Source of the DNA: Chitinophagales bacterium
GTDB lineage: Bacteria > Bacteroidota > Bacteroidia > Chitinophagales > Chitinophagaceae
DNA length: 64,000 bases
Direction of reading: 5' to 3'
Assembly: GCA_015654595.1 (NCBI GenBank)
Contig: JAATGQ010000071.1
Location: forward strand, 1-64,000
Of this stretch, positions 1 through 64,000 are shown piece by piece (position 1 is the stretch's first letter; every line of letters starts with the position of its first letter). The notes under the pieces are model-generated. The model saw nothing but the letters and a program-made list of their open reading frames with translations, was not told the origin of the DNA and did no database searches. A program made the position numbers and the translations under genes.

Positions 1-448
1 GGAGATGAGGGACAAATGCAGTATTTGGTTCAATGCAGTAGTAAGAGGCGATGTTAACAGTATTCGTATTGGCAACAAAGTAAATATCCAGGACAATGTA
101 GTCCTGCATGGCACCTACAAAAAGACGGGTGTGACGATCGGCAATGACGTTTCGATTGGTCACAATGCGATTGTTCATGGATGTACGATCCAGGACAATG
201 TATTGATCGGGATGGGCGCTATCGTGATGGACAATGCAGTGATCGGAACGAATTCTATCATTGCGGCCGGCGCCGTGGTGACGGAAGGGACAAAAGTTGA
301 ATCGGGAACGATCTATGGAGGGGTTCCGGCGCGGAAGATTAAGGATATTCCACCGGATCTGGTGTCTGGGCAGATTGAGCGCATTGCAAATCACTATTGC
401 ATTTATGCGGGATGGTATAAGGATTCGAATGAGGCGCCGCAGCAATAG
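1..448 (+). CDS. Gamma-carbonic anhydrase-like hexapeptide-repeat protein (5' partial)
   Basis: The reading frame is open to the left edge, so the N-terminus lies outside the window; the Met at base 5 is internal. The visible 147 residues form successive hexapeptide repeats ([LIV]-G-x-x-x-x) of a left-handed beta-helix, followed by a helical C-terminus, as in YrdA/PaaY/gamma-CA proteins. The family's zinc-ligand histidines appear in VVLHG and in GHNAIVHGC. Family knowledge: trimers, metal-dependent, some with carbonic anhydrase activity, many with unproved substrate; cytoplasmic. Assignment to the fold is firm, catalytic activity is inference. Confidence 0.85.
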   Translation, partial: EMRDKCSIWFNAVVRGDVNSIRIGNKVNIQDNVVLHGTYKKTGVTIGNDVSIGHNAIVHGCTIQDNVLIGMGAIVMDNAVIGTNSIIAAGAVVTEGTKVESGTIYGGVPARKIKDIPPDLVSGQIERIANHYCIYAGWYKDSNEAPQQ

Positions 449-542
449 AGGTCCAAAAAGACTGCACCCTAATTAAGAGGCATCTGCTTGCAAATGCAGG
501 ATAATATTTGTAGGTTTAAGTTCGTTTATATCTTTTGATCCC

Positions 543-731
543 ATGAAACGACCCAAAACCTTACTGTATTTGTTTTTGCTGGTGATGCTTTCGACCGGCG
601 CGTCCTCTTGCGGATGGATCCACAACCTTTTTGCGCCGAAATACGGGTGTCCCAGCGATGGAAAGAACGTGGGGGCGGAGCGTATCCTGAGCGGGGAAAA
701 GGTGCCTAAAGCTCCGAAGTTCAAGAGCTAA
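543..731 (+). CDS. Small putative lipoprotein, 62 aa
   Basis: Starts MKRPK followed by a hydrophobic stretch and the lipobox-like STGASSC, so a type II signal peptide with lipidated Cys23 is likely. The mature part is only about 40 residues, ending in a conserved-looking segment CPSDGKNVGAERILSGEK that resembles short lipoproteins found in many Chitinophagaceae and Sphingobacteriia. Function unknown. The opposite-strand ORFs over this stretch lack any family signature. Start chosen because the signal peptide begins exactly there. Confidence 0.7.
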   Translation: MKRPKTLLYLFLLVMLSTGASSCGWIHNLFAPKYGCPSDGKNVGAERILSGEKVPKAPKFKS

Positions 732-903
732 GGCGGGCCGGCTACGAGTCAAAGGCAGGAATGCGAGGCGAATGCCGCGGTGACAGGTAAAGAAAGTGCC
801 GGAACCTGGCGGCGCGGGCGGCGAAAAGCCGGGAATAGCGTGGACGGCAACATCAATGAAATCCGTGATTTGTACCCTATTATAAAACTTAAATCCCTTC
901 TCT

Positions 904-1239
904 ATGAGCCCTCTTACTCTCCGAACCGATTTCGGCTGTACGGAAGCCGTCATAGACGACGATTGTGGCTTGAAACGTTTCTATGAAGTAGCCAACATCC
1001 TCTCCGATGACCTACAGATCAAATTCACTCAAAAGACCGATGATTTCGATTCCCTGATGTGGGATTTCCTATACAAAGGGCATATTCTGACCCTTCATTA
1101 CAATATTTACACGGGAATTTCGATTTATCCTCGTAAATTCAGAGACGCACCGAGAAAAGACAATGACGCGGTTGTAGAGGTGGCGAAGTTTCTGGAAAGT
1201 AAGCTGCTGATCAATACGGCTCGTCGCTACATGTCTTAA
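904..1239 (+). CDS. Hypothetical protein, 111 aa
   Basis: Not recognised. Soluble, no signal peptide or membrane segment. The sequence alternates beta-like stretches (DDLQIKFTQK, HILTLHYNIYTGISIYP) and ends in a helix (DAVVEVAKFLESKLL), which suggests a small alpha/beta domain. It stands alone between the small lipoprotein and a strong terminator at 1283-1314, so it is probably a monocistronic gene. A shifted-frame ORF at 780-986 overlaps its start but has Arg-rich random-looking sequence and was not kept. Confidence 0.6.
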   Translation: MSPLTLRTDFGCTEAVIDDDCGLKRFYEVANILSDDLQIKFTQKTDDFDSLMWDFLYKGHILTLHYNIYTGISIYPRKFRDAPRKDNDAVVEVAKFLESKLLINTARRYMS

Positions 1240-1282
1240 GCAAGACGGGCGACAGGGATCTAACGAATGTTTGTCATTTATA

Positions 1283-1314
1283 CAGACCCGCACTATCGTG
1301 CGGGTCTGATTTTT
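1283..1314 (+). terminator. Rho-independent terminator
   Basis: Perfect 11-bp stem CAGACCCGCAC / GTGCGGGTCTG with a TATC loop, followed by ATTTTT. It ends the transcript of the 904-1239 gene. Confidence 0.85.
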
Positions 1315-1339
1315 GGTGGAGCTGTCGTATATTTATAAC

Positions 1340-2470
1340 ATGGAGCCTGTACAACAACGTCCTTTTTATACCAAGCTGGCGATGGTGCTGATTAGCCTTC
1401 TCGCCCTTTTCTATATCGCGGCCTGGGGCAAATCATTTCTGGCTCCCTTGGTATTTGCACTGTTATTTTCTGTGCTGCTTCTACCGGTAGCCAATTTCCT
1501 GGAACACAGGCTTCGAATACCCAGGAGTCTGGCGGCTTTGTTATCGGTGCTGCTGCTGGTCTGTTCGCTGGCAGCCCTGCTATACCTGGTGGGATCACAG
1601 ATCACCAATCTGGCCGATGACTGGCCGCAGTTCAAACAGCAGGTGCTGACTTCCGTCAACGGTCTCCAACAATGGATCTCGACAAGGTTTCACATCCGTA
1701 TCCACCAGCAAAACAGCTATGTCAACACTGCCACCTCGAGGCTGCTGGAAACGGGATCGTCGGTGCTTGGAGATCTGTTGGTGTCTTTATCGTCTATCCT
1801 GCTTTTCCTTGTCTTTATCATGATCGATACGTTTTTCCTGCTTTATTATCGTCGGCTGATCGTCAGGTTCCTGGTGGCGGTATTCCGGGAGGAAAATTCT
1901 GTTGTCGTCTATGATATCATCTCGCAGGTTCAAACGCGTATCCGGCAGTACATCATGGGTTTGTTACTGGAGATGGTGATCGTTGCCGCTGCTACCTGTC
2001 TTGCGCTTTGGATACTGGGGATCAAGTATGCCATCCTGCTTGGGCTTATCACGGGCTTATTCAATGTCGTTCCTTATATCGGGATATTTACCGCCCTTGT
2101 GCTTAGCACGCTGGTGACGATCGCAACGGCCGGGGTAGCTAAGATCCTGCTGGTTATCGGTACGATAGTGGGGATACACCTGATCGACTCGAATGTGCTG
2201 CTGCCGGTAATTGTCGGCTCGAAGGTGCGGATCAATGCGTTTATTACGGTCATCGGCGTGATCATCGGTGAAGCGGTTTGGGGGATACCGGGGACTTTCC
2301 TGGCGATACCTATTATCGCGATAGCAAAGATCATTTTTGACAGGGTCGATAGTCTTAAGCCGTGGGGCCTTTTATTTGGGGATGAGCGTGACGAGAAGGC
2401 GCCGAAGCCGCTGAAGGAAGAGATCAAGGAGCAGGGGCACGATGTGGAGCATGCGCCGGAGCGGAAGTAA
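1340..2470 (+). CDS. AI-2E family transporter (PerM/YdiK type permease)
   Basis: About 376 residues with the family's eight membrane segments: two pairs near the N-terminus (AMVLISLLALFYIAAWG, FLAPLVFALLFSVLLLP, SLAALLSVLLLVCSLAALLYLVG), a long amphipathic extracytoplasmic part, then LLVSLSSILLFLVFIMIDTFFLL and the C-terminal cluster with the typical GLFNVVPYIGIF and HLIDSNVLLPVIVGSKVRINAF motifs. The tail is charged and cytoplasmic. I chose the ATG at 1340; in-frame TTG/GTG codons at 1313-1318 lie inside the upstream terminator. Family members export autoinducer-2 or act as Na+/H+ antiporters; the substrate here cannot be read from sequence. Confidence 0.88.
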   Translation: MEPVQQRPFYTKLAMVLISLLALFYIAAWGKSFLAPLVFALLFSVLLLPVANFLEHRLRIPRSLAALLSVLLLVCSLAALLYLVGSQITNLADDWPQFKQQVLTSVNGLQQWISTRFHIRIHQQNSYVNTATSRLLETGSSVLGDLLVSLSSILLFLVFIMIDTFFLLYYRRLIVRFLVAVFREENSVVVYDIISQVQTRIRQYIMGLLLEMVIVAAATCLALWILGIKYAILLGLITGLFNVVPYIGIFTALVLSTLVTIATAGVAKILLVIGTIVGIHLIDSNVLLPVIVGSKVRINAFITVIGVIIGEAVWGIPGTFLAIPIIAIAKIIFDRVDSLKPWGLLFGDERDEKAPKPLKEEIKEQGHDVEHAPERK

Positions 2471-2614
2471 GGCTCTCGTCGGAGGGCTCGGCGATCGTGG
2501 GTACCGATTGCGAGGGATGCGGGCCGGCGTGGACGGCGGCAAGCGAGTGGATCGCAGATGGCGGATGGCGCTGGGAATGCGAGGAACGGCGGCGGGAGGC
2601 CAGCGAAGGCGAGC
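2471..2614. other. G-rich spacer, no gene seen
   Basis: Convergent intergenic space between the permease and rsgA. It is a degenerate G/C-rich tract with recurring GGCGGATGGCG / GCGGCGGGAGGCCAGCG words and no terminator with a U-tract that I can see. Confidence 0.5.
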
Positions 2615-3541
2615 CTAATAATTCTTTTCTTCGATCGATTCCAGAATAGTGCAATAGCTGACGTATCTATCTATTGCTATCGATCCATCATTCACCGCCT
2701 TTTTTACGGCACAGCCGGGCTCCTGCAGGTGCAGGCAGTTGTTGAACTGGCATTGGCCGGTCAGCAAGCGCATTTCGGGGAAGTAGCCGGATAGTTCGGC
2801 GCGGGTGATATCGACAATACCAAATTCGCGCATACCGGGCGTATCGATGATACGGCCGCCATAGGGCAGGTCGAACATTTCTGCAAAGGTTGTCGTATGG
2901 ATCCCCTTGCCGCTCCAGCCGCTGACATCCTGGGTTTTGCGCTGAAGAGACGGGAAGAGCGCATTCAGGAAGGAGGATTTGCCGACACCGGAATGACCGC
3001 TCAGCAGACTGATCTTTCCGCTTAGCAGCTCCTTCACCTCGTCAAGTCCTTCACCGGTGTTGACGCTCATCCGGATAAGCCGATAGCCGACAGCCTCGTA
3101 CATCTCCTTCCATTCCTTGTATCTCTCTTCCTCTTTTTTACGATACAGGTCGCCTTTATTCATCAACAGGACAGCAGGGACATGATAGGCTTCGCAGGTG
3201 ACCAGCCAGCGATCGACAAAGCCTTGTGACGTACGGGGGTCTTTGAGCGTGACGACAAGCAGGGACTGGTCAATATTGGCTGCTACGATATGATGCTGCA
3301 GGCGATGCGAAGGGCTTTGCCGGTTGATGTAGTTTCTTCGGTCGTGTATGGCGGTTATTATAGCGGTCTGTTCGAGCTCGCTTTCGGGATCAAAGTCTAC
3401 GTCGTCACCCACGGCAAGGGGATTGGTCGAGGTGATCCCGTCCAATTTAAATAATCCTTTCAGCCGGGCATTCCAGGTCTCCCCTTCGGCAGTTTTGACC
3501 ACATACCAACTGCCCGTCGACTTATAAACTTTTCCTGTCAT
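2615..3541 (-). CDS. rsgA: Ribosome small-subunit-dependent GTPase A
   Basis: 308 residues in the RsgA/YjeQ order: N-terminal OB-fold (GKVYKSTGSWYVV...), then a circularly permuted GTPase domain with G4 (LLMNKGDL) before G1 (SGHSGVGKSSFLNAL) and G3 (DTPGMREFGI), and a C-terminal zinc finger with C-x4-C-x-H-x5-C (CQFNNCLHLQEPGC). It removes assembly factors such as RbfA in late 30S maturation, and rbfA is also present in this window. It starts 20 nt after batA stops, so it may be the last gene of the Bat operon transcript. Confidence 0.96.
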   Translation of the reverse strand: MTGKVYKSTGSWYVVKTAEGETWNARLKGLFKLDGITSTNPLAVGDDVDFDPESELEQTAIITAIHDRRNYINRQSPSHRLQHHIVAANIDQSLLVVTLKDPRTSQGFVDRWLVTCEAYHVPAVLLMNKGDLYRKKEEERYKEWKEMYEAVGYRLIRMSVNTGEGLDEVKELLSGKISLLSGHSGVGKSSFLNALFPSLQRKTQDVSGWSGKGIHTTTFAEMFDLPYGGRIIDTPGMREFGIVDITRAELSGYFPEMRLLTGQCQFNNCLHLQEPGCAVKKAVNDGSIAIDRYVSYCTILESIEEKNY

Positions 3542-3561
3542 TGCCGCGAAGGTACGCCGCC

Positions 3562-4566
3562 TTATGGGAATTTCCGTAATACGATCCAGCGGAGCAGCAG
3601 TTCCAGCAGCAGTAGGGCGGCTGCGGCAAGCGCAAAGGGAAAGAATTGTTCGGAATAACGGCGGATGGTCGAGGTCTCGATCTTTGTTTTTTCGAGCTGA
3701 TCGATCTCGTTATAGATACTTTTCAGGCTTTCGTTGTCTTTGGCGCGGTAGTAGCGGCCCCCGGTTTCGGTCGCGATCTGGGTCAGCAGCTTTTCGTCGA
3801 TGTTCACCTTTTCCCGCTGCATCACGACGCCGGCTGGCGTTTGAATAGGAACGGGCGCGAATCCTTCTGTCCCCATACCAATGGTATACACTTTAACACC
3901 GATGGATTTGGCGATCTCTTTTGCGGTATTGGGGTCGATCAGACCACCGTTGTTCTCTCCATCGGTAAGCAGGATGATCACCTTGCTCTTGGAGGGAGAG
4001 TTGCGAAGTCTGTCGACGCCGGTTGCAAGCCCTGACCCAATGGCTGTTCCGTCTTCGAGCAAGCCGCTCTGGACGTTGTAGAGCTGTGTCTTGAGCACAT
4101 TTTTATCGGTGGTCAGCGGGCACATGGTAAAGCTTTCCCCGGAGAAGATGACCAGCCCTATCCTATCGGTTGGGCGGTGATCGATAAATTCGGAGGCGAC
4201 GTTCTTGGCTGCCTCCATTCGGTTGGGGGTAAAGTCCTGGGCAAGCATACTGCCGCTGATGTCGAGGCAGAGTACAATGTCGATGCCTTCGCCGGTGACC
4301 TGCTGCTCGTCGTTGTGCGTTTGGGGTCTGGCAAGGCCCAGTATTATGCAGATAAGCGCCAGGATGCGGCATACGAACGGGAACGGCCTAAGAAAGTTTT
4401 TCCAGCTGCGCGCGCCGGAGAAGGCCCGGACGGTGGAGACCATGACCGTGGCGTGGTGCTGCGCAGCCCGTTGGATTTCCCACCAGATGACCAATGGCAG
4501 CAGCAACAGGAGCCAGAAGTAAGCAGGCTGAGCGAAATAGATATTTTGATACCAATCGTAAAGCAC
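3562..4566 (-). CDS. batA: BatA-type von Willebrand factor A membrane protein
   Basis: 334 residues. An N-terminal pair of membrane segments (YFWLLLLLPLVIWW, PFVCRILALICIILGLA) precedes a VWA domain whose metal-ion-dependent adhesion site is intact (DISGSM near residue 104, with later Thr and Asp positions in GLLEDGTAIG and LLTDGENNGG). A last membrane helix lies at the C-terminus (FALAAAALLLLELLLRWIVL). BatA proteins of Bacteroidota work with MoxR AAA ATPases in the Bat (aerotolerance) system of the envelope; the exact client is not known. It follows the BatD-like gene by 6 nt, so the two are surely cotranscribed. No batB or batC gene is adjacent. Confidence 0.9.
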   Translation of the reverse strand: MLYDWYQNIYFAQPAYFWLLLLLPLVIWWEIQRAAQHHATVMVSTVRAFSGARSWKNFLRPFPFVCRILALICIILGLARPQTHNDEQQVTGEGIDIVLCLDISGSMLAQDFTPNRMEAAKNVASEFIDHRPTDRIGLVIFSGESFTMCPLTTDKNVLKTQLYNVQSGLLEDGTAIGSGLATGVDRLRNSPSKSKVIILLTDGENNGGLIDPNTAKEIAKSIGVKVYTIGMGTEGFAPVPIQTPAGVVMQREKVNIDEKLLTQIATETGGRYYRAKDNESLKSIYNEIDQLEKTKIETSTIRRYSEQFFPFALAAAALLLLELLLRWIVLRKFP

Positions 4567-4572
4567 GTCCGG

Positions 4573-5793
4573 TTATTGTTGTGTTTTGTTTGAAGGATTC
4601 GGGTTTTCGGGTTGTGATCCGGGAGGCGCAAATCGCGAGTGGTCGTCGCTCGCGGCTGCGGGGCCAGGGTTGCCGACCGGCGGGGCGGCAGTCGTACCAG
4701 CCGCCTTTGCGGGGGCGGAAGCCGTTGTACCGGAGGCCTTTGCGGCGGCGGCAGTTGCGGGGGCAGCAGTTGCGGCGGCGGCAGTTGTACCCGCGGCGTT
4801 TGCGGCAGCTGCTGCTTTTGCGGCGGCGGCGGCTTTTGCGGCGGCTTCTCTATCTTCTGCGATCTTATTCAGTGCACCGAGGGATGAGCGGATCGTCTGC
4901 CCGTGTCCTGCGCTTTCGTCGAGGCTGGGCTGGTATTTTGCGAATTTGACAAAATCGCTCATCCGCAGCGTCTCAGACAGTTGGGCAAACTGCTCGCCAG
5001 GCAGCGGCAGCTGACGGAGCTGTCCGATCAACTCTTCGCTGGTTTCGGCCAGGCTTGCGATTCTCAGCCTGCGCAGCAGGAAGTTCCTGAAAATGTCCCC
5101 CAGGCGGCTGTAGTATTCCTTTACAGCGCCGTTTTCCGGCAGCTTTTGTTTTTCCAGCTGATCCAGCTGTCGTAAAGCCTCTTCATACGGCGACAGTTTT
5201 TGTACTGCAACGGCCCCCGTAATACTCTTCCAGATCTTCTTTTTACGGACCAGCCAGATCACGATCCCCAAGGACAGCAGCGCGACGGCGGCTACGATCC
5301 ACCCAAACCAGCGAGACCAGGGATTGGGCACTTCTACGATATCTTTTATATCATGATAGTCTTTGCTGGGGTCGATCTTCGTATAAGCCACTTCGACCCG
5401 GATCGAGTCGGTCTGGAATTTTTGTCTGCCCAGTGTAAAGGTGAGACGGGGAATGGCCCAGGCGCCGGAGTCCCAGCTGGTAAGGGTCAGGTATTGCCGG
5501 TAGTAGCGTCCGCCGGATTGGATGGTAGAGTCCACTCCGCCCTTTTGCAGCCAGTCGAAATGAGGCAGGGAGTCCAGATCAGGCCAGGCAAGCGGTGCGT
5601 TGTTTAGCGCTGTCGCTTCGAGCATCAGTTGTATTGGCTGACCGATCAGGATCTTTTGTCTGTCGACAGTGGCTTTCAGCGATAGCGGCTGTACAGCAGT
5701 GCCATGGCCATTGCTGCCGGTCCTTTGTGCGTGAAGCAAGGCTGGCGCTATACATCCCAAAACCACAATGATATATAATGATACTCTTCTCAT
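4573..5793 (-). CDS. BatD-like membrane protein with Ala-rich C-terminal tail
   Basis: 406 residues. Signal peptide at residues 1-22 (ending LLHAQ), a beta-rich extracytoplasmic domain (about 33-140; SLKATVDRQKILIGQPIQL is typical of the oxygen-tolerance/BatD N-domain), one membrane helix at 163-182 followed by KKK, then a cytoplasmic helical domain (200-310). Residues 315-382 are a low-complexity tail of Ala with Thr, Lys and Pro. It is the third gene of the operon and probably forms the partner that the VWA proteins present to MoxR. The tail is discussed under findings. Confidence 0.8.
   Translation of the reverse strand: MRRVSLYIIVVLGCIAPALLHAQRTGSNGHGTAVQPLSLKATVDRQKILIGQPIQLMLEATALNNAPLAWPDLDSLPHFDWLQKGGVDSTIQSGGRYYRQYLTLTSWDSGAWAIPRLTFTLGRQKFQTDSIRVEVAYTKIDPSKDYHDIKDIVEVPNPWSRWFGWIVAAVALLSLGIVIWLVRKKKIWKSITGAVAVQKLSPYEEALRQLDQLEKQKLPENGAVKEYYSRLGDIFRNFLLRRLRIASLAETSEELIGQLRQLPLPGEQFAQLSETLRMSDFVKFAKYQPSLDESAGHGQTIRSSLGALNKIAEDREAAAKAAAAAKAAAAANAAGTTAAAATAAPATAAAAKASGTTASAPAKAAGTTAAPPVGNPGPAAASDDHSRFAPPGSQPENPNPSNKTQQ
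4648..4848 (-). repeat. Ala-rich low-complexity coding tract in BatD-like protein
   Basis: Encodes roughly residues 315-382, repeating AAAKAAAAAKAAAAA-like and AxGTTA units. At DNA level it is a GCGG/CGGC-rich imperfect repeat. Confidence 0.75.
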
Positions 5794-5796
5794 GTA

Positions 5797-6831
5797 CTAT
5801 CCCGGCCGGTGACGCCCGACGAAGAAACGTTGCAGGATCTTGACGTAGTCCTCATCGGTGCGAAGGTGCAGGAGGTCGCTCCCGGCCTTTTGGAATATGC
5901 TTTTACACAATTCCGTTTGGTTAAAGAAATATTGTTGATAGCTGGTGCGAACGAGGTAGTCGTTCGTGTCTACCCAGGTACGTGCGCCGGTCTCTGCATC
6001 TTCGGCTTCTATAAGGCCGACGGCGGGCAGCTGCATGTCCATTTTATCATACACTTTGATGCCGATAAAGTCGTGCTTTTTGCCGGCCACTTTCATTGCG
6101 TCTTCGAAACCTGTCTCGCGGACCGCGAGGGCCTGGCGGTTGGCGGAGTCGGAAACTGCGCTCGAACCAAGCGCGCTGCCGGGGCCAGGAGTACCGCCGG
6201 GAGTGGAAGGCTGCGAGCCCGATGTTCCGCCGGTGTAGCCTGCCGTTGCAGAGCGGCTGGGGCCGCTGCTTTCCAGAAAGTCGCTCATCATAAAGACGAT
6301 GCCTCTGTGCCGGGAAGAGCGGTTCAGAAAACGGATGGCTTCACTAAGGTTAGTGCCTTTGCCTTTTGGTTCGATCGTCAACAGCTGCCGAACGATATAA
6401 AGAACGTGATCCCTTCCTTTCTTTGGCGGGATATACAGTTCAACTTTATCGCTAAAGAAGATGACCCCGACCTTGTCGTTGTTGTTAACGGCTGAAAAGG
6501 CCAGCACTGCGCAGACTTCGGCGATCAGGTCTTTTTTACGGCCGTGGATGGTCCCGAAAAGAGAGCTCGCGCTCACGTCGACCAGAAGCATCATCGTCAA
6601 CTCCCGTTCTTCTTCGAAAAGTTTACTGAACGGGTGATTGAATCTCGCCGATACATTCCAGTCGATGAACCGGATGTCGTCCCCCGCCGCATACTCCCTT
6701 ACCTCGCGGAAACTCATGCCCCTTCCTTTAAAGGCGCTATGATATTCCCCGGTAAAAAGATGATTGGTGAGCCTTTTACTTTTTATTTCCAGCTCGCGAA
6801 CCTTCTTTAATATTTCGGTAGTAGTGAGCAT
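5797..6831 (-). CDS. DUF58 domain protein with Gly/Ser/Pro insertion
   Basis: 344 residues. Contains the DUF58 core GDDIRFIDWNVSARF (50-64) and a VWA-like MIDAS motif DVSASS (85-90). The sequence runs as in the family up to MMSDFLE (181-187) and resumes at FEDAMKVAGKKHDFIGI (242-258). In between, about 52 residues rich in Gly, Ser, Thr and Pro replace what is normally a short turn. No membrane segment: the protein is cytoplasmic and acts with the MoxR ATPase. It lies 10 nt after moxR and 3 nt before the BatD-like gene. Confidence 0.9.
   Translation of the reverse strand: MLTTTEILKKVRELEIKSKRLTNHLFTGEYHSAFKGRGMSFREVREYAAGDDIRFIDWNVSARFNHPFSKLFEEERELTMMLLVDVSASSLFGTIHGRKKDLIAEVCAVLAFSAVNNNDKVGVIFFSDKVELYIPPKKGRDHVLYIVRQLLTIEPKGKGTNLSEAIRFLNRSSRHRGIVFMMSDFLESSGPSRSATAGYTGGTSGSQPSTPGGTPGPGSALGSSAVSDSANRQALAVRETGFEDAMKVAGKKHDFIGIKVYDKMDMQLPAVGLIEAEDAETGARTWVDTNDYLVRTSYQQYFFNQTELCKSIFQKAGSDLLHLRTDEDYVKILQRFFVGRHRPG
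6109..6270 (-). repeat. Low-complexity insertion in DUF58 protein
   Basis: Encodes residues 188-241, rich in GG, TPGG and SGS words, inserted after the MSDFL strand of the VWA-like fold. Confidence 0.6.
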
Positions 6832-6841
6832 TAATCGTCTA

Positions 6842-7846
6842 TTATGGTATTGGAATCACTTTCAGCACTTCGTCTATCACCTGTTCGATATTCACATTTT
6901 CCGCCTCCGCTTCATAGGTGAGACCGATACGATGCCGCAGCACGTCTTTTGAAATGGAGCGAACGTCCTCGGGGATAACATACCCTCGTTTATTCAGGAA
7001 CGCATTTGCTTTTGCTGCAAGCGCCAGGTTGATGGAAGCACGCGGGCTTCCGCCGTAAGCGATCAGCGGCCTGAGCCTTTCCAGTTTGTATTTATCAGGA
7101 TTGCGGGTGGCAAAAACGATATCGAGGATATAGTGTTCGACCTTTTCGTCCATATAGATCTGGCGGGTCAATTCTTTTGCCTGGATGATCTCCTGCATCG
7201 AAACGACTTGTTCGACCTTTACTGCGGATTGTATGCCTTGTACGTTTTGACGGATGATCAGCTGTTCTTCCTGTTTGGTGGGATAGTCAACGATCACCTT
7301 CATCAGAAAACGGTCTTGCTGCGCTTCGGGGAGGGGATAGGTACCTTCCTGCTCCAACGGGTTTTGAGTGGCCAGAACGAGGAAAGGTTCTTCGAGCTGG
7401 TAGCTGGTATCGCCGAGCGTAACCTGTTTTTCCTGCATGGCTTCCAGCAAGGCAGACTGAACTTTCGCAGGGGCGCGGTTAATTTCATCCGCCAGTACGA
7501 AATTGGCGAAGATGGGTCCCTTACGAACGACGAACTCGTGCTTTTGCTGATTATAGATCATGGTACCGATGACGTCTGCAGGCAGCAGGTCGGGCGTAAA
7601 CTGTATACGGCTGAACTTAGCGTGAATAGCCTGTGAGAGGGATTTGATACTCAGTGTCTTGGCAAGGCCGGGAACACCTTCAAGCAGGATGTGGCCATTG
7701 CTGAGCAAGCCGATAAGGAGTCTGTCGAGCATTTGATGCTGACCGATGATGACTCTTCCAACCTCGTCCCTTAACCTGTCGATAAAGGCAGCCTGGTACT
7801 GGATCTTGTTGTTTAATTGTCTGATATCCTCTGCTGTATAGAGCAT
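6842..7846 (-). CDS. MoxR-family AAA+ ATPase
   Basis: 334 residues. Walker A is the family variant GVPGLAKT, Walker B is LADEINRAP, and sensor 1 is ATQNPLEQEGTYPLPEAQ, which is the MoxR hallmark. A C-terminal lid carries YGGSPRASI. MoxR ATPases act as chaperones that remodel proteins bearing VWA domains; here it is the first gene of moxR > DUF58 > BatD-like > batA. Cytoplasmic. A TATTTTCG element on the minus strand about 50-60 nt upstream may be its promoter, next to an inverted repeat at 7899-7913. Confidence 0.95.
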   Translation of the reverse strand: MLYTAEDIRQLNNKIQYQAAFIDRLRDEVGRVIIGQHQMLDRLLIGLLSNGHILLEGVPGLAKTLSIKSLSQAIHAKFSRIQFTPDLLPADVIGTMIYNQQKHEFVVRKGPIFANFVLADEINRAPAKVQSALLEAMQEKQVTLGDTSYQLEEPFLVLATQNPLEQEGTYPLPEAQQDRFLMKVIVDYPTKQEEQLIIRQNVQGIQSAVKVEQVVSMQEIIQAKELTRQIYMDEKVEHYILDIVFATRNPDKYKLERLRPLIAYGGSPRASINLALAAKANAFLNKRGYVIPEDVRSISKDVLRHRIGLTYEAEAENVNIEQVIDEVLKVIPIP

Positions 7847-7898
7847 AAGTCTAAGATTAATCTGGCTTTAAGTAGGCTCGAAAATAACGATTTCACTC

Positions 7899-7913
7899 GG
7901 CAAGTTTGTTGCC
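7899..7913. promoter_or_regulatory. Inverted repeat upstream of moxR, possible operator
   Basis: GGCAA-gtttg-TTGCC lies in the divergent space between moxR (leftward) and the lipoprotein gene at 8005 (rightward). A TATTTTCG (TAnnTTCG-type -7) element on the minus strand follows it within 25 nt. Functional role is inference. Confidence 0.3.
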
Positions 7914-8004
7914 AAGTTTGATATAAATTTAATTACATATATGAACAATAATTATATCAATTTTACGTTTTAAACCTGAGGCTTCGAGAACCTTCCAAAG
8001 AAAA

Positions 8005-8445
8005 ATGAGACAGAGGATGTTTTCGCAATCATTAATAGTACCTTTCCTCGCGGCCCTCACGCTGGCTGCCTGTTCCGGAAAGAACTCCTCCGGAAAGGAG
8101 GTTGATTTGCTGACCTCCACTCCCTGGAAATACGAAAAAGCGGGCTTTAATTCCACAGACGAAGGCGATTTTGATGCGTTGGATCCACGAATCGCAGGCA
8201 ACGAAAAAGATAATGCCATCGTATTTCGTAAAGATGGTACGGGTTATTCCCAGGTTTCTCTAAAGGGAAAAGGGGGGCCAGACAGTCTTCCTTTTATCTG
8301 GTCGCTTCAGAATAAAGACAGCACCATCTATTTTCGCGATACCTATTATAAAGTTAAAGTATTGTCAAAGCACAAATTAGAGATGTATGCCGACGAAAAA
8401 ATAGGGAATGATATTTCGCGGTATACGATCATCTTAAGTCATTAA
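8005..8445 (+). CDS. Putative lipoprotein, lipocalin-like, 146 aa
   Basis: Signal peptide with lipobox LTLAAC (Cys23), then a low-complexity linker and about 115 residues of beta-strand pattern beginning LLTSTPWKYEKAGF and ending ISRYTIILSH. The motif 'L-x-x-x-x-W-K-Y-x-x-x-G' and the overall beta pattern resemble short lipocalin-like domains of Bacteroidota. The next gene (8531) is a diverged paralogue with the same N-terminal arrangement. Anchored in the envelope; function unknown. Confidence 0.72.
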   Translation: MRQRMFSQSLIVPFLAALTLAACSGKNSSGKEVDLLTSTPWKYEKAGFNSTDEGDFDALDPRIAGNEKDNAIVFRKDGTGYSQVSLKGKGGPDSLPFIWSLQNKDSTIYFRDTYYKVKVLSKHKLEMYADEKIGNDISRYTIILSH

Positions 8446-8486
8446 ATCCTCTCTTTTTGCTGACCTGGTGATTGACACTCCGGTAT

Positions 8487-8505
8487 AATCCTTGGTTCAA
8501 GGATT
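8487..8505. other. Perfect hairpin between the two paralogous lipoprotein genes
   Basis: AATCCTTG-gtt-CAAGGATT, an 8-bp perfect stem with a 3-nt loop, without a following U-tract. It lies 26 nt before the ATG at 8531. Confidence 0.5.
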
Positions 8506-8530
8506 GCATAGACCCGAGTAATTACCTTTT

Positions 8531-9031
8531 ATGAAAAATAGAATCCTGCGCCTCTGTCTCTTGTCCGCCCTTAGCTTATCCATCCTCTGGACAGCTTGTA
8601 GCAAGAACACATCATTAGAAACAAATCCCGCATTGACCGACACAGTAAAAGCAAGCACCGTCAACCTCCTGACCTTGTCTGCCTGGAAGTATGATACTTC
8701 TGGTTATGACAATAATAAGGATGGTATTCTGGATGGGGCCGCAGATTCTGTGGTGGTTCCATTCTGCGAGCGTGATGACGCGTATACTTTTTACGCTGAC
8801 AACACTGGTTCCATGGATAATGGAACGGATTATTGCGTTGCTTCAGATTCACGTCTTGTCCCTTTTTCCTGGTCGTATGACAGCGTCAAAACTATGCTGA
8901 CAGCGGGTTTCAATCCGGTCATGCAAGCCGGTGTGACCATTCAGAAGCTGGACTCGACGCAAATGTGGGTCTATCGTGACTCGACGTCGGCCGGGGTCGA
9001 TTACCGGTATATCGTTGTGTTCAAACACTAA
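8531..9031 (+). CDS. Putative lipoprotein, paralogue of the preceding gene, 166 aa
   Basis: Signal peptide with lipobox LWTAC (Cys23) and a Ser/Thr-rich linker, followed by LLTLSAWKYDTSGYD, matching LLTSTPWKYEKAGF in the preceding gene. A stretch DNNKDGILDG at about 61-70 looks like an EF-hand-type calcium loop (D-x-N-x-D-G-x-x-D). The C-terminus RYIVVFKH matches RYTIILSH of the paralogue. Probably an outer-membrane or periplasmic lipoprotein; role unknown. Confidence 0.72.
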   Translation: MKNRILRLCLLSALSLSILWTACSKNTSLETNPALTDTVKASTVNLLTLSAWKYDTSGYDNNKDGILDGAADSVVVPFCERDDAYTFYADNTGSMDNGTDYCVASDSRLVPFSWSYDSVKTMLTAGFNPVMQAGVTIQKLDSTQMWVYRDSTSAGVDYRYIVVFKH

Positions 9032-9078
9032 GCGCGGGGCGCTTACTGTTTGAGTGAAGTCGCGCGCGTGCGGCGGCG

Positions 9079-9262
9079 GGAGAGCATTGCTGCACACGGT
9101 GAAGAATGGGCCTGAGCCTTGCCGCCTGCGGTGGCGAAGGAGCGTTGCCGGTTATGCCGGCGGGAGAGCATTGCTGCACACGGTGAAGGATGAGCCTGTG
9201 CGTTGCCGGCTGCGGTGGCAGGAGAGCATTAGTGCACACGGTGAAGGATGGGCGTTGCCGGC
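9079..9262. repeat. Three degenerate direct repeats downstream of the lipoprotein pair
   Basis: The core GGAGAGCATTGCTGCACACG followed by GTGAAGGATG occurs at 9079, 9163 and 9221 with one or two substitutions. Each copy is followed by a GC-rich TTGCCGGCTGCGGTGG-like segment. Periods are 84 and 58 bp, so the copies are unevenly spaced. No ORF of substance runs through them. They end next to the 3' end of nadE. Confidence 0.7.
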
Positions 9263-9270
9263 TGCGGCGA

Positions 9271-11088
9271 CTATGAAAGATATTTTCCGACGATAGGTAC
9301 GCGGCGTCCTACTCCAAACGCTTTTGCGCTGACACGGATAATGGGGCAGAACTGATTCCGCTTGTATTCGCTGGTATTGACCAGACGAAGGATACGCTTT
9401 ACAACGGCCTCTTCGATACCCATTGCGATGATCTCTTTGGGTCCCTGTCTTCTTTCGATGTACTGATAAAGTACCTTATCGAGAAGATCGTAGTCGGGAA
9501 GGCTGTCGCTGTCCTTTTGTCCTGGCCGTAATTCTGCGGAGGGAGCTTTTTCCAGGATGTTTTGGGGGATGATCACGCCGTTGCGGTTGATGTACCGCGC
9601 CAGCGCATATACCTGTCCTTTATACACGTCGCCGAGTACGCTTAACCCGCCCGCCATGTCTCCATAGAGGGTACCATAACCGGTGGAAAGTTCGCTCTTA
9701 TTGGACGTGTTCAGCAATACGTAATTGAATTTGTTGGCGAGTCCCATCAGCAGGTTGCCGCGAGTACGGGATTGCAGATTTTCTTCGGCAAGGCTGAAGG
9801 GAAGGTCTCCGAATGCCGGCTTGAGCGCATGAAGCAGCGCGTCATAGACCTCACGGATCGGGATGATATCGTAAGGGTTGCCGAGATTGCGGGAGAGTTG
9901 TTCTGCGTCTTCCACGGAATGAGACGTAGAAAACTCAGAAGGCATCAGCACCGCTCTTACGTTCTCCGCGCCAAGCGCTTCACAGGCCAGGGCAAGTACG
10001 ACAGCGCTGTCGATACCTCCGCTGCTGCCGAGGATCGCTTTTTTAAAGCCCATCTTATAGAAGTAGTCGCGGATGCCAAGGATCAGTGCCTGGTGGATCT
10101 GGCGGATATTCCTTTCTTCGGTAAGGTATTGTATCGTTTGATCCGGGTTGTCGAAGCGGACAAGGTGCATTTCCTGATCCAGTACAGCTTGCTTGCGGGT
10201 ATTTTGTTGGGACACACCGGCGGTGGACGGTGTGGTATCGGTTACATGAGTGCTTGGAGACAGTGCAGCGTCGTCATCCGTCACGGGTATAGAAAAGCCC
10301 GGCACCACCTCTTCGTACAAAGGTGCCACGGGAGCTGGTATCTCTATCGTCGCGAAGTCTTCTTCGAAGTACTTCATTTCCTTTATCAAGCGGCCTTTTG
10401 CGTCGTATACGATACTTCCGCCGTCGAAGACGATCTCTGTCTGTGAGCCTACCGCGTTGCAGTAGTACATTGGAATGCCGTATTTGACGACATTTTGCCG
10501 AACGACCTCTTTTCGGTCGGCATCACGGCCATAGTCAAAGGGCGAGGCCGAGATATTGACGGCGAGGTCCGGATGTTGTTTAGCCAGCTGATCCATCGGG
10601 CAAATGCGGTATAGTGGGTTATCGCCGAGGTTCCAGATATCTTCACAGATGACGAGTGCGATCTTTTTTCCTTTGAAGTTGATGACATTCCATTCGTATG
10701 CCGGTTCGAAGTAGCGGTATTCGTCGAAGACGTCATAGGTGGGCAGGCAGGTCTTATGTGCTACGCCTTTTATTTCTTTCTCATACAGGAGCCACGCCGC
10801 GTTGAAAAGTTCTTTTCCTTTTCCGGAGGTATTGCGGGCCGGGGAGCCGACGATAACGCCGATGGTATCGGCTTTCTCACGAATGCGATCGATGGAAGCA
10901 TAGCATTGGGCTATAAAGTCTTCAAATTCCAGAAAATCACGCGGCGGGTAACCGCAGATACACAATTCCGAGAATACGACGAGGTCGGCGCCTTCGGCTT
11001 TTGCCTGGTCGATCGCGGCGAGGATCTTGCGGGTGTTTTCTTCGAAGTTGCCGATATGATAGTTCTGTTGGGCCAGTGCTATTTTCAT
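9271..11088 (-). CDS. nadE: Glutamine-dependent NAD+ synthetase
   Basis: 605 residues in two domains. The N-terminal nitrilase-type glutaminase (1-250) has the catalytic triad Glu41 (FSELCICGYPP), Lys112 (HKTCLP) and Cys148 (VICEDIW). The C-terminal ATP-pyrophosphatase domain has the PP-loop LGSSGGIDS at 353-361. It makes NAD+ from deamido-NAD+ with ammonia channelled from glutamine, in the cytoplasm. The linker at about 265-300 is a Ser/Thr/Asp-rich low-complexity stretch longer than I would expect. A TAAATTTG element sits 5 nt upstream of the start. Confidence 0.96.
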   Translation of the reverse strand: MKIALAQQNYHIGNFEENTRKILAAIDQAKAEGADLVVFSELCICGYPPRDFLEFEDFIAQCYASIDRIREKADTIGVIVGSPARNTSGKGKELFNAAWLLYEKEIKGVAHKTCLPTYDVFDEYRYFEPAYEWNVINFKGKKIALVICEDIWNLGDNPLYRICPMDQLAKQHPDLAVNISASPFDYGRDADRKEVVRQNVVKYGIPMYYCNAVGSQTEIVFDGGSIVYDAKGRLIKEMKYFEEDFATIEIPAPVAPLYEEVVPGFSIPVTDDDAALSPSTHVTDTTPSTAGVSQQNTRKQAVLDQEMHLVRFDNPDQTIQYLTEERNIRQIHQALILGIRDYFYKMGFKKAILGSSGGIDSAVVLALACEALGAENVRAVLMPSEFSTSHSVEDAEQLSRNLGNPYDIIPIREVYDALLHALKPAFGDLPFSLAEENLQSRTRGNLLMGLANKFNYVLLNTSNKSELSTGYGTLYGDMAGGLSVLGDVYKGQVYALARYINRNGVIIPQNILEKAPSAELRPGQKDSDSLPDYDLLDKVLYQYIERRQGPKEIIAMGIEEAVVKRILRLVNTSEYKRNQFCPIIRVSAKAFGVGRRVPIVGKYLS

Positions 11089-11092
11089 GATA

Positions 11093-11100
11093 CAAATTTA
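11093..11100 (-). promoter_or_regulatory. Bacteroidota -7 element for nadE
   Basis: TAAATTTG on the minus strand, 4 nt before the start codon of nadE, matching TAnnTTTG. No convincing TTTG -33 box; the transcript would be almost leaderless. Confidence 0.4.
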
Positions 11101-11456
11101 CGCCTTTTTTTGCCGCAGCGGGTTAACCCGAGATAGCCTTTGGGGCAAAAACGGCTAATGACGGACCTTCGGTCAGCCGACTCGAGCGCCGGCTTTTTGG
11201 GGAATGGGCGGATGGCCAGGCCGGTGGATGCTGTGTCGGGAGGATGCGGGTGCGCGGAGTGAGCGACGGAGCCGAGATGGCCGAGGATCGTGGTGCTGGT
11301 CGAGTGGACGGATGGCGAGATGGCAGATGCTAGTGCATAGACGCGAGTGGGTCGATGCCGTGCACGGGCAGATGGCAGATGCGGCTGGGCCGGTGGCGCG
11401 CGTCAACCGATGGACGAGCCGCGGGTGTGCAGGACGGCCCTAAAAGCAGAAAATCC

Positions 11457-11464
11457 TATATTTG
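11457..11464 (+). promoter_or_regulatory. Possible -7 element for TfoX-N gene
   Basis: TATATTTG matches TAnnTTTG and lies only 4 nt before the ATG at 11469, so the message would be leaderless or nearly so. No clear -33 box. Confidence 0.3.
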
Positions 11465-11468
11465 GATA

Positions 11469-11813
11469 ATGGCACACAACGAACAGTTGGTAAACCGGAT
11501 CCGTGAAGCCTTATCGCATTTGCCGGACGTGGCTGAAAAGATGATGTTCCAGGGTGTTTGTTTTATGGTCGACGGCAAAATGTGTGTATGCGCAAGGAGG
11601 GATGATATGATGTGTCGTATCGGCCCTGCCAACTATACGCAAGCGCTGGAGATCCAGGGCTGCAGACCGATGATCCACAACGGTCGATCCATGACCGGTT
11701 ATGTGTTTGTCGAAGAAGCCGTGATCCTGAAGAAAAAAGACTTCGACTACTGGATCCATCTTTCACTTGCTTTTAACAAAGAGGCCAAGGCTACCCGAAA
11801 AAAGAAGAAGTGA
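11469..11813 (+). CDS. TfoX/Sxy N-terminal domain protein, 114 aa
   Basis: The product begins MAHNEQLVNRIREAL and shows the TfoX N-domain pattern: a helix, 'EKMMFQGVCFMVDGKMCVCA' (strand pair with the M-x-G-x-x-F-M-V-x-G-K-M signature), and a closing Lys-rich tail. A longer frame extends upstream to 11355 but its extra 38 residues come from the G-rich spacer, so the ATG at 11469 is preferred. TfoX-N proteins are small stand-alone domains; in Gammaproteobacteria TfoX regulates competence, but that role cannot be transferred here. Confidence 0.8.
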   Translation: MAHNEQLVNRIREALSHLPDVAEKMMFQGVCFMVDGKMCVCARRDDMMCRIGPANYTQALEIQGCRPMIHNGRSMTGYVFVEEAVILKKKDFDYWIHLSLAFNKEAKATRKKKK

Positions 11814-11871
11814 CCTGCCGGGCGCAATTCCCCGGCTGATACTTCGTTATAAAAAGAACTATTTGTTTTTC

Positions 11872-12906
11872 ATGAATCGTATTATCGCCCGACTCGCACT
11901 TGTTGGTTCTGTTATCGTCACGCTTAGTTCCTGCAATCACAACGGGGATCATCCCGATGTCTCCAAGGTATCGGTTCCCGACGTGCATATCATGCGATTC
12001 GATACGGCTTTCTTTTCGCTGGATACGGGCAATATCAATGCGTCGCTGTTTTTCCTGAACCAGCGTTTTCCTTATTTCACACAGGACTTTGTCGCCAATA
12101 TCCTTGGCGCAGGACCTCTGTCGGATACGAGCAGGGTGGCATTTGAAGCAGCCCGTCAATTCATGATCAGCTATCTGCCGATCAGGGATTCGCTGGAAAA
12201 GAAATATGCAAATCTCGATTGGCTGGAGAAGCAGCTGCACGAGAGTTTCCAATACATCAAGTATTATTTCCCGAAGTATCAGCTGCCTCCAAAGGTTGTT
12301 TCCTTCATTGGTCCCTTCGACGGACCCGGTGTTGCCGTTACTTCCTATACGCTGGCCATCGGGCTTCAATCTTATGCGGGAAGGAATTTTTCCTTTTATC
12401 TGACGGGCAAGGGGCAGGATCTTTATCCGCAGTATATCTCCCGACGCTTCGAACCCGAATATATCAATGCCAACTGTGTGATGGCGCTGGAGACGGATAT
12501 CATCCCCGACAATAGTGAAGGCCGGCCGCTGGTCGAGCAGATGGTGAACAAGGGCCGCTATTGGTGGCTGGCGGGCAAGCTGCTGCCGGATGCGCCGGAT
12601 AGTATACGGACGGGCTTTACCAAGGCCCAGTTGGATTGGTGTGCGGGGAATGAGTCGTCGATATGGGGTTATTTCTTAAAGAACACCGACCTCTATACGG
12701 TTGATCCGGATATTATCAAGAACTATATCGGCGAAGGGCCAAAGACCCTGGGTATGCCTGACAATGCACCGGGCAATATCGGAACCTGGGTCGGGTGGAG
12801 GATCGTCAATAAATACGCGGAAGATCATCCGGGTTTGACGCCGGAGCAATTGATGCAGGTGCCGGCGCGGCAGTTGTTCGAAGAGTCGAAGTACAAGCCC
12901 AAATAA
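11872..12906 (+). CDS. GldB-like gliding motility lipoprotein
   Basis: 344 residues. Signal peptide with lipobox VTLSSC (Cys20), then the GldB opening PDVHIMRFDTAFFSLD and GldB-type motifs around FPYFTQDFVANIL, YYFPKYQLPPKVVSFIGPF and the aspartate-rich centre. It ends with the family's GTWVGWRIVNKYAEDHP segment. In Flavobacterium GldB is needed for gliding and type IX secretion; in Chitinophagaceae GldB-like proteins are widespread and may not mean gliding. No other gld gene is nearby. I use the ATG at 11872; the longer frame from 11767 overlaps the TfoX-N gene. Confidence 0.8.
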   Translation: MNRIIARLALVGSVIVTLSSCNHNGDHPDVSKVSVPDVHIMRFDTAFFSLDTGNINASLFFLNQRFPYFTQDFVANILGAGPLSDTSRVAFEAARQFMISYLPIRDSLEKKYANLDWLEKQLHESFQYIKYYFPKYQLPPKVVSFIGPFDGPGVAVTSYTLAIGLQSYAGRNFSFYLTGKGQDLYPQYISRRFEPEYINANCVMALETDIIPDNSEGRPLVEQMVNKGRYWWLAGKLLPDAPDSIRTGFTKAQLDWCAGNESSIWGYFLKNTDLYTVDPDIIKNYIGEGPKTLGMPDNAPGNIGTWVGWRIVNKYAEDHPGLTPEQLMQVPARQLFEESKYKPK

Positions 12907-13063
12907 GTGCGGGCGCGAATGGCGCGGGATGGGCGGCGAGTGCGGGGTGCGGGTAGAGCGGCACGGCGTGGGCGCCGGGTGGGCCGGGGGTAGCGAGCGC
13001 TGCGCGGGCCAGGTGGATGCGGTGTGGAACGGCGGTGGTTCCCGCAGCGGATGCGGGCAGCCC
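12907..13063. other. G-rich spacer, no gene seen
   Basis: Convergent space consisting of GCGGG/GGGCGG words. No hairpin with a U-tract and no plausible ORF. Confidence 0.5.
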
Positions 13064-13540
13064 CTACCCTTTAATCCTCTCTTTCAGCAACTGGCGGGCG
13101 GCTTGAATTTCAGTAATATCTTTAAATGCGTCTTTGGGGATCAAAAAGAAATAGCGGGCGTTGAAATAGACATGAAAGAAATACAGCGTTTCCTTGAATG
13201 CGCTGAAATCCTCCCAGGTCCACATTTGTCTTCCCCTTTTTGTTTCAAGCAGAAGGCCGCGGTCTTCAACGTAAAGCGTAAAAGTATCCTGGAAGGTCGA
13301 GGACTTTTTATAGATACTCAGCGGAAGCAAGCGGCGGATCGAGATCCAGAGGAAGAGCCAAAGGATTGAAAAGAGCAGGAAAGGCAGGGGCTGGATCTTC
13401 TTAAAGAAAAACAGCACTGCCGAAACAATGGCAAAAGCATTGATCACGATCACCAGGGTCCTTATTTCCGGCCGGCTAAAGAAGTGGCCTCTCAGGCCGT
13501 CTAACACTTGTTTTTTCTCGTATCCGAATTGAATAGTCAT
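13064..13540 (-). CDS. YcxB-like membrane protein, 158 aa
   Basis: Two membrane helices (about 27-45 VIVINAFAIVSAVLFFF and 52-70 LPFLLFSILWLFLWISI) with a short turn, then a soluble C-terminal domain containing 'W-T-W-E-D-F-S-A-F-K-E-T' and 'ARYFFLIPKDAF', the pattern of YcxB-like proteins (W-x-x-[ILF]-x-x-[FVI]-x-E and Y-F-x-L-[IF]-P-K). Function unknown in the family. Inner membrane. It ends convergently with the GldB-like gene. Confidence 0.78.
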   Translation of the reverse strand: MTIQFGYEKKQVLDGLRGHFFSRPEIRTLVIVINAFAIVSAVLFFFKKIQPLPFLLFSILWLFLWISIRRLLPLSIYKKSSTFQDTFTLYVEDRGLLLETKRGRQMWTWEDFSAFKETLYFFHVYFNARYFFLIPKDAFKDITEIQAARQLLKERIKG

Positions 13541-13566
13541 TCTGGGACCAAAAATAAAGTAAAAAA

Positions 13567-13588
13567 GCCACCGGCTTTTGCCGATGGC
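13567..13588 (-). terminator. Rho-independent terminator for the 42-aa lipoprotein gene
   Basis: Read on the minus strand: GCCATCGGC-aaaa-GCCGGTGGC followed by TTTTTT. One mismatch in a 9-bp stem. It separates the small lipoprotein (start 13766) from the YcxB-like gene. Confidence 0.75.
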
Positions 13589-13637
13589 CCAAAAATTCAG
13601 TTTGCCCTAAACCTTTATTTTGATGTCGGGAAAGACA

Positions 13638-13766
13638 TTAGCGCATGTTTCGGCAATGGCTGTAGTGATGGCTGGCAGCCTGGTCAGGTGTAACGCTGCG
13701 GCTGCAAGAACTCAAAATACCGGTGACAATGATCAATAAAGCCAGGATACGTTTCATGTTTTTCAT
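13638..13766 (-). CDS. Small lipoprotein, 42 aa
   Basis: Begins MKNMKRILALLIIVTGILSS and has a lipobox LSSC (Cys21), then SRSVTPDQAASHHYSHCRNMR. Only about 20 mature residues with one more Cys. The gene has its own terminator (13567-13588). It lies in another frame from the longer but meaningless minus-strand ORF at 13684-14073. Similar tiny 'C-[ST]-R-S-[VI]-T-P-x-x-A-A' lipoproteins occur in Chitinophagaceae, from memory; function unknown. A second Met (MKRIL, three codons in) is an alternative start. Confidence 0.65.
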   Translation of the reverse strand: MKNMKRILALLIIVTGILSSCSRSVTPDQAASHHYSHCRNMR

Positions 13767-13882
13767 TTTGGGAGTTATTAGGATTTTCACTAAACAAGAT
13801 AGTATAACCGCTTAAGCAAAAATAATCGAAATTATCGTCGCCATAAGGGGTTAAGACAATTTGCGCGGGAGGCAGCGGCAAA

Positions 13883-14004
13883 TGCGGACCGGGGCAGCGA
13901 CGAGCGTGCTCGAGGCGGCTGCGAGTGCGGCCGGGGGCAGCGTCTGGCCTCGCGGATCGTGGCGTTTGGGTAAAAGCTGCGACCCTGCGGCCGGGGCAGC
14001 GGCG
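13883..14004. repeat. Three copies of a TGCGGCCGGGGCAGCG word
   Basis: Near-identical units at 13883 (TGCGGACCGGGGCAGCGA), 13926 (TGCGGCCGGGGGCAGCG) and 13986 (TGCGGCCGGGGCAGCGGCG), spaced 43 and 60 bp, in the gene-free 270 bp between nrdJ and the small lipoprotein. Confidence 0.6.
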
Positions 14005-14036
14005 AATGCCAGCCATGCCCCGCGCAGTGTCGGCCT

Positions 14037-17000
14037 CTAGCTGCAGCCCATGCTGTTTCCGCAATTCAGGCATTTATAGCAGGTCCCGCTGCGGATCGTA
14101 ATGTGCCCGCAGGTATTGCAGGCGGGCGCGTCACTTTGCATGCTTCTGGCGGCTGCGTTGACGGCGTCCAGCCCGTTGCCGTCCCTGACAGGCATGGTCG
14201 CTGCCCTGCTCTTGACGGCCTGGGGCTGACTATTGCCCGCTGAGGACTGAGCGGATGAATGCGCACTGGATTGAGCGGAGCCATGAGCGCCGGGTTGCGC
14301 TGAGCCAGCTGAGCCATATGCACCAGACTGGGCAGAACTATGCGCACCGGGTTGACCCGAGCTATGCGCATCAGACTGAGCCGATCCATAAGTTCCGGAC
14401 TGAGCCGAGCCATGCCCGATGCCATTGCCGCCATGCGTATGCCCGTTACCAGCCGGTAAGCCGGTCTTGCTTACCACGCGCAGATCGCTTAGCGGCGGCG
14501 TAGCGTTATTCAGGTCGGCCGGGTCGTCCCAATCGGCGGTACCAGTATTTCCGATCTCAGGCTTGTCGAGGACATGGACCAGATCGGTACGGTCGAGGTA
14601 TTCGTAAGCCAGGCTGCGGAAGATAAAGTCAACGATAGACGTCGTGCTCTTGATGTTGGGGTGCTGGACCATTCCACTGGGCTCAAAGCGGGTGAAGACA
14701 AACTTCTCCACAAACTCTTCCAGCGGCACACCATATTGCAGACCGATGGAGATCGAGATCGCGAAACAGTTCAGCATGCTCCGCATCGTAGCTCCTTCCT
14801 TGGCCATGTCGATAAAGATCTCTCCTACCGTTCCGTCGCTGTATTCGCCGGTCCGCAGGAAGATGGCCTGGCCATTGATCTTTGCCTTTTGTGTAAAGCC
14901 GCGGCGTTTTGCGGGCAGCGTGCGCCTTTCGACGATGGTGGCGAGGGCACGTTTCAGCTTTGTATCGGGAGAGGCCTGAACACGCTTCTGTACTTCTTCC
15001 AATAGCTCCTGAATGGTAAGCTTTCCGAGGTCGATAATAGGCGATTCGGAGACGGGCTGGGGCGCCGGGATGGCATCTGCTTTTGGGTTAGATTCTTTTT
15101 CGGCATCTGTTTCCTTTTTCTTTTTATCGGATTTAGTGCTAAGCGGTTGAGAGAGCTTTGATCCATCACGATAGAGGGCGCAGGCTTTCAGGGCCAGCTG
15201 CCAGCTAAGCATATACGCGTCGGCAACCTCTTCTACGGTTGCTTCATTAGGAAGGTTGATCGTCTTGGAAATGGCGCCGCTGATAAAGGGCTGTGCTGCG
15301 CCCATCATCCGGATATGACCGTGCGCGTGGATATAGCGCTGTCCGAACTTACCGCATTTGTTGGCGCAATCGAAGACTGCGAGATGTTCTTCTTTGAGGA
15401 AGGGCGCCCCTTCGACCGTCATCGTTCCGCAGACATAGTTATTGGCGGCTTCGATCTCCTGGTTGGTAAAGCCAAGCGCTTCAAGCAGGTTCCATCCGAA
15501 GTTGTAGTACTCGGATGGTTGGAAGCCCAGTCTTTGCAGACATTCTTCGCCAAGCGTATAGACATTGAACACAAAGCCGATCTCAAAGGCTGAGCCCACA
15601 GCCGCGTCCAGTTTTTTGATCTCCTCGGCGATAAAACCCTTTTCTGAGAGCGACTGGTGGTTGATCGCAGGCGCCCCGGCAAAGGACCCCGAGCCCACGG
15701 CGTATTTGACGATCGTGTCGATCTGCTTTTCGGAATATCCCAGGTTCTTCAATGCCGTGGGGACAGACTGGTTGATGATCTTGAAGTAGCCGCCGCCGGA
15801 GAGTTTTTTAAACTTCACGAGTGCGAAGTCGGGTTCAACGCCGGTCGTATCGCAATCCATCACCAGACCGATGGTACCGGTAGGCGCGATGACCGTCGAC
15901 TGGGCGTTGCGGTAGCCATATTTCTCCCCCATCTGCACGGCTTCATCCCAGGCCTTCGTAGCTGCTTTCAGCAGATAGTCGGGCGTATATTTCGCTTTGA
16001 GTCCCTGGGGTTTTATTTCCAGGCCTTCGTATTCGTCGGCGTCGTAAGCGGCGAGCCGGTGGTTTCGCATCACACGGAGCATGGACTCCTTGTTTTCTTC
16101 GTAGCGGGGGAAGGGTCCCATTACGCTGGCCATCTCTGCAGAGGTGCGGTAAGCAATACCGGTCATAATAGCGGTGATGGCGCCGGCGATGCCGCGGGCC
16201 TCTTCACTGTCATAGGGAATGCCCATGATCATCAGCATGGAGCCGAGGTTGGCATAACCCAGACCGAGGGTACGATAGTCATACGAAAGCTGCGCGACTT
16301 CCTTTGAAGGGAACTGGGCCATCAGCACAGATATTTCCAGAACGGTGGTCCAGAGTCTTGCGCAGTACTCGAAACCTTCTACGTCGAAGGTATTGGTCGT
16401 TTCATTGTAGAAACGACGGAGATTGACAGAGGCAAGGTTACAGGCCGTATTGTCAAGGAATATATATTCCGAGCAGGGGTTGGAAGCCCGGATGGGACCT
16501 CCTGCCGGGCAGGTATGCCATTCGTTGATGGTTGTGTCGTATTGGGTGCCGGGGTCTGCGCAGCGCCAGGCAGCATAGGAGATCTGGTTCCATACTTCAC
16601 GGGAAGGGATGCGCTTCATCACCCGTCCGTCGGAGCGGGCAGTCAGCGTCCAGTCTTCGTCGTTCTCCAGACGCCGGAAGAAGTCATTGGGGATGCGGAT
16701 GGAGTTATTGGAATTCTGTCCGCTGACGGTCTTATATGCTTCGCCTTCATAATCGCTGGGGTAACCGGCAGCAATAAGCGCTGCTACCTTCTTTTCCTCT
16801 TCGACCTTCCAGTTGATAAAATCCATCACTTCGGGATGGTCAAGGTCGAGACAGACCATCTTAGCCGCGCGACGGGTGGTGCCGCCGGACTTGATCGCAG
16901 CCGCGGCCCGATCGCCAATCTTGAGGAAGCTCATCAGGCCGCTGGAAGTACCGCCGCCGCTGAGTTTCTCGCCTTCTCCCCGGATATGAGAGTAGTTGGT

Positions 17001-18845
17001 TCCGACGCCGCTGCCATATTTAAAGATACGCGCTTCGCGGACCCACAGGTCCATGATCCCGCCGTCGTTGACGAGGTCGTCTTCTACGCTGAGGATAAAG
17101 CAATTATGAACAATTACACCATTGGCTGAGAATTGTGAAGACCGGGTTTGGATGTCATAGACATTCTCATCGCCTATATAATCAATGTTAGTTACAGTCA
17201 ACTCCGAAACCGCCCCTTTGGACTTTCCTTCCACTTCTGCATTTAGCCGACTAAGTTTTAATTTCTTATCACTACTTACAAAACCTATAATCTGCTCATA
17301 TTTTAACCTCTCCGAATAATACGCAATCACAACCTGAAAACTGCTATGCCGATCCTCTCTGCTATCTAAAACAGGTGATACTTTACTATAGATCCCTAAA
17401 GAAAGAAGCAGCATTTGCACGTCATGGGCAAGACCTTCACTGATCGTTGTCAGCACTACATCGCCGGAATTCCTCCCTTCCTCATTTCGAAGCCTGACTG
17501 TGCCGTCCGCCTGAAAAAGGCTTCTGAGAAAAGCCGCTTTTTCTACCGAAGAACCCTTTAGTATTATTTCGGGTACAAATGCGTTCAACGACGTCTGATC
17601 CAATTCGTATTCTTCAACAAATGGATCCACAGCTTTCGAATCATGCTTGACAATTCGATACAGTTCATGTAAGTTTTTCCGAACTACTGTTTTGTATTTT
17701 CCGAAAATAGCAGCAAACAGATCGCATACAAAAGTATATTCCTCCTCATTAATGGTTATTGCACCAAACATTGTAGTCTTTTGGTTGCGATTGTATTTGT
17801 CATAATAGCCGTCACCCACGATCCATCCAGCAAGAGCCGCCTTATAAAGGCGATCCGCCTGTTCGTTCTTTTCAACACCGGGAACCGGTTCGCTACTTGA
17901 AATACGGTATGTCTCAAAGTAACTGCTTACAAAATTGAATCGACTATTATCACTTGTTGCCTCTGCTGACATTTCTGCTATAAGGCTGAGTTCTGGTATA
18001 ACTTTAGACAGGGAAACCTGCTGTACCTTCTTGCCAAGCAGTGTTTTCAATTCGCTCCAGCCATATTCGCCCCCATCTTTTTTCCGGCGATCAGCACTCC
18101 ATACCAAATGATCATCTGTAAAATCAATAAAGTTGCCGTTGGCCATCGTAGCCCGGAAAACACTTTTAACGCCATTATTTTTTGTTGCAAGAATAGGCAC
18201 AAAATTATGGCCGTCAAACACTTGTAAGTCTGTTCTATTGTTATCAACAATTTCTCCGATGTTAAAAATCCCCTTGTTGGTAAAGATCTTTGTGTCGTAT
18301 CGGGCACATGCGTGCGGCTGAGGACGCTCATATGCCGAAGTGGAACGCTTCAATTGATTGTCGGCGGGGTCGACATAATAATGTCCCTGTGGTTTGCCCG
18401 TAATCCCATAACTCTCGTGCAAACCGGTATTGAACCATTGCGGGGAATTGGGTACGCAGGCCTGGTCGAGGATGCTATAGACCAATTCCTCATAAAATAT
18501 CTGTGCGTCCTGGGTAGTGGCAAAATATCCGTAACGCTCGCCCCATACTCTCCAGCAGTTGGCCATACGATGGGCGACCTGTTTGACAGAGGTCTCACGG
18601 CCAAGGGAGCCGTCGGCCTGTGGAACGCCGGCTTTCCGGAAGTATTTCTGGGCAAGGATATCGGTAGCAATCTGGGACCAGCCTGCCGGCACTTCTACGT
18701 TGTTCATCTCGAAAACCACCTCTCCACTGGGGTTTCGGATAACGGAGGTTCGGTAGTCATAACTAAACTGATCGAATACGTTGATGCCTTCTTTCGTGAA
18801 TCGACGGGGGAAGAGCAAGCCCTTCGATTGCTTTTTTGATGCCAT
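14037..18845 (-). CDS. nrdJ: Vitamin B12-dependent (class II) ribonucleotide reductase with intein
   Basis: 1602 residues, of which 402 are an intein (180-581). After splicing the enzyme is about 1200 residues. Active-site residues are visible: redox Cys582 (CFILSVEDD), the N-x-C-x-E signature at 789-793 (NPCSE, radical Cys791 and Glu793) and the second redox Cys802 (NTACNLASVNL). Eleven residues between Cys791 and Cys802 fit class II enzymes. The C-terminus ends in a Cys-rich segment (CNTCG...CYKCLNCGNSMGC) that would re-reduce the active site or bind zinc. Residues 1466-1542 are a Ser/Ala/Gln/His/Gly repeat. It makes deoxyribonucleotides with adenosylcobalamin. No other RNR gene is in the window. 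Confidence 0.96.
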   Translation of the reverse strand: MASKKQSKGLLFPRRFTKEGINVFDQFSYDYRTSVIRNPSGEVVFEMNNVEVPAGWSQIATDILAQKYFRKAGVPQADGSLGRETSVKQVAHRMANCWRVWGERYGYFATTQDAQIFYEELVYSILDQACVPNSPQWFNTGLHESYGITGKPQGHYYVDPADNQLKRSTSAYERPQPHACARYDTKIFTNKGIFNIGEIVDNNRTDLQVFDGHNFVPILATKNNGVKSVFRATMANGNFIDFTDDHLVWSADRRKKDGGEYGWSELKTLLGKKVQQVSLSKVIPELSLIAEMSAEATSDNSRFNFVSSYFETYRISSSEPVPGVEKNEQADRLYKAALAGWIVGDGYYDKYNRNQKTTMFGAITINEEEYTFVCDLFAAIFGKYKTVVRKNLHELYRIVKHDSKAVDPFVEEYELDQTSLNAFVPEIILKGSSVEKAAFLRSLFQADGTVRLRNEEGRNSGDVVLTTISEGLAHDVQMLLLSLGIYSKVSPVLDSREDRHSSFQVVIAYYSERLKYEQIIGFVSSDKKLKLSRLNAEVEGKSKGAVSELTVTNIDYIGDENVYDIQTRSSQFSANGVIVHNCFILSVEDDLVNDGGIMDLWVREARIFKYGSGVGTNYSHIRGEGEKLSGGGTSSGLMSFLKIGDRAAAAIKSGGTTRRAAKMVCLDLDHPEVMDFINWKVEEEKKVAALIAAGYPSDYEGEAYKTVSGQNSNNSIRIPNDFFRRLENDEDWTLTARSDGRVMKRIPSREVWNQISYAAWRCADPGTQYDTTINEWHTCPAGGPIRASNPCSEYIFLDNTACNLASVNLRRFYNETTNTFDVEGFEYCARLWTTVLEISVLMAQFPSKEVAQLSYDYRTLGLGYANLGSMLMIMGIPYDSEEARGIAGAITAIMTGIAYRTSAEMASVMGPFPRYEENKESMLRVMRNHRLAAYDADEYEGLEIKPQGLKAKYTPDYLLKAATKAWDEAVQMGEKYGYRNAQSTVIAPTGTIGLVMDCDTTGVEPDFALVKFKKLSGGGYFKIINQSVPTALKNLGYSEKQIDTIVKYAVGSGSFAGAPAINHQSLSEKGFIAEEIKKLDAAVGSAFEIGFVFNVYTLGEECLQRLGFQPSEYYNFGWNLLEALGFTNQEIEAANNYVCGTMTVEGAPFLKEEHLAVFDCANKCGKFGQRYIHAHGHIRMMGAAQPFISGAISKTINLPNEATVEEVADAYMLSWQLALKACALYRDGSKLSQPLSTKSDKKKKETDAEKESNPKADAIPAPQPVSESPIIDLGKLTIQELLEEVQKRVQASPDTKLKRALATIVERRTLPAKRRGFTQKAKINGQAIFLRTGEYSDGTVGEIFIDMAKEGATMRSMLNCFAISISIGLQYGVPLEEFVEKFVFTRFEPSGMVQHPNIKSTTSIVDFIFRSLAYEYLDRTDLVHVLDKPEIGNTGTADWDDPADLNNATPPLSDLRVVSKTGLPAGNGHTHGGNGIGHGSAQSGTYGSAQSDAHSSGQPGAHSSAQSGAYGSAGSAQPGAHGSAQSSAHSSAQSSAGNSQPQAVKSRAATMPVRDGNGLDAVNAAARSMQSDAPACNTCGHITIRSGTCYKCLNCGNSMGCS
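14220..14450 (-). repeat. Ser/Ala/Gln/Gly/His repeat tract in NrdJ
   Basis: Encodes residues 1466-1542, made of units such as GSAQSG, AHSSAQS, AYGSAQ and GAHGSAQS, placed between the catalytic part and the C-terminal Cys-rich segment. At DNA level the repeated words are variations of TGAGC(C/T)GAGC / CATGAGCGCC. Confidence 0.8.
17103..18308 (-). other. Intein with LAGLIDADG homing endonuclease inside nrdJ
   Basis: 402 residues from Cys180 (CARYDTKIFTNKGIFNIGE, block A) to Asn581 (block F/G: ENVYDIQTRSSQFSANGVIV then HN), followed by the +1 nucleophile Cys582. Block B has TDDH at 243-246 (His246). Two dodecapeptide motifs are present, LAGWIVGDGYY (Asp345) and LRSLFQADGTV (Asp447), both keeping the acidic residue, so splicing and endonuclease activity look intact. 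The joined exteins read PQPHA + CFILSVEDD, an uninterrupted RNR sequence. The intein DNA is visibly more A/T-rich than the flanking GC-rich extein codons, which suggests later acquisition. Confidence 0.95.
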
Positions 18846-19094
18846 AGTCAGTACCGTTTATAGCGTGTAAAATGGGATTTGCTGAGCCTTATTTCTGAAT
18901 GAGAATGTGACCAGGTTTTCTGCAGGGTCGGCTAACGAAACTATCTTTTCATTTCCGGATTTCCGCGTCACATTTTTCCACCTGGTGTGCAAAAAAACGG
19001 CCGAAGTTTTCAACCAATTGAAGGGCCGCAAGTTGCACCTTCGGAAAAGAATATTTTACCATTCCATTTAGATTTAAATGACTTCTTTTGGGGA

Positions 19095-19922
19095 ATGCTG
19101 ACCAAATTTCAACTCCTTCAAAATAAATTTTATAAAGCCCTGTTATTCAGCGCTATCACCTTATTTTCTTTTAAGAACTGCGTTTTTGCACAAACCCAGT
19201 TTGCGGGTTGGGGCGCGACCTTTCAGAACTACAAACTATCCTCTTGGCTGGGGGTATATTTTGATGCGCAATGGCGCTCGACCGACCAGCTAAAGCAAAT
19301 GCATGCGTTGCTGTTGAGACCGGGCTTGAATCTCTATTTCACTCCTTCCTTAACGGGAACGGTCGGCTATGCTTTTATTCCGCAACAGCGGATCGCATCC
19401 GGGGTGACCGGGTATCTCCCCGAGCAGCGGGTATGGGAGCAAATGACGTATACGCATCCGGTAAAGGCTGGCCATACAGTGGCTGGTTTAACGCATCGGC
19501 TGCGACTGGAGCAGCGCTATCTTCCAAAGCATCATGCCGAGTCAGGAAAGCTGGTACATGATGGATATCGACATGCGGGCAGGCTCCGGTATTTTACAAG
19601 GGGGATCATCCCATTGGGCAGCGGGTCGGCCAGGACGGCGGCGAATCGGTCTGGTGCAGCATCGGCTGATACAAAGAGCAGCGCTGCCTTTACAAAGGGT
19701 TGGTTTGCTGCGGTGCAAAACGAGATATTCTTCAATCTTGGAAATGTGGCCGCGTTGAATGGAAAGACTTTTGACCAGAACCGGGCCTATGTGGCCGCGG
19801 GTTATCGGCTTTGCAAGCAGTTCGATGTAGAGATGGGGTATATGAATCAGTATATCGCGGGTGCGGGTACGGCGTCTACGAACAATCATATTGTTCAGTT
19901 CGCAACGTATGTGCGGCTGTAA
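19095..19922 (+). CDS. DUF2490 outer-membrane-like protein
   Basis: 275 residues. Signal peptide ending VFAQ (about residue 32), then TQFAGWGATFQNYKLSSWLGVYFDAQWRS, and a run of alternating strands with aromatic girdles characteristic of a DUF2490 beta-barrel: RPGLNLYFTPSLTGTVGYAF, HRLRLEQRYL, RLRYFTRGIIPLG, FFNLGNVAALNGKTFDQNRAYVAAGYRL, and a C-terminal strand FATYVRL. I use the ATG at 19095; the frame runs upstream to a GTG at 18987 but without a signal-like start. Likely outer membrane; function unknown. Confidence 0.8.
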   Translation: MLTKFQLLQNKFYKALLFSAITLFSFKNCVFAQTQFAGWGATFQNYKLSSWLGVYFDAQWRSTDQLKQMHALLLRPGLNLYFTPSLTGTVGYAFIPQQRIASGVTGYLPEQRVWEQMTYTHPVKAGHTVAGLTHRLRLEQRYLPKHHAESGKLVHDGYRHAGRLRYFTRGIIPLGSGSARTAANRSGAASADTKSSAAFTKGWFAAVQNEIFFNLGNVAALNGKTFDQNRAYVAAGYRLCKQFDVEMGYMNQYIAGAGTASTNNHIVQFATYVRL

Positions 19923-19940
19923 GCGACGGGGAAATACGAT

Positions 19941-19997
19941 CAGGCGGATATACGGATTGAGCGTACAGGCGGATATACGGATTGAGCGCACAGGCGG
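19941..19997. repeat. Tandem 25-bp repeat, 2.3 copies
   Basis: CAGGCGGATATACGGATTGA plus GCGTA at 19941-19965 is repeated at 19966-19990 with one change, followed by a partial CAGGCGG. A second small tandem, TGAGAGACTATAA, lies at 20028-20055. Confidence 0.75.
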
Positions 19998-20048
19998 CGG
20001 AGTGATATCGCGAGGGGAAACCCGGCACTGAGAGACTATAATGAGAGA

Positions 20049-20357
20049 CTATAACTCGTATGATTTGCCCTGGCTGGGTGGAACCACGATATCCATTTGT
20101 TCCGGGTGACGCTTTATCCAGGTGAGGATAAAGGGGCAGTAGATCTTTACCTTTAGGTTGTGGGTACGTGCATAATCGAAGGCGAAGGCGGCAAGAGCGG
20201 TAGCGATGCCTCTGGCTCCAAGCTTTTCGGGGACTTCGGTGTGCATCAGTACGATCATATTATCGGAGAGCCGGTACTCCAAAAAAGCCATTTCGTCCTC
20301 TAAAAAGACCTGGAACTGTTGATTGGTGGGATTGTTTACGATGTTCAAGGGCGACAT
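20049..20357 (-). CDS. GNAT-family N-acetyltransferase, 102 aa (COG2388-like)
   Basis: Short GNAT protein: FLEYRLSDNMIVLMHTEVPEKLGARGIATALAAFAFDYARTHNLKV. The acetyl-CoA loop is 'R-G-I-A-T-A-L' following E-V-P-E-K-L, as in YidJ/YjdJ proteins, and the C-terminus has YCPFILTWIKRHPE, matching 'CP[YF][IV]xx[YF][IL]xx[HNR]P[ED]'. Substrate unknown. Its upstream region has a palindrome GTTTGCAAAC at 20372-20381 within a wider inverted repeat. Confidence 0.85.
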   Translation of the reverse strand: MSPLNIVNNPTNQQFQVFLEDEMAFLEYRLSDNMIVLMHTEVPEKLGARGIATALAAFAFDYARTHNLKVKIYCPFILTWIKRHPEQMDIVVPPSQGKSYEL

Positions 20358-20360
20358 GCC

Positions 20361-20385
20361 AGTAGTGATTTGTTTGCAAACTACT
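20361..20385. promoter_or_regulatory. Nested palindrome upstream of the small GNAT gene
   Basis: AGTAGT (20361-20366) and ACTACT (20380-20385) flank a perfect palindrome GTTTGCAAAC (20372-20381). It starts 4 nt upstream of the GNAT start. Could be an operator; inference only. Confidence 0.3.
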
Positions 20386-20550
20386 AAAGTTCCTGACGAA
20401 TAATCAGATATAATGTATTAATTTCGTCTACCTGTGGGAAATCTACGCACGTGTTTCTCCTGCTGGCGATCGGTTTGTTATTTCGACATTTACTCCCTTA
20501 AAAGCCGAAAACTTTTCGCATTTTTGTATCACTACCAACGGCAAAAGCGA

Positions 20551-21315
20551 ATGAAGCAATTTATTTACCAAAACTTGTTGGCTAAAAAGAGAAAGGGACA
20601 GAAGTCGTTCGCCGTGCTGATTGATCCGGACAATGTGAATTCCTCAAAGATTGATGAGTTGACGAGTCTGGCGGTCAGTGCCGAGGTGGACTATTTGTTG
20701 GTGGGGGGAAGCCTGGTTATTTCCAATCACCTCGATGAGGTCGTACAGCATATCCGGAGTAATTGTTCCATCCCTGTTATCCTTTTTCCCGGTACCCCTT
20801 CGCAGGTGTCCCGGTATGCCGATGGTCTTCTTTATTTATCTCTTATATCGGGCCGTAATCCGGAGTTGCTGATCGGGCAGCATGTCATTTCAGCGCCCCA
20901 GGTGCGGCAGAGCGGTTTGGAGATCATTTCTACCGGTTATATGGTCATTGACGGCGGTGCGCCGACCACTGTCTCTTATATAAGTAATGCTACTCCTATC
21001 CCGGCTGACAAGAACGAGATCGCGCTTTGTACGGCTATGGCGGGGGAGATGCTGGGGATGAAGCTGATCTATATGGATGCCGGCAGCGGCGCTCGTCATC
21101 CCATCCGGGAAGAAATGATCGCCAGCGTCGCGCAGCATATCGAGGTTCCCCTCGTGGTTGGGGGCGGGATCCGGGAACCGGAGAAAGCCTACCGCAACTG
21201 TAAGGCCGGAGCCGACGTCATCGTCGTCGGAAACGCCATCGAGAAGGACGCTTCCCTTATCCGGGAGATGGCTTCAGCTGTCCACTCTGTGCCTGTAAAT
21301 GACCATCAGTCCTGA
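20551..21315 (+). CDS. Geranylgeranylglyceryl phosphate synthase family protein
   Basis: 254 residues, a TIM-barrel of the GGGPS/PcrB family. Visible motifs: AVLIDPDNV near the N-terminus (Mg/phosphate site), LLVGGSLVI, VILFPGTP, and at the C-terminus LIYMDAGSGARHPI, VPLVVGGGIREPEKA and VIVVGNAIEKD, which bind sn-glycerol-1-phosphate. The family joins a polyprenyl diphosphate to glycerol-1-phosphate. It is the archaeal lipid enzyme but a bacterial group exists in Bacteroidota. The ATG at 20551 is preferred over the upstream frame to 20434, which runs through intergenic sequence. Its product in this organism is not known. Confidence 0.9.
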   Translation: MKQFIYQNLLAKKRKGQKSFAVLIDPDNVNSSKIDELTSLAVSAEVDYLLVGGSLVISNHLDEVVQHIRSNCSIPVILFPGTPSQVSRYADGLLYLSLISGRNPELLIGQHVISAPQVRQSGLEIISTGYMVIDGGAPTTVSYISNATPIPADKNEIALCTAMAGEMLGMKLIYMDAGSGARHPIREEMIASVAQHIEVPLVVGGGIREPEKAYRNCKAGADVIVVGNAIEKDASLIREMASAVHSVPVNDHQS

Positions 21316-21390
21316 TTATCACCTGTTTACAGAACTGCCTGGGGATCGGCGCCAACATAAATTTTACATAAAATTTCAGCCAAAATCCTA

Positions 21391-21418
21391 TTTGATCCTA
21401 AAATTTGACGTTACTTTG
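21391..21418 (+). promoter_or_regulatory. Promoter of the arginine operon leader
   Basis: TTTG at 21391-21394, 16-nt spacer, TTACTTTG at 21411-21418 (one mismatch to TAnnTTTG). The same 16-nt spacing is found for hemA at 62770-62797. Transcription would start near 21425, giving a leader of about 295 nt before the first enzyme gene. Confidence 0.5.
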
Positions 21419-21458
21419 CGTTGTAATTCTATTTACAACAATTTCATCTAACACTGAA

Positions 21459-21587
21459 ATGAAAAAAAACTCACCCATATCACAGCTCCTGGTGATATTG
21501 CACGCCTTCAATAAGCGTGGGTTTTTTGCTGCGCCCGTGTGCTCAGTTTTTTCCGTTCGCCCAGTTCCCGTACGGGTGCGACGTTGA
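21459..21587 (+). CDS. Putative arginine leader peptide, 42 aa
   Basis: ATG at 21459 follows an A-rich stretch and sits about 35 nt after the predicted transcription start. The peptide opens MKKNSPISQLLVILHAF and ends SVRPVPVRVRR: four Arg in the last eight residues and five Arg plus a KR pair overall, using CGC, CGG, CGA and CGT codons. It matches no protein family I know. A hairpin with a U6 tract lies at 21659-21688, before the first arginine gene. I infer a leader peptide whose Arg codons sense charged tRNA-Arg. An in-frame TTG at 21405 lies inside the promoter and is not used. Confidence 0.5.
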   Translation: MKKNSPISQLLVILHAFNKRGFFAAPVCSVFSVRPVPVRVRR

Positions 21588-21658
21588 TACTATCCAGCCA
21601 TACCGGTTTTGGCACTGTTGTGTCTCTGCGGAACAGCTTTTGCCTCCTCCTGTTGACC

Positions 21659-21688
21659 CTTTCATTCGTGGAATGGAAGAAATTTTTT
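21659..21688 (+). terminator. Attenuator-type terminator ahead of the arginine genes
   Basis: Stem CTTTCATTC (21659-21667) / GAATGGAAG (21671-21679), nine pairs with one G-U, GTG loop, then AAATTTTTT with U6 at 21683-21688. It stands 31 nt before the ATG of the first enzyme gene, so read-through is required for operon expression. Upstream, AACAG (21632-21636) can pair with CTGTT at 21615-21619 or at 21650-21654, an exclusive pair that could be part of the switch. Confidence 0.5.
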
Positions 21689-21719
21689 CATTAAGATCAA
21701 GGTTATTTTTTTAAGCATC

Positions 21720-22469
21720 ATGGAAAATCATTCTTTTAAGATATTAATTGCTGACGAGAGCCACCAGGATTTCGCCCAGATCATTGTCGATGAAATGGAG
21801 TCTTCGGCCAAAGCCCGGGGAACGGGTATAGCCAAGCGCAGCCCGGACTATGTAAAACAGAAGATGCATGAAGGCAAGGCTGTCATCGCTTTTTCCGAGG
21901 AAGGGGTATGGGCGGGTTTCTGCTATATCGAGACCTGGAGTCATGGCGAATATGTAGCCAATTCCGGGCTGATCGTGTCTCCGCAGTTCCGCAAGAGCGG
22001 CCTGGCGAAGATGATCAAGAAGAAGATATTCGAGCTTAGCCGCAGGATGTATCCGGATGCCAAGATCTTTGGTCTGACAACGGGACTGGCTGTGATGAAG
22101 ATCAATTCAGAATTGGGTTATGAGCCCGTGACCTACTCTGAGCTTACGCAGGACGACGCATTCTGGGCCGGCTGTAAGAGCTGTGTCAACTATGAGATCC
22201 TGATGAGCAAGGGTCGCAAGAATTGTATGTGTACGGCGATGCTTTATGATCCCAAGGATCATTACGAGCCCGAGGAGACCACCCAGGATTTCAAGAAGCA
22301 TTCCAAATTGTACGAACGCTTTATGCGTATCAAACAATGGAAGCTGCTTGCTCCTTTTATGAAGCATCATTTGGATCATCCCGAACAAAAGGATGTGCAT
22401 GATGGCCGTGTAAAGGCTGTCGCATCCACCCGTCACAAATCACTATTTCATTTTTTCTTTAATTTCTAA
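21720..22469 (+). CDS. GNAT-family acyltransferase, first enzyme gene of the arginine operon
   Basis: 249 residues. An N-terminal GNAT domain (about 8-165) has strand 4 and the CoA loop in NSGLIVSPQFRKSGLAKMIKK (V-x-x-x-x-R-x-x-G-[LI]-[AG]). It is followed by a cysteine set C152-x2-C155-x13-C169-x-C171 that may hold a metal, and by a charged C-terminal tail. Its place ahead of argG and in an operon with every other arg gene, and the absence of argA or argJ, make it the likely enzyme that acylates glutamate at the entrance of the pathway. Whether it uses acetyl-CoA or succinyl-CoA is not visible. Confidence 0.75.
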   Translation: MENHSFKILIADESHQDFAQIIVDEMESSAKARGTGIAKRSPDYVKQKMHEGKAVIAFSEEGVWAGFCYIETWSHGEYVANSGLIVSPQFRKSGLAKMIKKKIFELSRRMYPDAKIFGLTTGLAVMKINSELGYEPVTYSELTQDDAFWAGCKSCVNYEILMSKGRKNCMCTAMLYDPKDHYEPEETTQDFKKHSKLYERFMRIKQWKLLAPFMKHHLDHPEQKDVHDGRVKAVASTRHKSLFHFFFNF

Positions 22470-22486
22470 AACTCTTCTGATCAGCC

Positions 22487-23683
22487 ATGAGCAATAAAGT
22501 CGTATTAGCCTATAGCGGCGGTCTGGACACTACTTATTGTGCAGTTTATCTCAAAAAGGTAAAGAACCTCGAAATCCACGCATTGACGGTCAATACCGGC
22601 GGTTTCAGCGCCGAAGAGATAGCGCAGATCGAAGCCCGCGCCAAGAGTCTGGGCGTAGCGTCTTTCGAATGTGTGGACGTGACCAGGGAGTATTATGAAA
22701 GCTGTATCAAATACCTGGTATTCGGCAACGTGCTCAAGAATGCCACCTATCCGTTGAGCGTAAGTGCGGAGAGAATGGTTCAGGCCATTGCCGTAGCCAA
22801 TCATGTAAAGGAAGTGGGCGCTTCCGCCGTAGCCCATGGGAGCACCGGCGCCGGTAACGACCAGGTCCGCTTCGACATGGTCTTCCAGAGCATGCTCCCC
22901 GGCGTAGAGATCATCACTCCCATCCGCGATCTGCGTCTGAGCCGGGAAGAAGAGATCGCCTTTTTGAAAGAGAATGGCGTAGAGATCAATGCAGAAAAGG
23001 CAAAGTACAGTATCAATAAAGGTCTTTGGGGTACTTCGGTCGGCGGCAAGGAAACGCTGACGTCAAAGGAATATCTGCCCGAAGAAGCCTGGCCAACCCA
23101 GGTTACTCAAACGGGCACGCGTCATCTCGAGTTGGAATTTGAAAAAGGCCAGCTGGTTGGCGTAGACGGCAAGAAGTATAGCAATCCCGTCGAGGCGATC
23201 CAGTACCTCCAATCCATTGCGCAGCCCTATGGCGTAGGTCGTGATATCCACGTCGGCGATACCATCATCGGAATCAAGGGACGCGTAGGCTTTGAAGCTG
23301 CGGCTCCTGTCATCATCATCAAGGCGTACCACCTGCTGGAAAAACATACGCTTACCAAGTGGCAGCTGTACTGGAAGGATCAGCTCAGCAGCTGGTATGG
23401 CAACTGGCTTCATGAAGGTCAGCTTCTCGATCCTACGATGCGTAATATCGAAAAGTTCCTCGAAGACTCCCAGGCTACTGTCAGCGGCAAGGTCTTCGTC
23501 ACGCTTCAACCCTACCGTTATACCGTAACCGGTATCGAAAGCAAACACGATCTTATGAGCAATAAGTTCGGCAGCTATGGCGAAATGAACAAGGGCTGGT
23601 CTGGCGATGACGTAAAGGGTTTTGCCAAGATCTTCGGCAACCAGACTTCGATCTATCACAAGGTCAACGAAACCGAGAAATGA
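22487..23683 (+). CDS. argG: Argininosuccinate synthase
   Basis: 398 residues. N-terminal ATP-pyrophosphatase loop AYSGGLDTTY (8-17), then the AS signature GSTGAGNDQVRF around 117-128 and SINKGLWGTSVGG near 180. It joins citrulline and aspartate to argininosuccinate with ATP in the cytosol. Starts 17 nt after the acyltransferase gene. Its stop overlaps the start of the cupin gene (ATGA). Confidence 0.97.
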   Translation: MSNKVVLAYSGGLDTTYCAVYLKKVKNLEIHALTVNTGGFSAEEIAQIEARAKSLGVASFECVDVTREYYESCIKYLVFGNVLKNATYPLSVSAERMVQAIAVANHVKEVGASAVAHGSTGAGNDQVRFDMVFQSMLPGVEIITPIRDLRLSREEEIAFLKENGVEINAEKAKYSINKGLWGTSVGGKETLTSKEYLPEEAWPTQVTQTGTRHLELEFEKGQLVGVDGKKYSNPVEAIQYLQSIAQPYGVGRDIHVGDTIIGIKGRVGFEAAAPVIIIKAYHLLEKHTLTKWQLYWKDQLSSWYGNWLHEGQLLDPTMRNIEKFLEDSQATVSGKVFVTLQPYRYTVTGIESKHDLMSNKFGSYGEMNKGWSGDDVKGFAKIFGNQTSIYHKVNETEK

Positions 23684-24027
23684 ACCAGCCAGTCTCAGCA
23701 TCGCATCCGTTGAAACACTATATATGGGGACAGGGATGTGATGGCTGGAACCTGGTGGATACCGCGGAACTCTCGGTAAAAAAGGAAAGGATATTGCCGC
23801 ATACGGGTGAGCAACTGCATTATCACGAGCGGGCAAGGCAATTTTTCTTTATTTTAAAAGGGAGGGCGACGTTCGAGTTTCCGTACGGCCGGCAGGAGGT
23901 TTGTGAGCAAGAAGGGCTGGAAATCCCACCAGGACAGCACCACAGGATCCTCAATGAAACCGGCGAGGATCTCGAAATTATATTATGTTCCCAGCCGTCG
24001 ACGACGGGAGATAGAATCAATTTGTAA
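23680..24027 (+). CDS. Cupin domain protein inside the arginine operon
   Basis: 115 residues, one double-stranded beta-helix. Metal-binding cupin motifs: H-Y-H-E-R-A-R-Q-F-F-F-I-L-K-G (G-x5-HxH-x...-G) and, in the second half, E-I-P-P-G-Q-H-H-R-I-L-N. Start overlaps the argG stop by four nt, so it is translationally coupled. Cupin/mannose-6-phosphate-isomerase-like proteins of this size act as small-molecule binding or as isomerases; no arginine step lacks an enzyme here, so its role is open. The 3' end and stop codon are duplicated in the spacer (24005-24096). Confidence 0.85.
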   Translation: MNQPVSASHPLKHYIWGQGCDGWNLVDTAELSVKKERILPHTGEQLHYHERARQFFFILKGRATFEFPYGRQEVCEQEGLEIPPGQHHRILNETGEDLEIILCSQPSTTGDRINL

Positions 24028-24096
24028 GCCAGTAGAGAAGGAGGGGGCGGCGGGAGATAGAATCGACTTGTAAGCCGGAGGAGAAAGGGGAGGCGA
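24005..24096 (+). repeat. 46-bp tandem duplication covering the cupin stop codon
   Basis: The unit starting CGGGAGATAGAATCAATTTG (24005) recurs at 24051 as CGGGAGATAGAATCGACTTG. Both units carry the TAAGCC that holds the stop. A third partial copy (GATCAATTTATAA) ends at about 24121. Confidence 0.75.
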
Positions 24097-24131
24097 CCTC
24101 GGGCGACCGGATCAATTTATAAAAGAACTTT

Positions 24132-25124
24132 ATGAGACAAATAAGAGCAGGCATTATTGGAGGCGCCGGTTATACCGGGGGTGAGATGATCAGGCTGCTG
24201 ATCAATCATCCGGCTGTAGACATCCGTTATATACATAGCAAGAGCAATGCGGGCAACCCCGTCTACGAAGTACACGAGGACCTGCTGGGCGATACTACGC
24301 TGAGCTTTGCTGCCGAATGGCACAGCGATGTCGACGTATTGTTCTTGTGCGTAGGTCATGGCGAAGCGAAGAAGTTCCTCGACGAGGCTGCGGCTTCTCT
24401 GGATGGCGTACTGATCATCGATCTGTCCCAGGATTATCGTCTGCATACGAATGGCGAGCGGCTGATGATCAACGGTCACCCGATGATCTATGGTCTCCCC
24501 GAGCTGAACCGTGAAGAGATCCGCTCGGCGCATGGTATCGCCAACCCTGGCTGTTTTGCAACCGCGATCCAGCTGGGTCTGCTGCCGCTGGCAAAGGCAG
24601 GGCTGCTTACCGACGTCTATACGACGGGCATTACGGGTTCCACGGGAGCGGGACAGGCTCTTTCGTCAACTGGTCATTTCTCCTGGAGAGCGAATAATAT
24701 CCAGGCGTATAAGTCGCTGCAACATCAGCATATGAAGGAAGTCGGACAGTCGCTGGCGCAGGCCTCGGGTTCGATGGGCACTTCTGTTCACTTTACGCCC
24801 TGGCGCGGAGACTTTACCCGCGGCATCTTTGTCAGCAGCCAGCTGAAGATCAACAGGGCTGCCGAAGAAGTACTGGCCCTGTACGAAGCCTTTTACCAGG
24901 ATCATCCTTTTACCATTGTGAGCCGCAAGCCCATCGCGTTGAAACAGGTGGTCAATACGAATAAGTGCCTGATCCAGCTGGAACAGGCCGGGCAGCAGCT
25001 GGTCGTACATTCCGCTATCGACAACCTGCTGAAAGGCGCATCAGGACAGGCTGTTCAAAATATGAACCTGCTGTTTGGGCTCGACGAAACAACTGGTCTG
25101 CATCTGAAGCCAAATGCATTTTAA
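24132..25124 (+). CDS. argC: N-acyl-gamma-glutamyl-phosphate reductase
   Basis: 330 residues. NADP-binding loop GGAGYTGGE (10-18) and the active-site Cys141 in NPGCFATAIQLGL. It reduces the acylglutamyl phosphate made by ArgB to the semialdehyde used by ArgD. The annotated start lies 104 nt after the cupin stop; the preceding sequence is the duplicated 46-bp tract. Cytoplasmic. A hairpin (25129-25155) follows immediately. Confidence 0.96.
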   Translation: MRQIRAGIIGGAGYTGGEMIRLLINHPAVDIRYIHSKSNAGNPVYEVHEDLLGDTTLSFAAEWHSDVDVLFLCVGHGEAKKFLDEAAASLDGVLIIDLSQDYRLHTNGERLMINGHPMIYGLPELNREEIRSAHGIANPGCFATAIQLGLLPLAKAGLLTDVYTTGITGSTGAGQALSSTGHFSWRANNIQAYKSLQHQHMKEVGQSLAQASGSMGTSVHFTPWRGDFTRGIFVSSQLKINRAAEEVLALYEAFYQDHPFTIVSRKPIALKQVVNTNKCLIQLEQAGQQLVVHSAIDNLLKGASGQAVQNMNLLFGLDETTGLHLKPNAF

Positions 25125-25128
25125 CCCG

Positions 25129-25155
25129 GCGGAACAGCCGTCCTTCGCTGTCCGC
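25129..25155 (+). other. Hairpin between argC and argD
   Basis: GCGGAACAG / CTGTCCGC with one bulged A, directly after the argC stop and 17 nt before argD. No U-tract, so not a terminator; possible mRNA-stability or processing element. Confidence 0.4.
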
Positions 25156-25171
25156 TACAAAAAAGAACATT

Positions 25172-26332
25172 ATGAAATTATTCGACGTTTATCCTATCAA
25201 CGACATCACCATCGTAAAAGCCAAGGGCTCTTATGTATGGGATAATGAAGGACAGCAATACCTCGACCTTTATGGCGGTCATGCCGTCATCTCCATCGGC
25301 CACACTCATCCCCATTATGTCAAACGGATCACCGATCAGCTGAACAAGGTTGGATTCTATTCCAATTCCATACACATCCCTTTACAACAAGAGCTGGCTG
25401 AGAAGCTGTGCAATATCTCGGGACATCCGGACTATCAGCTTTTCCTATGCAACTCCGGCGCTGAAGCCAACGAGAATGCGCTAAAGCTGGCCTCCTTCCA
25501 CAATGGCCGGAAGAAGATCATTGCTTTTACAAAGTCTTTCCACGGCCGTACTTCGCTGGCGGTAGCGGCGACGGACAACAAGGCGATCGTTGCGCCGGTC
25601 AATGAAACCGACAATGTCGTCTTCTTACCTTATAACGACGAAGCCGCTCTTGAAAAATACTTTGCGGAACATGGCAAGGAAGTTTCTTCGGTCATCATCG
25701 AAGGGATCCAGGGTGTCGGCGGTATTATCGAAGCAACGCCGACCTTCCTGCAGGCCATCAGCAGACTGACCAAGGAGTATGGCGCGGTGTTTATCGCCGA
25801 CAGCGTACAGTGCGGTTATGGCCGGAGCGGGAAGTTCTTCTCGCATGACTATGCCGGTGTCGACGCCGATATTTATACAATGGCAAAGGGCATGGGCAAT
25901 GGCTTCCCTATCGGAGGTATCATCATTGCGCCGCACCTGAAACCCAAATACGGAATGCTGGGAACGACCTTTGGCGGCAATCATCTTGCCTGCGCTGCTG
26001 CACTGGCGGTACTGGAAGTGATCGAGCAGGAGAATCTGATCCAAAACGCGGCAGAAACGGGCAAATACCTGATGAACGAACTGAAGGGCGTCAAGCAGCT
26101 GCAGAAGGTCCGCGGAAAGGGCCTTATGATCGGCTTCGACCTGCCTGAAAACCTGAAAGACCTGCGCAAGAACCTGTTGTTCGAACAGCATGTCTTTACC
26201 GGTGAAGCAAAACCCAACACCATCCGTCTGCTGCCTTCCCTGGCTTTACGGAAAAAGGATGCCGAGCAATTCATCGACTCTCTGAAAGAAGAGATCCATC
26301 TGATGGAGACTTCGGCCAAGGTCGCAAAATAG
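25172..26332 (+). CDS. argD: Acylornithine/aspartate-family aminotransferase
   Basis: 386 residues, class III PLP aminotransferase. Pyridoxal lysine is Lys239 (YTMAKGMGNGFPIGG), with Asp210 (FIADSVQCGYGR) as the PLP-ring partner and GNSGAEANENA-type motif at 93-103 (LCNSGAEANENALKLA). In the operon it converts acylglutamate semialdehyde to acylornithine with glutamate. The ATG at 25172 is preferred; the frame extends to 24965 within argC but the added residues are not family sequence. Confidence 0.95.
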   Translation: MKLFDVYPINDITIVKAKGSYVWDNEGQQYLDLYGGHAVISIGHTHPHYVKRITDQLNKVGFYSNSIHIPLQQELAEKLCNISGHPDYQLFLCNSGAEANENALKLASFHNGRKKIIAFTKSFHGRTSLAVAATDNKAIVAPVNETDNVVFLPYNDEAALEKYFAEHGKEVSSVIIEGIQGVGGIIEATPTFLQAISRLTKEYGAVFIADSVQCGYGRSGKFFSHDYAGVDADIYTMAKGMGNGFPIGGIIIAPHLKPKYGMLGTTFGGNHLACAAALAVLEVIEQENLIQNAAETGKYLMNELKGVKQLQKVRGKGLMIGFDLPENLKDLRKNLLFEQHVFTGEAKPNTIRLLPSLALRKKDAEQFIDSLKEEIHLMETSAKVAK

Positions 26333-26339
26333 TTTATTA

Positions 26340-26364
26340 ACGCCGGGGTTCTACGCTCCGGCGT
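26340..26364 (+). other. Hairpin between argD and argF'
   Basis: ACGCCGG-gttctacgct-CCGGCGT type stem of 7 bp (26340-26346 / 26358-26364), 24 nt before the argF' ATG, without a U-tract. Confidence 0.45.
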
Positions 26365-26388
26365 CATTTCGAAAAAGTACAACCCACA

Positions 26389-27468
26389 ATGAAAAATTTT
26401 ATTTCCGCTCATGATGTGACCAATATCGACAGCCTGGTCCAGTCTGCTCTTGCGTATAAAGCCAATCCTCTTAAGGACAAGAGTCTTGGCGCCGACAAAC
26501 GCGTCGGGATGCTTTTTCTCAATCCCAGTATGCGCACCCGTCTCTCTACGCAGATAGCGGCGCAGAACCTGGGGGCAGAGTCTATCGTGTTCAACGTCGA
26601 TAAGGAAGGCTGGGCGCTCGAGTTTGAAGAGGAAGCGATCATGAGCGGCAATACTGTGGAGCACGTCAAGGACGCGGCCCCGATCATGGGGAAGTATTTC
26701 GATATCCTTTGTATCCGGACCTTTCCTTCCCTGAAGAATAAGGAGGATGACTATAGTGAATTGTATATTAATCAATTTATCAAGTATTCCGGTATCCCTG
26801 TCGTGAGCCTGGAAAGTGCAACCCTGCACCCCCTTCAAAGTCTGACGGATATCATAACGATCACCGAGGTGATGGGCGGTGTGACGGGTATCGGCGGCGC
26901 GAAGGGCGTCGGTGGGGCGAAGGATGCCGGAGGCGCTACAGGTGCGGGCGATGCGACGGGTATCGGCGGCGCGAAGCCCTTGGGCGGTCCGATCGGCGTG
27001 AGCGGCCGCAAGCCCAAGATCGTGCTGACCTGGGCCCCGCACGTAAAGGCACTGCCGCAGTGCGTAGCCAACAGCTTCTCTCAGTGGGTCAACGCCTGGG
27101 GCAAGGCTGACTTTGTGATCACGCATCCGGAGGATTACGAGCTGGACACGAAGTTCACCAATGGCGCCAAGATCATTTACGACCAGGATGAAGCCCTGAA
27201 AGATGCAGACTTTGTATATGTCAAGAACTGGAGTACCTATACTGATTACGGCAAGATCTATTCCGATGACCGCGAATGGATGCTTACCAACGAGAAGCTG
27301 GCATTGACCAACAACGCCAAAGTGATGCACTGTCTGCCGGTACGTCGTAATGTGGAGTTGAGCGATGAGATCCTGGACGGACCATCGAGCATCGTCACGC
27401 AGGAAGCCGGAAACCGGGTATGGGCTGCACAGGCGGTATTGGCGGAGCTTTTAAAAGGAGGGAAATAG
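26389..27468 (+). CDS. argF': N-acylornithine carbamoyltransferase with Gly-rich insertion
   Basis: 359 residues of the AOTCase/SOTCase group. Carbamoyl-phosphate loop SMRTR (47-51), LESATLHPLQSL (141-152) and the second-domain motif HCLPVRRNVELSDEI. At position 90 (GNTVEH) it has Val; the Bacteroides fragilis succinylornithine enzyme has Pro and the Xanthomonas acetylornithine enzyme has Glu at that site (from memory), so the substrate is more likely N-succinylornithine. Between ITEVMGG and KPKIVLTWAPH, about 40 residues (163-206) of Gly/Ala/Val/Lys repeats replace a short loop. Next gene begins 1 nt after its stop. Confidence 0.93.
   Translation: MKNFISAHDVTNIDSLVQSALAYKANPLKDKSLGADKRVGMLFLNPSMRTRLSTQIAAQNLGAESIVFNVDKEGWALEFEEEAIMSGNTVEHVKDAAPIMGKYFDILCIRTFPSLKNKEDDYSELYINQFIKYSGIPVVSLESATLHPLQSLTDIITITEVMGGVTGIGGAKGVGGAKDAGGATGAGDATGIGGAKPLGGPIGVSGRKPKIVLTWAPHVKALPQCVANSFSQWVNAWGKADFVITHPEDYELDTKFTNGAKIIYDQDEALKDADFVYVKNWSTYTDYGKIYSDDREWMLTNEKLALTNNAKVMHCLPVRRNVELSDEILDGPSSIVTQEAGNRVWAAQAVLAELLKGGK
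26875..27006 (+). repeat. Gly-rich tandem insertion in ArgF'
   Basis: Encodes residues 163-206, imperfect repeats of G-x-G-G-A-K / G-G-A-T-G-A-G-D. At DNA level the words GGCGGCGCGAAG and GACGGGTATCGGCGGCGCG recur (the latter at about 26884 and 26957). Confidence 0.8.
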
Positions 27469-27469
27469 A

Positions 27470-28252
27470 ATGGAACTTTCGATCATAAAGATTGGCGGGA
27501 ATATCATCGACGACGAGGCAAAGCTGTCATCCTTCCTGGATGCTTTCGCAAAGGTAAAGGGGAAAAAGATCCTGGTGCATGGCGGGGGTAAGCTGGCCAC
27601 CAAGGTTGCCGAAGGACTCGGCGTACAACAGCAGATGGTCGACGGGCGCCGCATCACCGATGCGGAAACACTGAAGATCGTCACGATGGTCTATGCCGGC
27701 ACGATCAACAAAAATATCGTTGCACAACTGCAGGCGCGTCGGTGTGAGGCTATCGGTTTGACGGGCGCGGATGGCAATGCGATCCTTTCGCATAAGCGGA
27801 CCAATGCCAGCCTCGACTATGGCTTTGTAGGCGATGTGGACCAGGTCAACAGCAGTCTTTTGACGAGCATGCTGCTGCTGGACAAGACGCTTGTCTTTGC
27901 GCCGATAACGCACGATGGCAAGGGACAGCTGCTGAACACCAATGCCGACACGATCGCGCAGGAACTGGCCCGGGCGCTGAGTATGACCTTTACCGTCAGC
28001 CTGGTCTATTCATTTGAAAAAGCCGGCGTGCTGATGGATGCCGAGGATGAGAGTTCGGTCATCCCTACCATCAGTCCAACTTCTTATGCGGAGCTGAAGG
28101 AGAAAAAGGTCATCTTTGCCGGTATGATCCCAAAGCTCGACAACGCTTTTGCAGCGCTGAAGAGCGGCGTGGGAAAAGTCATTATCGGAAAGGCCGAAGA
28201 ACTGCCTCAGCTGCTGGCCGGGACTTCCGGTACAACCATATTACATGAATAA
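27470..28252 (+). CDS. argB: N-acylglutamate kinase
   Basis: 260 residues of the amino-acid kinase fold. Phosphate loop IKIGGNIID (6-14) and HGGGKLA (37-43), plus a C-terminal GGMIPK-like FAGMIPKLDNAF and KVIIGKAEEL. It phosphorylates the acylglutamate. The sequence lacks an N-terminal arginine-sensing helix, so feedback inhibition of the classic hexameric type is less likely. It begins 1 nt after argF' stops and overlaps argE by 8 nt. Confidence 0.95.
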   Translation: MELSIIKIGGNIIDDEAKLSSFLDAFAKVKGKKILVHGGGKLATKVAEGLGVQQQMVDGRRITDAETLKIVTMVYAGTINKNIVAQLQARRCEAIGLTGADGNAILSHKRTNASLDYGFVGDVDQVNSSLLTSMLLLDKTLVFAPITHDGKGQLLNTNADTIAQELARALSMTFTVSLVYSFEKAGVLMDAEDESSVIPTISPTSYAELKEKKVIFAGMIPKLDNAFAALKSGVGKVIIGKAEELPQLLAGTSGTTILHE

Positions 28253-29318
28253 CCCAACGGTCAACATATTACAACAGGAGGCGATTGCTTTATTAAAGCA
28301 ACTGATCGCAACGCCTTCTTTTAGCAAGGAAGAAGAAAAAACGGGGGATATCCTTGCGGCTTATCTGACGTCGAAGAATGTACCCGTACAACGTTTGCAG
28401 AACAATATCTGGGCTGTCAACAAACACTTCAATCCGGATAAGCCTACCCTGCTGCTCAATTCACACCACGACACGGTAAAGCCCAATAAGTCCTATACGC
28501 TCGACCCCTTCTCCCCTATCGAAAAGGACGGGAAGCTTTACGGGCTTGGCAGCAATGATGCGGGGGGATGCCTGGTATCGCTGATCGCCACGTTCCTTTA
28601 TTACTACGGTCAGGAAGGGCTTTCTCACAATATCGTGCTGGCGGCTACGGCTGAAGAAGAGATCTCCGGTCACAACGGGATCGAGCTGCTGCTGCCCTCT
28701 CTCGGCAGGATAGACTGGGCGATCGTTGGCGAGCCGACAAAGATGCAGCTGGCGGTTGCGGAAAAAGGACTGCTGGTACTGGACTGTACGGCGTTTGGCA
28801 AGGCAGGCCATGCGGCCAGGGAAGAAGGCGAGAACGCGATCTACAAGGCCTTGCCGGATATCGTTTGGTTTCAGAATTACCGTGCGCCAAAGGTCTCCGA
28901 TCTGCTGGGGCCTGTGAAGATGAGCGTGACGGTTATCGATACCGACAACAAGGCGCACAATGTCGTTCCGTCGCAGTGTCATTTTGTGGTCGACGTGCGG
29001 GTCAATGAGCTGTATACGTTCGAGGAGCTGCTGGAAATTATCCGTAGCAATGTGGCTTGCGAAGTAACACCGCGTAGTCTGCGGATGCGGTCTTCCGGTA
29101 TAGCGCTGGATCATCCGGTCGTTGAATCGGGGATCAGGATGGGTCGTACCTGTTATGGGAGCCCGACGACTTCCGATAAAGCGCTGATGCCGTTTGCCGC
29201 TCTTAAGTCGGGGCCTGGTGATTCTGCGCGGAGTCATACGGCCGATGAATTTATTTTTTTGCAAGAGATCGAAGAAGGGATTGTGGGATATATTGAACTA
29301 TTGAAACCAATATTATGA
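28245..29318 (+). CDS. argE: M20-family N-acylornithine/acylcitrulline deacylase
   Basis: 357 residues. Metal ligands in LLNSHHDTVKPN, GSNDAGGCL and AEEEISGHNG (with the catalytic Glu of the EEE), and a lid domain in the middle. In an ArgF' pathway the substrate to hydrolyse is N-acylcitrulline rather than acylornithine, because carbamoylation comes first. It overlaps argB by 8 nt and argH by 4 nt, a tightly coupled set. Confidence 0.93.
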   Translation: MNNPTVNILQQEAIALLKQLIATPSFSKEEEKTGDILAAYLTSKNVPVQRLQNNIWAVNKHFNPDKPTLLLNSHHDTVKPNKSYTLDPFSPIEKDGKLYGLGSNDAGGCLVSLIATFLYYYGQEGLSHNIVLAATAEEEISGHNGIELLLPSLGRIDWAIVGEPTKMQLAVAEKGLLVLDCTAFGKAGHAAREEGENAIYKALPDIVWFQNYRAPKVSDLLGPVKMSVTVIDTDNKAHNVVPSQCHFVVDVRVNELYTFEELLEIIRSNVACEVTPRSLRMRSSGIALDHPVVESGIRMGRTCYGSPTTSDKALMPFAALKSGPGDSARSHTADEFIFLQEIEEGIVGYIELLKPIL

Positions 29319-30622
29319 GCGGGAACAAACTTTGGAGTAAGGCAAACACCAGTACGGCCGCGATGGTCGAAACTTTTACCGTAGGACGTGACAAGGATTT
29401 CGATATCCTGCTGGCCGAGTACGACGTGCTAGGATCGCTGGCGCACACAAAGATGCTGGAGTCGGTTGGTTTGTTGAGCAGCGAGGACCTGGAAAAGGTA
29501 CAACAGGGGCTGAACGAGATCCTGGCTGAGATCCGCCGTGGTGAGTTTGTTATCGAAAAAGATATAGAGGACGTTCACTCCCAGGTCGAATACCTGCTGA
29601 CGCAGCGTATCGGCGAAGCCGGGAAGAAGATCCACAGCGGCCGGAGCCGGAATGACCAGGTTGCTGTCGACCTCAAGCTGTATATGCGGGCCCAGGTACT
29701 GGCGGTTAGGGATGAGGTCAGCAAGCTCTTCGATCTGCTGATCTCTCTCAGTGAAAAATACAAGGACAAATTACTGCCGGGTTATACGCATCTGCAGATC
29801 GCCATGCCTTCCTCTTTTGGTTTGTGGTTTGGCGCTTATGCCGAAAGCCTGATCGACGACCTCGAAGTGTTGTCTGCCGCTTACCAGGTAGCCAACAAGA
29901 ATCCTTTGGGCAGCGGGGCCGGCTATGGCTCTTCCTTTCCTCTCGACAGGGAGATGACGACGGAGCTGCTGCACTTCAGAACGCTCAATTACAATAGCGT
30001 ATATGCGCAGATGAGCCGCGGCAAGACCGAAAAGATCGTCGCACAGGGCCTGGCCAATATCGCGGCGACGCTGTCCCGTCTGGCGATGGACTGCTGTCTT
30101 TATATCAATCAGAATTTTGGATTTATCTCCTTCCCTTCCGAACTGACGACGGGCAGCAGTATTATGCCGCATAAAAAGAATCCCGATGTGTTTGAGCTGA
30201 TCCGGGGTAAATGCAACCGTATCCAGTCGACGCCCAATGAGTTGACCCTGTTGATCAACAACCTGCCTTCGGGTTATCACCGGGATATGCAGCTGACCAA
30301 GGAGATCCTGTTCCCTGCCATAGAAGAAATAAAAGCCTGTGTGCAGATGACGATGTTAATGCTGTCGAATATCCAGATCAAGGATGGAATCCTCGAAGAC
30401 CCGAAGTATAAGTACCTGTTTAGTGTGGAGGCGGTCAACGACCTGGTGAACAAGGGCGTATCCTTCCGGGATGCGTATAAAGAGGTAGGGAACGCCATCG
30501 ATAAGGGAGAATTCCAGTACGATTACAGGCAGCTGCACCATACCCACGAGGGTAGTATCGGGAATCTGAGCAATGACAGGATCGTGGCAGAAATGCAGAA
30601 GACCCTGGCAAAGTTTGCGTAG
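29315..30622 (+). CDS. argH: Argininosuccinate lyase
   Basis: 435 residues of the fumarase/aspartase superfamily. The three conserved regions are visible: GRSRNDQVAVDLKLY, THLQIAMPSSFG (the first His-containing region) and the signature GSSIMPHKKNP at about 283-293. It splits argininosuccinate to arginine and fumarate, closing the pathway. Last gene of the operon; a 245-nt spacer without a clear terminator follows. Confidence 0.97.
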   Translation: MSGNKLWSKANTSTAAMVETFTVGRDKDFDILLAEYDVLGSLAHTKMLESVGLLSSEDLEKVQQGLNEILAEIRRGEFVIEKDIEDVHSQVEYLLTQRIGEAGKKIHSGRSRNDQVAVDLKLYMRAQVLAVRDEVSKLFDLLISLSEKYKDKLLPGYTHLQIAMPSSFGLWFGAYAESLIDDLEVLSAAYQVANKNPLGSGAGYGSSFPLDREMTTELLHFRTLNYNSVYAQMSRGKTEKIVAQGLANIAATLSRLAMDCCLYINQNFGFISFPSELTTGSSIMPHKKNPDVFELIRGKCNRIQSTPNELTLLINNLPSGYHRDMQLTKEILFPAIEEIKACVQMTMLMLSNIQIKDGILEDPKYKYLFSVEAVNDLVNKGVSFRDAYKEVGNAIDKGEFQYDYRQLHHTHEGSIGNLSNDRIVAEMQKTLAKFA

Positions 30623-30755
30623 TGTGCCGGATATAGGCGTGTGGTGCGGCGCGCTGAACCGAAGCCGGGCATGGAGCGGACTGCTGCACCCGGGCCGCCG
30701 GAGGAAATAGTTGCGTGATAATGTGGAATTTAGCCAACAAGTTCTGCTCAATTTT

Positions 30756-30796
30756 GTAGATAAGCTTCCCCAAGTCGGGGAAGAGATGAAATCTAC
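30756..30796 (+). other. Two-tier hairpin upstream of pgm
   Basis: Outer stem GTAGAT (30756-30761) / ATCTAC (30791-30796) and inner stem CTTCCCC (30765-30771) / GGGGAAG (30777-30783). Located between argH and pgm; no U-tract. A 5'-leader structure or structural remnant. Confidence 0.5.
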
Positions 30797-30867
30797 ATTA
30801 AATACCTGTTTTTGGTACACGCTTTTTGACAAAAGAGCCGGAACTTCATAGGATAAAAGTATATCTT

Positions 30868-32514
30868 ATGGCTCTTAGTCCTTTTGCAGGCCGCTTGCCT
30901 GACCCTTCCATGCTCGTCAATGTACCCGCTCTTATCACTGCCTATTACTCCGGAATCCCTGACCCTTCTGTTGCAGACCAACGCATTGCCTTTGGCACTT
31001 CGGGGCATCGCGGCTCCTCCTTAAAAAACTCCTTCAACGAACAACATATTGCGGCTATCACCCAGGCGATCTGTCTTTACCGTAAGGAAAAGGGGATCGA
31101 TGGGCCTTTGTTCATGGGGATGGACACGCATGCATTGTCTACGCCGGCCCAGGCCACGGCCCTTGAAGTTTTGGCCGCCAATGGCGTAGAGACGATGATT
31201 GCTGCCGGCACCGAGTACACTCCTACCCCTGCCGTCAGCCTGGCGATCCTGTTGTATAATAAAGGCCGTGAGAAAGGGCTTGCCGATGGGATCATCATCA
31301 CGCCATCGCATAATCCGCCCGAAGACGGCGGTTTCAAATACAACCCGACCAACGGTGGTCCTGCCGACACGAATGTCACCAAATGGATCGAAAACAAGGC
31401 AAACGAGCTTTTGGAAAAGGGCTTGAAGGATGCCAAGCGTACGCCTTATGAAAAGGCGTTGAAAGCGTCGACTACGCATCAATACGATTATCTCCATACG
31501 TATGTCGCAGAGCTGGAACATGTGCTGGATATGGATGCCATCCGCGGGGCAAGCGTAAGGCTTGGCGTTGATCCATTGGGCGGCGCCGGGGTTCATTATT
31601 GGGAGCCGATCGTCGAAAAATATAAATCAAAGAACCTCACCGTCACCAATACAACGGTCGATCCTACTTTCCGGTTTATGACGATTGACCATGACGGTAA
31701 GATCCGGATGGACCCGTCCTCTGTTTATGCGATGCAGGGTCTGTTGGGCAAGCGGGATCAATTCGATGTGGCATTTGCCTGTGATACCGATCACGATCGT
31801 CATGGGATCGTTACCGCGCATGCGGGTCTGCTGCCGCCAAACCACTATCTCTGTGTTTGTATCGATTATCTTTTCCGCAATCGTCCGGGTTGGAGCGCGG
31901 AGGCTGCTGTTGGAAAGACGCTGGTCAGCAGTGCGCTGATCGATCGGGTTAGCGCGCGTATCGGCCGGAAGGTGCAGGAAGTTCCGGTTGGATTTAAATG
32001 GTTTGTGGATGGGCTGATCGGCGGGTCGCTGGGTTTTGTCGGCGAGGAAAGTGCGGGTGCGGCTTTTCTGCGCAAGGATGGTTCGGTATGGACGACGGAT
32101 AAGGATGGGTTTATCCCGGCCCTGTTGTCTGCCGAGATCATAGCAAAGACGGGTCGTGATCCCGGGGAGATCTATGAAGGTCTGACGGCTGAGTTAGGCA
32201 AGCCCGTCTATGATCGGATAGACGCGCCGGCATCCGTGGAGCAGAAGGCGTTGTTGTCGAAGTTGAACCCGGATCAGATCAAACAAAAGGATCTTGCCGG
32301 TGAGCCCATTACTTCGATGCTGACGAACGCGCCGGGGAATGGCGCGGCTATCGGCGGACTGAAGGTAAACACTGCAAATGGATGGTTTGCGGCAAGGCCT
32401 TCCGGAACGGAGAATATTTATAAGATATATGCAGAAAGTTTTAACGGTGAGGCTCATTTGAAGGAGCTGTTGGCGGAAGCGCAGGTCATTGTGGACAAGG
32501 CGATCGGAAAATAG
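30868..32514 (+). CDS. pgm: Phosphoglucomutase (alpha-D-glucose-specific)
   Basis: 548 residues of the phosphohexomutase superfamily. Motifs: AFGTSGHRG near 41-49, phosphoserine loop TPSHNPPEDGG (Ser147), metal loop ACDTDHDRHG, sugar loop GEESAGAAF, and C-terminal phosphate loop RPSGTENIYKIY. It interconverts glucose-1-phosphate and glucose-6-phosphate. The neighbouring glycogen phosphorylase produces glucose-1-phosphate, so the two form a glycogen/maltodextrin utilisation pair. Confidence 0.96.
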   Translation: MALSPFAGRLPDPSMLVNVPALITAYYSGIPDPSVADQRIAFGTSGHRGSSLKNSFNEQHIAAITQAICLYRKEKGIDGPLFMGMDTHALSTPAQATALEVLAANGVETMIAAGTEYTPTPAVSLAILLYNKGREKGLADGIIITPSHNPPEDGGFKYNPTNGGPADTNVTKWIENKANELLEKGLKDAKRTPYEKALKASTTHQYDYLHTYVAELEHVLDMDAIRGASVRLGVDPLGGAGVHYWEPIVEKYKSKNLTVTNTTVDPTFRFMTIDHDGKIRMDPSSVYAMQGLLGKRDQFDVAFACDTDHDRHGIVTAHAGLLPPNHYLCVCIDYLFRNRPGWSAEAAVGKTLVSSALIDRVSARIGRKVQEVPVGFKWFVDGLIGGSLGFVGEESAGAAFLRKDGSVWTTDKDGFIPALLSAEIIAKTGRDPGEIYEGLTAELGKPVYDRIDAPASVEQKALLSKLNPDQIKQKDLAGEPITSMLTNAPGNGAAIGGLKVNTANGWFAARPSGTENIYKIYAESFNGEAHLKELLAEAQVIVDKAIGK

Positions 32515-32633
32515 GCAGAGCGACAGACAACGGCATGAAGGCACCCGCGTTGCGGCAGAAAATGACGCGGGGGGTGCGGGGCGAATGGCATTATTTCAGG
32601 AAAGGCATTTACAATACAGACAAATCTTAAATT

Positions 32634-35189
32634 ATGAACTTCAACGTCAAACATTATGGGAACCCGACCTGTGGTCCGCAGCTAACGGAAACAGAGGGAT
32701 TCAAAACCCTGTCCAGCCTGGCGCTTGACATGCGCTGGTCCTGGAATCATACAGCCGACGAATTATGGCAGCAGCTCGATCCGGCTTTATGGGATCAGAC
32801 GCATAATCCCTGGCTGGTTTTACAGAGCGTATCGGCGGACCAGCTGAACAAGCTGCTGGCGGCGCCGGGCTTTTGCGCAAAGATGGATTCGCTGGTAAAG
32901 GAGCGTGAGGACGGCGACAGCGCCAAGAGCTGGTTTAGCGAGAATCATTGGAATGCGTCGTTAAAGACGGTGGCTTATTTCAGTATGGAGTTCATGTTGG
33001 GTGAAGCCTTGCCGATCTATGTCGGCGGTCTTGGCAATGTTGCCGGAGATCAGCTCAAATCTGCGAGCGATCTTGGTGTTCCTGTGGTCGGAGTCGGTCT
33101 GCTTTATCAGCAGGGTTATTTCCGGCAATATATCGACGGGAATGGCGACCAGCAGGCTTATAAACCCTTTAATGATCCCGGTCAGCTGCCCGTTACTCCC
33201 TTACGTCTATCTAACGGCGAATGGCTGCGCATACAGATCCATCTCCACGGTCAGCCCTTATGGCTTCGTACCTGGCAGGTACAGACAGGCCGGGTAAAGC
33301 TCTATCTGCTGGACAGCAACGACGCTGCAAACCTGCCGGACTATCGGGCCATTACCAGCGAGATCTATGGAGGCGGGTCGGAGATGCGGATCATGCAGGA
33401 GATCGTATTGGGGATCGGCGGATGGCGTCTGTTGGAAAAGATGGGTATTTCGCCCGAGGTCTGTCATCTGAATGAGGGGCATGCCGCCTTTGCCGTCCTG
33501 GAAAGGGCGCTTAGCCATATGAAGAAGACGGGGGACAACTTTGAAGTGGCGCTGGCCACCACCCGTGTAGGGAACCTGTTTACTACTCATACGGCGGTTG
33601 CGGCGGGTTTTGACCATTTCGAGCCCTGGCTGATGCAAAAGTATCTTGGAACTTATGCCGAGAAGCTGCTGAATATTTCTTTTAACGATCTGATGGCATT
33701 GGGCCGTTCGAACCCCCAGGATCAAACCGAAGGGTTTAATATGGCTTATCTGGCGGTCCGCGGCAGCGGAGCGGTCAATGGCGTCAGTAAATTGCATGGC
33801 AAGGTGAGCCGTCATCTTTTTGAGCCCTTGTTCAATCGCTGGCCCACGGAAGAGGTGCCTGTTGCGCATGTCACCAATGGCGTGCATATCCCCAGCTGGG
33901 AGTCTGCGGCAGCAAATCAGCTGTGGACGGAGGCTACCTGGGCCGATCGCTGGAAGTGGACGACAGAAGAGTTTGAAACACGGATAAAAAGTGTTCCCGA
34001 CGATAAGTTGTGGGCGATGCGTAACGCGGCCCGTGCCGGCCTGGTCGATTATATCCGGAACAAGACCGCCTCGATGCTGACCGCGTATGGCGCCGACCAG
34101 GAGGAGGTAGACAAGGCCCGCACGTTATTCGATCCGAATGTGCTTACGATAGGATTCGCGAGACGCTTCGTAGCTTATAAGAGACCCGATCTCCTTCTCC
34201 ACGATGTCGACAGGCTTGTACGTTTATTAACCAATTATCAGCAGCCTGTTCAGCTGGTGATTGCCGGCAAGGCGCCGCCTGCCGATCAGAATGGCCGTGA
34301 TCTGATCAAGCATTGGATCCAGTTCATCCGCCAGTCTGGTCTTTCACAGCATGTGGTCTTCTTGCCCGACTACGACATGCTGATGGCTTCCTATATGGTT
34401 GGGGGAATGGATGTTTGGCTGAATACGCCGCTGCGTCCCTGGGAGGCCAGCGGCACCAGCGGTATGAAGGTGTTGGCCAACGGGGGTTTGAACCTGTCGG
34501 AGCTGGATGGCTGGTGGGTGGAAGCCTATAACCCTGAAGTGGGTTGGGCGCTGGGGGATGGTTTAGAACACCCTTATGATCAGACGCTGGATCAGAGGGA
34601 GGCGGAGGCGATGTACACGCTGCTGGAGAAAGAAGTGGCGCCAACCTTTTATAACCGGAATGCCAATAATATCCCCGAAGGCTGGGTAGCGAAGATGCGA
34701 AAGAGCATGTCTACGCTGACGCCTTATTTCTCATCGAACCGAACGGTCAGAGAATACACCGAAAAGTATTATCTGCCGGCAAGCGATAAGTACCTGGCGC
34801 GGTCTGCGTATAACGGTGCGCTTGCCAAAAAGGTGGTCGAGTGGAAACATGATCTTGACAAGCATTGGTCGAATATAAAGTTTGGAGACGTTACCGTGCT
34901 GTCGCAGGATGAGGGCAAGCATGAGATTGCGGTAGAGGTGTACCTGGATGGGTTGACGCTGGAGCAGACAGCGGTTCAGTTGTTTGCCGGGGCGGATGCG
35001 GAAGGCAATATTTTTGTGGCCGAGATGCAGCCTATCGGCGCCGTGGAGTCCAAGGGAACGGGTTGGATGCGTTATCATGTCGAAGTCCCTGCTTCAAGAC
35101 CTGTGGGGGAATATACCGCGCGGGTTGTGCCAAAGAATCCCGATGTTTCTTTGCCATTGGAATATGGGCCCATAAGCTGGCAGCATTAA
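32634..35189 (+). CDS. glgP: Alpha-glucan (glycogen/maltodextrin) phosphorylase, GlgP type
   Basis: 851 residues. N-terminal DUF3417-like part (ALDMRWSWNHTADELWQQLDPALW) as in archaeal/bacterial glucan phosphorylases, then the GT35 catalytic domain: CHLNEGHAAFAVLER, FTTHTAVAAGFDHF, VTNGVHIPSW and the PLP region ASGTSGMKVLANGGLNLSELDGWW with the cofactor lysine in GMK. Cytoplasmic; releases glucose-1-phosphate from alpha-1,4 glucan with phosphate. 119 nt after pgm, probably same transcript. A strong terminator follows. Confidence 0.95.
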   Translation: MNFNVKHYGNPTCGPQLTETEGFKTLSSLALDMRWSWNHTADELWQQLDPALWDQTHNPWLVLQSVSADQLNKLLAAPGFCAKMDSLVKEREDGDSAKSWFSENHWNASLKTVAYFSMEFMLGEALPIYVGGLGNVAGDQLKSASDLGVPVVGVGLLYQQGYFRQYIDGNGDQQAYKPFNDPGQLPVTPLRLSNGEWLRIQIHLHGQPLWLRTWQVQTGRVKLYLLDSNDAANLPDYRAITSEIYGGGSEMRIMQEIVLGIGGWRLLEKMGISPEVCHLNEGHAAFAVLERALSHMKKTGDNFEVALATTRVGNLFTTHTAVAAGFDHFEPWLMQKYLGTYAEKLLNISFNDLMALGRSNPQDQTEGFNMAYLAVRGSGAVNGVSKLHGKVSRHLFEPLFNRWPTEEVPVAHVTNGVHIPSWESAAANQLWTEATWADRWKWTTEEFETRIKSVPDDKLWAMRNAARAGLVDYIRNKTASMLTAYGADQEEVDKARTLFDPNVLTIGFARRFVAYKRPDLLLHDVDRLVRLLTNYQQPVQLVIAGKAPPADQNGRDLIKHWIQFIRQSGLSQHVVFLPDYDMLMASYMVGGMDVWLNTPLRPWEASGTSGMKVLANGGLNLSELDGWWVEAYNPEVGWALGDGLEHPYDQTLDQREAEAMYTLLEKEVAPTFYNRNANNIPEGWVAKMRKSMSTLTPYFSSNRTVREYTEKYYLPASDKYLARSAYNGALAKKVVEWKHDLDKHWSNIKFGDVTVLSQDEGKHEIAVEVYLDGLTLEQTAVQLFAGADAEGNIFVAEMQPIGAVESKGTGWMRYHVEVPASRPVGEYTARVVPKNPDVSLPLEYGPISWQH

Positions 35190-35201
35190 TGCATTGAAAT
35201 G

Positions 35202-35228
35202 AAAAGGGCGCCTGATCGGCGCCCTTTT
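35202..35228. terminator. Bidirectional terminator between glgP and DUF2278 gene
   Basis: AAAAGGGCGCC-tgatc-GGCGCCCTTTT, perfect 11-bp stem with A/T tracts on both sides, in the convergent space. Confidence 0.85.
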
Positions 35229-35244
35229 CATTTATGATATTTTT

Positions 35245-35961
35245 TTATGCCGGGTTCCCGTCGTCGTCCGTGGATGTCGACTGGTTTTGGAACCGGAAGA
35301 ACATGGCCACCCAGGTATCGGTGTCGGCGAAGTAGAAGAAGAGGCCTCCGTCCTGGTTGATGCCGTTGTACTTTCCTTCGGGTCCTTTTGTTATATCCCC
35401 CTGGTTCATGTGTATATCATGGACACCAAGGGAGGGGTTTGGATTAAAATACGGATGTGTGTCGGGGTGGGTGGAATTGCTGTCGTCCCAGCCAGAGCCA
35501 AAGGCAAAGATGGCGGCATTGTCGTTGTTGGTTGCCTTTTTTACCCAGGGATCGATGTCTTCGTTAAGGCCGTTGGCGTCTCCGTCTTCTTTTGGAGGAA
35601 CGACGGTCATTTCGTCGATCGGAAAGAGCGCGGGTGTGGTCCGGATGTAGTCTAGCTTCAGGATCCCGGGAAGGTCTGCTGCCGTGGTCATTCCTTCGCT
35701 GGCTTCGGCAAGGGTCTTCAGCAGGGGGTGATTGAAATTTTCGTCCTTGTAGAACATGACCTCTCTGTCTGTCTGCAGGGTGTTGCCGCCTGAGGCAGAG
35801 TAGATCACTTTTGTTCCGGCCTTGGCGGAATACACGTCGACTGCGATACGATAAAGTTCTCCTGCGGCGCTGACCTCGATGTTGTAGTGGTCTGCGCCTT
35901 TTTTGTAAGGCAGGGAGTTGATGACACGGCCTCTTAACAATCCATAATTAGCTACCGGCAT
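35245..35961 (-). CDS. DUF2278 family protein (YukJ-like)
   Basis: 238 residues. Begins MPVANYGLLRGRVINSL, then HYNIEVSAAGELYRIAVDVYS and later DIHMNQGD (conserved HDIHMNQG) and DGGLFFYF with VAMFFRFQNQS. This is the pattern of the DUF2278 family (Y-G-V-L-[KR]-G ... H-[DN]-[IV]-H-M-N-Q-G). No signal peptide. Biochemical role unknown. It starts 24 nt upstream of the M28 peptidase stop and runs convergently to glgP. Confidence 0.88.
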   Translation of the reverse strand: MPVANYGLLRGRVINSLPYKKGADHYNIEVSAAGELYRIAVDVYSAKAGTKVIYSASGGNTLQTDREVMFYKDENFNHPLLKTLAEASEGMTTAADLPGILKLDYIRTTPALFPIDEMTVVPPKEDGDANGLNEDIDPWVKKATNNDNAAIFAFGSGWDDSNSTHPDTHPYFNPNPSLGVHDIHMNQGDITKGPEGKYNGINQDGGLFFYFADTDTWVAMFFRFQNQSTSTDDDGNPA

Positions 35962-35984
35962 GATACAAAATTTAGGCGTAAGCG

Positions 35985-37271
35985 CTAGCGCAGCTGCGTT
36001 GTATCGACCCTTGCGGGGGTATCTTTTCCGTTGACGATAGAGGTGGAGCTAAGCGCAATGGCTTTTATGATCATCGACATATTGTTCATATCGAGGTGGC
36101 TGATATCGTCGTCGGTTGTGTGATAGTGTTTGTCCACGTCGATGGGGAAGGTCGAGATGGTATGAGCGGGTACGCCGCGTTTTGCCAGGGATGCGTTGTC
36201 GCTACGATAAAAGAGCTGTTGATCAGGATAAGGGTCTGGATAGAACCTGAAGGGACTGCCAGCCAGGTTCTTTTCGAGGATCCTGGCCATATCGGATCTT
36301 TCGTAGCCGGTGATAAAGGCCGAGTTGGTGCCCCATTTGCTGGCGGTGCCGATCATTTCGATATTGAACATTGCGCTGACCGAGTCGGGGTTGAACTGGC
36401 TGGAAAAATATTGAGAACCAAACTCGCCGATCTCTTCTGCGGTAAAAGCAGCGAAGACGAGTGTGCGTTCGTTGTTGTGTTTTTTTGCAAAATAGCCGGC
36501 AAGCAGCAGCACTGCGGTGGTGCCGCTGGCGTCGTCGTTTGCGCCGTTGTAGATGCTGTCTCCTTTACTATCGGGTTTGCCTACACCGAGATGGTCATAG
36601 TGGCCGGAGAAGATGACGTATTCCGTCTTCTTGCTTTTGCCGGGCAGGATGCCTACGACGTTTGCCAGTTTCGATTCGGTCACTTCCTGGTTGAGCGAGA
36701 TAGAGAAATGTGCGGGATCATTGCTGGTCAGCAGGAACACGATATTGCGATCCGATTTGAACTGCTGGCTGCCCATGCGGCTGAGGCGGGGAAACATGGC
36801 TGTAAAGGATGTATCCACGATAACCAGGTAATTGCTTTTCTCCTGGAAGTAGTGCATTACTTCCGCAAACAGGTTGGAGCCGGCCTTGATATATGCTTTT
36901 GTATAACCGCTGTTCTCGTCGATCTTCAATACGGGGGATGTGCTGAGGATGGCAAGGTTGGAAGGGTTTATGGATTGTCCGTCGATGGTGGCGTTGACCG
37001 TCTTCAGTCCTGCTTTTACCATGCTGAAGGGCTGTCGGTAGCTGTCTGAGCCGTTCCATGTCTTCAGGCCTGCCTTTTTGAATTGCGCTTCGATATAGTC
37101 TGCGGCTCTTTCGATATCGGGGGTAAAGACCTTTCTACCGCGCATTTCGTCGCCGGAAAGTGTTCTTTCTATTTTCTCGACGGAGGCGGGTGTTATGATC
37201 TTGTCGATGTCCTGGGCATAAAGGCTGCCGGTGGCAAGCAGGCCCAGGAGGGCAGTGGTTATCAGCTTCAT
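35985..37271 (-). CDS. M28-family zinc aminopeptidase, secreted
   Basis: 428 residues. Signal peptide 1-19 (TGSLYAQ), an N-terminal pro-region to about 210 and the M28 catalytic core: GHYDHLG (first His), GANDDASGTTAVL (bridging Asp), AFTAEEIGEFGS (Glu-Glu) and the later Asp and His ligands in SDNASLAKRGVPAHTI and HTTDDDISH. Bacteroidota members act in the periplasm on peptides. Lies upstream of the DUF2278 gene and downstream of the LytTR gene, on the same strand. Confidence 0.9.
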   Translation of the reverse strand: MKLITTALLGLLATGSLYAQDIDKIITPASVEKIERTLSGDEMRGRKVFTPDIERAADYIEAQFKKAGLKTWNGSDSYRQPFSMVKAGLKTVNATIDGQSINPSNLAILSTSPVLKIDENSGYTKAYIKAGSNLFAEVMHYFQEKSNYLVIVDTSFTAMFPRLSRMGSQQFKSDRNIVFLLTSNDPAHFSISLNQEVTESKLANVVGILPGKSKKTEYVIFSGHYDHLGVGKPDSKGDSIYNGANDDASGTTAVLLLAGYFAKKHNNERTLVFAAFTAEEIGEFGSQYFSSQFNPDSVSAMFNIEMIGTASKWGTNSAFITGYERSDMARILEKNLAGSPFRFYPDPYPDQQLFYRSDNASLAKRGVPAHTISTFPIDVDKHYHTTDDDISHLDMNNMSMIIKAIALSSTSIVNGKDTPARVDTTQLR

Positions 37272-37303
37272 GGTAATAGTATAATGGAAGATTAAAGGAG
37301 CTA

Positions 37304-38038
37304 TTAAAGACTCATCATTTCCTTGAACTTGACCGTCTGGCGGCGGCTGACCTCGATCTTTTCGCCTCCTTTCATTTCCAGCAGCAGCCCTCCGTTAAAG
37401 TAGGGTTCAATTTTTTCGATAAGGCGAAGGTTGACGATATGTTTGCGGTTGGCGCGGAAGAATACCTTTTCATCCAGTCTTTCTTCGAGTGCGTTGAGGG
37501 ACTTCAGGATGAGCGGTTTGTTTGGGCCGAAGTAGACTTTGGCGTAGTTGCCGACGCTTTCGAAGAGGCGGATATCCGATAATTTGACAAACCAGCAGCG
37601 TTCGCCGTCTTTTACAAAGACCTGGTCGTTCTCGTTGAGGATGCTTCTATTGACAGAGATGGGGTGGTCGGAGATGGGTTCTTTATCTTCTTCTACCTGC
37701 AGCTTCTGCAGTGCGTCGGCGAGTCTTTTTGGTTCGACGGGTTTGAGCAGGTAGTCGAGGGCGTTGACCTCGAAGGCTTTTAGTGCGTATTCGTCGTAGG
37801 CCGTTGTAAAGATGACATTTGGCGCCCGCTCAAGTTCCGCGAGCATATCAAATCCTGTTTTTCCGGGCATCTGGATATCCAGGAAGATAAGATCGGGGTT
37901 GAGGCTGTCGATCTTTTCGACACCTTCTGCGGCGTTGGTGGCTTCCGCGATGACTTCTATCTCGGGGAAATCAAGCAGTAGTTTTTTCAGTTCGTTTCTT
38001 GCAAGGCGTTCGTCGTCAATGATTATGGCTCTGATCAT
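37304..38038 (-). CDS. LytTR-family response regulator
   Basis: 244 residues. Receiver domain: acidic pair D8 D9, phospho-acceptor Asp54 (FLDIQMPGKTGF), and the conserved Thr/Lys positions (VIFTTAYDEYALKAF, LDYLLKPVEP). The LytTR DNA-binding domain is at about 135-244 (VFVKDGERCWFVKLSDIRLFESVGNYAKVYF, FFRANRKHIVNLRLIEKIEPYFNGGLLLEM, KIEVSRRQTVKFKEMM). The partner kinase gene lies 5 nt upstream, so the pair is cotranscribed. Confidence 0.95.
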   Translation of the reverse strand: MIRAIIIDDERLARNELKKLLLDFPEIEVIAEATNAAEGVEKIDSLNPDLIFLDIQMPGKTGFDMLAELERAPNVIFTTAYDEYALKAFEVNALDYLLKPVEPKRLADALQKLQVEEDKEPISDHPISVNRSILNENDQVFVKDGERCWFVKLSDIRLFESVGNYAKVYFGPNKPLILKSLNALEERLDEKVFFRANRKHIVNLRLIEKIEPYFNGGLLLEMKGGEKIEVSRRQTVKFKEMMSL

Positions 38039-38043
38039 AGCGT

Positions 38044-39105
38044 TTATTTATGCAAATCGACCGGTATCAGGACTCTGGCTTGTACGGTGTTGCCATTGAC
38101 CTCCCGGATATCAAAGTTAGCTTTTTGCCCGAAAAGGATTTGCAGTCTGTTTTTTGTGCTGGCCAGGCCAAATCCATCCATCTCGCGGCTGGTGTTCAGG
38201 CGGCCGGTATTGAGAATGACCAGTTCGTGAAAATTATCCTTGAAATCCGAGACGATGCGCACTTTTCCGCCGCCTACCTGCCGGGAAATGCCGTGTTTGA
38301 TGGCATTTTCGACCAGTGTCTGGAGCATCATCGGCGGTATGGGCTGGTCGAGGGTGTCTTCGTCGATCTCGTATTCGACCTGCAGCCGGTCTTCGAAGCG
38401 GATATATTCGAGAGCCAGGTAGTCTTTTACGATGTTGAGTTCCTTTTCGAAGGTGACTGTTTCCAGCTTTTCTGCCTGCATGCTGCTGCGGAGGATATTG
38501 CTGAGTTCGGTGACGGCGGTCCGGGCGCGGATAGGGTTCTCGTCGATCAGGGCGCGGATGCTATTGAGTGCGTTGAAGATAAAATGGGGGTTGATATGGG
38601 CCTTGATCGTCTTGAGTTCCAGTTCTTTAACGAGGGCTTCCAGTTTGAGCGTATCGAGCTGCTGTTTCCGGCCGGTCTCCACGTAGTGATAGACGTAGTA
38701 GATCAGGGTCCACGGAATGATCATGATCCCGTATTCGGCGGTCATGGCTACCAGGCGGCCCATAAAATCGCCGTTTTTCATCGATGAGGAGGAAACCAGC
38801 TGCAGGATATCGCCCAGGAAGATACGAACCAGGCTGCCGGTGATACAGGTCAGCAGGATGCCGATGATGAACTTGGGAAGCGCCTTTTCGACGGGCAGCG
38901 GGAGCCAGTTGGAATAGCGGATCACCTCCCGGAAGAGGTGGGTACTGAACATGCCGGAAAGGGCAACGATCAGGGTATTGAGAATGAACTTATTGGTAAT
39001 CTGTTGTTCGAAGGAGGTGGCGGAAAGCACTATGATCACCAAGGCCAAAAACGCCCAGCCTCCAATCTGACAAAACCAGTAATATTTATTTGCATTCCTG
39101 GGCAT
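38044..39105 (-). CDS. LytS/YehU-type sensor histidine kinase
   Basis: 353 residues from the ATG at 39105 (MPRNANKYYWFCQIGGW). Four membrane helices fill the first 150 residues. Then a coiled-coil (GRKQQLDTLKLEALVKELELK) leads to the His_kinase domain: KAHINPHFIFNALNSIRALI with the phospho-acceptor His, and the ATPase motif PPMMLQTLVENAIKHG. No sensory periplasmic domain. A further-upstream start at 39174 is in frame but adds 23 residues without features. Target of the pair unknown. Confidence 0.9.
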   Translation of the reverse strand: MPRNANKYYWFCQIGGWAFLALVIIVLSATSFEQQITNKFILNTLIVALSGMFSTHLFREVIRYSNWLPLPVEKALPKFIIGILLTCITGSLVRIFLGDILQLVSSSSMKNGDFMGRLVAMTAEYGIMIIPWTLIYYVYHYVETGRKQQLDTLKLEALVKELELKTIKAHINPHFIFNALNSIRALIDENPIRARTAVTELSNILRSSMQAEKLETVTFEKELNIVKDYLALEYIRFEDRLQVEYEIDEDTLDQPIPPMMLQTLVENAIKHGISRQVGGGKVRIVSDFKDNFHELVILNTGRLNTSREMDGFGLASTKNRLQILFGQKANFDIREVNGNTVQARVLIPVDLHK

Positions 39106-39337
39106 AGATAAAAATAAGTTTCTGCCTTTAAAAGCGGATTTTACCCACTTCCGGGTACCAGGCATTTCGTCCAAAGCTAGTATTTTCCCTAGGGCAGCCC
39201 CTCGTAAATTGTACTAATGGATAAATAAAGCACACCACCGGTTCGGCGGCGCAGATGAAGTGGGCGGGAAATCGTACCTTTCCGGGGTTGGAAGCGGCAA
39301 TTGGAGCCTTTGGGCTTCTTTTGCCGGGATAAACATC

Positions 39338-39345
39338 TAAATTTG
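39338..39345 (+). promoter_or_regulatory. -7 element for dxs
   Basis: TAAATTTG, exact TAnnTTTG, followed by C. A TTTG at 39320 is 14 nt upstream, short for a -33 box. Leader about 15-20 nt to the ATG at 39365. Confidence 0.5.
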
Positions 39346-39364
39346 CAAGGTAAAGTTGGAAAGA

Positions 39365-41296
39365 ATGGAAATTACCCCAGGACCGCTATTACGAACCATC
39401 GATACCCCTGCCGATCTGAAAAAGCTCAGTCGGGAACAGTTATATCAGGTAAGTGATGAGCTTCGCCAGTATATTATCGACGTTGTCAGTGTACATGGTG
39501 GTCATTTTGCAGCCAGCCTCGGCGTGGTTGAATTGACCGTAGCCTTGCATTACACCTATAATACTCCTTATGATCAGTTGGTTTGGGACGTGGGCCACCA
39601 GGCTTACGGGCACAAGATCCTGACGGGGCGTAAGGATAATTTTGCCACTAACCGGAAGTATCATGGGCTCAGCGGATTCCCTAACCGGGGTGAAAGCGAG
39701 TATGACAGTTTCGGCGTGGGTCACTCTTCGACGTCGATCAGTGCGGCGCTGGGGATGGCGATGGCGGCCAAATACAAGGGGGAGACGGAGCGCAAATCCG
39801 TCGCTATTATCGGAGATGGAGCGATGACCGCGGGTCTTGCCTTTGAAGGGATGAACCATGCTGGTGTAGCCGATACCGATATGCTGATCATCCTGAATGA
39901 CAACGGTATCAGCATCGACCCTAATGTGGGCGCGCTGAAAGAGTATCTAACGGATATCACTACGTCCAAAACATACAACAAGCTGAAGGACGATATCTGG
40001 AAGGCGCTTGGCAAGCTGCCGGGCAGCCAGTTCAGCCGTGAGATGGCCAGTAAGATCGAGCACAGTATAAAAGGCTTTGTAAGCCGCAGCAGCAATCTTT
40101 TCGAATCGCTGAACCTGCGTTATTTCGGGCCGATCGACGGGCACAATATTACAAAGCTGGTGGATACCCTAAACGATCTCAGGCAGATACCGGGTCCCAA
40201 ACTGTTGCACATCATGACGGTGAAGGGTAAGGGATATGCGCTGGCGGAGAAGGATCAAACCAAGTGGCATGCACCGGGTCTTTTTGACAAGATCACCGGC
40301 GAGATCTATAAGAAACGTTATGAAACGCCGCAGCCGCCCAAGTACCAGGATGTATTTGGTCTGACGCTGATCGAGCTGGCGGAGCAAAACAAAAATATTT
40401 TCGGGGTTACGCCGGCTATGCCGAGCGGTTCTTCTCTGAAGTTTATGATGGATAAGATGCCGGACCGCGCCTTTGACGTCGGCATTTGCGAGCAGCATGC
40501 GGTGACCTTATCCGCAGGGATGGCTACGCAGGGCATGCGTGTCTTTTGCAATATCTATTCCTCCTTTATGCAGAGGGCTTATGACCAGGTGATCCACGAT
40601 GTGGCGATACAGAAGCTGCCTGTTGTCTTTTGCCTGGACAGGGCCGGTCTAGTCGGCGAAGACGGTGCGACGCACCATGGGGCTTATGATATCCCGTATA
40701 TGCGGTGTATCCCCAACATGATCGTCAGCTCGCCGATGAACGAGAGTGAATTGCGTAATCTTCTCTATACAGCCCAGCTGGAAAGCAACGATCATCCTTT
40801 CGTGATCCGTTATCCCCGCGGAGAGGGGGTCATGCCGGAATGGAAGACGCCGATGCAGGAGATCCCGATCGGAAAGGGCAGAAAGCTGAAAGACGGGCAG
40901 GGTCTGGCAATCCTGAGTCTTGGTCATCCGGGTAATTTTGTTACGACGGCGATCAGGGAGCTGCGGACGGAAGGTCTCGACCCTGCGCATTATGATATCC
41001 GGTTTGTAAAGCCGCTGGATGAAGCTATGCTCCATGAGGTATTCCAGAAATACGATAAGATCCTCACTGTAGAAGATGGAACGGTTGTAGGCGGTATGGG
41101 TTCTGCGATACTGGAGTTTGCGGCGGCGCATGGTTATAAGGCCAGTGTGCGTATTCTCGGTATTCCGGACCGGGTCGTGGAACATGGTACGCCAAAGCAG
41201 CTGATGCACGAGTGCGGGTATGACGCACCGGCTATTGCGGAAGCGGCGAGGGAGATGATGAAGGGCGAGGTTGCCGTCAGCCAGTTATTGGGGTAG
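39365..41296 (+). CDS. dxs: 1-deoxy-D-xylulose-5-phosphate synthase
   Basis: 643 residues. Thiamine-diphosphate motif GDGAMTAGLAFEGMNHAG, N-terminal HGGHFAASLGVVELTVALHY, and transketolase-like middle domain with DRAGLVGEDGATHHGAYD and the C-terminal domain VVGGMGSAILEF. It makes the first intermediate of the MEP isoprenoid pathway, which feeds the polyprenyl substrates of the GGGP-synthase gene at 20551 and undecaprenyl lipids used by the WecA-like transferase at 46308. ATG at 39365 chosen; the TTG at 39356 is unlikely. Confidence 0.96.
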   Translation: MEITPGPLLRTIDTPADLKKLSREQLYQVSDELRQYIIDVVSVHGGHFAASLGVVELTVALHYTYNTPYDQLVWDVGHQAYGHKILTGRKDNFATNRKYHGLSGFPNRGESEYDSFGVGHSSTSISAALGMAMAAKYKGETERKSVAIIGDGAMTAGLAFEGMNHAGVADTDMLIILNDNGISIDPNVGALKEYLTDITTSKTYNKLKDDIWKALGKLPGSQFSREMASKIEHSIKGFVSRSSNLFESLNLRYFGPIDGHNITKLVDTLNDLRQIPGPKLLHIMTVKGKGYALAEKDQTKWHAPGLFDKITGEIYKKRYETPQPPKYQDVFGLTLIELAEQNKNIFGVTPAMPSGSSLKFMMDKMPDRAFDVGICEQHAVTLSAGMATQGMRVFCNIYSSFMQRAYDQVIHDVAIQKLPVVFCLDRAGLVGEDGATHHGAYDIPYMRCIPNMIVSSPMNESELRNLLYTAQLESNDHPFVIRYPRGEGVMPEWKTPMQEIPIGKGRKLKDGQGLAILSLGHPGNFVTTAIRELRTEGLDPAHYDIRFVKPLDEAMLHEVFQKYDKILTVEDGTVVGGMGSAILEFAAAHGYKASVRILGIPDRVVEHGTPKQLMHECGYDAPAIAEAAREMMKGEVAVSQLLG

Positions 41297-41308
41297 GTTG
41301 GGGAGCGG

Positions 41309-42055
41309 CTAAGCAAACATCGGCACTTCAATCACCAATATATCCGATTGAACATTGGCTTCTACCGACAGCGCGCCGGTATCACCGGGTTTTAAGAGTT
41401 CGTCGAGCGAGGAGGGGGTGATGCCCAGTCCGTCGCGGGAATGCAGCACCTGGCCATTTACTATGGCAGACCCTTCCAGCATAAATATGTATACCCCATT
41501 GCCGGGGAAGACGGGTGTATAGGTTAGTTCTTTTCCGGGGTTTAGCCGGGTGATAGAAAGCCTCGCCTCCTGATTGATCCAAAGACCGCCTTCCTGCAGG
41601 AAAGGGCTTACGAGGACCTGCCATTGGTCGATACGCTGTGCAGGGTCAAAGGTCCTCTGCTGGCGGCGCGGGGCTATATTGAGCTGTTTTGGGAAGATCC
41701 AGATCTGCAGAAAATTGATGGGATCGTAGTTGGATGCGTTGACCTCGGTGAGGCTTACGCCGCTGCCGGCGCTCATCAGCTGGACGTCGTCGGTATAGAC
41801 GATTCCGCTGTCACCGATGCTGTCGGTGTGGGAGACGGCGCCTTTCAGCGGGATGGAGATGATCTCCATATTGGCGACCTTTTGGGTATCGTACCCTTTC
41901 CCTTCTTTTATCACATCGTCGTTCAGGACGCGAAGTGCGCCGAACTGCACTCTTTCCCTGTCATGCCAGTTGCCAAAGCTGAAGGAATGATGGCTGTCCA
42001 GCCAGCCGTAGTCTACGTACCCTCTTTGTGATGCTGGATAATGTGTCGTTGTCAT
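41309..42055 (-). CDS. Pirin-family bicupin protein (YhhW-like)
   Basis: 248 residues. N-terminal pirin cupin has Y-P-A-S-Q-R-G-Y-V-D-Y-G-W-L-D-S-H-H-S-F-S-F with metal-binding HHSF, and MEIISIPLKGAVSHTDS; second cupin has GVYIFMLEGSAIVNGQVL. Members such as YhhW act as quercetin dioxygenases in vitro; the in vivo substrate is unclear. Cytoplasmic. It is convergent with dxs, 12 nt apart. Confidence 0.92.
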   Translation of the reverse strand: MTTTHYPASQRGYVDYGWLDSHHSFSFGNWHDRERVQFGALRVLNDDVIKEGKGYDTQKVANMEIISIPLKGAVSHTDSIGDSGIVYTDDVQLMSAGSGVSLTEVNASNYDPINFLQIWIFPKQLNIAPRRQQRTFDPAQRIDQWQVLVSPFLQEGGLWINQEARLSITRLNPGKELTYTPVFPGNGVYIFMLEGSAIVNGQVLHSRDGLGITPSSLDELLKPGDTGALSVEANVQSDILVIEVPMFA

Positions 42056-42131
42056 AAAACGATGTATATGTTTATCTCGGCAGGGTACGTAGTCGGCAAA
42101 GCCGTCACGGCGGGTGACGGCTTAATCAGGA

Positions 42132-43001
42132 TCAGTTAGGAGAAACGCCTGGCAATCCCGGAAAGAGCCCTCCTTCTGGGGAGTCGTCTTCGCCGTCCTG
42201 GTCGTCGTCAAATTTTTCACCGGTGATGCCGGGAATGTTTTCCATGGGCTCTTCCTGGCGGTCGGGGTTGAATTCTACGACAAAGTTATTCCTGCCTTCG
42301 CCGATAAAGATGCTCATGAAATTCAGCTGTACCATTTCCAGCATGGAGAGGAACATGAAGATGGCGTGCAGCCTGTCCTGGCAAACCGCGAAGAGTTTGT
42401 CAAAGGACATCGTACCTTGTCTCTTCACCGAGGTGAAGATATACTTGCGGCTGTCTTCCATCGTGTAGTTATACTGGACGACCGTGTGAACGGGTTTATG
42501 ATTTCTCGTCTGTATCCGCTGCATCACCTTTTCAAAGGTCTTCATCAGCTTGAACAGTGTGATGGCCTGTATTTCGGTTCCTTCACCGGATTCTTCGCCG
42601 ATAGAGGAGAGCTCTTTCTGCAGGTTACCACGGCGGACCATCAGCTGGCGGATGGCTTCCATCTCGGCGAGGGTGACGGAGGCTTCCTTGTACCGCCGGT
42701 ATTCCAGCAGCTTGTCGATCAGTTCCTGGCGGGGGTCTATCTCATTGCCTTCGGCATCCACTTCCTTACGCGGCAGCAGCATCTTTGCTTTGATACGCAT
42801 CAGGGTGGAGATGAAGAGGATGAACTCGCTGGAAAGCTCGATGTTCAAACTTTCCTGGGTATGTATATAGTCCAGGAATTCGCGGATGATGCGGTGGATG
42901 GGTATATTATATATATCCAATTCGTCTCTCTCGATAAAGAAGAGGAGGAGGTCGAAGGGACCTTCGAATTGTGGTAGCTTTATCTGGTAAGTCTCTGTCA
43001 T
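42132..43001 (-). CDS. scpA: Segregation and condensation protein A
   Basis: 289 residues from the ATG at 43001 (MTETYQIKLPQFEGPFDLLL). The kleisin N-terminal motif is plain (LPQFEGPFDLLLFFIERDELDIYNIPI), followed by MLLPRK in KAKMLLPRKEVD and the C-terminal winged helix. ScpA bridges SMC and ScpB to condense chromosomes. An upstream in-frame Met at 43019 is also possible. A TATTTTCG element at 43009-43016 on the minus strand is a plausible promoter. The C-terminus has an acidic tail (DDDQDGEDDSPEGG). Confidence 0.93.
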   Translation of the reverse strand: MTETYQIKLPQFEGPFDLLLFFIERDELDIYNIPIHRIIREFLDYIHTQESLNIELSSEFILFISTLMRIKAKMLLPRKEVDAEGNEIDPRQELIDKLLEYRRYKEASVTLAEMEAIRQLMVRRGNLQKELSSIGEESGEGTEIQAITLFKLMKTFEKVMQRIQTRNHKPVHTVVQYNYTMEDSRKYIFTSVKRQGTMSFDKLFAVCQDRLHAIFMFLSMLEMVQLNFMSIFIGEGRNNFVVEFNPDRQEEPMENIPGITGEKFDDDQDGEDDSPEGGLFPGLPGVSPN

Positions 43002-43008
43002 ATCTCTA

Positions 43009-43016
43009 CGAAAATA
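43009..43016 (-). promoter_or_regulatory. Possible -7 element for scpA
   Basis: TATTTTCG (TAnnTTCG) on the minus strand, 7 nt before the chosen start. Confidence 0.3.
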
Positions 43017-43088
43017 CACGAATCAGCGTCCCGATTATCCCCAAGTTGCTCACCGGCTGGGGATAGTGGATAACAGGGGGATAACGCG

Positions 43089-43124
43089 AACGGGCCGTCC
43101 GATGTTGCGATCGAGCGGCCCGTT
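43089..43124 (-). terminator. Hairpin after DUF3078 gene, possible terminator
   Basis: AACGGGCCG (43089-43097) / CGGCCCGTT (43116-43124), nine pairs, loop of 18 nt. No U-tract on either strand, so function is uncertain. Confidence 0.35.
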
Positions 43125-43146
43125 GTGGCTTTATTAAGCGAAAATT

Positions 43147-44139
43147 TTATTTGTTTGGTTTGACTGGAGACCGGGTCTTGTTCCGGAACTGGTAGGCAAA
43201 CCCGATACCCATGATCTCTTGCAGCTGGAGGGCGGGACCGGCGGCGGTGCCATCGCTCTTGACCGATTTTACGTCATTGTCGTAAATGAGGGTGACGGAC
43301 AGGTTCATGCTGATCAGGCGCGTCACTTTTACGTTGAGGATATTGGTCATATAAACCGTGATATCCTGGGGGTTCCTGAGGTAATTGGAAAAGAGATCGA
43401 GGCGGCCGCTATAGGTGGCAGTCTTGCTGAGGTTCGCCTTGTAGTTTATGGAAGTAAAAGCGCCGAACTCGAAGCGAAAATGTTTGCCGGAATCCACTCC
43501 AAAAGCGCCTACGCTGGCCAGGGAGTCGTCCGATACAAACACTTCGCGTGCGGTGGCCGGGGAGATAAAGAAGGAGAAATTATCGTTTGGCTTATAGTCC
43601 ATACCGATAGATTCGAGCATATAGGCTGGCGCGAAGAAATTAGAGGTCAGAACCTTGGTGCTCTCGTCCGGGTAATTATAGCCCGGGGCAAACTGTGATC
43701 TGAAGTTGAACAGTCCGCTGAGGTACCATTTATGGCCAAGGTCGTATCCATATTTGGAGACCAGGTCCATACGGTCATCCGTTTTGCGGGTACCGAGACT
43801 GGTGGTGTTGGCGATCCCGTAGGCCAGCGTCAGCTGGTTATCCCAGGAATGGCGGCCATTGGTATAAAACGCGTATAAATTCAATAAAGTGGAAAGCGAA
43901 AGAGCTGATTTGTCACCACCCGCGGACCAATTGCTAAGTGCTGCCTGGTTGAAATTGAGGTTATAAAGACCGCCTGTCTTCCAGGTCTGTTTGGTCGTAT
44001 CGTTGGGGTCTTTGGTGACAGTGACGCCATTGGCTGCGTCTCTAAGGCTTTGAATCTGGTTTTGCGCCTTTGCAAAGGAGATCGTCCCTATCGTGAACAA
44101 GGCCAGGATAAGCATGAACTTTGTTCCAAAATGCTTCAT
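43147..44139 (-). CDS. DUF3078 family outer-surface protein
   Basis: 330 residues. Signal peptide ends TISFAKAQ (about 26). The mature protein has the DUF3078 opening W-K-T-G-G-L-Y-N-L-N-F-N-Q-A-A-L-S-N-W-S-A-G-G-D, then strands such as QLTLAYGIANT and YLSGLFNFRSQFAPGY. Predicted beta-barrel at the outer membrane, with many Tyr/Phe-rich strands; no enzymatic activity is known for the family. Stands alone between scpA and mscL. Confidence 0.9.
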   Translation of the reverse strand: MKHFGTKFMLILALFTIGTISFAKAQNQIQSLRDAANGVTVTKDPNDTTKQTWKTGGLYNLNFNQAALSNWSAGGDKSALSLSTLLNLYAFYTNGRHSWDNQLTLAYGIANTTSLGTRKTDDRMDLVSKYGYDLGHKWYLSGLFNFRSQFAPGYNYPDESTKVLTSNFFAPAYMLESIGMDYKPNDNFSFFISPATAREVFVSDDSLASVGAFGVDSGKHFRFEFGAFTSINYKANLSKTATYSGRLDLFSNYLRNPQDITVYMTNILNVKVTRLISMNLSVTLIYDNDVKSVKSDGTAAGPALQLQEIMGIGFAYQFRNKTRSPVKPNK

Positions 44140-44174
44140 AACTCGTCAGTTTGATTTGTGTGATATTAAAAAGA

Positions 44175-44199
44175 AGCCCGGCCAGCGCATGGCCGGGCT
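44175..44199 (-). terminator. Rho-independent terminator for mscL
   Basis: Minus strand: AGCCCGGCCA-tgcgc-TGGCCGGGCT type perfect 10-bp stem followed by TCTTTTTAATA. Confidence 0.8.
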
Positions 44200-44209
44200 G
44201 GTGTGAAAA

Positions 44210-44659
44210 CTAATTGACAGTGGGTTTCTTCTTGAGTTCGTCGCGGATCTCGGTGAGTAGTTTTTCTGTAGGCGAAGGTTCTGCCGGGGCTGGGGGAGGC
44301 GGCGTCTTGCGTTCCATACGCTGGATAAGCCGGATCATCATGAAGATGATAAATGCCAGGATTATAAAGTTCAGCGAGACGGTGATAAAGTTACCCCAGG
44401 CGAAAACCGGGCCGGCTTTTTTTGCGTCTGCAAGGGATAGATGGGGATTGGCGGCGACCGCCTTTTTAACGTCTTCGGATAAGGGGAAATAGAGGTTTGA
44501 AAAATCCGCTTTGAAAAAGATGCCTACCAGCGGCATGATCAGGTCGTTTACGACCGAGTCTACGATCTTGCCAAAGGCCGCGCCGATGATGACACCGACC
44601 GCCAGGTCTACGACATTGCCCTTCATCGCAAAGGCTTTAAAATCCTTGAGTAGTCCCAT
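44210..44659 (-). CDS. mscL: Large-conductance mechanosensitive channel
   Basis: 149 residues. N-terminal helix and TM1 as in MscL ([27 protein letters not shown] with the gate residues in [10 protein letters not shown]), periplasmic loop, TM2 ([22 protein letters not shown]), and a C-terminal amphipathic bundle helix ([17 protein letters not shown]) preceded by a Pro-rich linker. Pentameric inner-membrane emergency valve under hypo-osmotic shock. It has its own terminator just downstream. Confidence 0.97.
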
Positions 44660-44739
44660 AATTGGTTGGTTTTAGCTGTTAATAAGTGTTATTTGTTATC
44701 CGTTGAACTTCGTCTGCCGAAAAAATCATGCCGGATGCG

Positions 44740-45483
44740 TCACTTTTTCAATCCCGGATACTGCATCTTCAGCGCTTTGAGCGTATCCCTCACCGTGGCA
44801 GCGATAACATATTCCTTATACCAGTTCTGGTCAGCGGGTACGATTTTCCATGGTATTTTGTCACAATGCAAAAAACAATCCTCATAAGCCTCCATATAGT
44901 CGCCCCAAAGTTTTGCTTCTTTAAAGTCGTCGGCATTATACTTCCATTGTTTGGCCGGGTTATGGATACGTTCTTCGAGTCGTTTTCTTTGTTCTTTAGG
45001 CGACACGTGCAGGTAGAATTTCAGGATATGGGTGTCGTTATGGGCAAGCAATTCTTCGAACTGGTTGATGGCTTTCATCCGGCGGCGGATGGTCTTTTCG
45101 TCGATCCATTTATGGACGCGGGTGATCAGCACGTCTTCATAGTGGCTGCGGTTAAAGATCTGGATATAGCCTTTTGCCGGTGCATGGTTGTGGATGCGCC
45201 ACAGAAAGTCGTGCCCGGCTTCTTCGGGGGTCGGGGTCTTGAATGATTTGACCAGAACGCCCTGTGGGTTTAGCTTTCCAAACACATTGCGAACGGCGCC
45301 ATCTTTTCCGCTGGCGTCCATTCCCTGGATAACGACGAGAAGGGAATGTTTACATTCCGCATAGAGCAGGTTCTGCAATTCGTCGAGCTCGACCAGGATC
45401 TTGTTCAGTTTTTCTTTTGTATCATCCTTGTCCCAATCCTTTGGAGCGGTTGTATCGATGTCCTTTAACTTGATCTTTCCCAT
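44740..45483 (-). CDS. ppk2: Polyphosphate kinase 2 family protein
   Basis: 247 residues. Walker A in VVIQGMDASGKDGAVRNV, catalytic Asp in the same loop, Walker B-type FNRSHYEDVLITRVH, and a lid segment KRLEERIHNPAKQWKYNADDFKEAKLW with Arg/Lys. Length and the missing first domain fit the short, single-domain PPK2 group (class I/III), which moves phosphate from polyphosphate to nucleotides. Which nucleotide (NMP/NDP) cannot be read. Cytoplasmic. Confidence 0.92.
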   Translation of the reverse strand: MGKIKLKDIDTTAPKDWDKDDTKEKLNKILVELDELQNLLYAECKHSLLVVIQGMDASGKDGAVRNVFGKLNPQGVLVKSFKTPTPEEAGHDFLWRIHNHAPAKGYIQIFNRSHYEDVLITRVHKWIDEKTIRRRMKAINQFEELLAHNDTHILKFYLHVSPKEQRKRLEERIHNPAKQWKYNADDFKEAKLWGDYMEAYEDCFLHCDKIPWKIVPADQNWYKEYVIAATVRDTLKALKMQYPGLKK

Positions 45484-45585
45484 GTCTTGGCTGAATTTTG
45501 CGCATTACGATGACCGGCAGAATGCCGGGGTAAAGCAAACGGTAAAGCAAACCTTCCTTGCGACAGGTTGGTAGTTATAGGGACA

Positions 45586-45620
45586 GGCAAGAATCTTGCC
45601 GGGACTTCGAGGCCTGAAGT
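45586..45620. other. Two small hairpins between frr and ppk2
   Basis: GGCAAG-aat-CTTGCC (45586-45600) and ACTTC-gaggcct-GAAGT (45604-45620). Neither is followed by a U-tract. Confidence 0.4.
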
Positions 45621-45665
45621 CACAAACAAGATGATCGATCTAATGGGTAAGCGCCGACGTAAGGT

Positions 45666-46229
45666 CTAAACAGCCATGATCTCTTTTTCCTTGGCAGACA
45701 GATGCTTTTCAACCAGGGCTATATTTTTGTCGGTAATATCCTGAATTTCTTTTTCGGCATCTTTTGCTTCGTCTTCGCTAAGACCGTCCTTTTGCAATTT
45801 TTTTATCTGTTCGATGGCATCGCGGCGGATATTGCGGATGGCGACCTTTGACTGTTCGCCTTCGCCTCCGGCTCTCTTTACGAACTCCCTTCTTCTTTCT
45901 TCTGTGAGAGGGGGCATAAAGAGACGGATGATATTGCCATCGTTCTGGGGGGTAACGCCAAGGTTTGCGTTGATGATAGCTCTTTCGATGGGTGCGAGCA
46001 TATTCCTTTCCCAGGGTTGTATCGTGAGGGTACGAGCGTCCATAGAAGCTACGTTGGCAACCTGGTTCAAGGCGGTTGGGCTACCATAGTAGTCAACGGT
46101 AAGGCCGTCCAACATTTGGGGGCTAGCCTTCCCGGCTCTTATCTTAATCAGCTCAGTTTCAAGATGGTTGAGTGCCTTTTTCATGCCATCCCGGGCATCT
46201 TCCAGGATGAATTCCAGATCGTCTGACAT
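45666..46229 (-). CDS. frr: Ribosome recycling factor
   Basis: 187 residues in the usual order: helix 1 DGMKKALNHLETELIKIRAGKASPQMLDGLTVDYYGSP, domain II beta-sandwich LNQVANVASMDARTLTIQPWE, and the long C-terminal helices RREFVKRAGGEGEQSKVAIRNIRRDAIEQIKKL and ISLSEDEAKDAEKEIQ. It splits post-termination ribosomes with EF-G. A TAGGTTTG promoter element with a TTTG box is upstream. Confidence 0.98.
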   Translation of the reverse strand: MSDDLEFILEDARDGMKKALNHLETELIKIRAGKASPQMLDGLTVDYYGSPTALNQVANVASMDARTLTIQPWERNMLAPIERAIINANLGVTPQNDGNIIRLFMPPLTEERRREFVKRAGGEGEQSKVAIRNIRRDAIEQIKKLQKDGLSEDEAKDAEKEIQDITDKNIALVEKHLSAKEKEIMAV

Positions 46230-46247
46230 AGTAATTGATTAACTCTG

Positions 46248-46279
46248 CAAACCTACATCAAATGAGAAAACTACACAAA
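46248..46279 (-). promoter_or_regulatory. Promoter for frr
   Basis: Minus strand: TTTG (46276-46279), 20-nt spacer, TAGGTTTG (46248-46255, exact TAnnTTTG followed by C), then ATG at 46229. Confidence 0.5.
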
Positions 46280-46307
46280 AGAGATGCTAAATATCTCAAT
46301 TATTTGG

Positions 46308-47429
46308 TTAGAAGGTATCTTTCTTCAGCGAAACCAATTGAGAAGCCTTTGCCAGCTGCCCGCTTTCTTCCTTGTCTGTCTTGGCCACGAACAGTCGCGG
46401 TGCAGGCAGCAGGTAGTGGATGGCTGCTATTACCCCGAAGAAGATAGCGGTCACTCCGAAAAGAAGAACGGTACAGTTCAGGCTGCGGCATACGAATACG
46501 ACACCGATCATTACGAAGTTGATCGCAACGAGAGTAAGCGTAATTGCCCTGTGAGAAAAGCCTCTGTCCAGCAGCAGGTGATGGATATGGTTTCTATCGG
46601 GGCTGAAGGGAGAACGTCTGTGCAGGATCCGGATGCCAAACACCCGAAGGGTATCGAGCAGCGGCACCATCAGGATGGTAAAGCCTACTGCCGGGGAAGC
46701 GGCTACGGGGAAGCTGACTTCGCTGGTATTGGCGACATTGATAAATTTTATAACCAGGATCGAGTTGATGGTTCCCAACAACAAGGAACCGGTGTCGCCC
46801 ATAAAGATCTTGGCGGGTTGGAAGTTGAAGATCAGGAAGGCCAGCAGGCTGCCGGAAAGCGCAAAGGCGATCACGCCATAACCCGACTCTCCGATATAGG
46901 TAAAGTAGCAGCCGAAGATAAAGGTGGACAGAAGACCAAGGCTGCCGGCCAGACCGTCGATGCCATCAATAAGATTAAAGGAGTTGATGATGACGATTAT
47001 GGCAAAGTAGGTCAGCAAAAGACTAAACGTCTCATCCAACCGATATACTCCCAGAAATCCCTGCATGTTCCGGATCTGTGTATTACCGTAGTAGATGATG
47101 ATAAATGCTGCCAGTACCTGGCCGATGAATTTTTTTACGGGCGATATGACGAGGATATCATCCTTTAGGCCAAGGAAGAAGATCACGAAGGATGCCGCCA
47201 TATAGTATTGCAGTTCAGCATGTTGATTGAAATGTAGGGTAAGCAGGCAACCAAAGATGAAACCGGCAAAAATGCCAAGACCCCCCAACGGGGTGATAGG
47301 AGTCCGATGAACTTTTCGGGCATCAGGGATGTCAAACAGCTTCTTCATCTCGGCTACGTTTATAACTGCCGGAATTGCGAGAAAGGTAACCGTAAATGAA
47401 ATAGCTATCGAAAGTAAAACATCAAACAT
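46308..47429 (-). CDS. WecA/TagO-like undecaprenyl-phosphate sugar-1-P transferase (MraY family)
   Basis: 373 residues with about ten membrane helices. Family motifs: RKVHRTPITPLGGLGIF (after TM1), the Mg-binding NLIDGIDGLAGS loop, FMGDTGSLLLG, and HRRSPFSPDRNHIHHLLLDRGFSHR with the His cluster that binds the nucleotide sugar. The HxHHLLLD signature and the later loops point to the WecA/TagO/WbpL branch (UDP-GlcNAc type) rather than MraY. It primes O-antigen or other surface glycan on undecaprenyl phosphate. Confidence 0.9.
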   Translation of the reverse strand: MFDVLLSIAISFTVTFLAIPAVINVAEMKKLFDIPDARKVHRTPITPLGGLGIFAGFIFGCLLTLHFNQHAELQYYMAASFVIFFLGLKDDILVISPVKKFIGQVLAAFIIIYYGNTQIRNMQGFLGVYRLDETFSLLLTYFAIIVIINSFNLIDGIDGLAGSLGLLSTFIFGCYFTYIGESGYGVIAFALSGSLLAFLIFNFQPAKIFMGDTGSLLLGTINSILVIKFINVANTSEVSFPVAASPAVGFTILMVPLLDTLRVFGIRILHRRSPFSPDRNHIHHLLLDRGFSHRAITLTLVAINFVMIGVVFVCRSLNCTVLLFGVTAIFFGVIAAIHYLLPAPRLFVAKTDKEESGQLAKASQLVSLKKDTF

Positions 47430-47451
47430 TCGTCTGATTTTGGTTCGTGAA

Positions 47452-47459
47452 CAAATTTA
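47452..47459 (-). promoter_or_regulatory. Possible -7 element for the WecA-like gene
   Basis: TAAATTTG on the minus strand (exact TAnnTTTG), 22 nt before the start codon. No good -33 box. Confidence 0.4.
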
Positions 47460-47758
47460 AGGCTTTATGTCTAAGCTACTAATATGAGTGTGATTATCTT
47501 ATAAACAATAAGCCCGATTCTGTCAATTAATATCCAAATTTTTGCGAAGTTGAAGTCAGAGTCAGAGTGAAAGACAGGACCAGACAAGCTATGGTCAGCG
47601 ACGGGAATGGGAAAGTAAGATAATACAAAAGTTTAATGGGACCAAGAAAAATAACACAGAGCTAATATATATGAGCTTTCGTTGTAACATTTATGGTTCT
47701 TAGGGTAAAAATTACTCAACCACAGGGTAGAAAACCGATTACGATAATAAAAAACCGT

Positions 47759-47766
47759 TAGATTTG
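47759..47766 (+). promoter_or_regulatory. -7 element for the transketolase gene
   Basis: TAGATTTG matches TAnnTTTG and is followed by C; no TTTG at the -33 position. About 43 nt before the ATG. Confidence 0.4.
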
Positions 47767-47809
47767 CTACCCGGAATTGATCCATAATCAGAATCAAAAA
47801 TTTACAAAT

Positions 47810-48643
47810 ATGGCTGACTTAAAAGCTATCGCTTCGCAGATCAGAAGAGACATCGTAAGAATGGTCCATGGCGCTCAAAGCGGGCACCCAGGAGGTTCTC
47901 TCGGCTGTGCCGATTTTTTCACAGCCCTTTATTTCAAGGTCCTCAAGCATGATCCTAACTTTCACATGGATGGGATCAACGAAGACGTTTTCTTCCTTTC
48001 CAATGGTCATATTTCCCCGGTGTTTTATTCCGCGCTCGCAAGATCCGGATACTTTGACATCAAAGAACTATCAACTTTTCGCAAACTCAACTCTCGTCTG
48101 CAGGGCCATCCGACTACTCACGAACATCTTCCGGGCATACGGGTTGCCAGCGGAAGCCTTGGTCAGGGTATGAGCGTTGGTATCGGTGCTGCCCTTTCTA
48201 AAAAACTCAATAACGACAAAAATATTGTCTATACGCTCCACGGAGATGGAGAACTGGACGAAGGCCAGAACTGGGAAGCCATCATGTTTGCCGCTGCGCA
48301 TAAGGTTGACAATCTGATCTCTACGGTTGACTGGAATGGTCAGCAGATCGATGGTACGACCAAGCAGGTAATGGATCTGGGTAATATCCACGCTAAATTC
48401 GAAGCTTTTGGCTGGACTACGCTGGAAATGAACGGTAACGATATGGACGAGGTACTGGCTACCCTGGACAAGGCCAAGGGTCTTCTGGGTCAGGGCAAGC
48501 CCGTCGGTATCATGATGCACACGATCATGGGTAAAGGGATCGATTTCATGGAAAACGATCACCACTGGCATGGTGTAGCGCCTAATGACGAGCAGTTGGC
48601 GAAGGCGCTGGCCCAGTTGCCGGAGACACTCGGAGATTATTAA
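47810..48643 (+). CDS. Transketolase N-terminal subunit
   Basis: 277 residues covering only the TPP-binding domain: SGHPGGSLGCADFFTALYF, GHISPVFYSALA, LGQGMSVGIGAALSKKL, the TPP/Mg motif HGDGELDEGQNWEA and the closing HHWHGVAPNDE. In split transketolases a second gene encodes the middle and C-terminal domains; here a terminator and then an unrelated leftward gene follow, so the partner must lie elsewhere. Pentose phosphate pathway. ATG at 47810 chosen; the frame reaches an upstream start at 47777. Confidence 0.95.
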   Translation: MADLKAIASQIRRDIVRMVHGAQSGHPGGSLGCADFFTALYFKVLKHDPNFHMDGINEDVFFLSNGHISPVFYSALARSGYFDIKELSTFRKLNSRLQGHPTTHEHLPGIRVASGSLGQGMSVGIGAALSKKLNNDKNIVYTLHGDGELDEGQNWEAIMFAAAHKVDNLISTVDWNGQQIDGTTKQVMDLGNIHAKFEAFGWTTLEMNGNDMDEVLATLDKAKGLLGQGKPVGIMMHTIMGKGIDFMENDHHWHGVAPNDEQLAKALAQLPETLGDY

Positions 48644-48671
48644 TCTACTTTATATATTTTATAAAATAAAA

Positions 48672-48699
48672 AAGGCTGCTCTTCCGAGCAGCCTTTTTT
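48672..48699 (+). terminator. Rho-independent terminator after transketolase N-half
   Basis: AAGGCTGCTC-ttcc-GAGCAGCCTT followed by TTTT. Perfect 10-bp stem with A and T tracts, so it may also act on the convergent gene. Confidence 0.9.
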
Positions 48700-48745
48700 G
48701 TTCCGAGGCCAGTTTGACGGGCAGCGGCTGGTTCCGAGGCCAGGT

Positions 48746-49972
48746 TTATGACTTTAGCTCAATAGGTTGGGCGGCGGCATTTCGTGCGGGCAGCCAGGAT
48801 GCCAGCAAGGCTACGATCAGGATGGTCGCGAGCACAAGCACAAAGTTGTAGGCGTCCAGTTTGACGGGATAGTAGTCGATCAGGAAACTATCTCCCTGCA
48901 GCGGAATAAGTTTGTATTTTATCTGGAGCAGGCAGATGACCAGCGCCAGCACTGTTCCGATGATCCCGCCGACCAGCGAAAGCAGGATGCCCTCGCTGAG
49001 AAAGATCTTCTGGATCAGGCCATTACTGGCGCCCAGCGCCTTCAGCACATTGATATCTTTTTGTTTTTCCCAGACCAGCATAGTCAGCGCCCCCACCATA
49101 TTAAAGGCGGCAACCACCAGGATCAGCGTAAGCATCACATAGATAAACCATTTTTCATGGGTCATCACATTATAAAGGTCCTGGTTCTGCTGATACCGGG
49201 TCTGTATCTTATAATCCTGACCCAGTAAGGATGCTACGGCCTGCTGTGTGATCAGGACCTGCTGCGGGTCGGCTACGGAAAGCTCGGCGCTGCTGTATTC
49301 GTTGGGCTGCAGTGCCAGCATCCGCCTGACAAAGTCCAGATTGGTGATCACATAGTGATCGTCGAAATCCTGTTGTATCCGGAAGATACCGGCAGTGGAC
49401 ATGCTCTCATGGTTAAGCGAATTTATCGGATCGGTACTCAGATCGACGGAGCTTCCTTTCCGGAACAGGTATACGCCGATAGGCCGCACGGCCTTATCAG
49501 CTTCCACGCCAAGTGCATATTCGATGCCTGAGCCAAGGATCGCAAAGGGATGATCGCTGTCTCCTACCTGGAATTTGCCGTGTTCGACGGTCGCGCCGAC
49601 GCCGGACACCTTGTTGAAGTTGCTGTCTACGCCTTTCAGATAAGCGGGGACGCGGACGTCTCCATTCTCTAAAATACCTTTATCCTCGGCGATGAGTGAA
49701 ATAGCGGTAACGCCGTGGATCGACCTCAGCTTACTTAACTGATCCGGGGTAAGGATAAGGGTCTTGCCGGTTGCCGCGGAAATCTTCAGGTCCGGGTAAA
49801 AAGAGGTGTATAAGGACTTGACGAGGTCTTCAAAACCGTTGAAGACACTCAGCACCAGGATCAGCGCTGTGGTGCCGACGGCAATGGCAGCGATGCTGAC
49901 CCAGGCGATGATATTGATCGCGTTGGTTGATTTTTTTGCCCTGAAATAGCGCCAGGCGAAGAGGAACTTCAT
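48746..49972 (-). CDS. FtsX-like permease (LolC/LolE type)
   Basis: 408 residues. N-terminal membrane helix within AWRYFRAKKSTNAINIIAWVSIAAIAVGTTALILVLSVFNGFEDLV, a large periplasmic domain (about 50-265), and three C-terminal helices (FIYVMLTLILVVAAFNMVGALTMLVWEKQKDINVLKALGAS..., LLSLVGGIIGTVLALVICLLQ, LVLATILIVALLASWLPARNAA). The 'EKxKDIxxLKALGAS' coupling helix is typical of LolC/E. It would extract lipoproteins with an ATPase LolD, which is not next door. Overlaps rbfA by 4 nt. Confidence 0.9.
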   Translation of the reverse strand: MKFLFAWRYFRAKKSTNAINIIAWVSIAAIAVGTTALILVLSVFNGFEDLVKSLYTSFYPDLKISAATGKTLILTPDQLSKLRSIHGVTAISLIAEDKGILENGDVRVPAYLKGVDSNFNKVSGVGATVEHGKFQVGDSDHPFAILGSGIEYALGVEADKAVRPIGVYLFRKGSSVDLSTDPINSLNHESMSTAGIFRIQQDFDDHYVITNLDFVRRMLALQPNEYSSAELSVADPQQVLITQQAVASLLGQDYKIQTRYQQNQDLYNVMTHEKWFIYVMLTLILVVAAFNMVGALTMLVWEKQKDINVLKALGASNGLIQKIFLSEGILLSLVGGIIGTVLALVICLLQIKYKLIPLQGDSFLIDYYPVKLDAYNFVLVLATILIVALLASWLPARNAAAQPIELKS

Positions 49973-50376
49973 GAACGATCCTCCTCCGCAGGTGATTCTG
50001 ATCCTTCCTCAGCCGACGGGGGTCTTTCCTCGCGGATCTTTTTGAACAGCGCTTCCATTTTATCGGCGTGTTCCAGCGTGTCATCCAGAAAGTAGGTGAT
50101 AATGGGGATACGGCGCAGCTGATGTTTTACTCTTTCAGCCAGCTCTTTCTTTATTTCCCAGCCCCTGTCCTCGATCTTTTTCATCGCGGCATTGGGATTT
50201 TCGACCTGGAAAAGGCTGAGATAAACCCGGGCCTCGAGCAGATCGGGGGTCACTTTGACGGCGGTGAGGGAGACCATACCGCCATCGATCATCGTAAGTC
50301 CAAGGCGACGGAAGATATCGCTGAGCTCTTCCATCAATAATGCTGAAACCTGTTTTTGACGTTTGCCTTCTTGCAT
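49969..50376 (-). CDS. rbfA: Ribosome-binding factor A
   Basis: 135 residues from the ATG at 50376 (MQEGKRQKQVSALLMEELSDIF). KH-type fold with GMVSLTAVKVTPDLLEARVYLSLF, KKELAERVKHQLRRIPIITYFLDDTLEHADKMEALFKKI. Acts in late 30S maturation, the same process as RsgA in this window. The longer frame to 50505 covers a G/C-rich spacer and was not used. Its stop overlaps the next permease gene by 4 nt. Confidence 0.93.
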   Translation of the reverse strand: MQEGKRQKQVSALLMEELSDIFRRLGLTMIDGGMVSLTAVKVTPDLLEARVYLSLFQVENPNAAMKKIEDRGWEIKKELAERVKHQLRRIPIITYFLDDTLEHADKMEALFKKIREERPPSAEEGSESPAEEDRS

Positions 50377-50710
50377 AGTGTTCTTTTTTTCGGCCTGCGG
50401 CCGGTGCTTGCGGCTGGCGGCTGGATTGCCTCTTTTCGCCAGGCATCGGGCTGCTGATCCGCGCTCTTGCGCTGGCGGCTGGGCTGCCTGTCGGGCCTTC
50501 GCCATGCCAGTCGATCGGCGTTCTTTCGGTCAAGCCGTCCTTTTAGACGGCTAACCCAAGCTTTTTCACCGCTGGTGTACCGTGACCGCCGGCAGGAATA
50601 GTTAAATCCCGCTGGCGGGAACAAATTTACTGCTAAATTTGCGCTCAAATTTACGGCTTATTTGTTTGACCTGTGGAAACCACCCGATCAGGCGGCATTA
50701 ACTTAACAGC
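50377..50710. other. Divergent spacer with G/C-rich repeats and palindromic -7 elements
   Basis: From 50385 to 50545 GGCTGGCGGCTGG-like words repeat (50413, 50471). From 50560 the composition turns A/T-rich and three TAAATTTG-type octamers occur (50622-50653). No gene seen. Confidence 0.55.
50622..50653. promoter_or_regulatory. Overlapping divergent -7 elements, palindromic
   Basis: CAAATTTA (50622-50629), CTGC, TAAATTTG (50634-50641) form a perfect palindrome in which each half is an exact TAnnTTTG for opposite strands. A third copy CAAATTTA stands at 50646-50653. They would serve rbfA leftward and the ABC exporter rightward. TTTG boxes at -33 are not evident. Confidence 0.45.
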
Positions 50711-52522
50711 ATGAAGAAATTCTCGGTAATCTTCCAGTACCTGTCCAGATACAAAGGGAAGATCGTTGTTTACATGATATTCAATATCCTGTCCATCATT
50801 TTTGGGTTGGTCTCTCTTGGCATGCTCAGCCCTTTTCTGAACTTTATCTTTAAAGACGATGCCGCCAATCCAAAACCGCAGATCAACAGTCATGCGGTCG
50901 GCGCGCTGACGGATGTGTTGAACAATATCATGCAGCATCACGAAAAGACCATTGTTTTGCTGGTCATCTGTCTGATCATCGTGATCTCTACCTTTTTAAA
51001 GAATCTCTTTTATTACTGGTCCTCCTATATCTCCTCCCCTATCCGGAGCGCCACGATCACTTTCCTTCGCAATGACCTGTACGATAAAATTCTGGGGCTG
51101 CCGATCGGTTATTTTACGGAAACGCGGAAAGGCGACCTGATCTCCCGTATGACCAATGATATCTACGAGATCGAGTCCTCGGTCGTCAGTACACTGGAGG
51201 GCCTGATCAAGGACCCGCTGACCATCATCGCATTCCTGGCCTATATGATCTACCTTAGCCCCTGGCTTTCTCTCTTCCTGCTTATCCTGTTACCGGTCAC
51301 GGGATTTCTGATCGGCCGGATCAGCAAGACGCTGAAGCGGCAGTCGAAGGACGCCTCCATCCGGCTTGGAGAAAGTCTTTCGGTCCTCGATGAAACGCTG
51401 ACGGGTATACGTATCATCAAAGGGTTTGGCGCAGAAGCGCTTTTGCGGATGAAGTTCTTACGCATCAACGACAATCTCTTTAATATCCGCAATAAGATGA
51501 ACGCCCGCCGCGATCTGGCCTCCCCACTGACGGAAACGCTCGGGATCGTGATCCTGACGGTCATCCTCTATTATGGCGGTACACTCATCCTCCACAACCA
51601 TGGCAACGGCTTTACGGGCGGTGACCTGATCACCTATATCAGCGTATTCGCCATGCTGATCAACCCGGCAAAGAATTTATCAACGTCTATCTTCAATATA
51701 CAGCGCGGCGCCGCAGCGATGGAACGTGTAGAAGACCTGCTTCACGCGCCGGTGACGATCAAGGATGAACCTGGCGCCCTGCGGTTGGAGAATTTTGGTT
51801 CAAAGATCGAGTTCCGCAATGTCAGCTTTTCCTATGAGGAAGCGGGTATTCTTAAAGGCATCAATCTTGTTATCGAAAAGGGCAAGACGGTGGCGCTGGT
51901 TGGAAGTTCCGGTGCGGGCAAATCGACACTGGCGGACCTGGTGCCGCGCTTCCACGACGTGACGAGCGGCGAGCTGCTGATCGACGGAACGAACATTAAG
52001 GATTATTCGTTAAGCTCCGTTCGCAGTCAGATGAGTATCGTAACACAGGAGCCCATCCTCTTTAATGATACCATCGCGGCGAATATCGCACTTGGCAAAC
52101 CCGATGCTACGCTGGAAGAGATCGAAAGAGCGGCCAGAATTGCCAATGCGCACAACTTTATCGTTCAGAAAGAAGACGGCTACAACACCAATATCGGCGA
52201 TCGCGGGAGCAAGCTCAGCGGCGGCGAAAGACAACGCCTGACCATCGCCCGTGCGGTGCTGAAGAATCCCCCGATCCTGATCCTCGATGAAGCGACCTCT
52301 TCTCTCGATACAGAAAGCGAGCGGCTGGTGCAGGATGCCATCAATAAGATGATGGAGCATCGGACGAGTATCGTGATTGCGCACAGGCTGAGTACGATCC
52401 GCCACGCGGATGAAATTATCGTGTTGCAGAAGGGACGGATTGTCGAGCGCGGGACGCATGATCAGCTGATTGCAGCGAATGGGTTTTACAGGAAGTTGGT
52501 GGAGATGCAGGAGGTAAAATAA
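50711..52522 (+). CDS. ABC exporter, MsbA-like fused permease/ATPase
   Basis: 603 residues. Six membrane helices in the first 320 residues (MIFNILSIIFGLVSLGML, TIVLLVICLIIVISTFL ...), coupling region SRMTNDIYEIESSV, then the ATPase: Walker A LVGSSGAGKST, signature LSGGERQRLTIAR, Walker B PPILILDEATSSLD, and H-loop VIAHRLSTIRHADE. Half-transporter, expected homodimer. The substrate could be lipid A/lipid or peptide; MsbA-like proteins are common in Gram-negatives. Followed by a bidirectional terminator. Confidence 0.93.
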   Translation: MKKFSVIFQYLSRYKGKIVVYMIFNILSIIFGLVSLGMLSPFLNFIFKDDAANPKPQINSHAVGALTDVLNNIMQHHEKTIVLLVICLIIVISTFLKNLFYYWSSYISSPIRSATITFLRNDLYDKILGLPIGYFTETRKGDLISRMTNDIYEIESSVVSTLEGLIKDPLTIIAFLAYMIYLSPWLSLFLLILLPVTGFLIGRISKTLKRQSKDASIRLGESLSVLDETLTGIRIIKGFGAEALLRMKFLRINDNLFNIRNKMNARRDLASPLTETLGIVILTVILYYGGTLILHNHGNGFTGGDLITYISVFAMLINPAKNLSTSIFNIQRGAAAMERVEDLLHAPVTIKDEPGALRLENFGSKIEFRNVSFSYEEAGILKGINLVIEKGKTVALVGSSGAGKSTLADLVPRFHDVTSGELLIDGTNIKDYSLSSVRSQMSIVTQEPILFNDTIAANIALGKPDATLEEIERAARIANAHNFIVQKEDGYNTNIGDRGSKLSGGERQRLTIARAVLKNPPILILDEATSSLDTESERLVQDAINKMMEHRTSIVIAHRLSTIRHADEIIVLQKGRIVERGTHDQLIAANGFYRKLVEMQEVK

Positions 52523-52527
52523 ATGAA

Positions 52528-52560
52528 AGAGGGTGTCAAAAGTTGAGACACCATCTTTTA
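52528..52560. terminator. Bidirectional terminator between the ABC exporter and the S9 peptidase
   Basis: GGTGTC (52532-52537) / GACACC (52547-52552), extended by AGA/TCT, then CTTTTA on the + strand and CTTTCATTT on the minus strand. Confidence 0.65.
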
Positions 52561-52629
52561 GTATGCGCAGAGCATAAGATACATCCACATTATACGGCGC
52601 CAATTTTGGCATCTCCGGCAGTGACGAAT

Positions 52630-55200
52630 TTAATTATCATCGTTGCCGCCGCCTTCGTCGAAATTATCGTTGTTCTCATCCAGATCCTCTGGTTCTTCGG
52701 GGATACGAGTGCTGGCCTTTGCGCCGGACTGCTGGACTTCGCTGTCCATTTCTTCGATTGCGACGGGACGTTCGGTGGGGTCGCCGATGAGATAGCGGGA
52801 GAAGTAGTCGGCCATGCGCCAGAAGAAGTATTCGGTCATATCGCCGTAAGCATGACGCTGACCGGGGAGGAGGACCAGGTCGAAGCGGCGGTTGGCCTTT
52901 ATCAGCGCGTTTGCCACGCGGATCGTATTGCCTGGATGGACGTTGTTGTCGATATCGCCGGTCGACAAAAGCAGATGCCCTTTCAGATGTGCAGCCAGAT
53001 CGGGGTTCTTGTCTATGCTATACAGGAAGGTCGTGTCGCCTTTTTCGGTGATCATTTCTTTTACGCCGTGGTGCTTTTCGCTCCACCAGCGGTTATAGAT
53101 CGCATTGTCGTGGTTGCCGGAAGAGGAAACGGCGACTTTGAAAAATTCGGGATAGACAAGCATCGCCGCAGTGCTCATAAAGCCGCCGCCGCTGTGGCCG
53201 TGTATGCCGACACGGGTGATGTCGATGTAGGGGAAGCGGTCCGACAGCTGCTGAGCGACGGCCTTCTTATCGGCGAGTCCATAATCCCGTAAATTTCCGT
53301 AGCCATAGTTGTGGTACCATTTGCTGCGGGATGGGTTGCCGCCGCGGTTACCGACGGTAATAACGATCATGCCCAGTTGAGCCAGCCGATCGAGACGATC
53401 CATGCTGCGCCCAAAGGATTTGTTGACGGCCTCGGTCTGTGGACCGGGATAGACGTATTCCATGATCGGGTATTTCTTTGTCGAGTCGAAATTGAACGGC
53501 TTGTACATTACTCCATACAGATCTGTGATACCGTCGTCGGCCTTTACCTTAAAGGGCTGCGGGAATTTGTAGCCTGTTGCAAACAGCGAGGAGAGATCGG
53601 CGGTCTCGAGTGTCATGATCTTTTTTCCTGCGGTGTTGTATAGTGAAGACTGCGGAACGGTGTTGACGCGAGAATAGTTATCGACAAAGAACTGCTGATC
53701 GTCGTCTATGCTGGAAGTATGATCAAAGTCGCCGTTGTCCAGCAGGGTGAGACCGGTGCCGTCGAAGTTGACCTTATATAAGTGCAGATAGTAGGGGTCT
53801 TCCCCGGACTCGCGGCCGTTGGCGGTAAAATAAAGCACGCGCCCTTTTTCGTCGATACCGGCGATGTCTTCGCAATGCCAGGGGCCGGATGTGATCTGAT
53901 TTTTGAGACGGCCGTTGCCATCGTAGAGATAGAAATGCGCCCAGCCGTCGCGTTCGCTCCATTCGATGAGTTCACGGCCGTCGCCAACCAGTCCTGGTCT
54001 GCGCACTTCGACGTAGGTGTTGAGCGTCTCGCGGATCAGCGGCTTTGCGGCCGTATCGGTAAGCGACACGCTGGAGAGGTCGATCCGGTGGAGGTCACGG
54101 CTGGTGCGGTTGATATAAAAGTGGTTGTTGTCGCCAAGCCATAACGTGCTATGGTAATCGTCGTCCCGGTCTTTTGCGGATACCGGCTTTGACCAGATGG
54201 CCAGGTCCTGGTCCTTGTACTCGCCTACCCCGATAACGCGGGAGCTGTGGCTCGTCATATCAAAAAGAAGCAATTGTTCGATGGGGGCCTCCTTTTCGCC
54301 GGGCATCATATACTTATAAGTCTCGAGTGTGGGTCGGGGATCGGCAAGTGAATTGATGACCCACAGGTCTTTTACGCTTCGCATATCCGAGCGGGATAGG
54401 GCGAAGTGTTTTGAGTCCGGGCTCCAGAAGCAGTAGGCCGGTTTGCGTTTGTCTTTATTCTTTTCCTTTTCGACATTGGTCTCGTTGTTGCCGCCGGTGG
54501 CGCCGCTGCCGTGGTAGCTGTAGTTTTCGACGCCATCGGTGGTGAGCTGGTGTTCGACGATCGTGCTGTCGTCTTCGTTCTTCAGCGCCTTTTCATAGTT
54601 GGCCCGGTCCATCCAAAAGAGGTTGAAATGCCGGCCAAAAACGATGGTGCTGCTGTCGGGGGAAATGCTGGCCCAGTTGGGTCTGTGTTTTGGCTTCTTG
54701 TAGCCTTCCAGTTCGGTGAGGGTTCCATCGGTGAGGTGGTATTCAAAGTAGAAAACCTTTTTCTTGCGGGGAGCAGCCGACTTCTTTGCGCTGGTATCCT
54801 TGGATTCTTCGTCCTGGGTGCTTTTTACTTCAAATTGTATCCAATTCTCGTCCTTTATAAAACGGAGGCTGTCCAGCCCCAGGTGTTTTGCTTCAAAGGG
54901 ATCTTTGACGATACGGGTGATGGCCGCGGCTAGTTTGTCGTTGTCAAAGAGGAGTTTCTTTTCCGCTTTGGCCGGGTCTACGATATACCATTTTTTGCCT
55001 TCGGTGGTTTCATAAACATACCAGAAGCGATTGGTCTTCTTAAGCCAGTGGGCGTCAACCTGGGTGGAGAAGATCAGTTTTTCCAGTTTTTTGGGAGAAT
55101 AGCGGGCAGCTGCGGCGTAGTTTGCCGTAACGGCGGGGCTGGTTTGCGAAAAGGCTGTAAATGAAGTCAGAAGCAGGAATGCGGTAAAAAGACGAAGCAT
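52630..55200 (-). CDS. S9-family dipeptidyl-peptidase-IV-type serine peptidase
   Basis: 856 residues. Signal peptide 1-19 (FTAFSQ), a beta-propeller domain (DPPIV_N, about 60-560, with repeated W-S-P-D-S/F-W-S-P-D-S-K-H motifs such as CFWSPDSKHFALSRSD), then an alpha/beta hydrolase domain. Catalytic triad candidates: Ser670 (GHSGGG), Asp near 749-751 (GDIDNN) and His783 (GQRHAYGD). It has an acidic C-terminal tail (818-856), unusual for the family. ATG at 55200; the TTG at 55209 is not preferred. Periplasmic or outer-surface peptide hydrolysis is inferred. Confidence 0.93.
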   Translation of the reverse strand: MLRLFTAFLLLTSFTAFSQTSPAVTANYAAAARYSPKKLEKLIFSTQVDAHWLKKTNRFWYVYETTEGKKWYIVDPAKAEKKLLFDNDKLAAAITRIVKDPFEAKHLGLDSLRFIKDENWIQFEVKSTQDEESKDTSAKKSAAPRKKKVFYFEYHLTDGTLTELEGYKKPKHRPNWASISPDSSTIVFGRHFNLFWMDRANYEKALKNEDDSTIVEHQLTTDGVENYSYHGSGATGGNNETNVEKEKNKDKRKPAYCFWSPDSKHFALSRSDMRSVKDLWVINSLADPRPTLETYKYMMPGEKEAPIEQLLLFDMTSHSSRVIGVGEYKDQDLAIWSKPVSAKDRDDDYHSTLWLGDNNHFYINRTSRDLHRIDLSSVSLTDTAAKPLIRETLNTYVEVRRPGLVGDGRELIEWSERDGWAHFYLYDGNGRLKNQITSGPWHCEDIAGIDEKGRVLYFTANGRESGEDPYYLHLYKVNFDGTGLTLLDNGDFDHTSSIDDDQQFFVDNYSRVNTVPQSSLYNTAGKKIMTLETADLSSLFATGYKFPQPFKVKADDGITDLYGVMYKPFNFDSTKKYPIMEYVYPGPQTEAVNKSFGRSMDRLDRLAQLGMIVITVGNRGGNPSRSKWYHNYGYGNLRDYGLADKKAVAQQLSDRFPYIDITRVGIHGHSGGGFMSTAAMLVYPEFFKVAVSSSGNHDNAIYNRWWSEKHHGVKEMITEKGDTTFLYSIDKNPDLAAHLKGHLLLSTGDIDNNVHPGNTIRVANALIKANRRFDLVLLPGQRHAYGDMTEYFFWRMADYFSRYLIGDPTERPVAIEEMDSEVQQSGAKASTRIPEEPEDLDENNDNFDEGGGNDDN

Positions 55201-55371
55201 AAGCAGCAAGTTATTGAGCTGCTAAATAAGCCTTCTTTTGGAAGCGGGCAGGATTCAATTTGCATCTGCGGCCGCTTTCAGGGATAAATGGGGAATAACG
55301 GTATGATTTTGCCCGGAATATGCCAGAAAAAAGATAGCGTATTGGAGCAAAAGGCCTGATGATTGTCCTTG

Positions 55372-55432
55372 GGACCGGGCGCATGGAGGCGCCTGGTCCG
55401 ATAGAAATGGTTTGCTGAACCATTTCTATCGG
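55372..55432. other. Two adjoining perfect hairpins
   Basis: First: GGACC-g-GGCGC (55372-55382) with GCGCC-t-GGTCC (55389-55399), one mismatch. Second: CCGATAGAAATGGTT (55398-55412), TTGCTG-like loop, AACCATTTCTATCGG (55418-55432), a perfect 15-bp stem. They lie between the dksA-like stop and the S9 peptidase start and share two bases. No U-tract follows in either direction, so a simple terminator is unlikely. Confidence 0.75.
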
Positions 55433-55443
55433 CTAAGCTATAA

Positions 55444-56403
55444 TTATTTGTTCATCATTTGCTTGGCCTCGATGCTAAGCGTAGCATGGGGGACAGCTCT
55501 CAGACGGGCTTTATCGATGAGTTTACCGGTAACCCGGCAAATTCCGTAAGTTTTGTTTTCGATCCGCATGATAGCTTTTTCAAGGTGGTCGATGAAGGTG
55601 ATCTGACGGCTGGCCATCTGGCTCAGCTGCTCTCTCTCCATACTCATACTGCCATCTTCCATTGTCATGTAACGGGCGTCATCGTTGTCTCCGCCCATTT
55701 CATCCTTGCGGGTGATCAGTCCTTGCAAATAAGCCAGTTCTTTTTTTGCCGCATCCAGTTTACGGTTGATCAGTTCTCTGAATTCTCCGAGTTCGGCGTC
55801 GCTATATCTCATAGTGGGTCCAGTTTGTTCCTCTTGTGGGGTGTCTAATACAGATTTTGTGAATTCTGGTTCATATTTACGAACCGTTTTTGTTTTTATC
55901 TCCGGAATAACCACCTTAACGGGTTTAGGCGGCGCTGCCGGTTTCTTGGGTTCGGATTTAGACGGGGGCGCAGCCACTACGGGAGCAGTGACAGGTGGAG
56001 GAGCGGTTACGGCTGCTGGCTTTGCAGCAACGGCAGGAGCTGCCTGTTTAGGGGCTGTTGCAGTCGCCGCAGCGGATGTTGCCTTGGCTGCAGGCTGAGC
56101 TGCTTTAACAGCAGGTTGAGCTTTCGATATAGGACTATTAGCGTGCTTGGATACATTGGATGCAACAGCGGCAGCTGGCTTTTTGGGCTGCTCGGGTGCG
56201 GATTTTTTAGCTGGGGGGAGCGGGGCAACCTTTTTCGCAACCGCTGGCTTGGCAATACTTTTAGCAGCCGGCGCTTTTTTGGCTACCTTACTACTGCCTG
56301 ACGATGGGGCAGTCTTGGGGGCCACTTTTTTAGCCGGTGCCGATTTCTTGACATTCACGGTTTTTTTAGGAGCGGGCTTTGCCGCTTTCTTCTTGGTTGC
56401 CAT
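55444..56403 (-). CDS. TraR/DksA-family regulator with long Lys/Ala/Pro tail
   Basis: 319 residues from the ATG at 56403. Residues 1-175 are low-complexity Lys, Ala and Pro repeats (AAKPAPKK, AKKAPAAK, PAAKAT), resembling a histone-H1-type tail. Residues 200-315 are the DksA/TraR domain: coiled-coil ELGEFRELINRKLDAAKKELAYLQGLI and the finger YGICRVTGKLIDKARLRAVPHATLS, which keeps only one Cys, so zinc binding is unlikely. DksA proteins bind RNA polymerase's secondary channel. It lies 4 nt downstream of ileS. Confidence 0.85.
   Translation of the reverse strand: MATKKKAAKPAPKKTVNVKKSAPAKKVAPKTAPSSGSSKVAKKAPAAKSIAKPAVAKKVAPLPPAKKSAPEQPKKPAAAVASNVSKHANSPISKAQPAVKAAQPAAKATSAAATATAPKQAAPAVAAKPAAVTAPPPVTAPVVAAPPSKSEPKKPAAPPKPVKVVIPEIKTKTVRKYEPEFTKSVLDTPQEEQTGPTMRYSDAELGEFRELINRKLDAAKKELAYLQGLITRKDEMGGDNDDARYMTMEDGSMSMEREQLSQMASRQITFIDHLEKAIMRIENKTYGICRVTGKLIDKARLRAVPHATLSIEAKQMMNK
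55880..56403 (-). repeat. Lys/Ala/Pro-rich low-complexity N-terminal tract
   Basis: Encodes residues 1-175 of the DksA-like protein, built from short irregular KKxxPAAK/AAPxVAAK words, 524 bases. Confidence 0.75.
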
Positions 56404-56407
56404 ATAG

Positions 56408-59400
56408 TTAGGCTTTTTTAGTAACAAACACTTTTAAAAGTATATCGTTCACTTCAATTTCAGTGCCATTAGCGGGTTCCTTAACCAATTCAACGGAATC
56501 TGCCAAAATTTCCGCGCAAATATAATCATTAAACTGCGTCAGGGAATCCTTTAGAGCGGGTACGTCTACTACTTTAACTAAAATTCTATCAGTCAGATCG
56601 TATCCGTTGTCTTTCCTGATCTTCTGGATGCGATTGACAAATTCCCGTGCATTGCCTTCCTGGGCCAGTTCGGGTGTTACGGTTACGTCAAGGGCGACGG
56701 TAAGCGCGCCTTTATTGGCTACGACCCAGCCTGGGATATCCTCACTGGTGATCTCTACTTCATTAATGTTCAATATTAAGGGTTCTTTATCAATAAATAA
56801 AGTAATATCACCTTCTTTTTCCAATTTCGTGATGTCTTCCTGCGAAAAATTGGTCAAAGCTGTGCTGACTGCCTTCATTTTAGGCCCAAGTTTCTTACCT
56901 AAAGCAACAAAGTTGGGTTTTATCTTCTTTTTTATAAAGCCGGTGTCGCCGGACAGATATTGAATTTCTTTAACGTTTACTTCGGCCATGATCAAGTCTT
57001 CCACCTTTCTCAGCTGGTCTTCCATTCCAGGGCTCAGGACTGGGATCAGTACTTTTTGCAGCGGCTGGCGAACTTTGATATTCACCTTTTTACGCAGAGA
57101 CAGGATCAAAGAAGAGGCGTCCTGTGCCATTTGCATCCTTTCTTCCAGCGCGAGGTCGATATGGGCCTCGTTGGCTACGGGGAAAAGGGCATGATGAACG
57201 GATTCAGCCTCGATACGGCCCGTCACTTCTTCGAGGTTGGAGAACAACCAGTCGGAGAAGAAGGGGGATATCGGCGCCATCAGACGGCTGACGGTCTCGA
57301 GGCACTCGTATAAGGTCTGGTAAGCGCAGATCTTGTCAAATTCGTATTCGCCCTTCCAGAAGCGGCGGCGGCAAAGCCGTACGTACCAGTTACTGAGCTG
57401 TTCGCCAAGGAAATCTTCGATCAAACGGCCTGCAATGGTGGGCTCGTAGTCATCAAAACTGGCTACGACCTTCTTTATCAGGCTATTGAGTGCGGAAAGG
57501 ATCCAGCGGTCGATTTCGGGCCGTTCTGCCGGCGGGATATAGGCTTCTTTAAAGGTGAAGCCGTCCACGTTGGCGTAGAGCGCGAAGAACTGGTAAGTAT
57601 TATAGAGGGTGCCGAAGAATTTGCGTTTTACTTCTTCGATGCCTTCGAGGTCGAACTTCATGTTCTCCCATGGAGAGGCATTGGTGATCAGGTACCAACG
57701 GGTTGCGTCGGCGCCGAATTTATCGATGGTCTCGAAGGGGTTGATGACGTTTCCGAGGCGCTTGGACATCTTATTGCCGTTCTTGTCCAGTACGAGGCCA
57801 TTCGATACGACTGTCTTATAGGCCAATCCGGGGTACTTTGCGTCAATATCGGGACCTGCAAGGCCTGCTTTTTTCAGCTCTTCGTGAACGGACTCTTTCA
57901 GCAGCGCGCCGAGGGCGTGCAGGGTATAGAACCAGCCGCGTGTTTGGTCAACGCCTTCGGCGATAAAGTCCGCGGGATAGTTCCGGGCGAATATCTCTTT
58001 ATTTTCGAAGGGGAAATGCCATTGGGCATAAGGCATTGCGCCGCTGTCGAACCATACGTCGATGAGGTCGGAGACCCGCTTCATCGGCTGGCCCTTGGGG
58101 CTAACCAGGATTACTTCATCGACAAAGGGTTTGTGCAGGTCGCTGGTATACCTCTTTATATAGGCTTCGACGTCCTCTCCGGCTTTTGGCTTCATAAAGC
58201 CTGCTGCTATGGAGGCGCGGATAGCTTGTTCGAGTTCCGCGATCGAACCGATACAAAGTTCTTCACGATTGGCGAGTTCTTCTGCGGTTGGATCTTCGCT
58301 CACTTCAGTCCGCCAAACGGGCAACGGAGTCCCCCAATACCTGCTCCGGCTCAGATTCCAGTCGACCATGTTTTCCAGCCAGCTGCCGAAACGGCCTTCG
58401 CCGGTGGATTTGGGTTTCCAGTTGATGGTCTTGTTCAGATCGACCATACGATCTTTTAATGCAGTGGTACGGATAAACCAGGCATCCAGGGGATAATAGA
58501 GGACGGGCTTATCAGTCCGCCAGCAGTGCGGGTAGGTATGTTCGTATTTTTCGACGCGGAAGGCGCGGTTTTCTTTTTTCAGTTTTACGGAAATGTCGAC
58601 GTTGACGTCCACATAGTCAGGATCGTCCTTGTAGTTTTTGACATAGCGGTTGCTGAATTCGCCGAGGTCGTCTACGAATTTACCCTGGCGGTCGACCATG
58701 GTCAGGATACCTATATTATACTTGGTACCTACCTTAAAGTCATCTGCTCCAAAGGCGGTAGCAGTGTGAACGATACCGGTACCGTCTTCGGTAGTTACGA
58801 AATCACCGAGGATAACGCGGAAGGGGTCGCCTCCGGCGGCTTCACGGGTGTTGGCGCCGTAGGGAAGCAGTTGCTCGTAGCGAAGCTCTTCGAGGTCGCT
58901 GCCTTTGAATTCACCGAGAATTGTCCAGGGAAGGATCTTAGTCTCGGCGCTATAGGCGGCGAAATCACCGTCAACGCCCTCTGGTTTGAAATATTTATTT
59001 AATAGGGCCTTTGCCAGGATGACGTTCTGAGGCAGGTGGGTATAAGGGTTGAAGGTCTTCACCAGTACGTAGTCGATCCGCGGCCCCACGGTCAAACCGA
59101 GGTTGGAGGGCAGGGTCCAGGGGGTCGTCGTCCAGGCCATGAAGAAGACTTCGTCCCCTTTTACTATCTCGTCGATCTTTTTCAGTGTCTCTTTTGCCTT
59201 TGCGGGACTCTTCTGTTGTGTCGTGTCGATGTCCAGACGGAACATGGCAACGACGGTCGTATCCTTTACGTCCTTATAGCAGCCGGGTTGATTCAGCTCG
59301 TGGGAGCTAAGGCCGGTACCGGCGGCGGGAGAATAGGGTTGGATGCTGATGCTTTCGTAAAGTAAGCCTTTGGTATACAGCTCTTTCAGTATCCACCACA

Positions 59401-59881
59401 GGGATTCGATGTAGGGTGTTTCGAAGGTGATATAGGGGTTCTTAAGATCGACCCAATAGCCCATCCGGCGGGTGATCTCGTCCCATTTATCTTTGTATTT
59501 GAGGACCTCTCTGCGGCAGGTCTCGTTGTATTCTTCGACGGAGATCTTTTTGCCGATGTCTTCTTTGGTGATGCCCAGCATTTTTTCGACGCCGAGTTCC
59601 ACGGGCAGGCCGTGGGTATCCCATCCGCCTTTGCGTTTCACCTGGAAGCCCTGCATGGTTTTATAGCGGCAGACCAGATCTTTTAAAGTACGGCTAATGA
59701 CGTGGTGAATCCCTGGCAGGCCGTTGGCGCTGGGGGGACCTTCGTAGAATACGAACGGTGCAGCGCCTTCCCTCAGTTCGACACTTTTTTCGAATGCACG
59801 GCTTGCCTCCCATTTGGCCAGTATTTCCTGGCTGATGGAGGGCAGATTCAATTGGCTGTATTCCTTGTACTTATTGGCCAT
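56408..59881 (-). CDS. ileS: Isoleucyl-tRNA synthetase
   Basis: 1157 residues, class I aminoacyl-tRNA synthetase. HIGH-type motif in PPSANGLPGIHH near residue 55, editing domain (CP1) in the middle, KMSKS-type KMSKRLGN at about 700, and an anticodon-binding region. The last 150 residues form an extra C-terminal domain as in eukaryote-like IleRS (the long form, about 1100 residues, which is resistant to mupirocin in other bacteria; resistance here is inference). Start at 59881. Cytoplasmic. Confidence 0.97.
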   Translation of the reverse strand: MANKYKEYSQLNLPSISQEILAKWEASRAFEKSVELREGAAPFVFYEGPPSANGLPGIHHVISRTLKDLVCRYKTMQGFQVKRKGGWDTHGLPVELGVEKMLGITKEDIGKKISVEEYNETCRREVLKYKDKWDEITRRMGYWVDLKNPYITFETPYIESLWWILKELYTKGLLYESISIQPYSPAAGTGLSSHELNQPGCYKDVKDTTVVAMFRLDIDTTQQKSPAKAKETLKKIDEIVKGDEVFFMAWTTTPWTLPSNLGLTVGPRIDYVLVKTFNPYTHLPQNVILAKALLNKYFKPEGVDGDFAAYSAETKILPWTILGEFKGSDLEELRYEQLLPYGANTREAAGGDPFRVILGDFVTTEDGTGIVHTATAFGADDFKVGTKYNIGILTMVDRQGKFVDDLGEFSNRYVKNYKDDPDYVDVNVDISVKLKKENRAFRVEKYEHTYPHCWRTDKPVLYYPLDAWFIRTTALKDRMVDLNKTINWKPKSTGEGRFGSWLENMVDWNLSRSRYWGTPLPVWRTEVSEDPTAEELANREELCIGSIAELEQAIRASIAAGFMKPKAGEDVEAYIKRYTSDLHKPFVDEVILVSPKGQPMKRVSDLIDVWFDSGAMPYAQWHFPFENKEIFARNYPADFIAEGVDQTRGWFYTLHALGALLKESVHEELKKAGLAGPDIDAKYPGLAYKTVVSNGLVLDKNGNKMSKRLGNVINPFETIDKFGADATRWYLITNASPWENMKFDLEGIEEVKRKFFGTLYNTYQFFALYANVDGFTFKEAYIPPAERPEIDRWILSALNSLIKKVVASFDDYEPTIAGRLIEDFLGEQLSNWYVRLCRRRFWKGEYEFDKICAYQTLYECLETVSRLMAPISPFFSDWLFSNLEEVTGRIEAESVHHALFPVANEAHIDLALEERMQMAQDASSLILSLRKKVNIKVRQPLQKVLIPVLSPGMEDQLRKVEDLIMAEVNVKEIQYLSGDTGFIKKKIKPNFVALGKKLGPKMKAVSTALTNFSQEDITKLEKEGDITLFIDKEPLILNINEVEITSEDIPGWVVANKGALTVALDVTVTPELAQEGNAREFVNRIQKIRKDNGYDLTDRILVKVVDVPALKDSLTQFNDYICAEILADSVELVKEPANGTEIEVNDILLKVFVTKKA

Positions 59882-59963
59882 ATAAATATTAAATCATTAG
59901 GTATTAAATCCCTATCCTTAGTTCTATTCCATTAAATTCTGGAGAATTCTAAAACTTGGGACG

Positions 59964-59971
59964 CGAATTTA
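59964..59971 (-). promoter_or_regulatory. Possible -7 element for ileS
   Basis: TAAATTCG (TAnnTTCG) on the minus strand, 82 nt before the start codon. An inverted repeat AATTCT-gg-AGAATT (59935-59948) lies in the leader. Confidence 0.35.
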
Positions 59972-60299
59972 CGAAAAATAAACGTGCAACGGCGCGGGTT
60001 AGCGGGTGTGGTCATTCACTGCTAGTATATTGCGCTGAGAAGTTTTTTCTTTGCGGGCTTAAAGGAAAAATGGCGTGAACTTGGGGGCGGAGTGGAAGAG
60101 GGCTAGGGGCTAAATGGAGGATGAAGGGGTTGGCAGGTAGATCGCAGATTTGCGGGCGATGACGATGGACTGGCATACTGGATGTACGGGCTGGAGATAG
60201 AGGGATTGCCGGGCCGGATGCAGGCCAGGGGCGGCTGGAGGGGGAAATGCCGAAATTGTTAAGGATTAGTGAAAGGGCAGTGAGAGCTCAAAAAAAAAT

Positions 60300-60772
60300 G
60301 CTTATTTCGAACGCAGTTATTCACATAAATCGGCTTTGGCACAGTTTATGGTTACTATTTCACAGAAACACGAAAAAATAGAGGGTGATTCAAACTCACT
60401 CCAAAAAAATATATACAGCTGTTCATCAGCTTCAACTCTTTCTACGGTTTAGGGTTTAGGGGTTAAAAAGGGGGGTATTCCTACTCCCCTTCCTTTTAAA
60501 AATCACTTTCCTGCCGTTGGCCCCATTTCTCCTTATTCCGTGTAATCGTACTTGTTAACGTACTACCCTTATTTTATGTACTCTTCAATCCGTAGCCAAC
60601 CCGTTTTTAATCTCTGATATTACCTTGCAAAAAACCCGTTCGACAAGCGACCAGGCCCAAGAATCTAATTTTCTGCTGAAGACCACGTATTAAAATCTGT
60701 TTCCGGAAGACCAACCTTTTTTTACCCCGGAAAGAAGCCCTCCCGGCACTCTAGTAGTCGGGAGGGTTTTTT
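60300..60772 (+). ncRNA. Candidate noncoding RNA, boundaries uncertain
   Basis: Argued from the orphan terminator at its 3' end and the hairpins described for 60468-60491 and 60700-60733. A TTTG at 60334 with a TATTTC at about 60356 could be a weak promoter. The RNA belongs to no class I recognise and could simply be the leader-proximal remnant of something else. Confidence 0.3.
60738..60772 (+). terminator. Strong rho-independent terminator without an obvious gene
   Basis: CCCTCCCG (60738-60745) / CGGGAGGG (60759-60766) with a 13-nt loop and TTTTTT. On the minus strand it also reads as a hairpin. Two more hairpins follow at 60789-60807 (GCCGGCCC-cgt-GGGCCGGC, then TTGTTTTATTT) and 60820-60840 (GGGCT / AGCCC). 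Confidence 0.75.
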
Positions 60773-60858
60773 ATTTGGGCCTTCGGCCGCCGGCCCCGTG
60801 GGCCGGCTTGTTTTATTTGGGGCTTTAATAAAAGTAGCCCTAAATAAAAAAACGGAAG

Positions 60859-61380
60859 CTATTTTCTCAAGATCTTATAGACGCGGATTGCACTCATCAG
60901 CGCGATGACGAAGCAGAAAAGGCCGAGCAGGCCCCAGACCCAGCTCATGCTTTGTTTGACGACGACGAGCATGACGATAGCAACGAGGAAGATGGTGGCT
61001 ACTTCATTCCAGATGCGAAGCTGCTGGCCGGAATATTTGAAAACGCCCTTCGACTGCTGGCGAAAGATAGCGTGAAGTGAAAAGTGATAAGCGTAGAGCG
61101 CAATGACAAAGCCGATCTTGACGAGCAGCCAGGTCGGCGCCGCGCCATACATATACATCATCCACGGACCAAAGATCAGCGTAAGGATAGCAGATGGCCA
61201 GGTGATCCCAAACCAAAGCCGGCGGATCATAATACGATATTGATCCAGCAGGATGGAGCGGGCGGGCTCTGGTTTTTCGGCGGCCTCGGCATTGTAGACA
61301 AAGAGACGCACGATGTAGAACAGCCCGCTAAACCAGGTTACGATAAAGATGATGTGCAGCGCTTTGATATAGCTATACAT
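60859..61380 (-). CDS. hemJ: Protoporphyrinogen IX oxidase HemJ-type (CopD family) membrane protein
   Basis: 173 residues with four to five membrane helices. The HemJ signature is present: LHIIFIVTWFSGLFYIVRLFVYN with conserved His and Arg, then RLWFGITWPSAILTLIFGPWMM, and WLLVKIGFVIALYAYHFSLHAIFRQ with Lys/Tyr/His. In HemJ organisms this enzyme oxidises protoporphyrinogen IX before ferrochelatase. It lies 87 nt downstream of hemH on the same strand, with hemA divergent, so the heme context supports the call over a general CopD role. Confidence 0.9.
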   Translation of the reverse strand: MYSYIKALHIIFIVTWFSGLFYIVRLFVYNAEAAEKPEPARSILLDQYRIMIRRLWFGITWPSAILTLIFGPWMMYMYGAAPTWLLVKIGFVIALYAYHFSLHAIFRQQSKGVFKYSGQQLRIWNEVATIFLVAIVMLVVVKQSMSWVWGLLGLFCFVIALMSAIRVYKILRK

Positions 61381-61467
61381 AGGATCAATTGTTTTGCGAA
61401 CGAAGGGACGCCGGGTTGCGGCCGCGGCGGCGGACTGCGGACGGCGGGTGAACGACGTAGCGCCGGT

Positions 61468-62553
61468 TTACAATTCCAGCTTACTGGCCGAAGGCGCCTT
61501 TTTCTGTAAGATCATCGATTTGTCTCCTGCAGCATAGTCCTTCACATAACCTTCCAGCGTCCTGACCCAACGAGGATCAACGTTCAGACAGGGGATCATC
61601 GTATAGGCTTCGCCGCCAGCCCCCATAAAGGTTTCTCTCCCTCTTATCTCAAGCTCTTCAAGGGTTTCCAGGCAATCGCTGATAAAGGCGGGGGAAAGGA
61701 TGAGCAGTCTCCTGATCCCTTCCTTTGGCATCTCTTCCAGCCGGATATCGGTAAAGGGTTCGAGCCAGCCCTTGCCAAGACGGGACTGGAAGGAATTGCT
61801 ATATTTTCCTTCGGCAATTCCCAGCAATTTTACGATGGCCTTTGTGGTAGCAAAACACTGATGGCGGTAACAGAATTCGTGCGCGGGCGAAGCGACATCA
61901 CAACAGTCGCCGGAAGTCATACAATGCTTTCCCGTCGGATCGGTCTTCTGTACATGCCGTGCCGGCACGCCATGATAGCTGAACAGGATATGATCGTACT
62001 CCTGTTCAAGATAGGGCCGGATATGTTCGCTAAAGGCCTCAAGATACCGGGCCTCATTGTAGAATGGCTTTATAAACTTCAGCGCAAATTTGTATTTCTT
62101 TTTTTTATGAACTTCCTGGGCATATTCCACCGCTGTTTCGTAAGAAGCCATCGCATAATGCGGATAAAGGGGAATGGCAATGACCTCTTCCAGATCCGGG
62201 ATACGCTGCAACAGCTTTTCGTAGGCGGATTCCATCGTAGGGTTGCCATAGCGCATCGCTATTTCCACCGGCTCATCTACCACTTTCTGCAAAGCGGCCT
62301 GCAGCTTCTCGGTCAATACGATCAGCGGCGAGCCTTCGTTCGTCCAGATGGTTTGATAGGCTTCCGCGGACTTTGCAGCGCGGAAAGGCACGATGATACC
62401 GCCAACCAATATTTTCCTGAACAGCCAGGGATAATCGATCACGCGTTTGTCCATCAAAAACTCCATTAAATACGTGTGTACGTCTTTTGTAGAAGTGGAA
62501 TCCGGAGAACCAAGATTCAGCAGGATGATGGCTCGCTTGCCTGTAGTAGTCAT
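61468..62553 (-). CDS. hemH: Ferrochelatase
   Basis: 361 residues from the ATG at 62553 (MTTTGKRAIILLNLGSP). Motifs: NLGSPDSTSTKDV, AMRYGNP, LFSYHGVPARHVQKTDPTGKHC with the metal-site His, and SPAFISDCLETLEELE with the second ligand Glu. It inserts Fe2+ into protoporphyrin IX. An in-frame Met at 62568 exists but adds only IIII-rich residues. A TACCTTTG element sits 13 nt upstream. Confidence 0.96.
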   Translation of the reverse strand: MTTTGKRAIILLNLGSPDSTSTKDVHTYLMEFLMDKRVIDYPWLFRKILVGGIIVPFRAAKSAEAYQTIWTNEGSPLIVLTEKLQAALQKVVDEPVEIAMRYGNPTMESAYEKLLQRIPDLEEVIAIPLYPHYAMASYETAVEYAQEVHKKKKYKFALKFIKPFYNEARYLEAFSEHIRPYLEQEYDHILFSYHGVPARHVQKTDPTGKHCMTSGDCCDVASPAHEFCYRHQCFATTKAIVKLLGIAEGKYSNSFQSRLGKGWLEPFTDIRLEEMPKEGIRRLLILSPAFISDCLETLEELEIRGRETFMGAGGEAYTMIPCLNVDPRWVRTLEGYVKDYAAGDKSMILQKKAPSASKLEL

Positions 62554-62565
62554 AATAATAATTTG

Positions 62566-62573
62566 CAAAGGTA
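62566..62573 (-). promoter_or_regulatory. -7 element for hemH
   Basis: TACCTTTG on the minus strand, followed by C, exact TAnnTTTG. No clear TTTG -33 box. Confidence 0.4.
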
Positions 62574-62740
62574 CGTGAAATAGGCGGTCGTGGATGGATT
62601 CGCAGGCGTCGGAATTTTTGGAAGAATCTGCAGTTGGAGTATTGCGGCCTCGTTCCGATTTACCCCCGCGGGCTGATTTCTTGTCTTTTTGCGGGTTTTT
62701 GTTGATTAAATTTCATTAAATGATGATTATCAGCCTTACA

Positions 62741-62758
62741 AATGACATTGTAATGACA
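62741..62758. promoter_or_regulatory. Direct repeat upstream of the hemA promoter
   Basis: AATGACA at 62741-62747 and 62752-62758, start-to-start 11 bp (one helical turn), ending 11 nt before the -33 box. Could be a binding site for a dimeric regulator. Further upstream ATTAAA occurs at 62705 and 62715. Confidence 0.35.
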
Positions 62759-62769
62759 GTAAAATTCGT

Positions 62770-62797
62770 TTTGTAGGATCTTTCCAGAGTAATTTTG
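62770..62797 (+). promoter_or_regulatory. Promoter of hemA
   Basis: TTTG at 62770-62773, 16-nt spacer, TAATTTTG at 62790-62797 (exact TAnnTTTG, followed by C). The leader to the ATG at 62825 would be about 20 nt. Confidence 0.6.
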
Positions 62798-62824
62798 CGT
62801 TCATATACAACAAGCTGTAGAATA

Positions 62825-64000
62825 ATGGGAACCAAAACCTCGGACATTTCAGGATTTTACGTAGTCGGGATCAACTATAAAAAGACGGATGCATCCATCA
62901 GAGGTCAATTCGCCATCGGTAATGAGCAATACGAAAAGATTTTACAGCAGGCCACATCCCGCCATCTTCCCGAAGTCTTTGTTTTATCTACTTGCAATCG
63001 CACAGAAATCTATGGTTTTGCGGACAGCGCGCAGCAGCTGGCCGAGCTTTTGTGCAGTGAGACGATTGGAAATATTGAAACTTTTTTGGATATCGCCTAT
63101 ATCAAGAAAGCGCACGAGGCTATCGAACACCTTTTCCTGGTAGGCGCCGGCATCGATTCTCAGATCCTCGGGGATTATGAGATCGTCGGTCAGATCAAGC
63201 AGGCGGTAAAATTCGCCCGCGATCGTCAGCATATCGGCGCCTCGACCGAAAGGCTGGTCAACAGCGTGCTTCAATCCTCCAAATCTGTCAAGAACAATAC
63301 GGCGCTTAGCGGCGGAACGGTCTCTGTATCCTTTGCCGCTATCCAGTACATTCGGGAGAAGATCGCCAGCCCTTCTGAAAAGAAGATCCTGCTTGTTGGT
63401 ATCGGCAAGCTCGGCCGGAATACCTGCCGCAATATGGTCGACTATCTAGCTACGCATAATATCACGCTGGTTAACCGTACAGAAAGCCGGGCTGCAGAGC
63501 TCGCGGCCGAAATGGGTGTCAAACATGCCCCGATGGAGCGGATCGCCGAAGAGGTAAAGGCTGCCGATATCATCCTGGTTGCCACCAACGCCGAACAGCC
63601 TACCCTGCTGCGTTCCTACCTGGAAGGACAAAATGAGAAGCTGCTGATCGATCTTTCGATCCCCTGCAATATCGAAAAGTCCTGCGCGGAACTGCCCGGC
63701 ATGTCACTGATCAATGTCGATGAGCTTTCCCGTATCAAGGACGAGACGCTGCAAAAGCGCGAGGCTGAAGTTCCCAGAGCCAAGGAGATCATCGCTGAGC
63801 ATATTGCAGAATTGATGGAATGGTACGCGATGCGCAGACATGTCCCCGTCCTCAAAGCTGTAAAAACGAAATTGAAAGAATTACATACCAGCCCTTTGTT
63901 TACCCGTCTCTCAGGAGAACCCTTTCCCCAGGCTACGGATACGGATGAGCAGATCCAAAGAGTCATCAACGGGATGGCCACCCGGATGCGCCAGCAGAAT
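62825..64000 (+). CDS. hemA: Glutamyl-tRNA reductase (3' partial)
   Basis: The frame is open to the window end; 392 residues visible of about 410-430. Active-site Cys in VLSTCNRTEIY, then GAGIDSQILGDYEIVGQIKQA, the NADPH-domain motif LLVGIGKLGRNTCRNM, and the C-terminal dimerisation helix beginning IIAEHIAELMEWYAMRRHVPV. It reduces glutamyl-tRNA to glutamate-1-semialdehyde, the first committed heme step in the C5 pathway. It starts 271 nt from hemH in the opposite direction, so the heme genes share a control region. Confidence 0.97.
   Translation, partial: MGTKTSDISGFYVVGINYKKTDASIRGQFAIGNEQYEKILQQATSRHLPEVFVLSTCNRTEIYGFADSAQQLAELLCSETIGNIETFLDIAYIKKAHEAIEHLFLVGAGIDSQILGDYEIVGQIKQAVKFARDRQHIGASTERLVNSVLQSSKSVKNNTALSGGTVSVSFAAIQYIREKIASPSEKKILLVGIGKLGRNTCRNMVDYLATHNITLVNRTESRAAELAAEMGVKHAPMERIAEEVKAADIILVATNAEQPTLLRSYLEGQNEKLLIDLSIPCNIEKSCAELPGMSLINVDELSRIKDETLQKREAEVPRAKEIIAEHIAELMEWYAMRRHVPVLKAVKTKLKELHTSPLFTRLSGEPFPQATDTDEQIQRVINGMATRMRQQN

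Follow-up and report, generated by a model that had tools for sequence, protein, structure and literature searches.

How is arginine synthesis controlled in Bacteroidota that lack the repressor ArgR? A candidate answer comes from a 64,000-nucleotide stretch of DNA (the window) from a Chitinophagales bacterium whose genus, according to contig coordinates (locus L133 coincides with genome G009 of the genus) and taxonomy, includes Puia dinghuensis (Chitinophagaceae). The plus strand of the window carries an arginine operon. Its first gene encodes a GNAT-family acetyltransferase (21720..22469; Pfam PF00583, 21.1 bits versus a cut-off of 20.7; comparison to NCBIfam gave no match), and argG, a cupin gene, argC, argD, a carbamoyltransferase, argB, an argE/dapE-type gene, and argH follow at 22487..30622. 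These assignments are from protein-family matches, several of which (to NCBIfam) score under the curated cut-off, and they bear out the operon that was proposed in an earlier reading of the letters alone (the sequence-only reading). That reading also described a possible arginine attenuator between the preceding gene, for GGGP synthase (20548-21315), and GNAT. ArgR (PF01316) had no match in any of 117 genomes of the family, including the window's genome, which is in 265 contigs and is 87% complete. With no PF01316 match in the genome, nothing places the window's operon in an ArgR regulon.

The putative leader ORF (21459..21587, plus strand) has 42 codons and ends in TGA; both the sequence and the list of ORFs give its peptide as MKKNSPISQLLVILHAFNKRGFFAAPVCSVFSVRPVPVRVRR. 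Arginine is encoded at codons 20 (CGT), 34 (CGC), 39 (CGG), 41 (CGA), and 42 (CGT). The last ten codons were said to include five Arg codons, but there are actually four (R34, R39, R41, and R42), and the fifth arginine is R20. About 40 nt 5' of the start codon is the pair TTTG / N16 / TTACTTTG (21391..21418, plus strand), which resembles a promoter, given the consensus for Bacteroidota promoters. The pair is present just as it had been described, but relaxed matches to the motif lie ahead of just 17 of the 52 leaders of this type, so the promoter call stands on one sequence. (Our promoter scan covers sigma-70 sites only, and the pair is not in its output.)

We used the GNAT protein to locate the same locus in other genomes: in 63 of 98 relatives, 108 of 127 genomes from the family, 85 of 247 from the class, and 104 of 247 from the phylum. 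The genus has 33 genomes, and we left out G017, which has only a fragment of GNAT at the start of a contig. All 32 genus genomes with readable upstream DNA have an ORF that runs from MKKN... to ...VRR-stop. Its length varies from 41 to 79 codons and the reading frame is kept throughout. (In-frame insertions sit directly ahead of the final Arg codons in L012, L003, and L010; the one in L012 consists of repeats of YGRPAPxANDF, which add Arg codons.) Recognisable relatives of this ORF, which we call type T1, are present at 20 loci in 17 other genera. Other Chitinophagaceae have leaders of type T2 (35 loci, with ends such as RPRRGC or RRRPEC) or T3 (34 loci, with ends such as RRPRI). Beyond these, other lineages of Bacteroidota have unrelated short ORFs with Arg-rich ends 5' of the same GNAT gene. 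Examples of these ends are SRRRPYMPRA, RRNRFTFRV, and SRRRPMFRSRI in other families and IPRRR and RRRP in the phylum sample. Overall, we assigned 164 of 209 upstream regions to types and left 45 untyped (including L073, L085, L056, and L261, despite ORFs that end in Arg); the patterns were drawn up with the sequences already in view, and some members of the mixed class X are probably false positives.

Upstream ORFs with at least three Arg in their last 10 codons are more common than expected by chance. They were found in 31 of 32 genus genomes (reverse strand 2; shuffles 2.4), in 64 of 81 other genera of Chitinophagaceae (reverse strand 15; shuffles 5.1), and in 29 of 47 genera from other families (reverse strand 6; shuffles 3.9). 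The enrichment of Arg at the ends of ORFs has z scores of 15.5, 23.6, and 12.6 in these three groups. Arg is the only residue that is strongly enriched in all three groups, relative to both the shuffles and the reverse strand. By a plain count, 113 of 135 genomes from the family have at least three Arg in the last ten codons, as do 74 of the 79 named loci whose upstream DNA is long enough; the shuffles and the reverse strand imply that this would occur by chance in roughly 6-19% of regions. Aligning the upstream regions of relatives had been suggested as a check, and it came out in favor of the ORF: Arg codons do cluster at the ends of the orthologous leaders, above both controls. Judging by this conservation, the leader is genuine, and it is far more widespread than the sequence-only reading stated.

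The leader also appears to be translated, given its pattern of selection and its conserved frame. Within the genus, dN/dS is 0.40 for the whole ORF, but it drops to 0.12 at the last codons and is 0.88 in the loop of a hairpin near the beginning of the ORF (hairpin A, below), as computed from 29 of 32 genomes (the three with insertions were left out). In the other T1 genera, dN/dS is 0.70, with silent sites near saturation. The C-terminus PFWVRR hardly varies among genus members, and the changes at R37 and P38 are synonymous. Furthermore, the leaders prefer the rare codon CGA. Among Arg codons in the last ten positions, CGA accounts for 19/52 in T1 (versus 5/59 at the start of the GNAT gene), 37/84 in T2 (versus 5/92), 61/96 in T3 (versus 3/98), and 19/103 in the others (versus 6/82; p = 0.03). 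The excess is significant in T1, T2, and T3 and weak in the rest, and the genera are not independent. In the window, none of the 117 Arg codons of the operon and the next gene are CGA; the ribonucleotide reductase gene has 8 of 77.

In some genomes with ArgR, it is encoded in the same place. PF01316 matches 14 of 247 genomes from the class (12 over the cut-off) and 93 of 247 from the phylum. Nine class genomes have matches to both ArgR and GNAT. In seven of these (from families f31, f109, and f119), the match to ArgR is strong, and argR is on the same strand as GNAT and 293-362 bp before it (from match edge to match edge). In G235 (with a weak match) and G580 (below the cut-off), the match is on a different contig from GNAT. 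An Arg-rich ORF was found in 1 of 7 genomes with strong ArgR beside GNAT versus 184 of 249 without (Fisher's exact test, p = 0.002, ignoring kinship; five of the seven ArgR-bearing genomes are from one family). In the single positive, L307, the ORF ends at -21 and is apparently within the frame of argR. Given the placement of argR and the 184 of 249 leaders, the position ahead of GNAT is taken either by argR or, in most of the sampled genomes without ArgR, by an Arg leader. And the presence of Arg-codon leaders in many relatives without ArgR suggests that arginine is sensed via the speed at which ribosomes read the leader. The remaining 65 of the 249 genomes have no such ORF by count, which argues against attenuation. 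(Families without one include f31, 0/5, with argR; f74, 0/5; f77, 0/4; and f29, f19, and f57, 0/2 each.)

From these comparisons, we propose that the leader is probably an arginine attenuator in the broad sense, with the ribosome as the sensor, and that it stands in for ArgR. The transcript would start before 21459 and would encode the 42-residue peptide. If charged tRNA-Arg is plentiful, the ribosome would reach the stop codon and leave, the leader RNA would adopt its default fold, and the operon (GNAT, argG, and so on) would be kept at low expression. If charged tRNA-Arg is scarce, the ribosome would stall on the Arg codons, against the stop codon, which would block the default fold and allow RNA polymerase to proceed into the operon. 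The block itself might be transcription termination (intrinsic or Rho-dependent) or might act on the translation or stability of the GNAT mRNA. The conserved Arg ends, the preference for the rare codon CGA, and the genomes without ArgR all tie the leader to arginine, as had been suspected.

Alternatively, the nascent peptide might itself sense arginine and bring the ribosome to a halt, in the manner of the fungal arginine attenuator peptide. The near-invariance of PFWVRR in the genus, with the synonymous changes at R37 and P38, is what an arrest peptide might show. However, the peptide is conserved within the genus and not across lineages: the residues before the last pair of arginines drift outside of the genus, and in other lineages the peptides are unrelated, with only the Arg codons in common. 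We consider sensing by the peptide to be quite improbable.

The ORF also contains elements that the sequence-only reading did not mention: hairpins followed by U6, and another hairpin that encloses the Arg codons (all on the plus strand). Hairpin A (AUAUCAC / GUGAUAU) is at 21477..21498 (-6.2 kcal/mol, z = -2.65). Hairpin B (CACGC / GCGUG) is followed by GG and U6 (21501..21527; -6.2 kcal/mol, z = -0.99); it is nearly invariant in the genus, so covariation is uninformative. Hairpin C, which is also followed by U6, is 5' of the Arg cluster (21528..21552); the window's copy has one mismatched pair and folds at -5.5 kcal/mol (z = -1.45). Hairpin D holds the four C-terminal Arg codons (21554..21583; -11.4 kcal/mol, z = -1.45); of three subgroups within the genus, two have it in their consensus folds as well. 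Across the genus, the ORF folds more stably than shuffled sequences (mean z = -2.46; 31 of 32 genomes have z below -1); the opening 100 nt of GNAT show no such excess (0.05). Terminator-like hairpins are found in the last 126 nt of the ORF in 30 of 32 genus genomes (4.4 in shuffles) and in 12 of 17 other T1 genera (1.8), and also in 3/28 T2 genera (1.3), 6/28 T3 genera (1.0), and 9/48 of the rest (2.5).

Hairpin C shows covariation. It is supported in 45 of 52 T1 loci, which gave 42 distinct rows. In these rows, 93.7% of cells are paired, versus 73.4% in shuffles, and there are 59 two-sided changes, versus 19.3 +- 4.0. The covariation score is 0.70, versus 0.30 in shuffles and at most 0.21 for versions that were slid along the alignment. 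The numbers of pairs with a two-sided change and of further pair types were no higher than in shuffles, and at one position the bases do not pair in 11 of the 42 rows, including the window's. Codon choice keeps the U6 of hairpin C: F34 is TTT in 29/29 genomes and F25 is TTT in 29/29, while F19 is mostly TTC. Besides hairpin C, RNAalifold found almost no consensus across the whole T1 set, and it found no consensus structure across the whole T3 set.

These hairpins might mean that the conserved entity is a structured RNA or an aptamer, with the ORF as a by-product; many codons are indeed invariant at the nucleotide level. But the changes in length keep the frame, dN/dS is low at the end of the ORF, and the folds differ among lineages while the Arg codons persist. 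Also, no Rfam family, including the Bacteroid-trp RNA and T-box, matched above its gathering score in the window or in 20 relatives. (With a relaxed threshold, the window gave only models of eukaryotic snoRNAs and other matches under the gathering score.) We give a structured RNA very little chance of being the explanation. Under our proposal of a ribosome-sensed attenuator, hairpins B and C, each with its U6, would probably pause or stop the polymerase unless a ribosome is close behind, so that the polymerase and the ribosome would reach the Arg codons in hairpin D together. In the window's lineage, the leader might thus be a two-stage device: terminators or pause hairpins within the ORF would demand a coupled ribosome, and the Arg codons would then decide the outcome. 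Against the proposal, a ribosome held at R20 would have its edge just at the foot of hairpin C, so arginine control of C is not evident.

What happens after the stop codon is less uniform. The window has a 9-bp hairpin at 21659-21679 with U6 at 21683-21688, 31 nt 5' of the GNAT start at 21720, as had been reported. This hairpin F (21659..21688, plus strand; -8.4 kcal/mol) has a z score of -1.19 and is not exceptional on its own, and the region has 7 terminator-like sites versus 5.1 +- 2.5 in shuffles. Between the leader's stop codon and GNAT, terminator-like hairpins were found in 10 of 32 genus genomes (1.1 in shuffles), 2 of 17 other T1 genera (1.2), 0 of 28 T2 genera (1.4), 6 of 28 T3 genera (0.8), and 12 of 48 of the rest (2.2). 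With counterparts in only a minority of relatives (10/32 in the genus and 0/28 in T2), the downstream terminator does not hold up as it was written, and intrinsic termination at this position is not general, given its absence from T2.

The antiterminator fares no better. It was described as AACAG with two alternative CTGTT partners. In the window, CUGUU (21615-21619) and AACAG (21632-21636) form hairpin E (21611..21644, plus strand), which is weak (z = -0.55 for the region). Relatives have AUAGUGUCC / GGAACUAU in its place and retain only this local pairing, not the second partner. We also considered UGAUAC 3' of the stop codon pairing with AUAGUGUC; by eye, this is present in some sequences and absent in others, and we set it aside. 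A search for a long-range partner of the Arg/stop region in the genus gave permutation p values of 0.99, 0.77, and 0.97 (the sequences are close and there is little power). The absence of an antiterminator partner in the genus counts against attenuation. Overall, the sequence-only reading is partly confirmed: the Arg leader peptide stands, while the downstream terminator as a general feature and the AACAG/CTGTT antiterminator do not.

Control might instead act on translation or on mRNA stability: stalling would refold the leader and would free the GNAT start or protect the mRNA, without termination. The 28 T2 genera with no terminator-like hairpin 3' of the stop are consistent with this, as is a conserved small hairpin in T2 whose 3' end lies some 25-30 nt from the start of GNAT, and Salmonella orf34-speF is partly regulated in this way (PMC6386406). 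However, the window does have a hairpin with U6 before GNAT, and the excess of terminator-like hairpins in the genus, while partial, is real (10/32 versus 1.1). Control of this kind seems unlikely to us, although not negligibly so. Another idea is that translation of the leader shields the nascent RNA from Rho, with the degree of exposure set by the position at which the ribosome waits. Most relatives lack intrinsic terminators, and Rho acts on orf34-speF (PMC6386406); but the covarying hairpin-U6 elements within the ORF fit intrinsic termination or pausing, and we view Rho-dependent control as rather improbable.

In T2, a sister lineage, the attenuator that we propose might operate by a covarying switch helix. 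A hairpin, CUGAYAGG...CCURUCAG, begins at the stop codon, a position that a ribosome stalled at the Arg codons would occupy. The loop of this hairpin is able to form a helix with a segment that lies some 25-30 nt ahead of GNAT and otherwise folds as its own small hairpin. Both sides of the loop-segment helix are replaced in L037, L052, and L244. With a narrower loop, the contiguous-helix score for each leader's own partner is 12.27, versus 10.40 +- 0.37 for permuted partners (0/20,000), in a post hoc test that was set up after inspecting the alignment. A partner-permutation search with the broad stop region gave p = 0.001 among 21 tests. A looser test of own versus permuted partners, using duplex energies, gave p = 0.098, which counts against attenuation. 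Such a switch would have the same 1:2 / 2:3 logic as classical attenuation, but without the U-tract.

Other hairpins lie near the stop codon in other families. L118, L123, L126, L270, L275, L288, and others, as well as L352-L357, have a hairpin 3' of the leader's stop with a conserved loop (CCUACGYGG or UAGGUGAGUCC) and a varying stem. In L069, L296, L302, and L352, the last Arg codons and the stop are inside a short GC-rich hairpin (for instance, GCCCGUAAGGGC), which would be the simplest possible Arg attenuator.

How does this leader compare to known systems? Leader-peptide attenuators of the trp, his, and leu type are found in Proteobacteria (reportedly treated by Vitreschak, 2004). As in those systems, a short ORF with codons for the end product lies between a promoter and the operon; the ORF appears to be translated and is rich in these codons (by conservation, Arg enrichment, dN/dS, and CGA usage), it adjoins the biosynthetic operon for the amino acid that would be sensed (by the operon's gene matches), and the window has a hairpin and a U-tract before the first gene. 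Unlike those systems, the amino acid is arginine and the phylum is Bacteroidota, the leader's hairpin-U6 elements within the ORF precede the sensing codons, conservation of the downstream terminator is limited to a minority of relatives, and no antiterminator was found in the genus. The Bacteroid-trp RNA (RF01692) is a Trp attenuator. It differs in acting on Trp genes and in having no Rfam match in the window or the 20 relatives. It is similar in being listed among cis-regulatory leader RNAs of Bacteroidetes (in a table of PMC2864571).

In Salmonella orf34-speF, ribosome pausing at consecutive Arg codons under low arginine alters the fate of the leader. It is similar in using a short leader ORF with Arg codons as a ribosome sensor, but it controls ornithine decarboxylase rather than arginine biosynthesis, the Arg codons are 12-13 of 34, Rho and RNase G are involved, and it is from another phylum (PMC6386406). 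The rbfL leader peptide of Staphylococcus aureus also senses arginine limitation via rare Arg codons, but with one rare codon, and it represses translation of a biofilm regulator, which is the opposite direction and another pathway (PMC13009471). The cysS uORF of Rhodobacterales (uORFC-8-2; PMC8632094) is another leader ORF from comparative genomics, with two conserved codons for the same amino acid and a terminator stem; it differs in involving Cys, a tRNA synthetase gene, and alphaproteobacteria. Word matches within an open-licence library brought to light neither an arginine leader attenuator that controls an arg operon nor any arginine leader attenuator from Bacteroidota.

A broader scenario, which we put forward tentatively and would not favor over its negation, is that in much of Bacteroidota ArgR at the head of the arg operon was replaced by (or was never present in place of) a ribosome-sensed Arg leader that uses the rare codon CGA, with a two-stage form in the window's lineage and a slot that is occupied by either argR or a leader. 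If true, a single genomic slot with a protein repressor in some genomes and a leader peptide in others would be a clear case of regulator swapping. It would also reveal active ribosome-polymerase coupling in a phylum whose translation starts with no conventional Shine-Dalgarno pairing, and over 150 natural variants of the leader would be ready for testing attenuation.

We also looked for leader peptides at other amino-acid genes in the window's genome: HisG was not found in this incomplete genome, and ilvD has no leader peptide. A second copy of the GNAT gene (G000 contig C41, 7992-8513, minus strand; in L066) is 53% identical and has no Arg leader among the listed ORFs. Within the operon, the carbamoyltransferase gene (26389-27468; ornithine-carbamoyltransferase-like) has a Gly/Ala-rich low-complexity insert (GVTGIGGAKGVGGAKDAGG...), and its NCBIfam match falls in two separate stretches. 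Elsewhere in the window, a 1602-residue ORF on the minus strand (14037-18845), which we identified by eye as ribonucleotide reductase, has an apparent intein that runs from CARYDTKIF to VIVHN (before C) and contains LAGWIVGDGYY and FLRSLFQADGTV, as well as a Ser/Ala/Gln/His repeat near its C-terminus.
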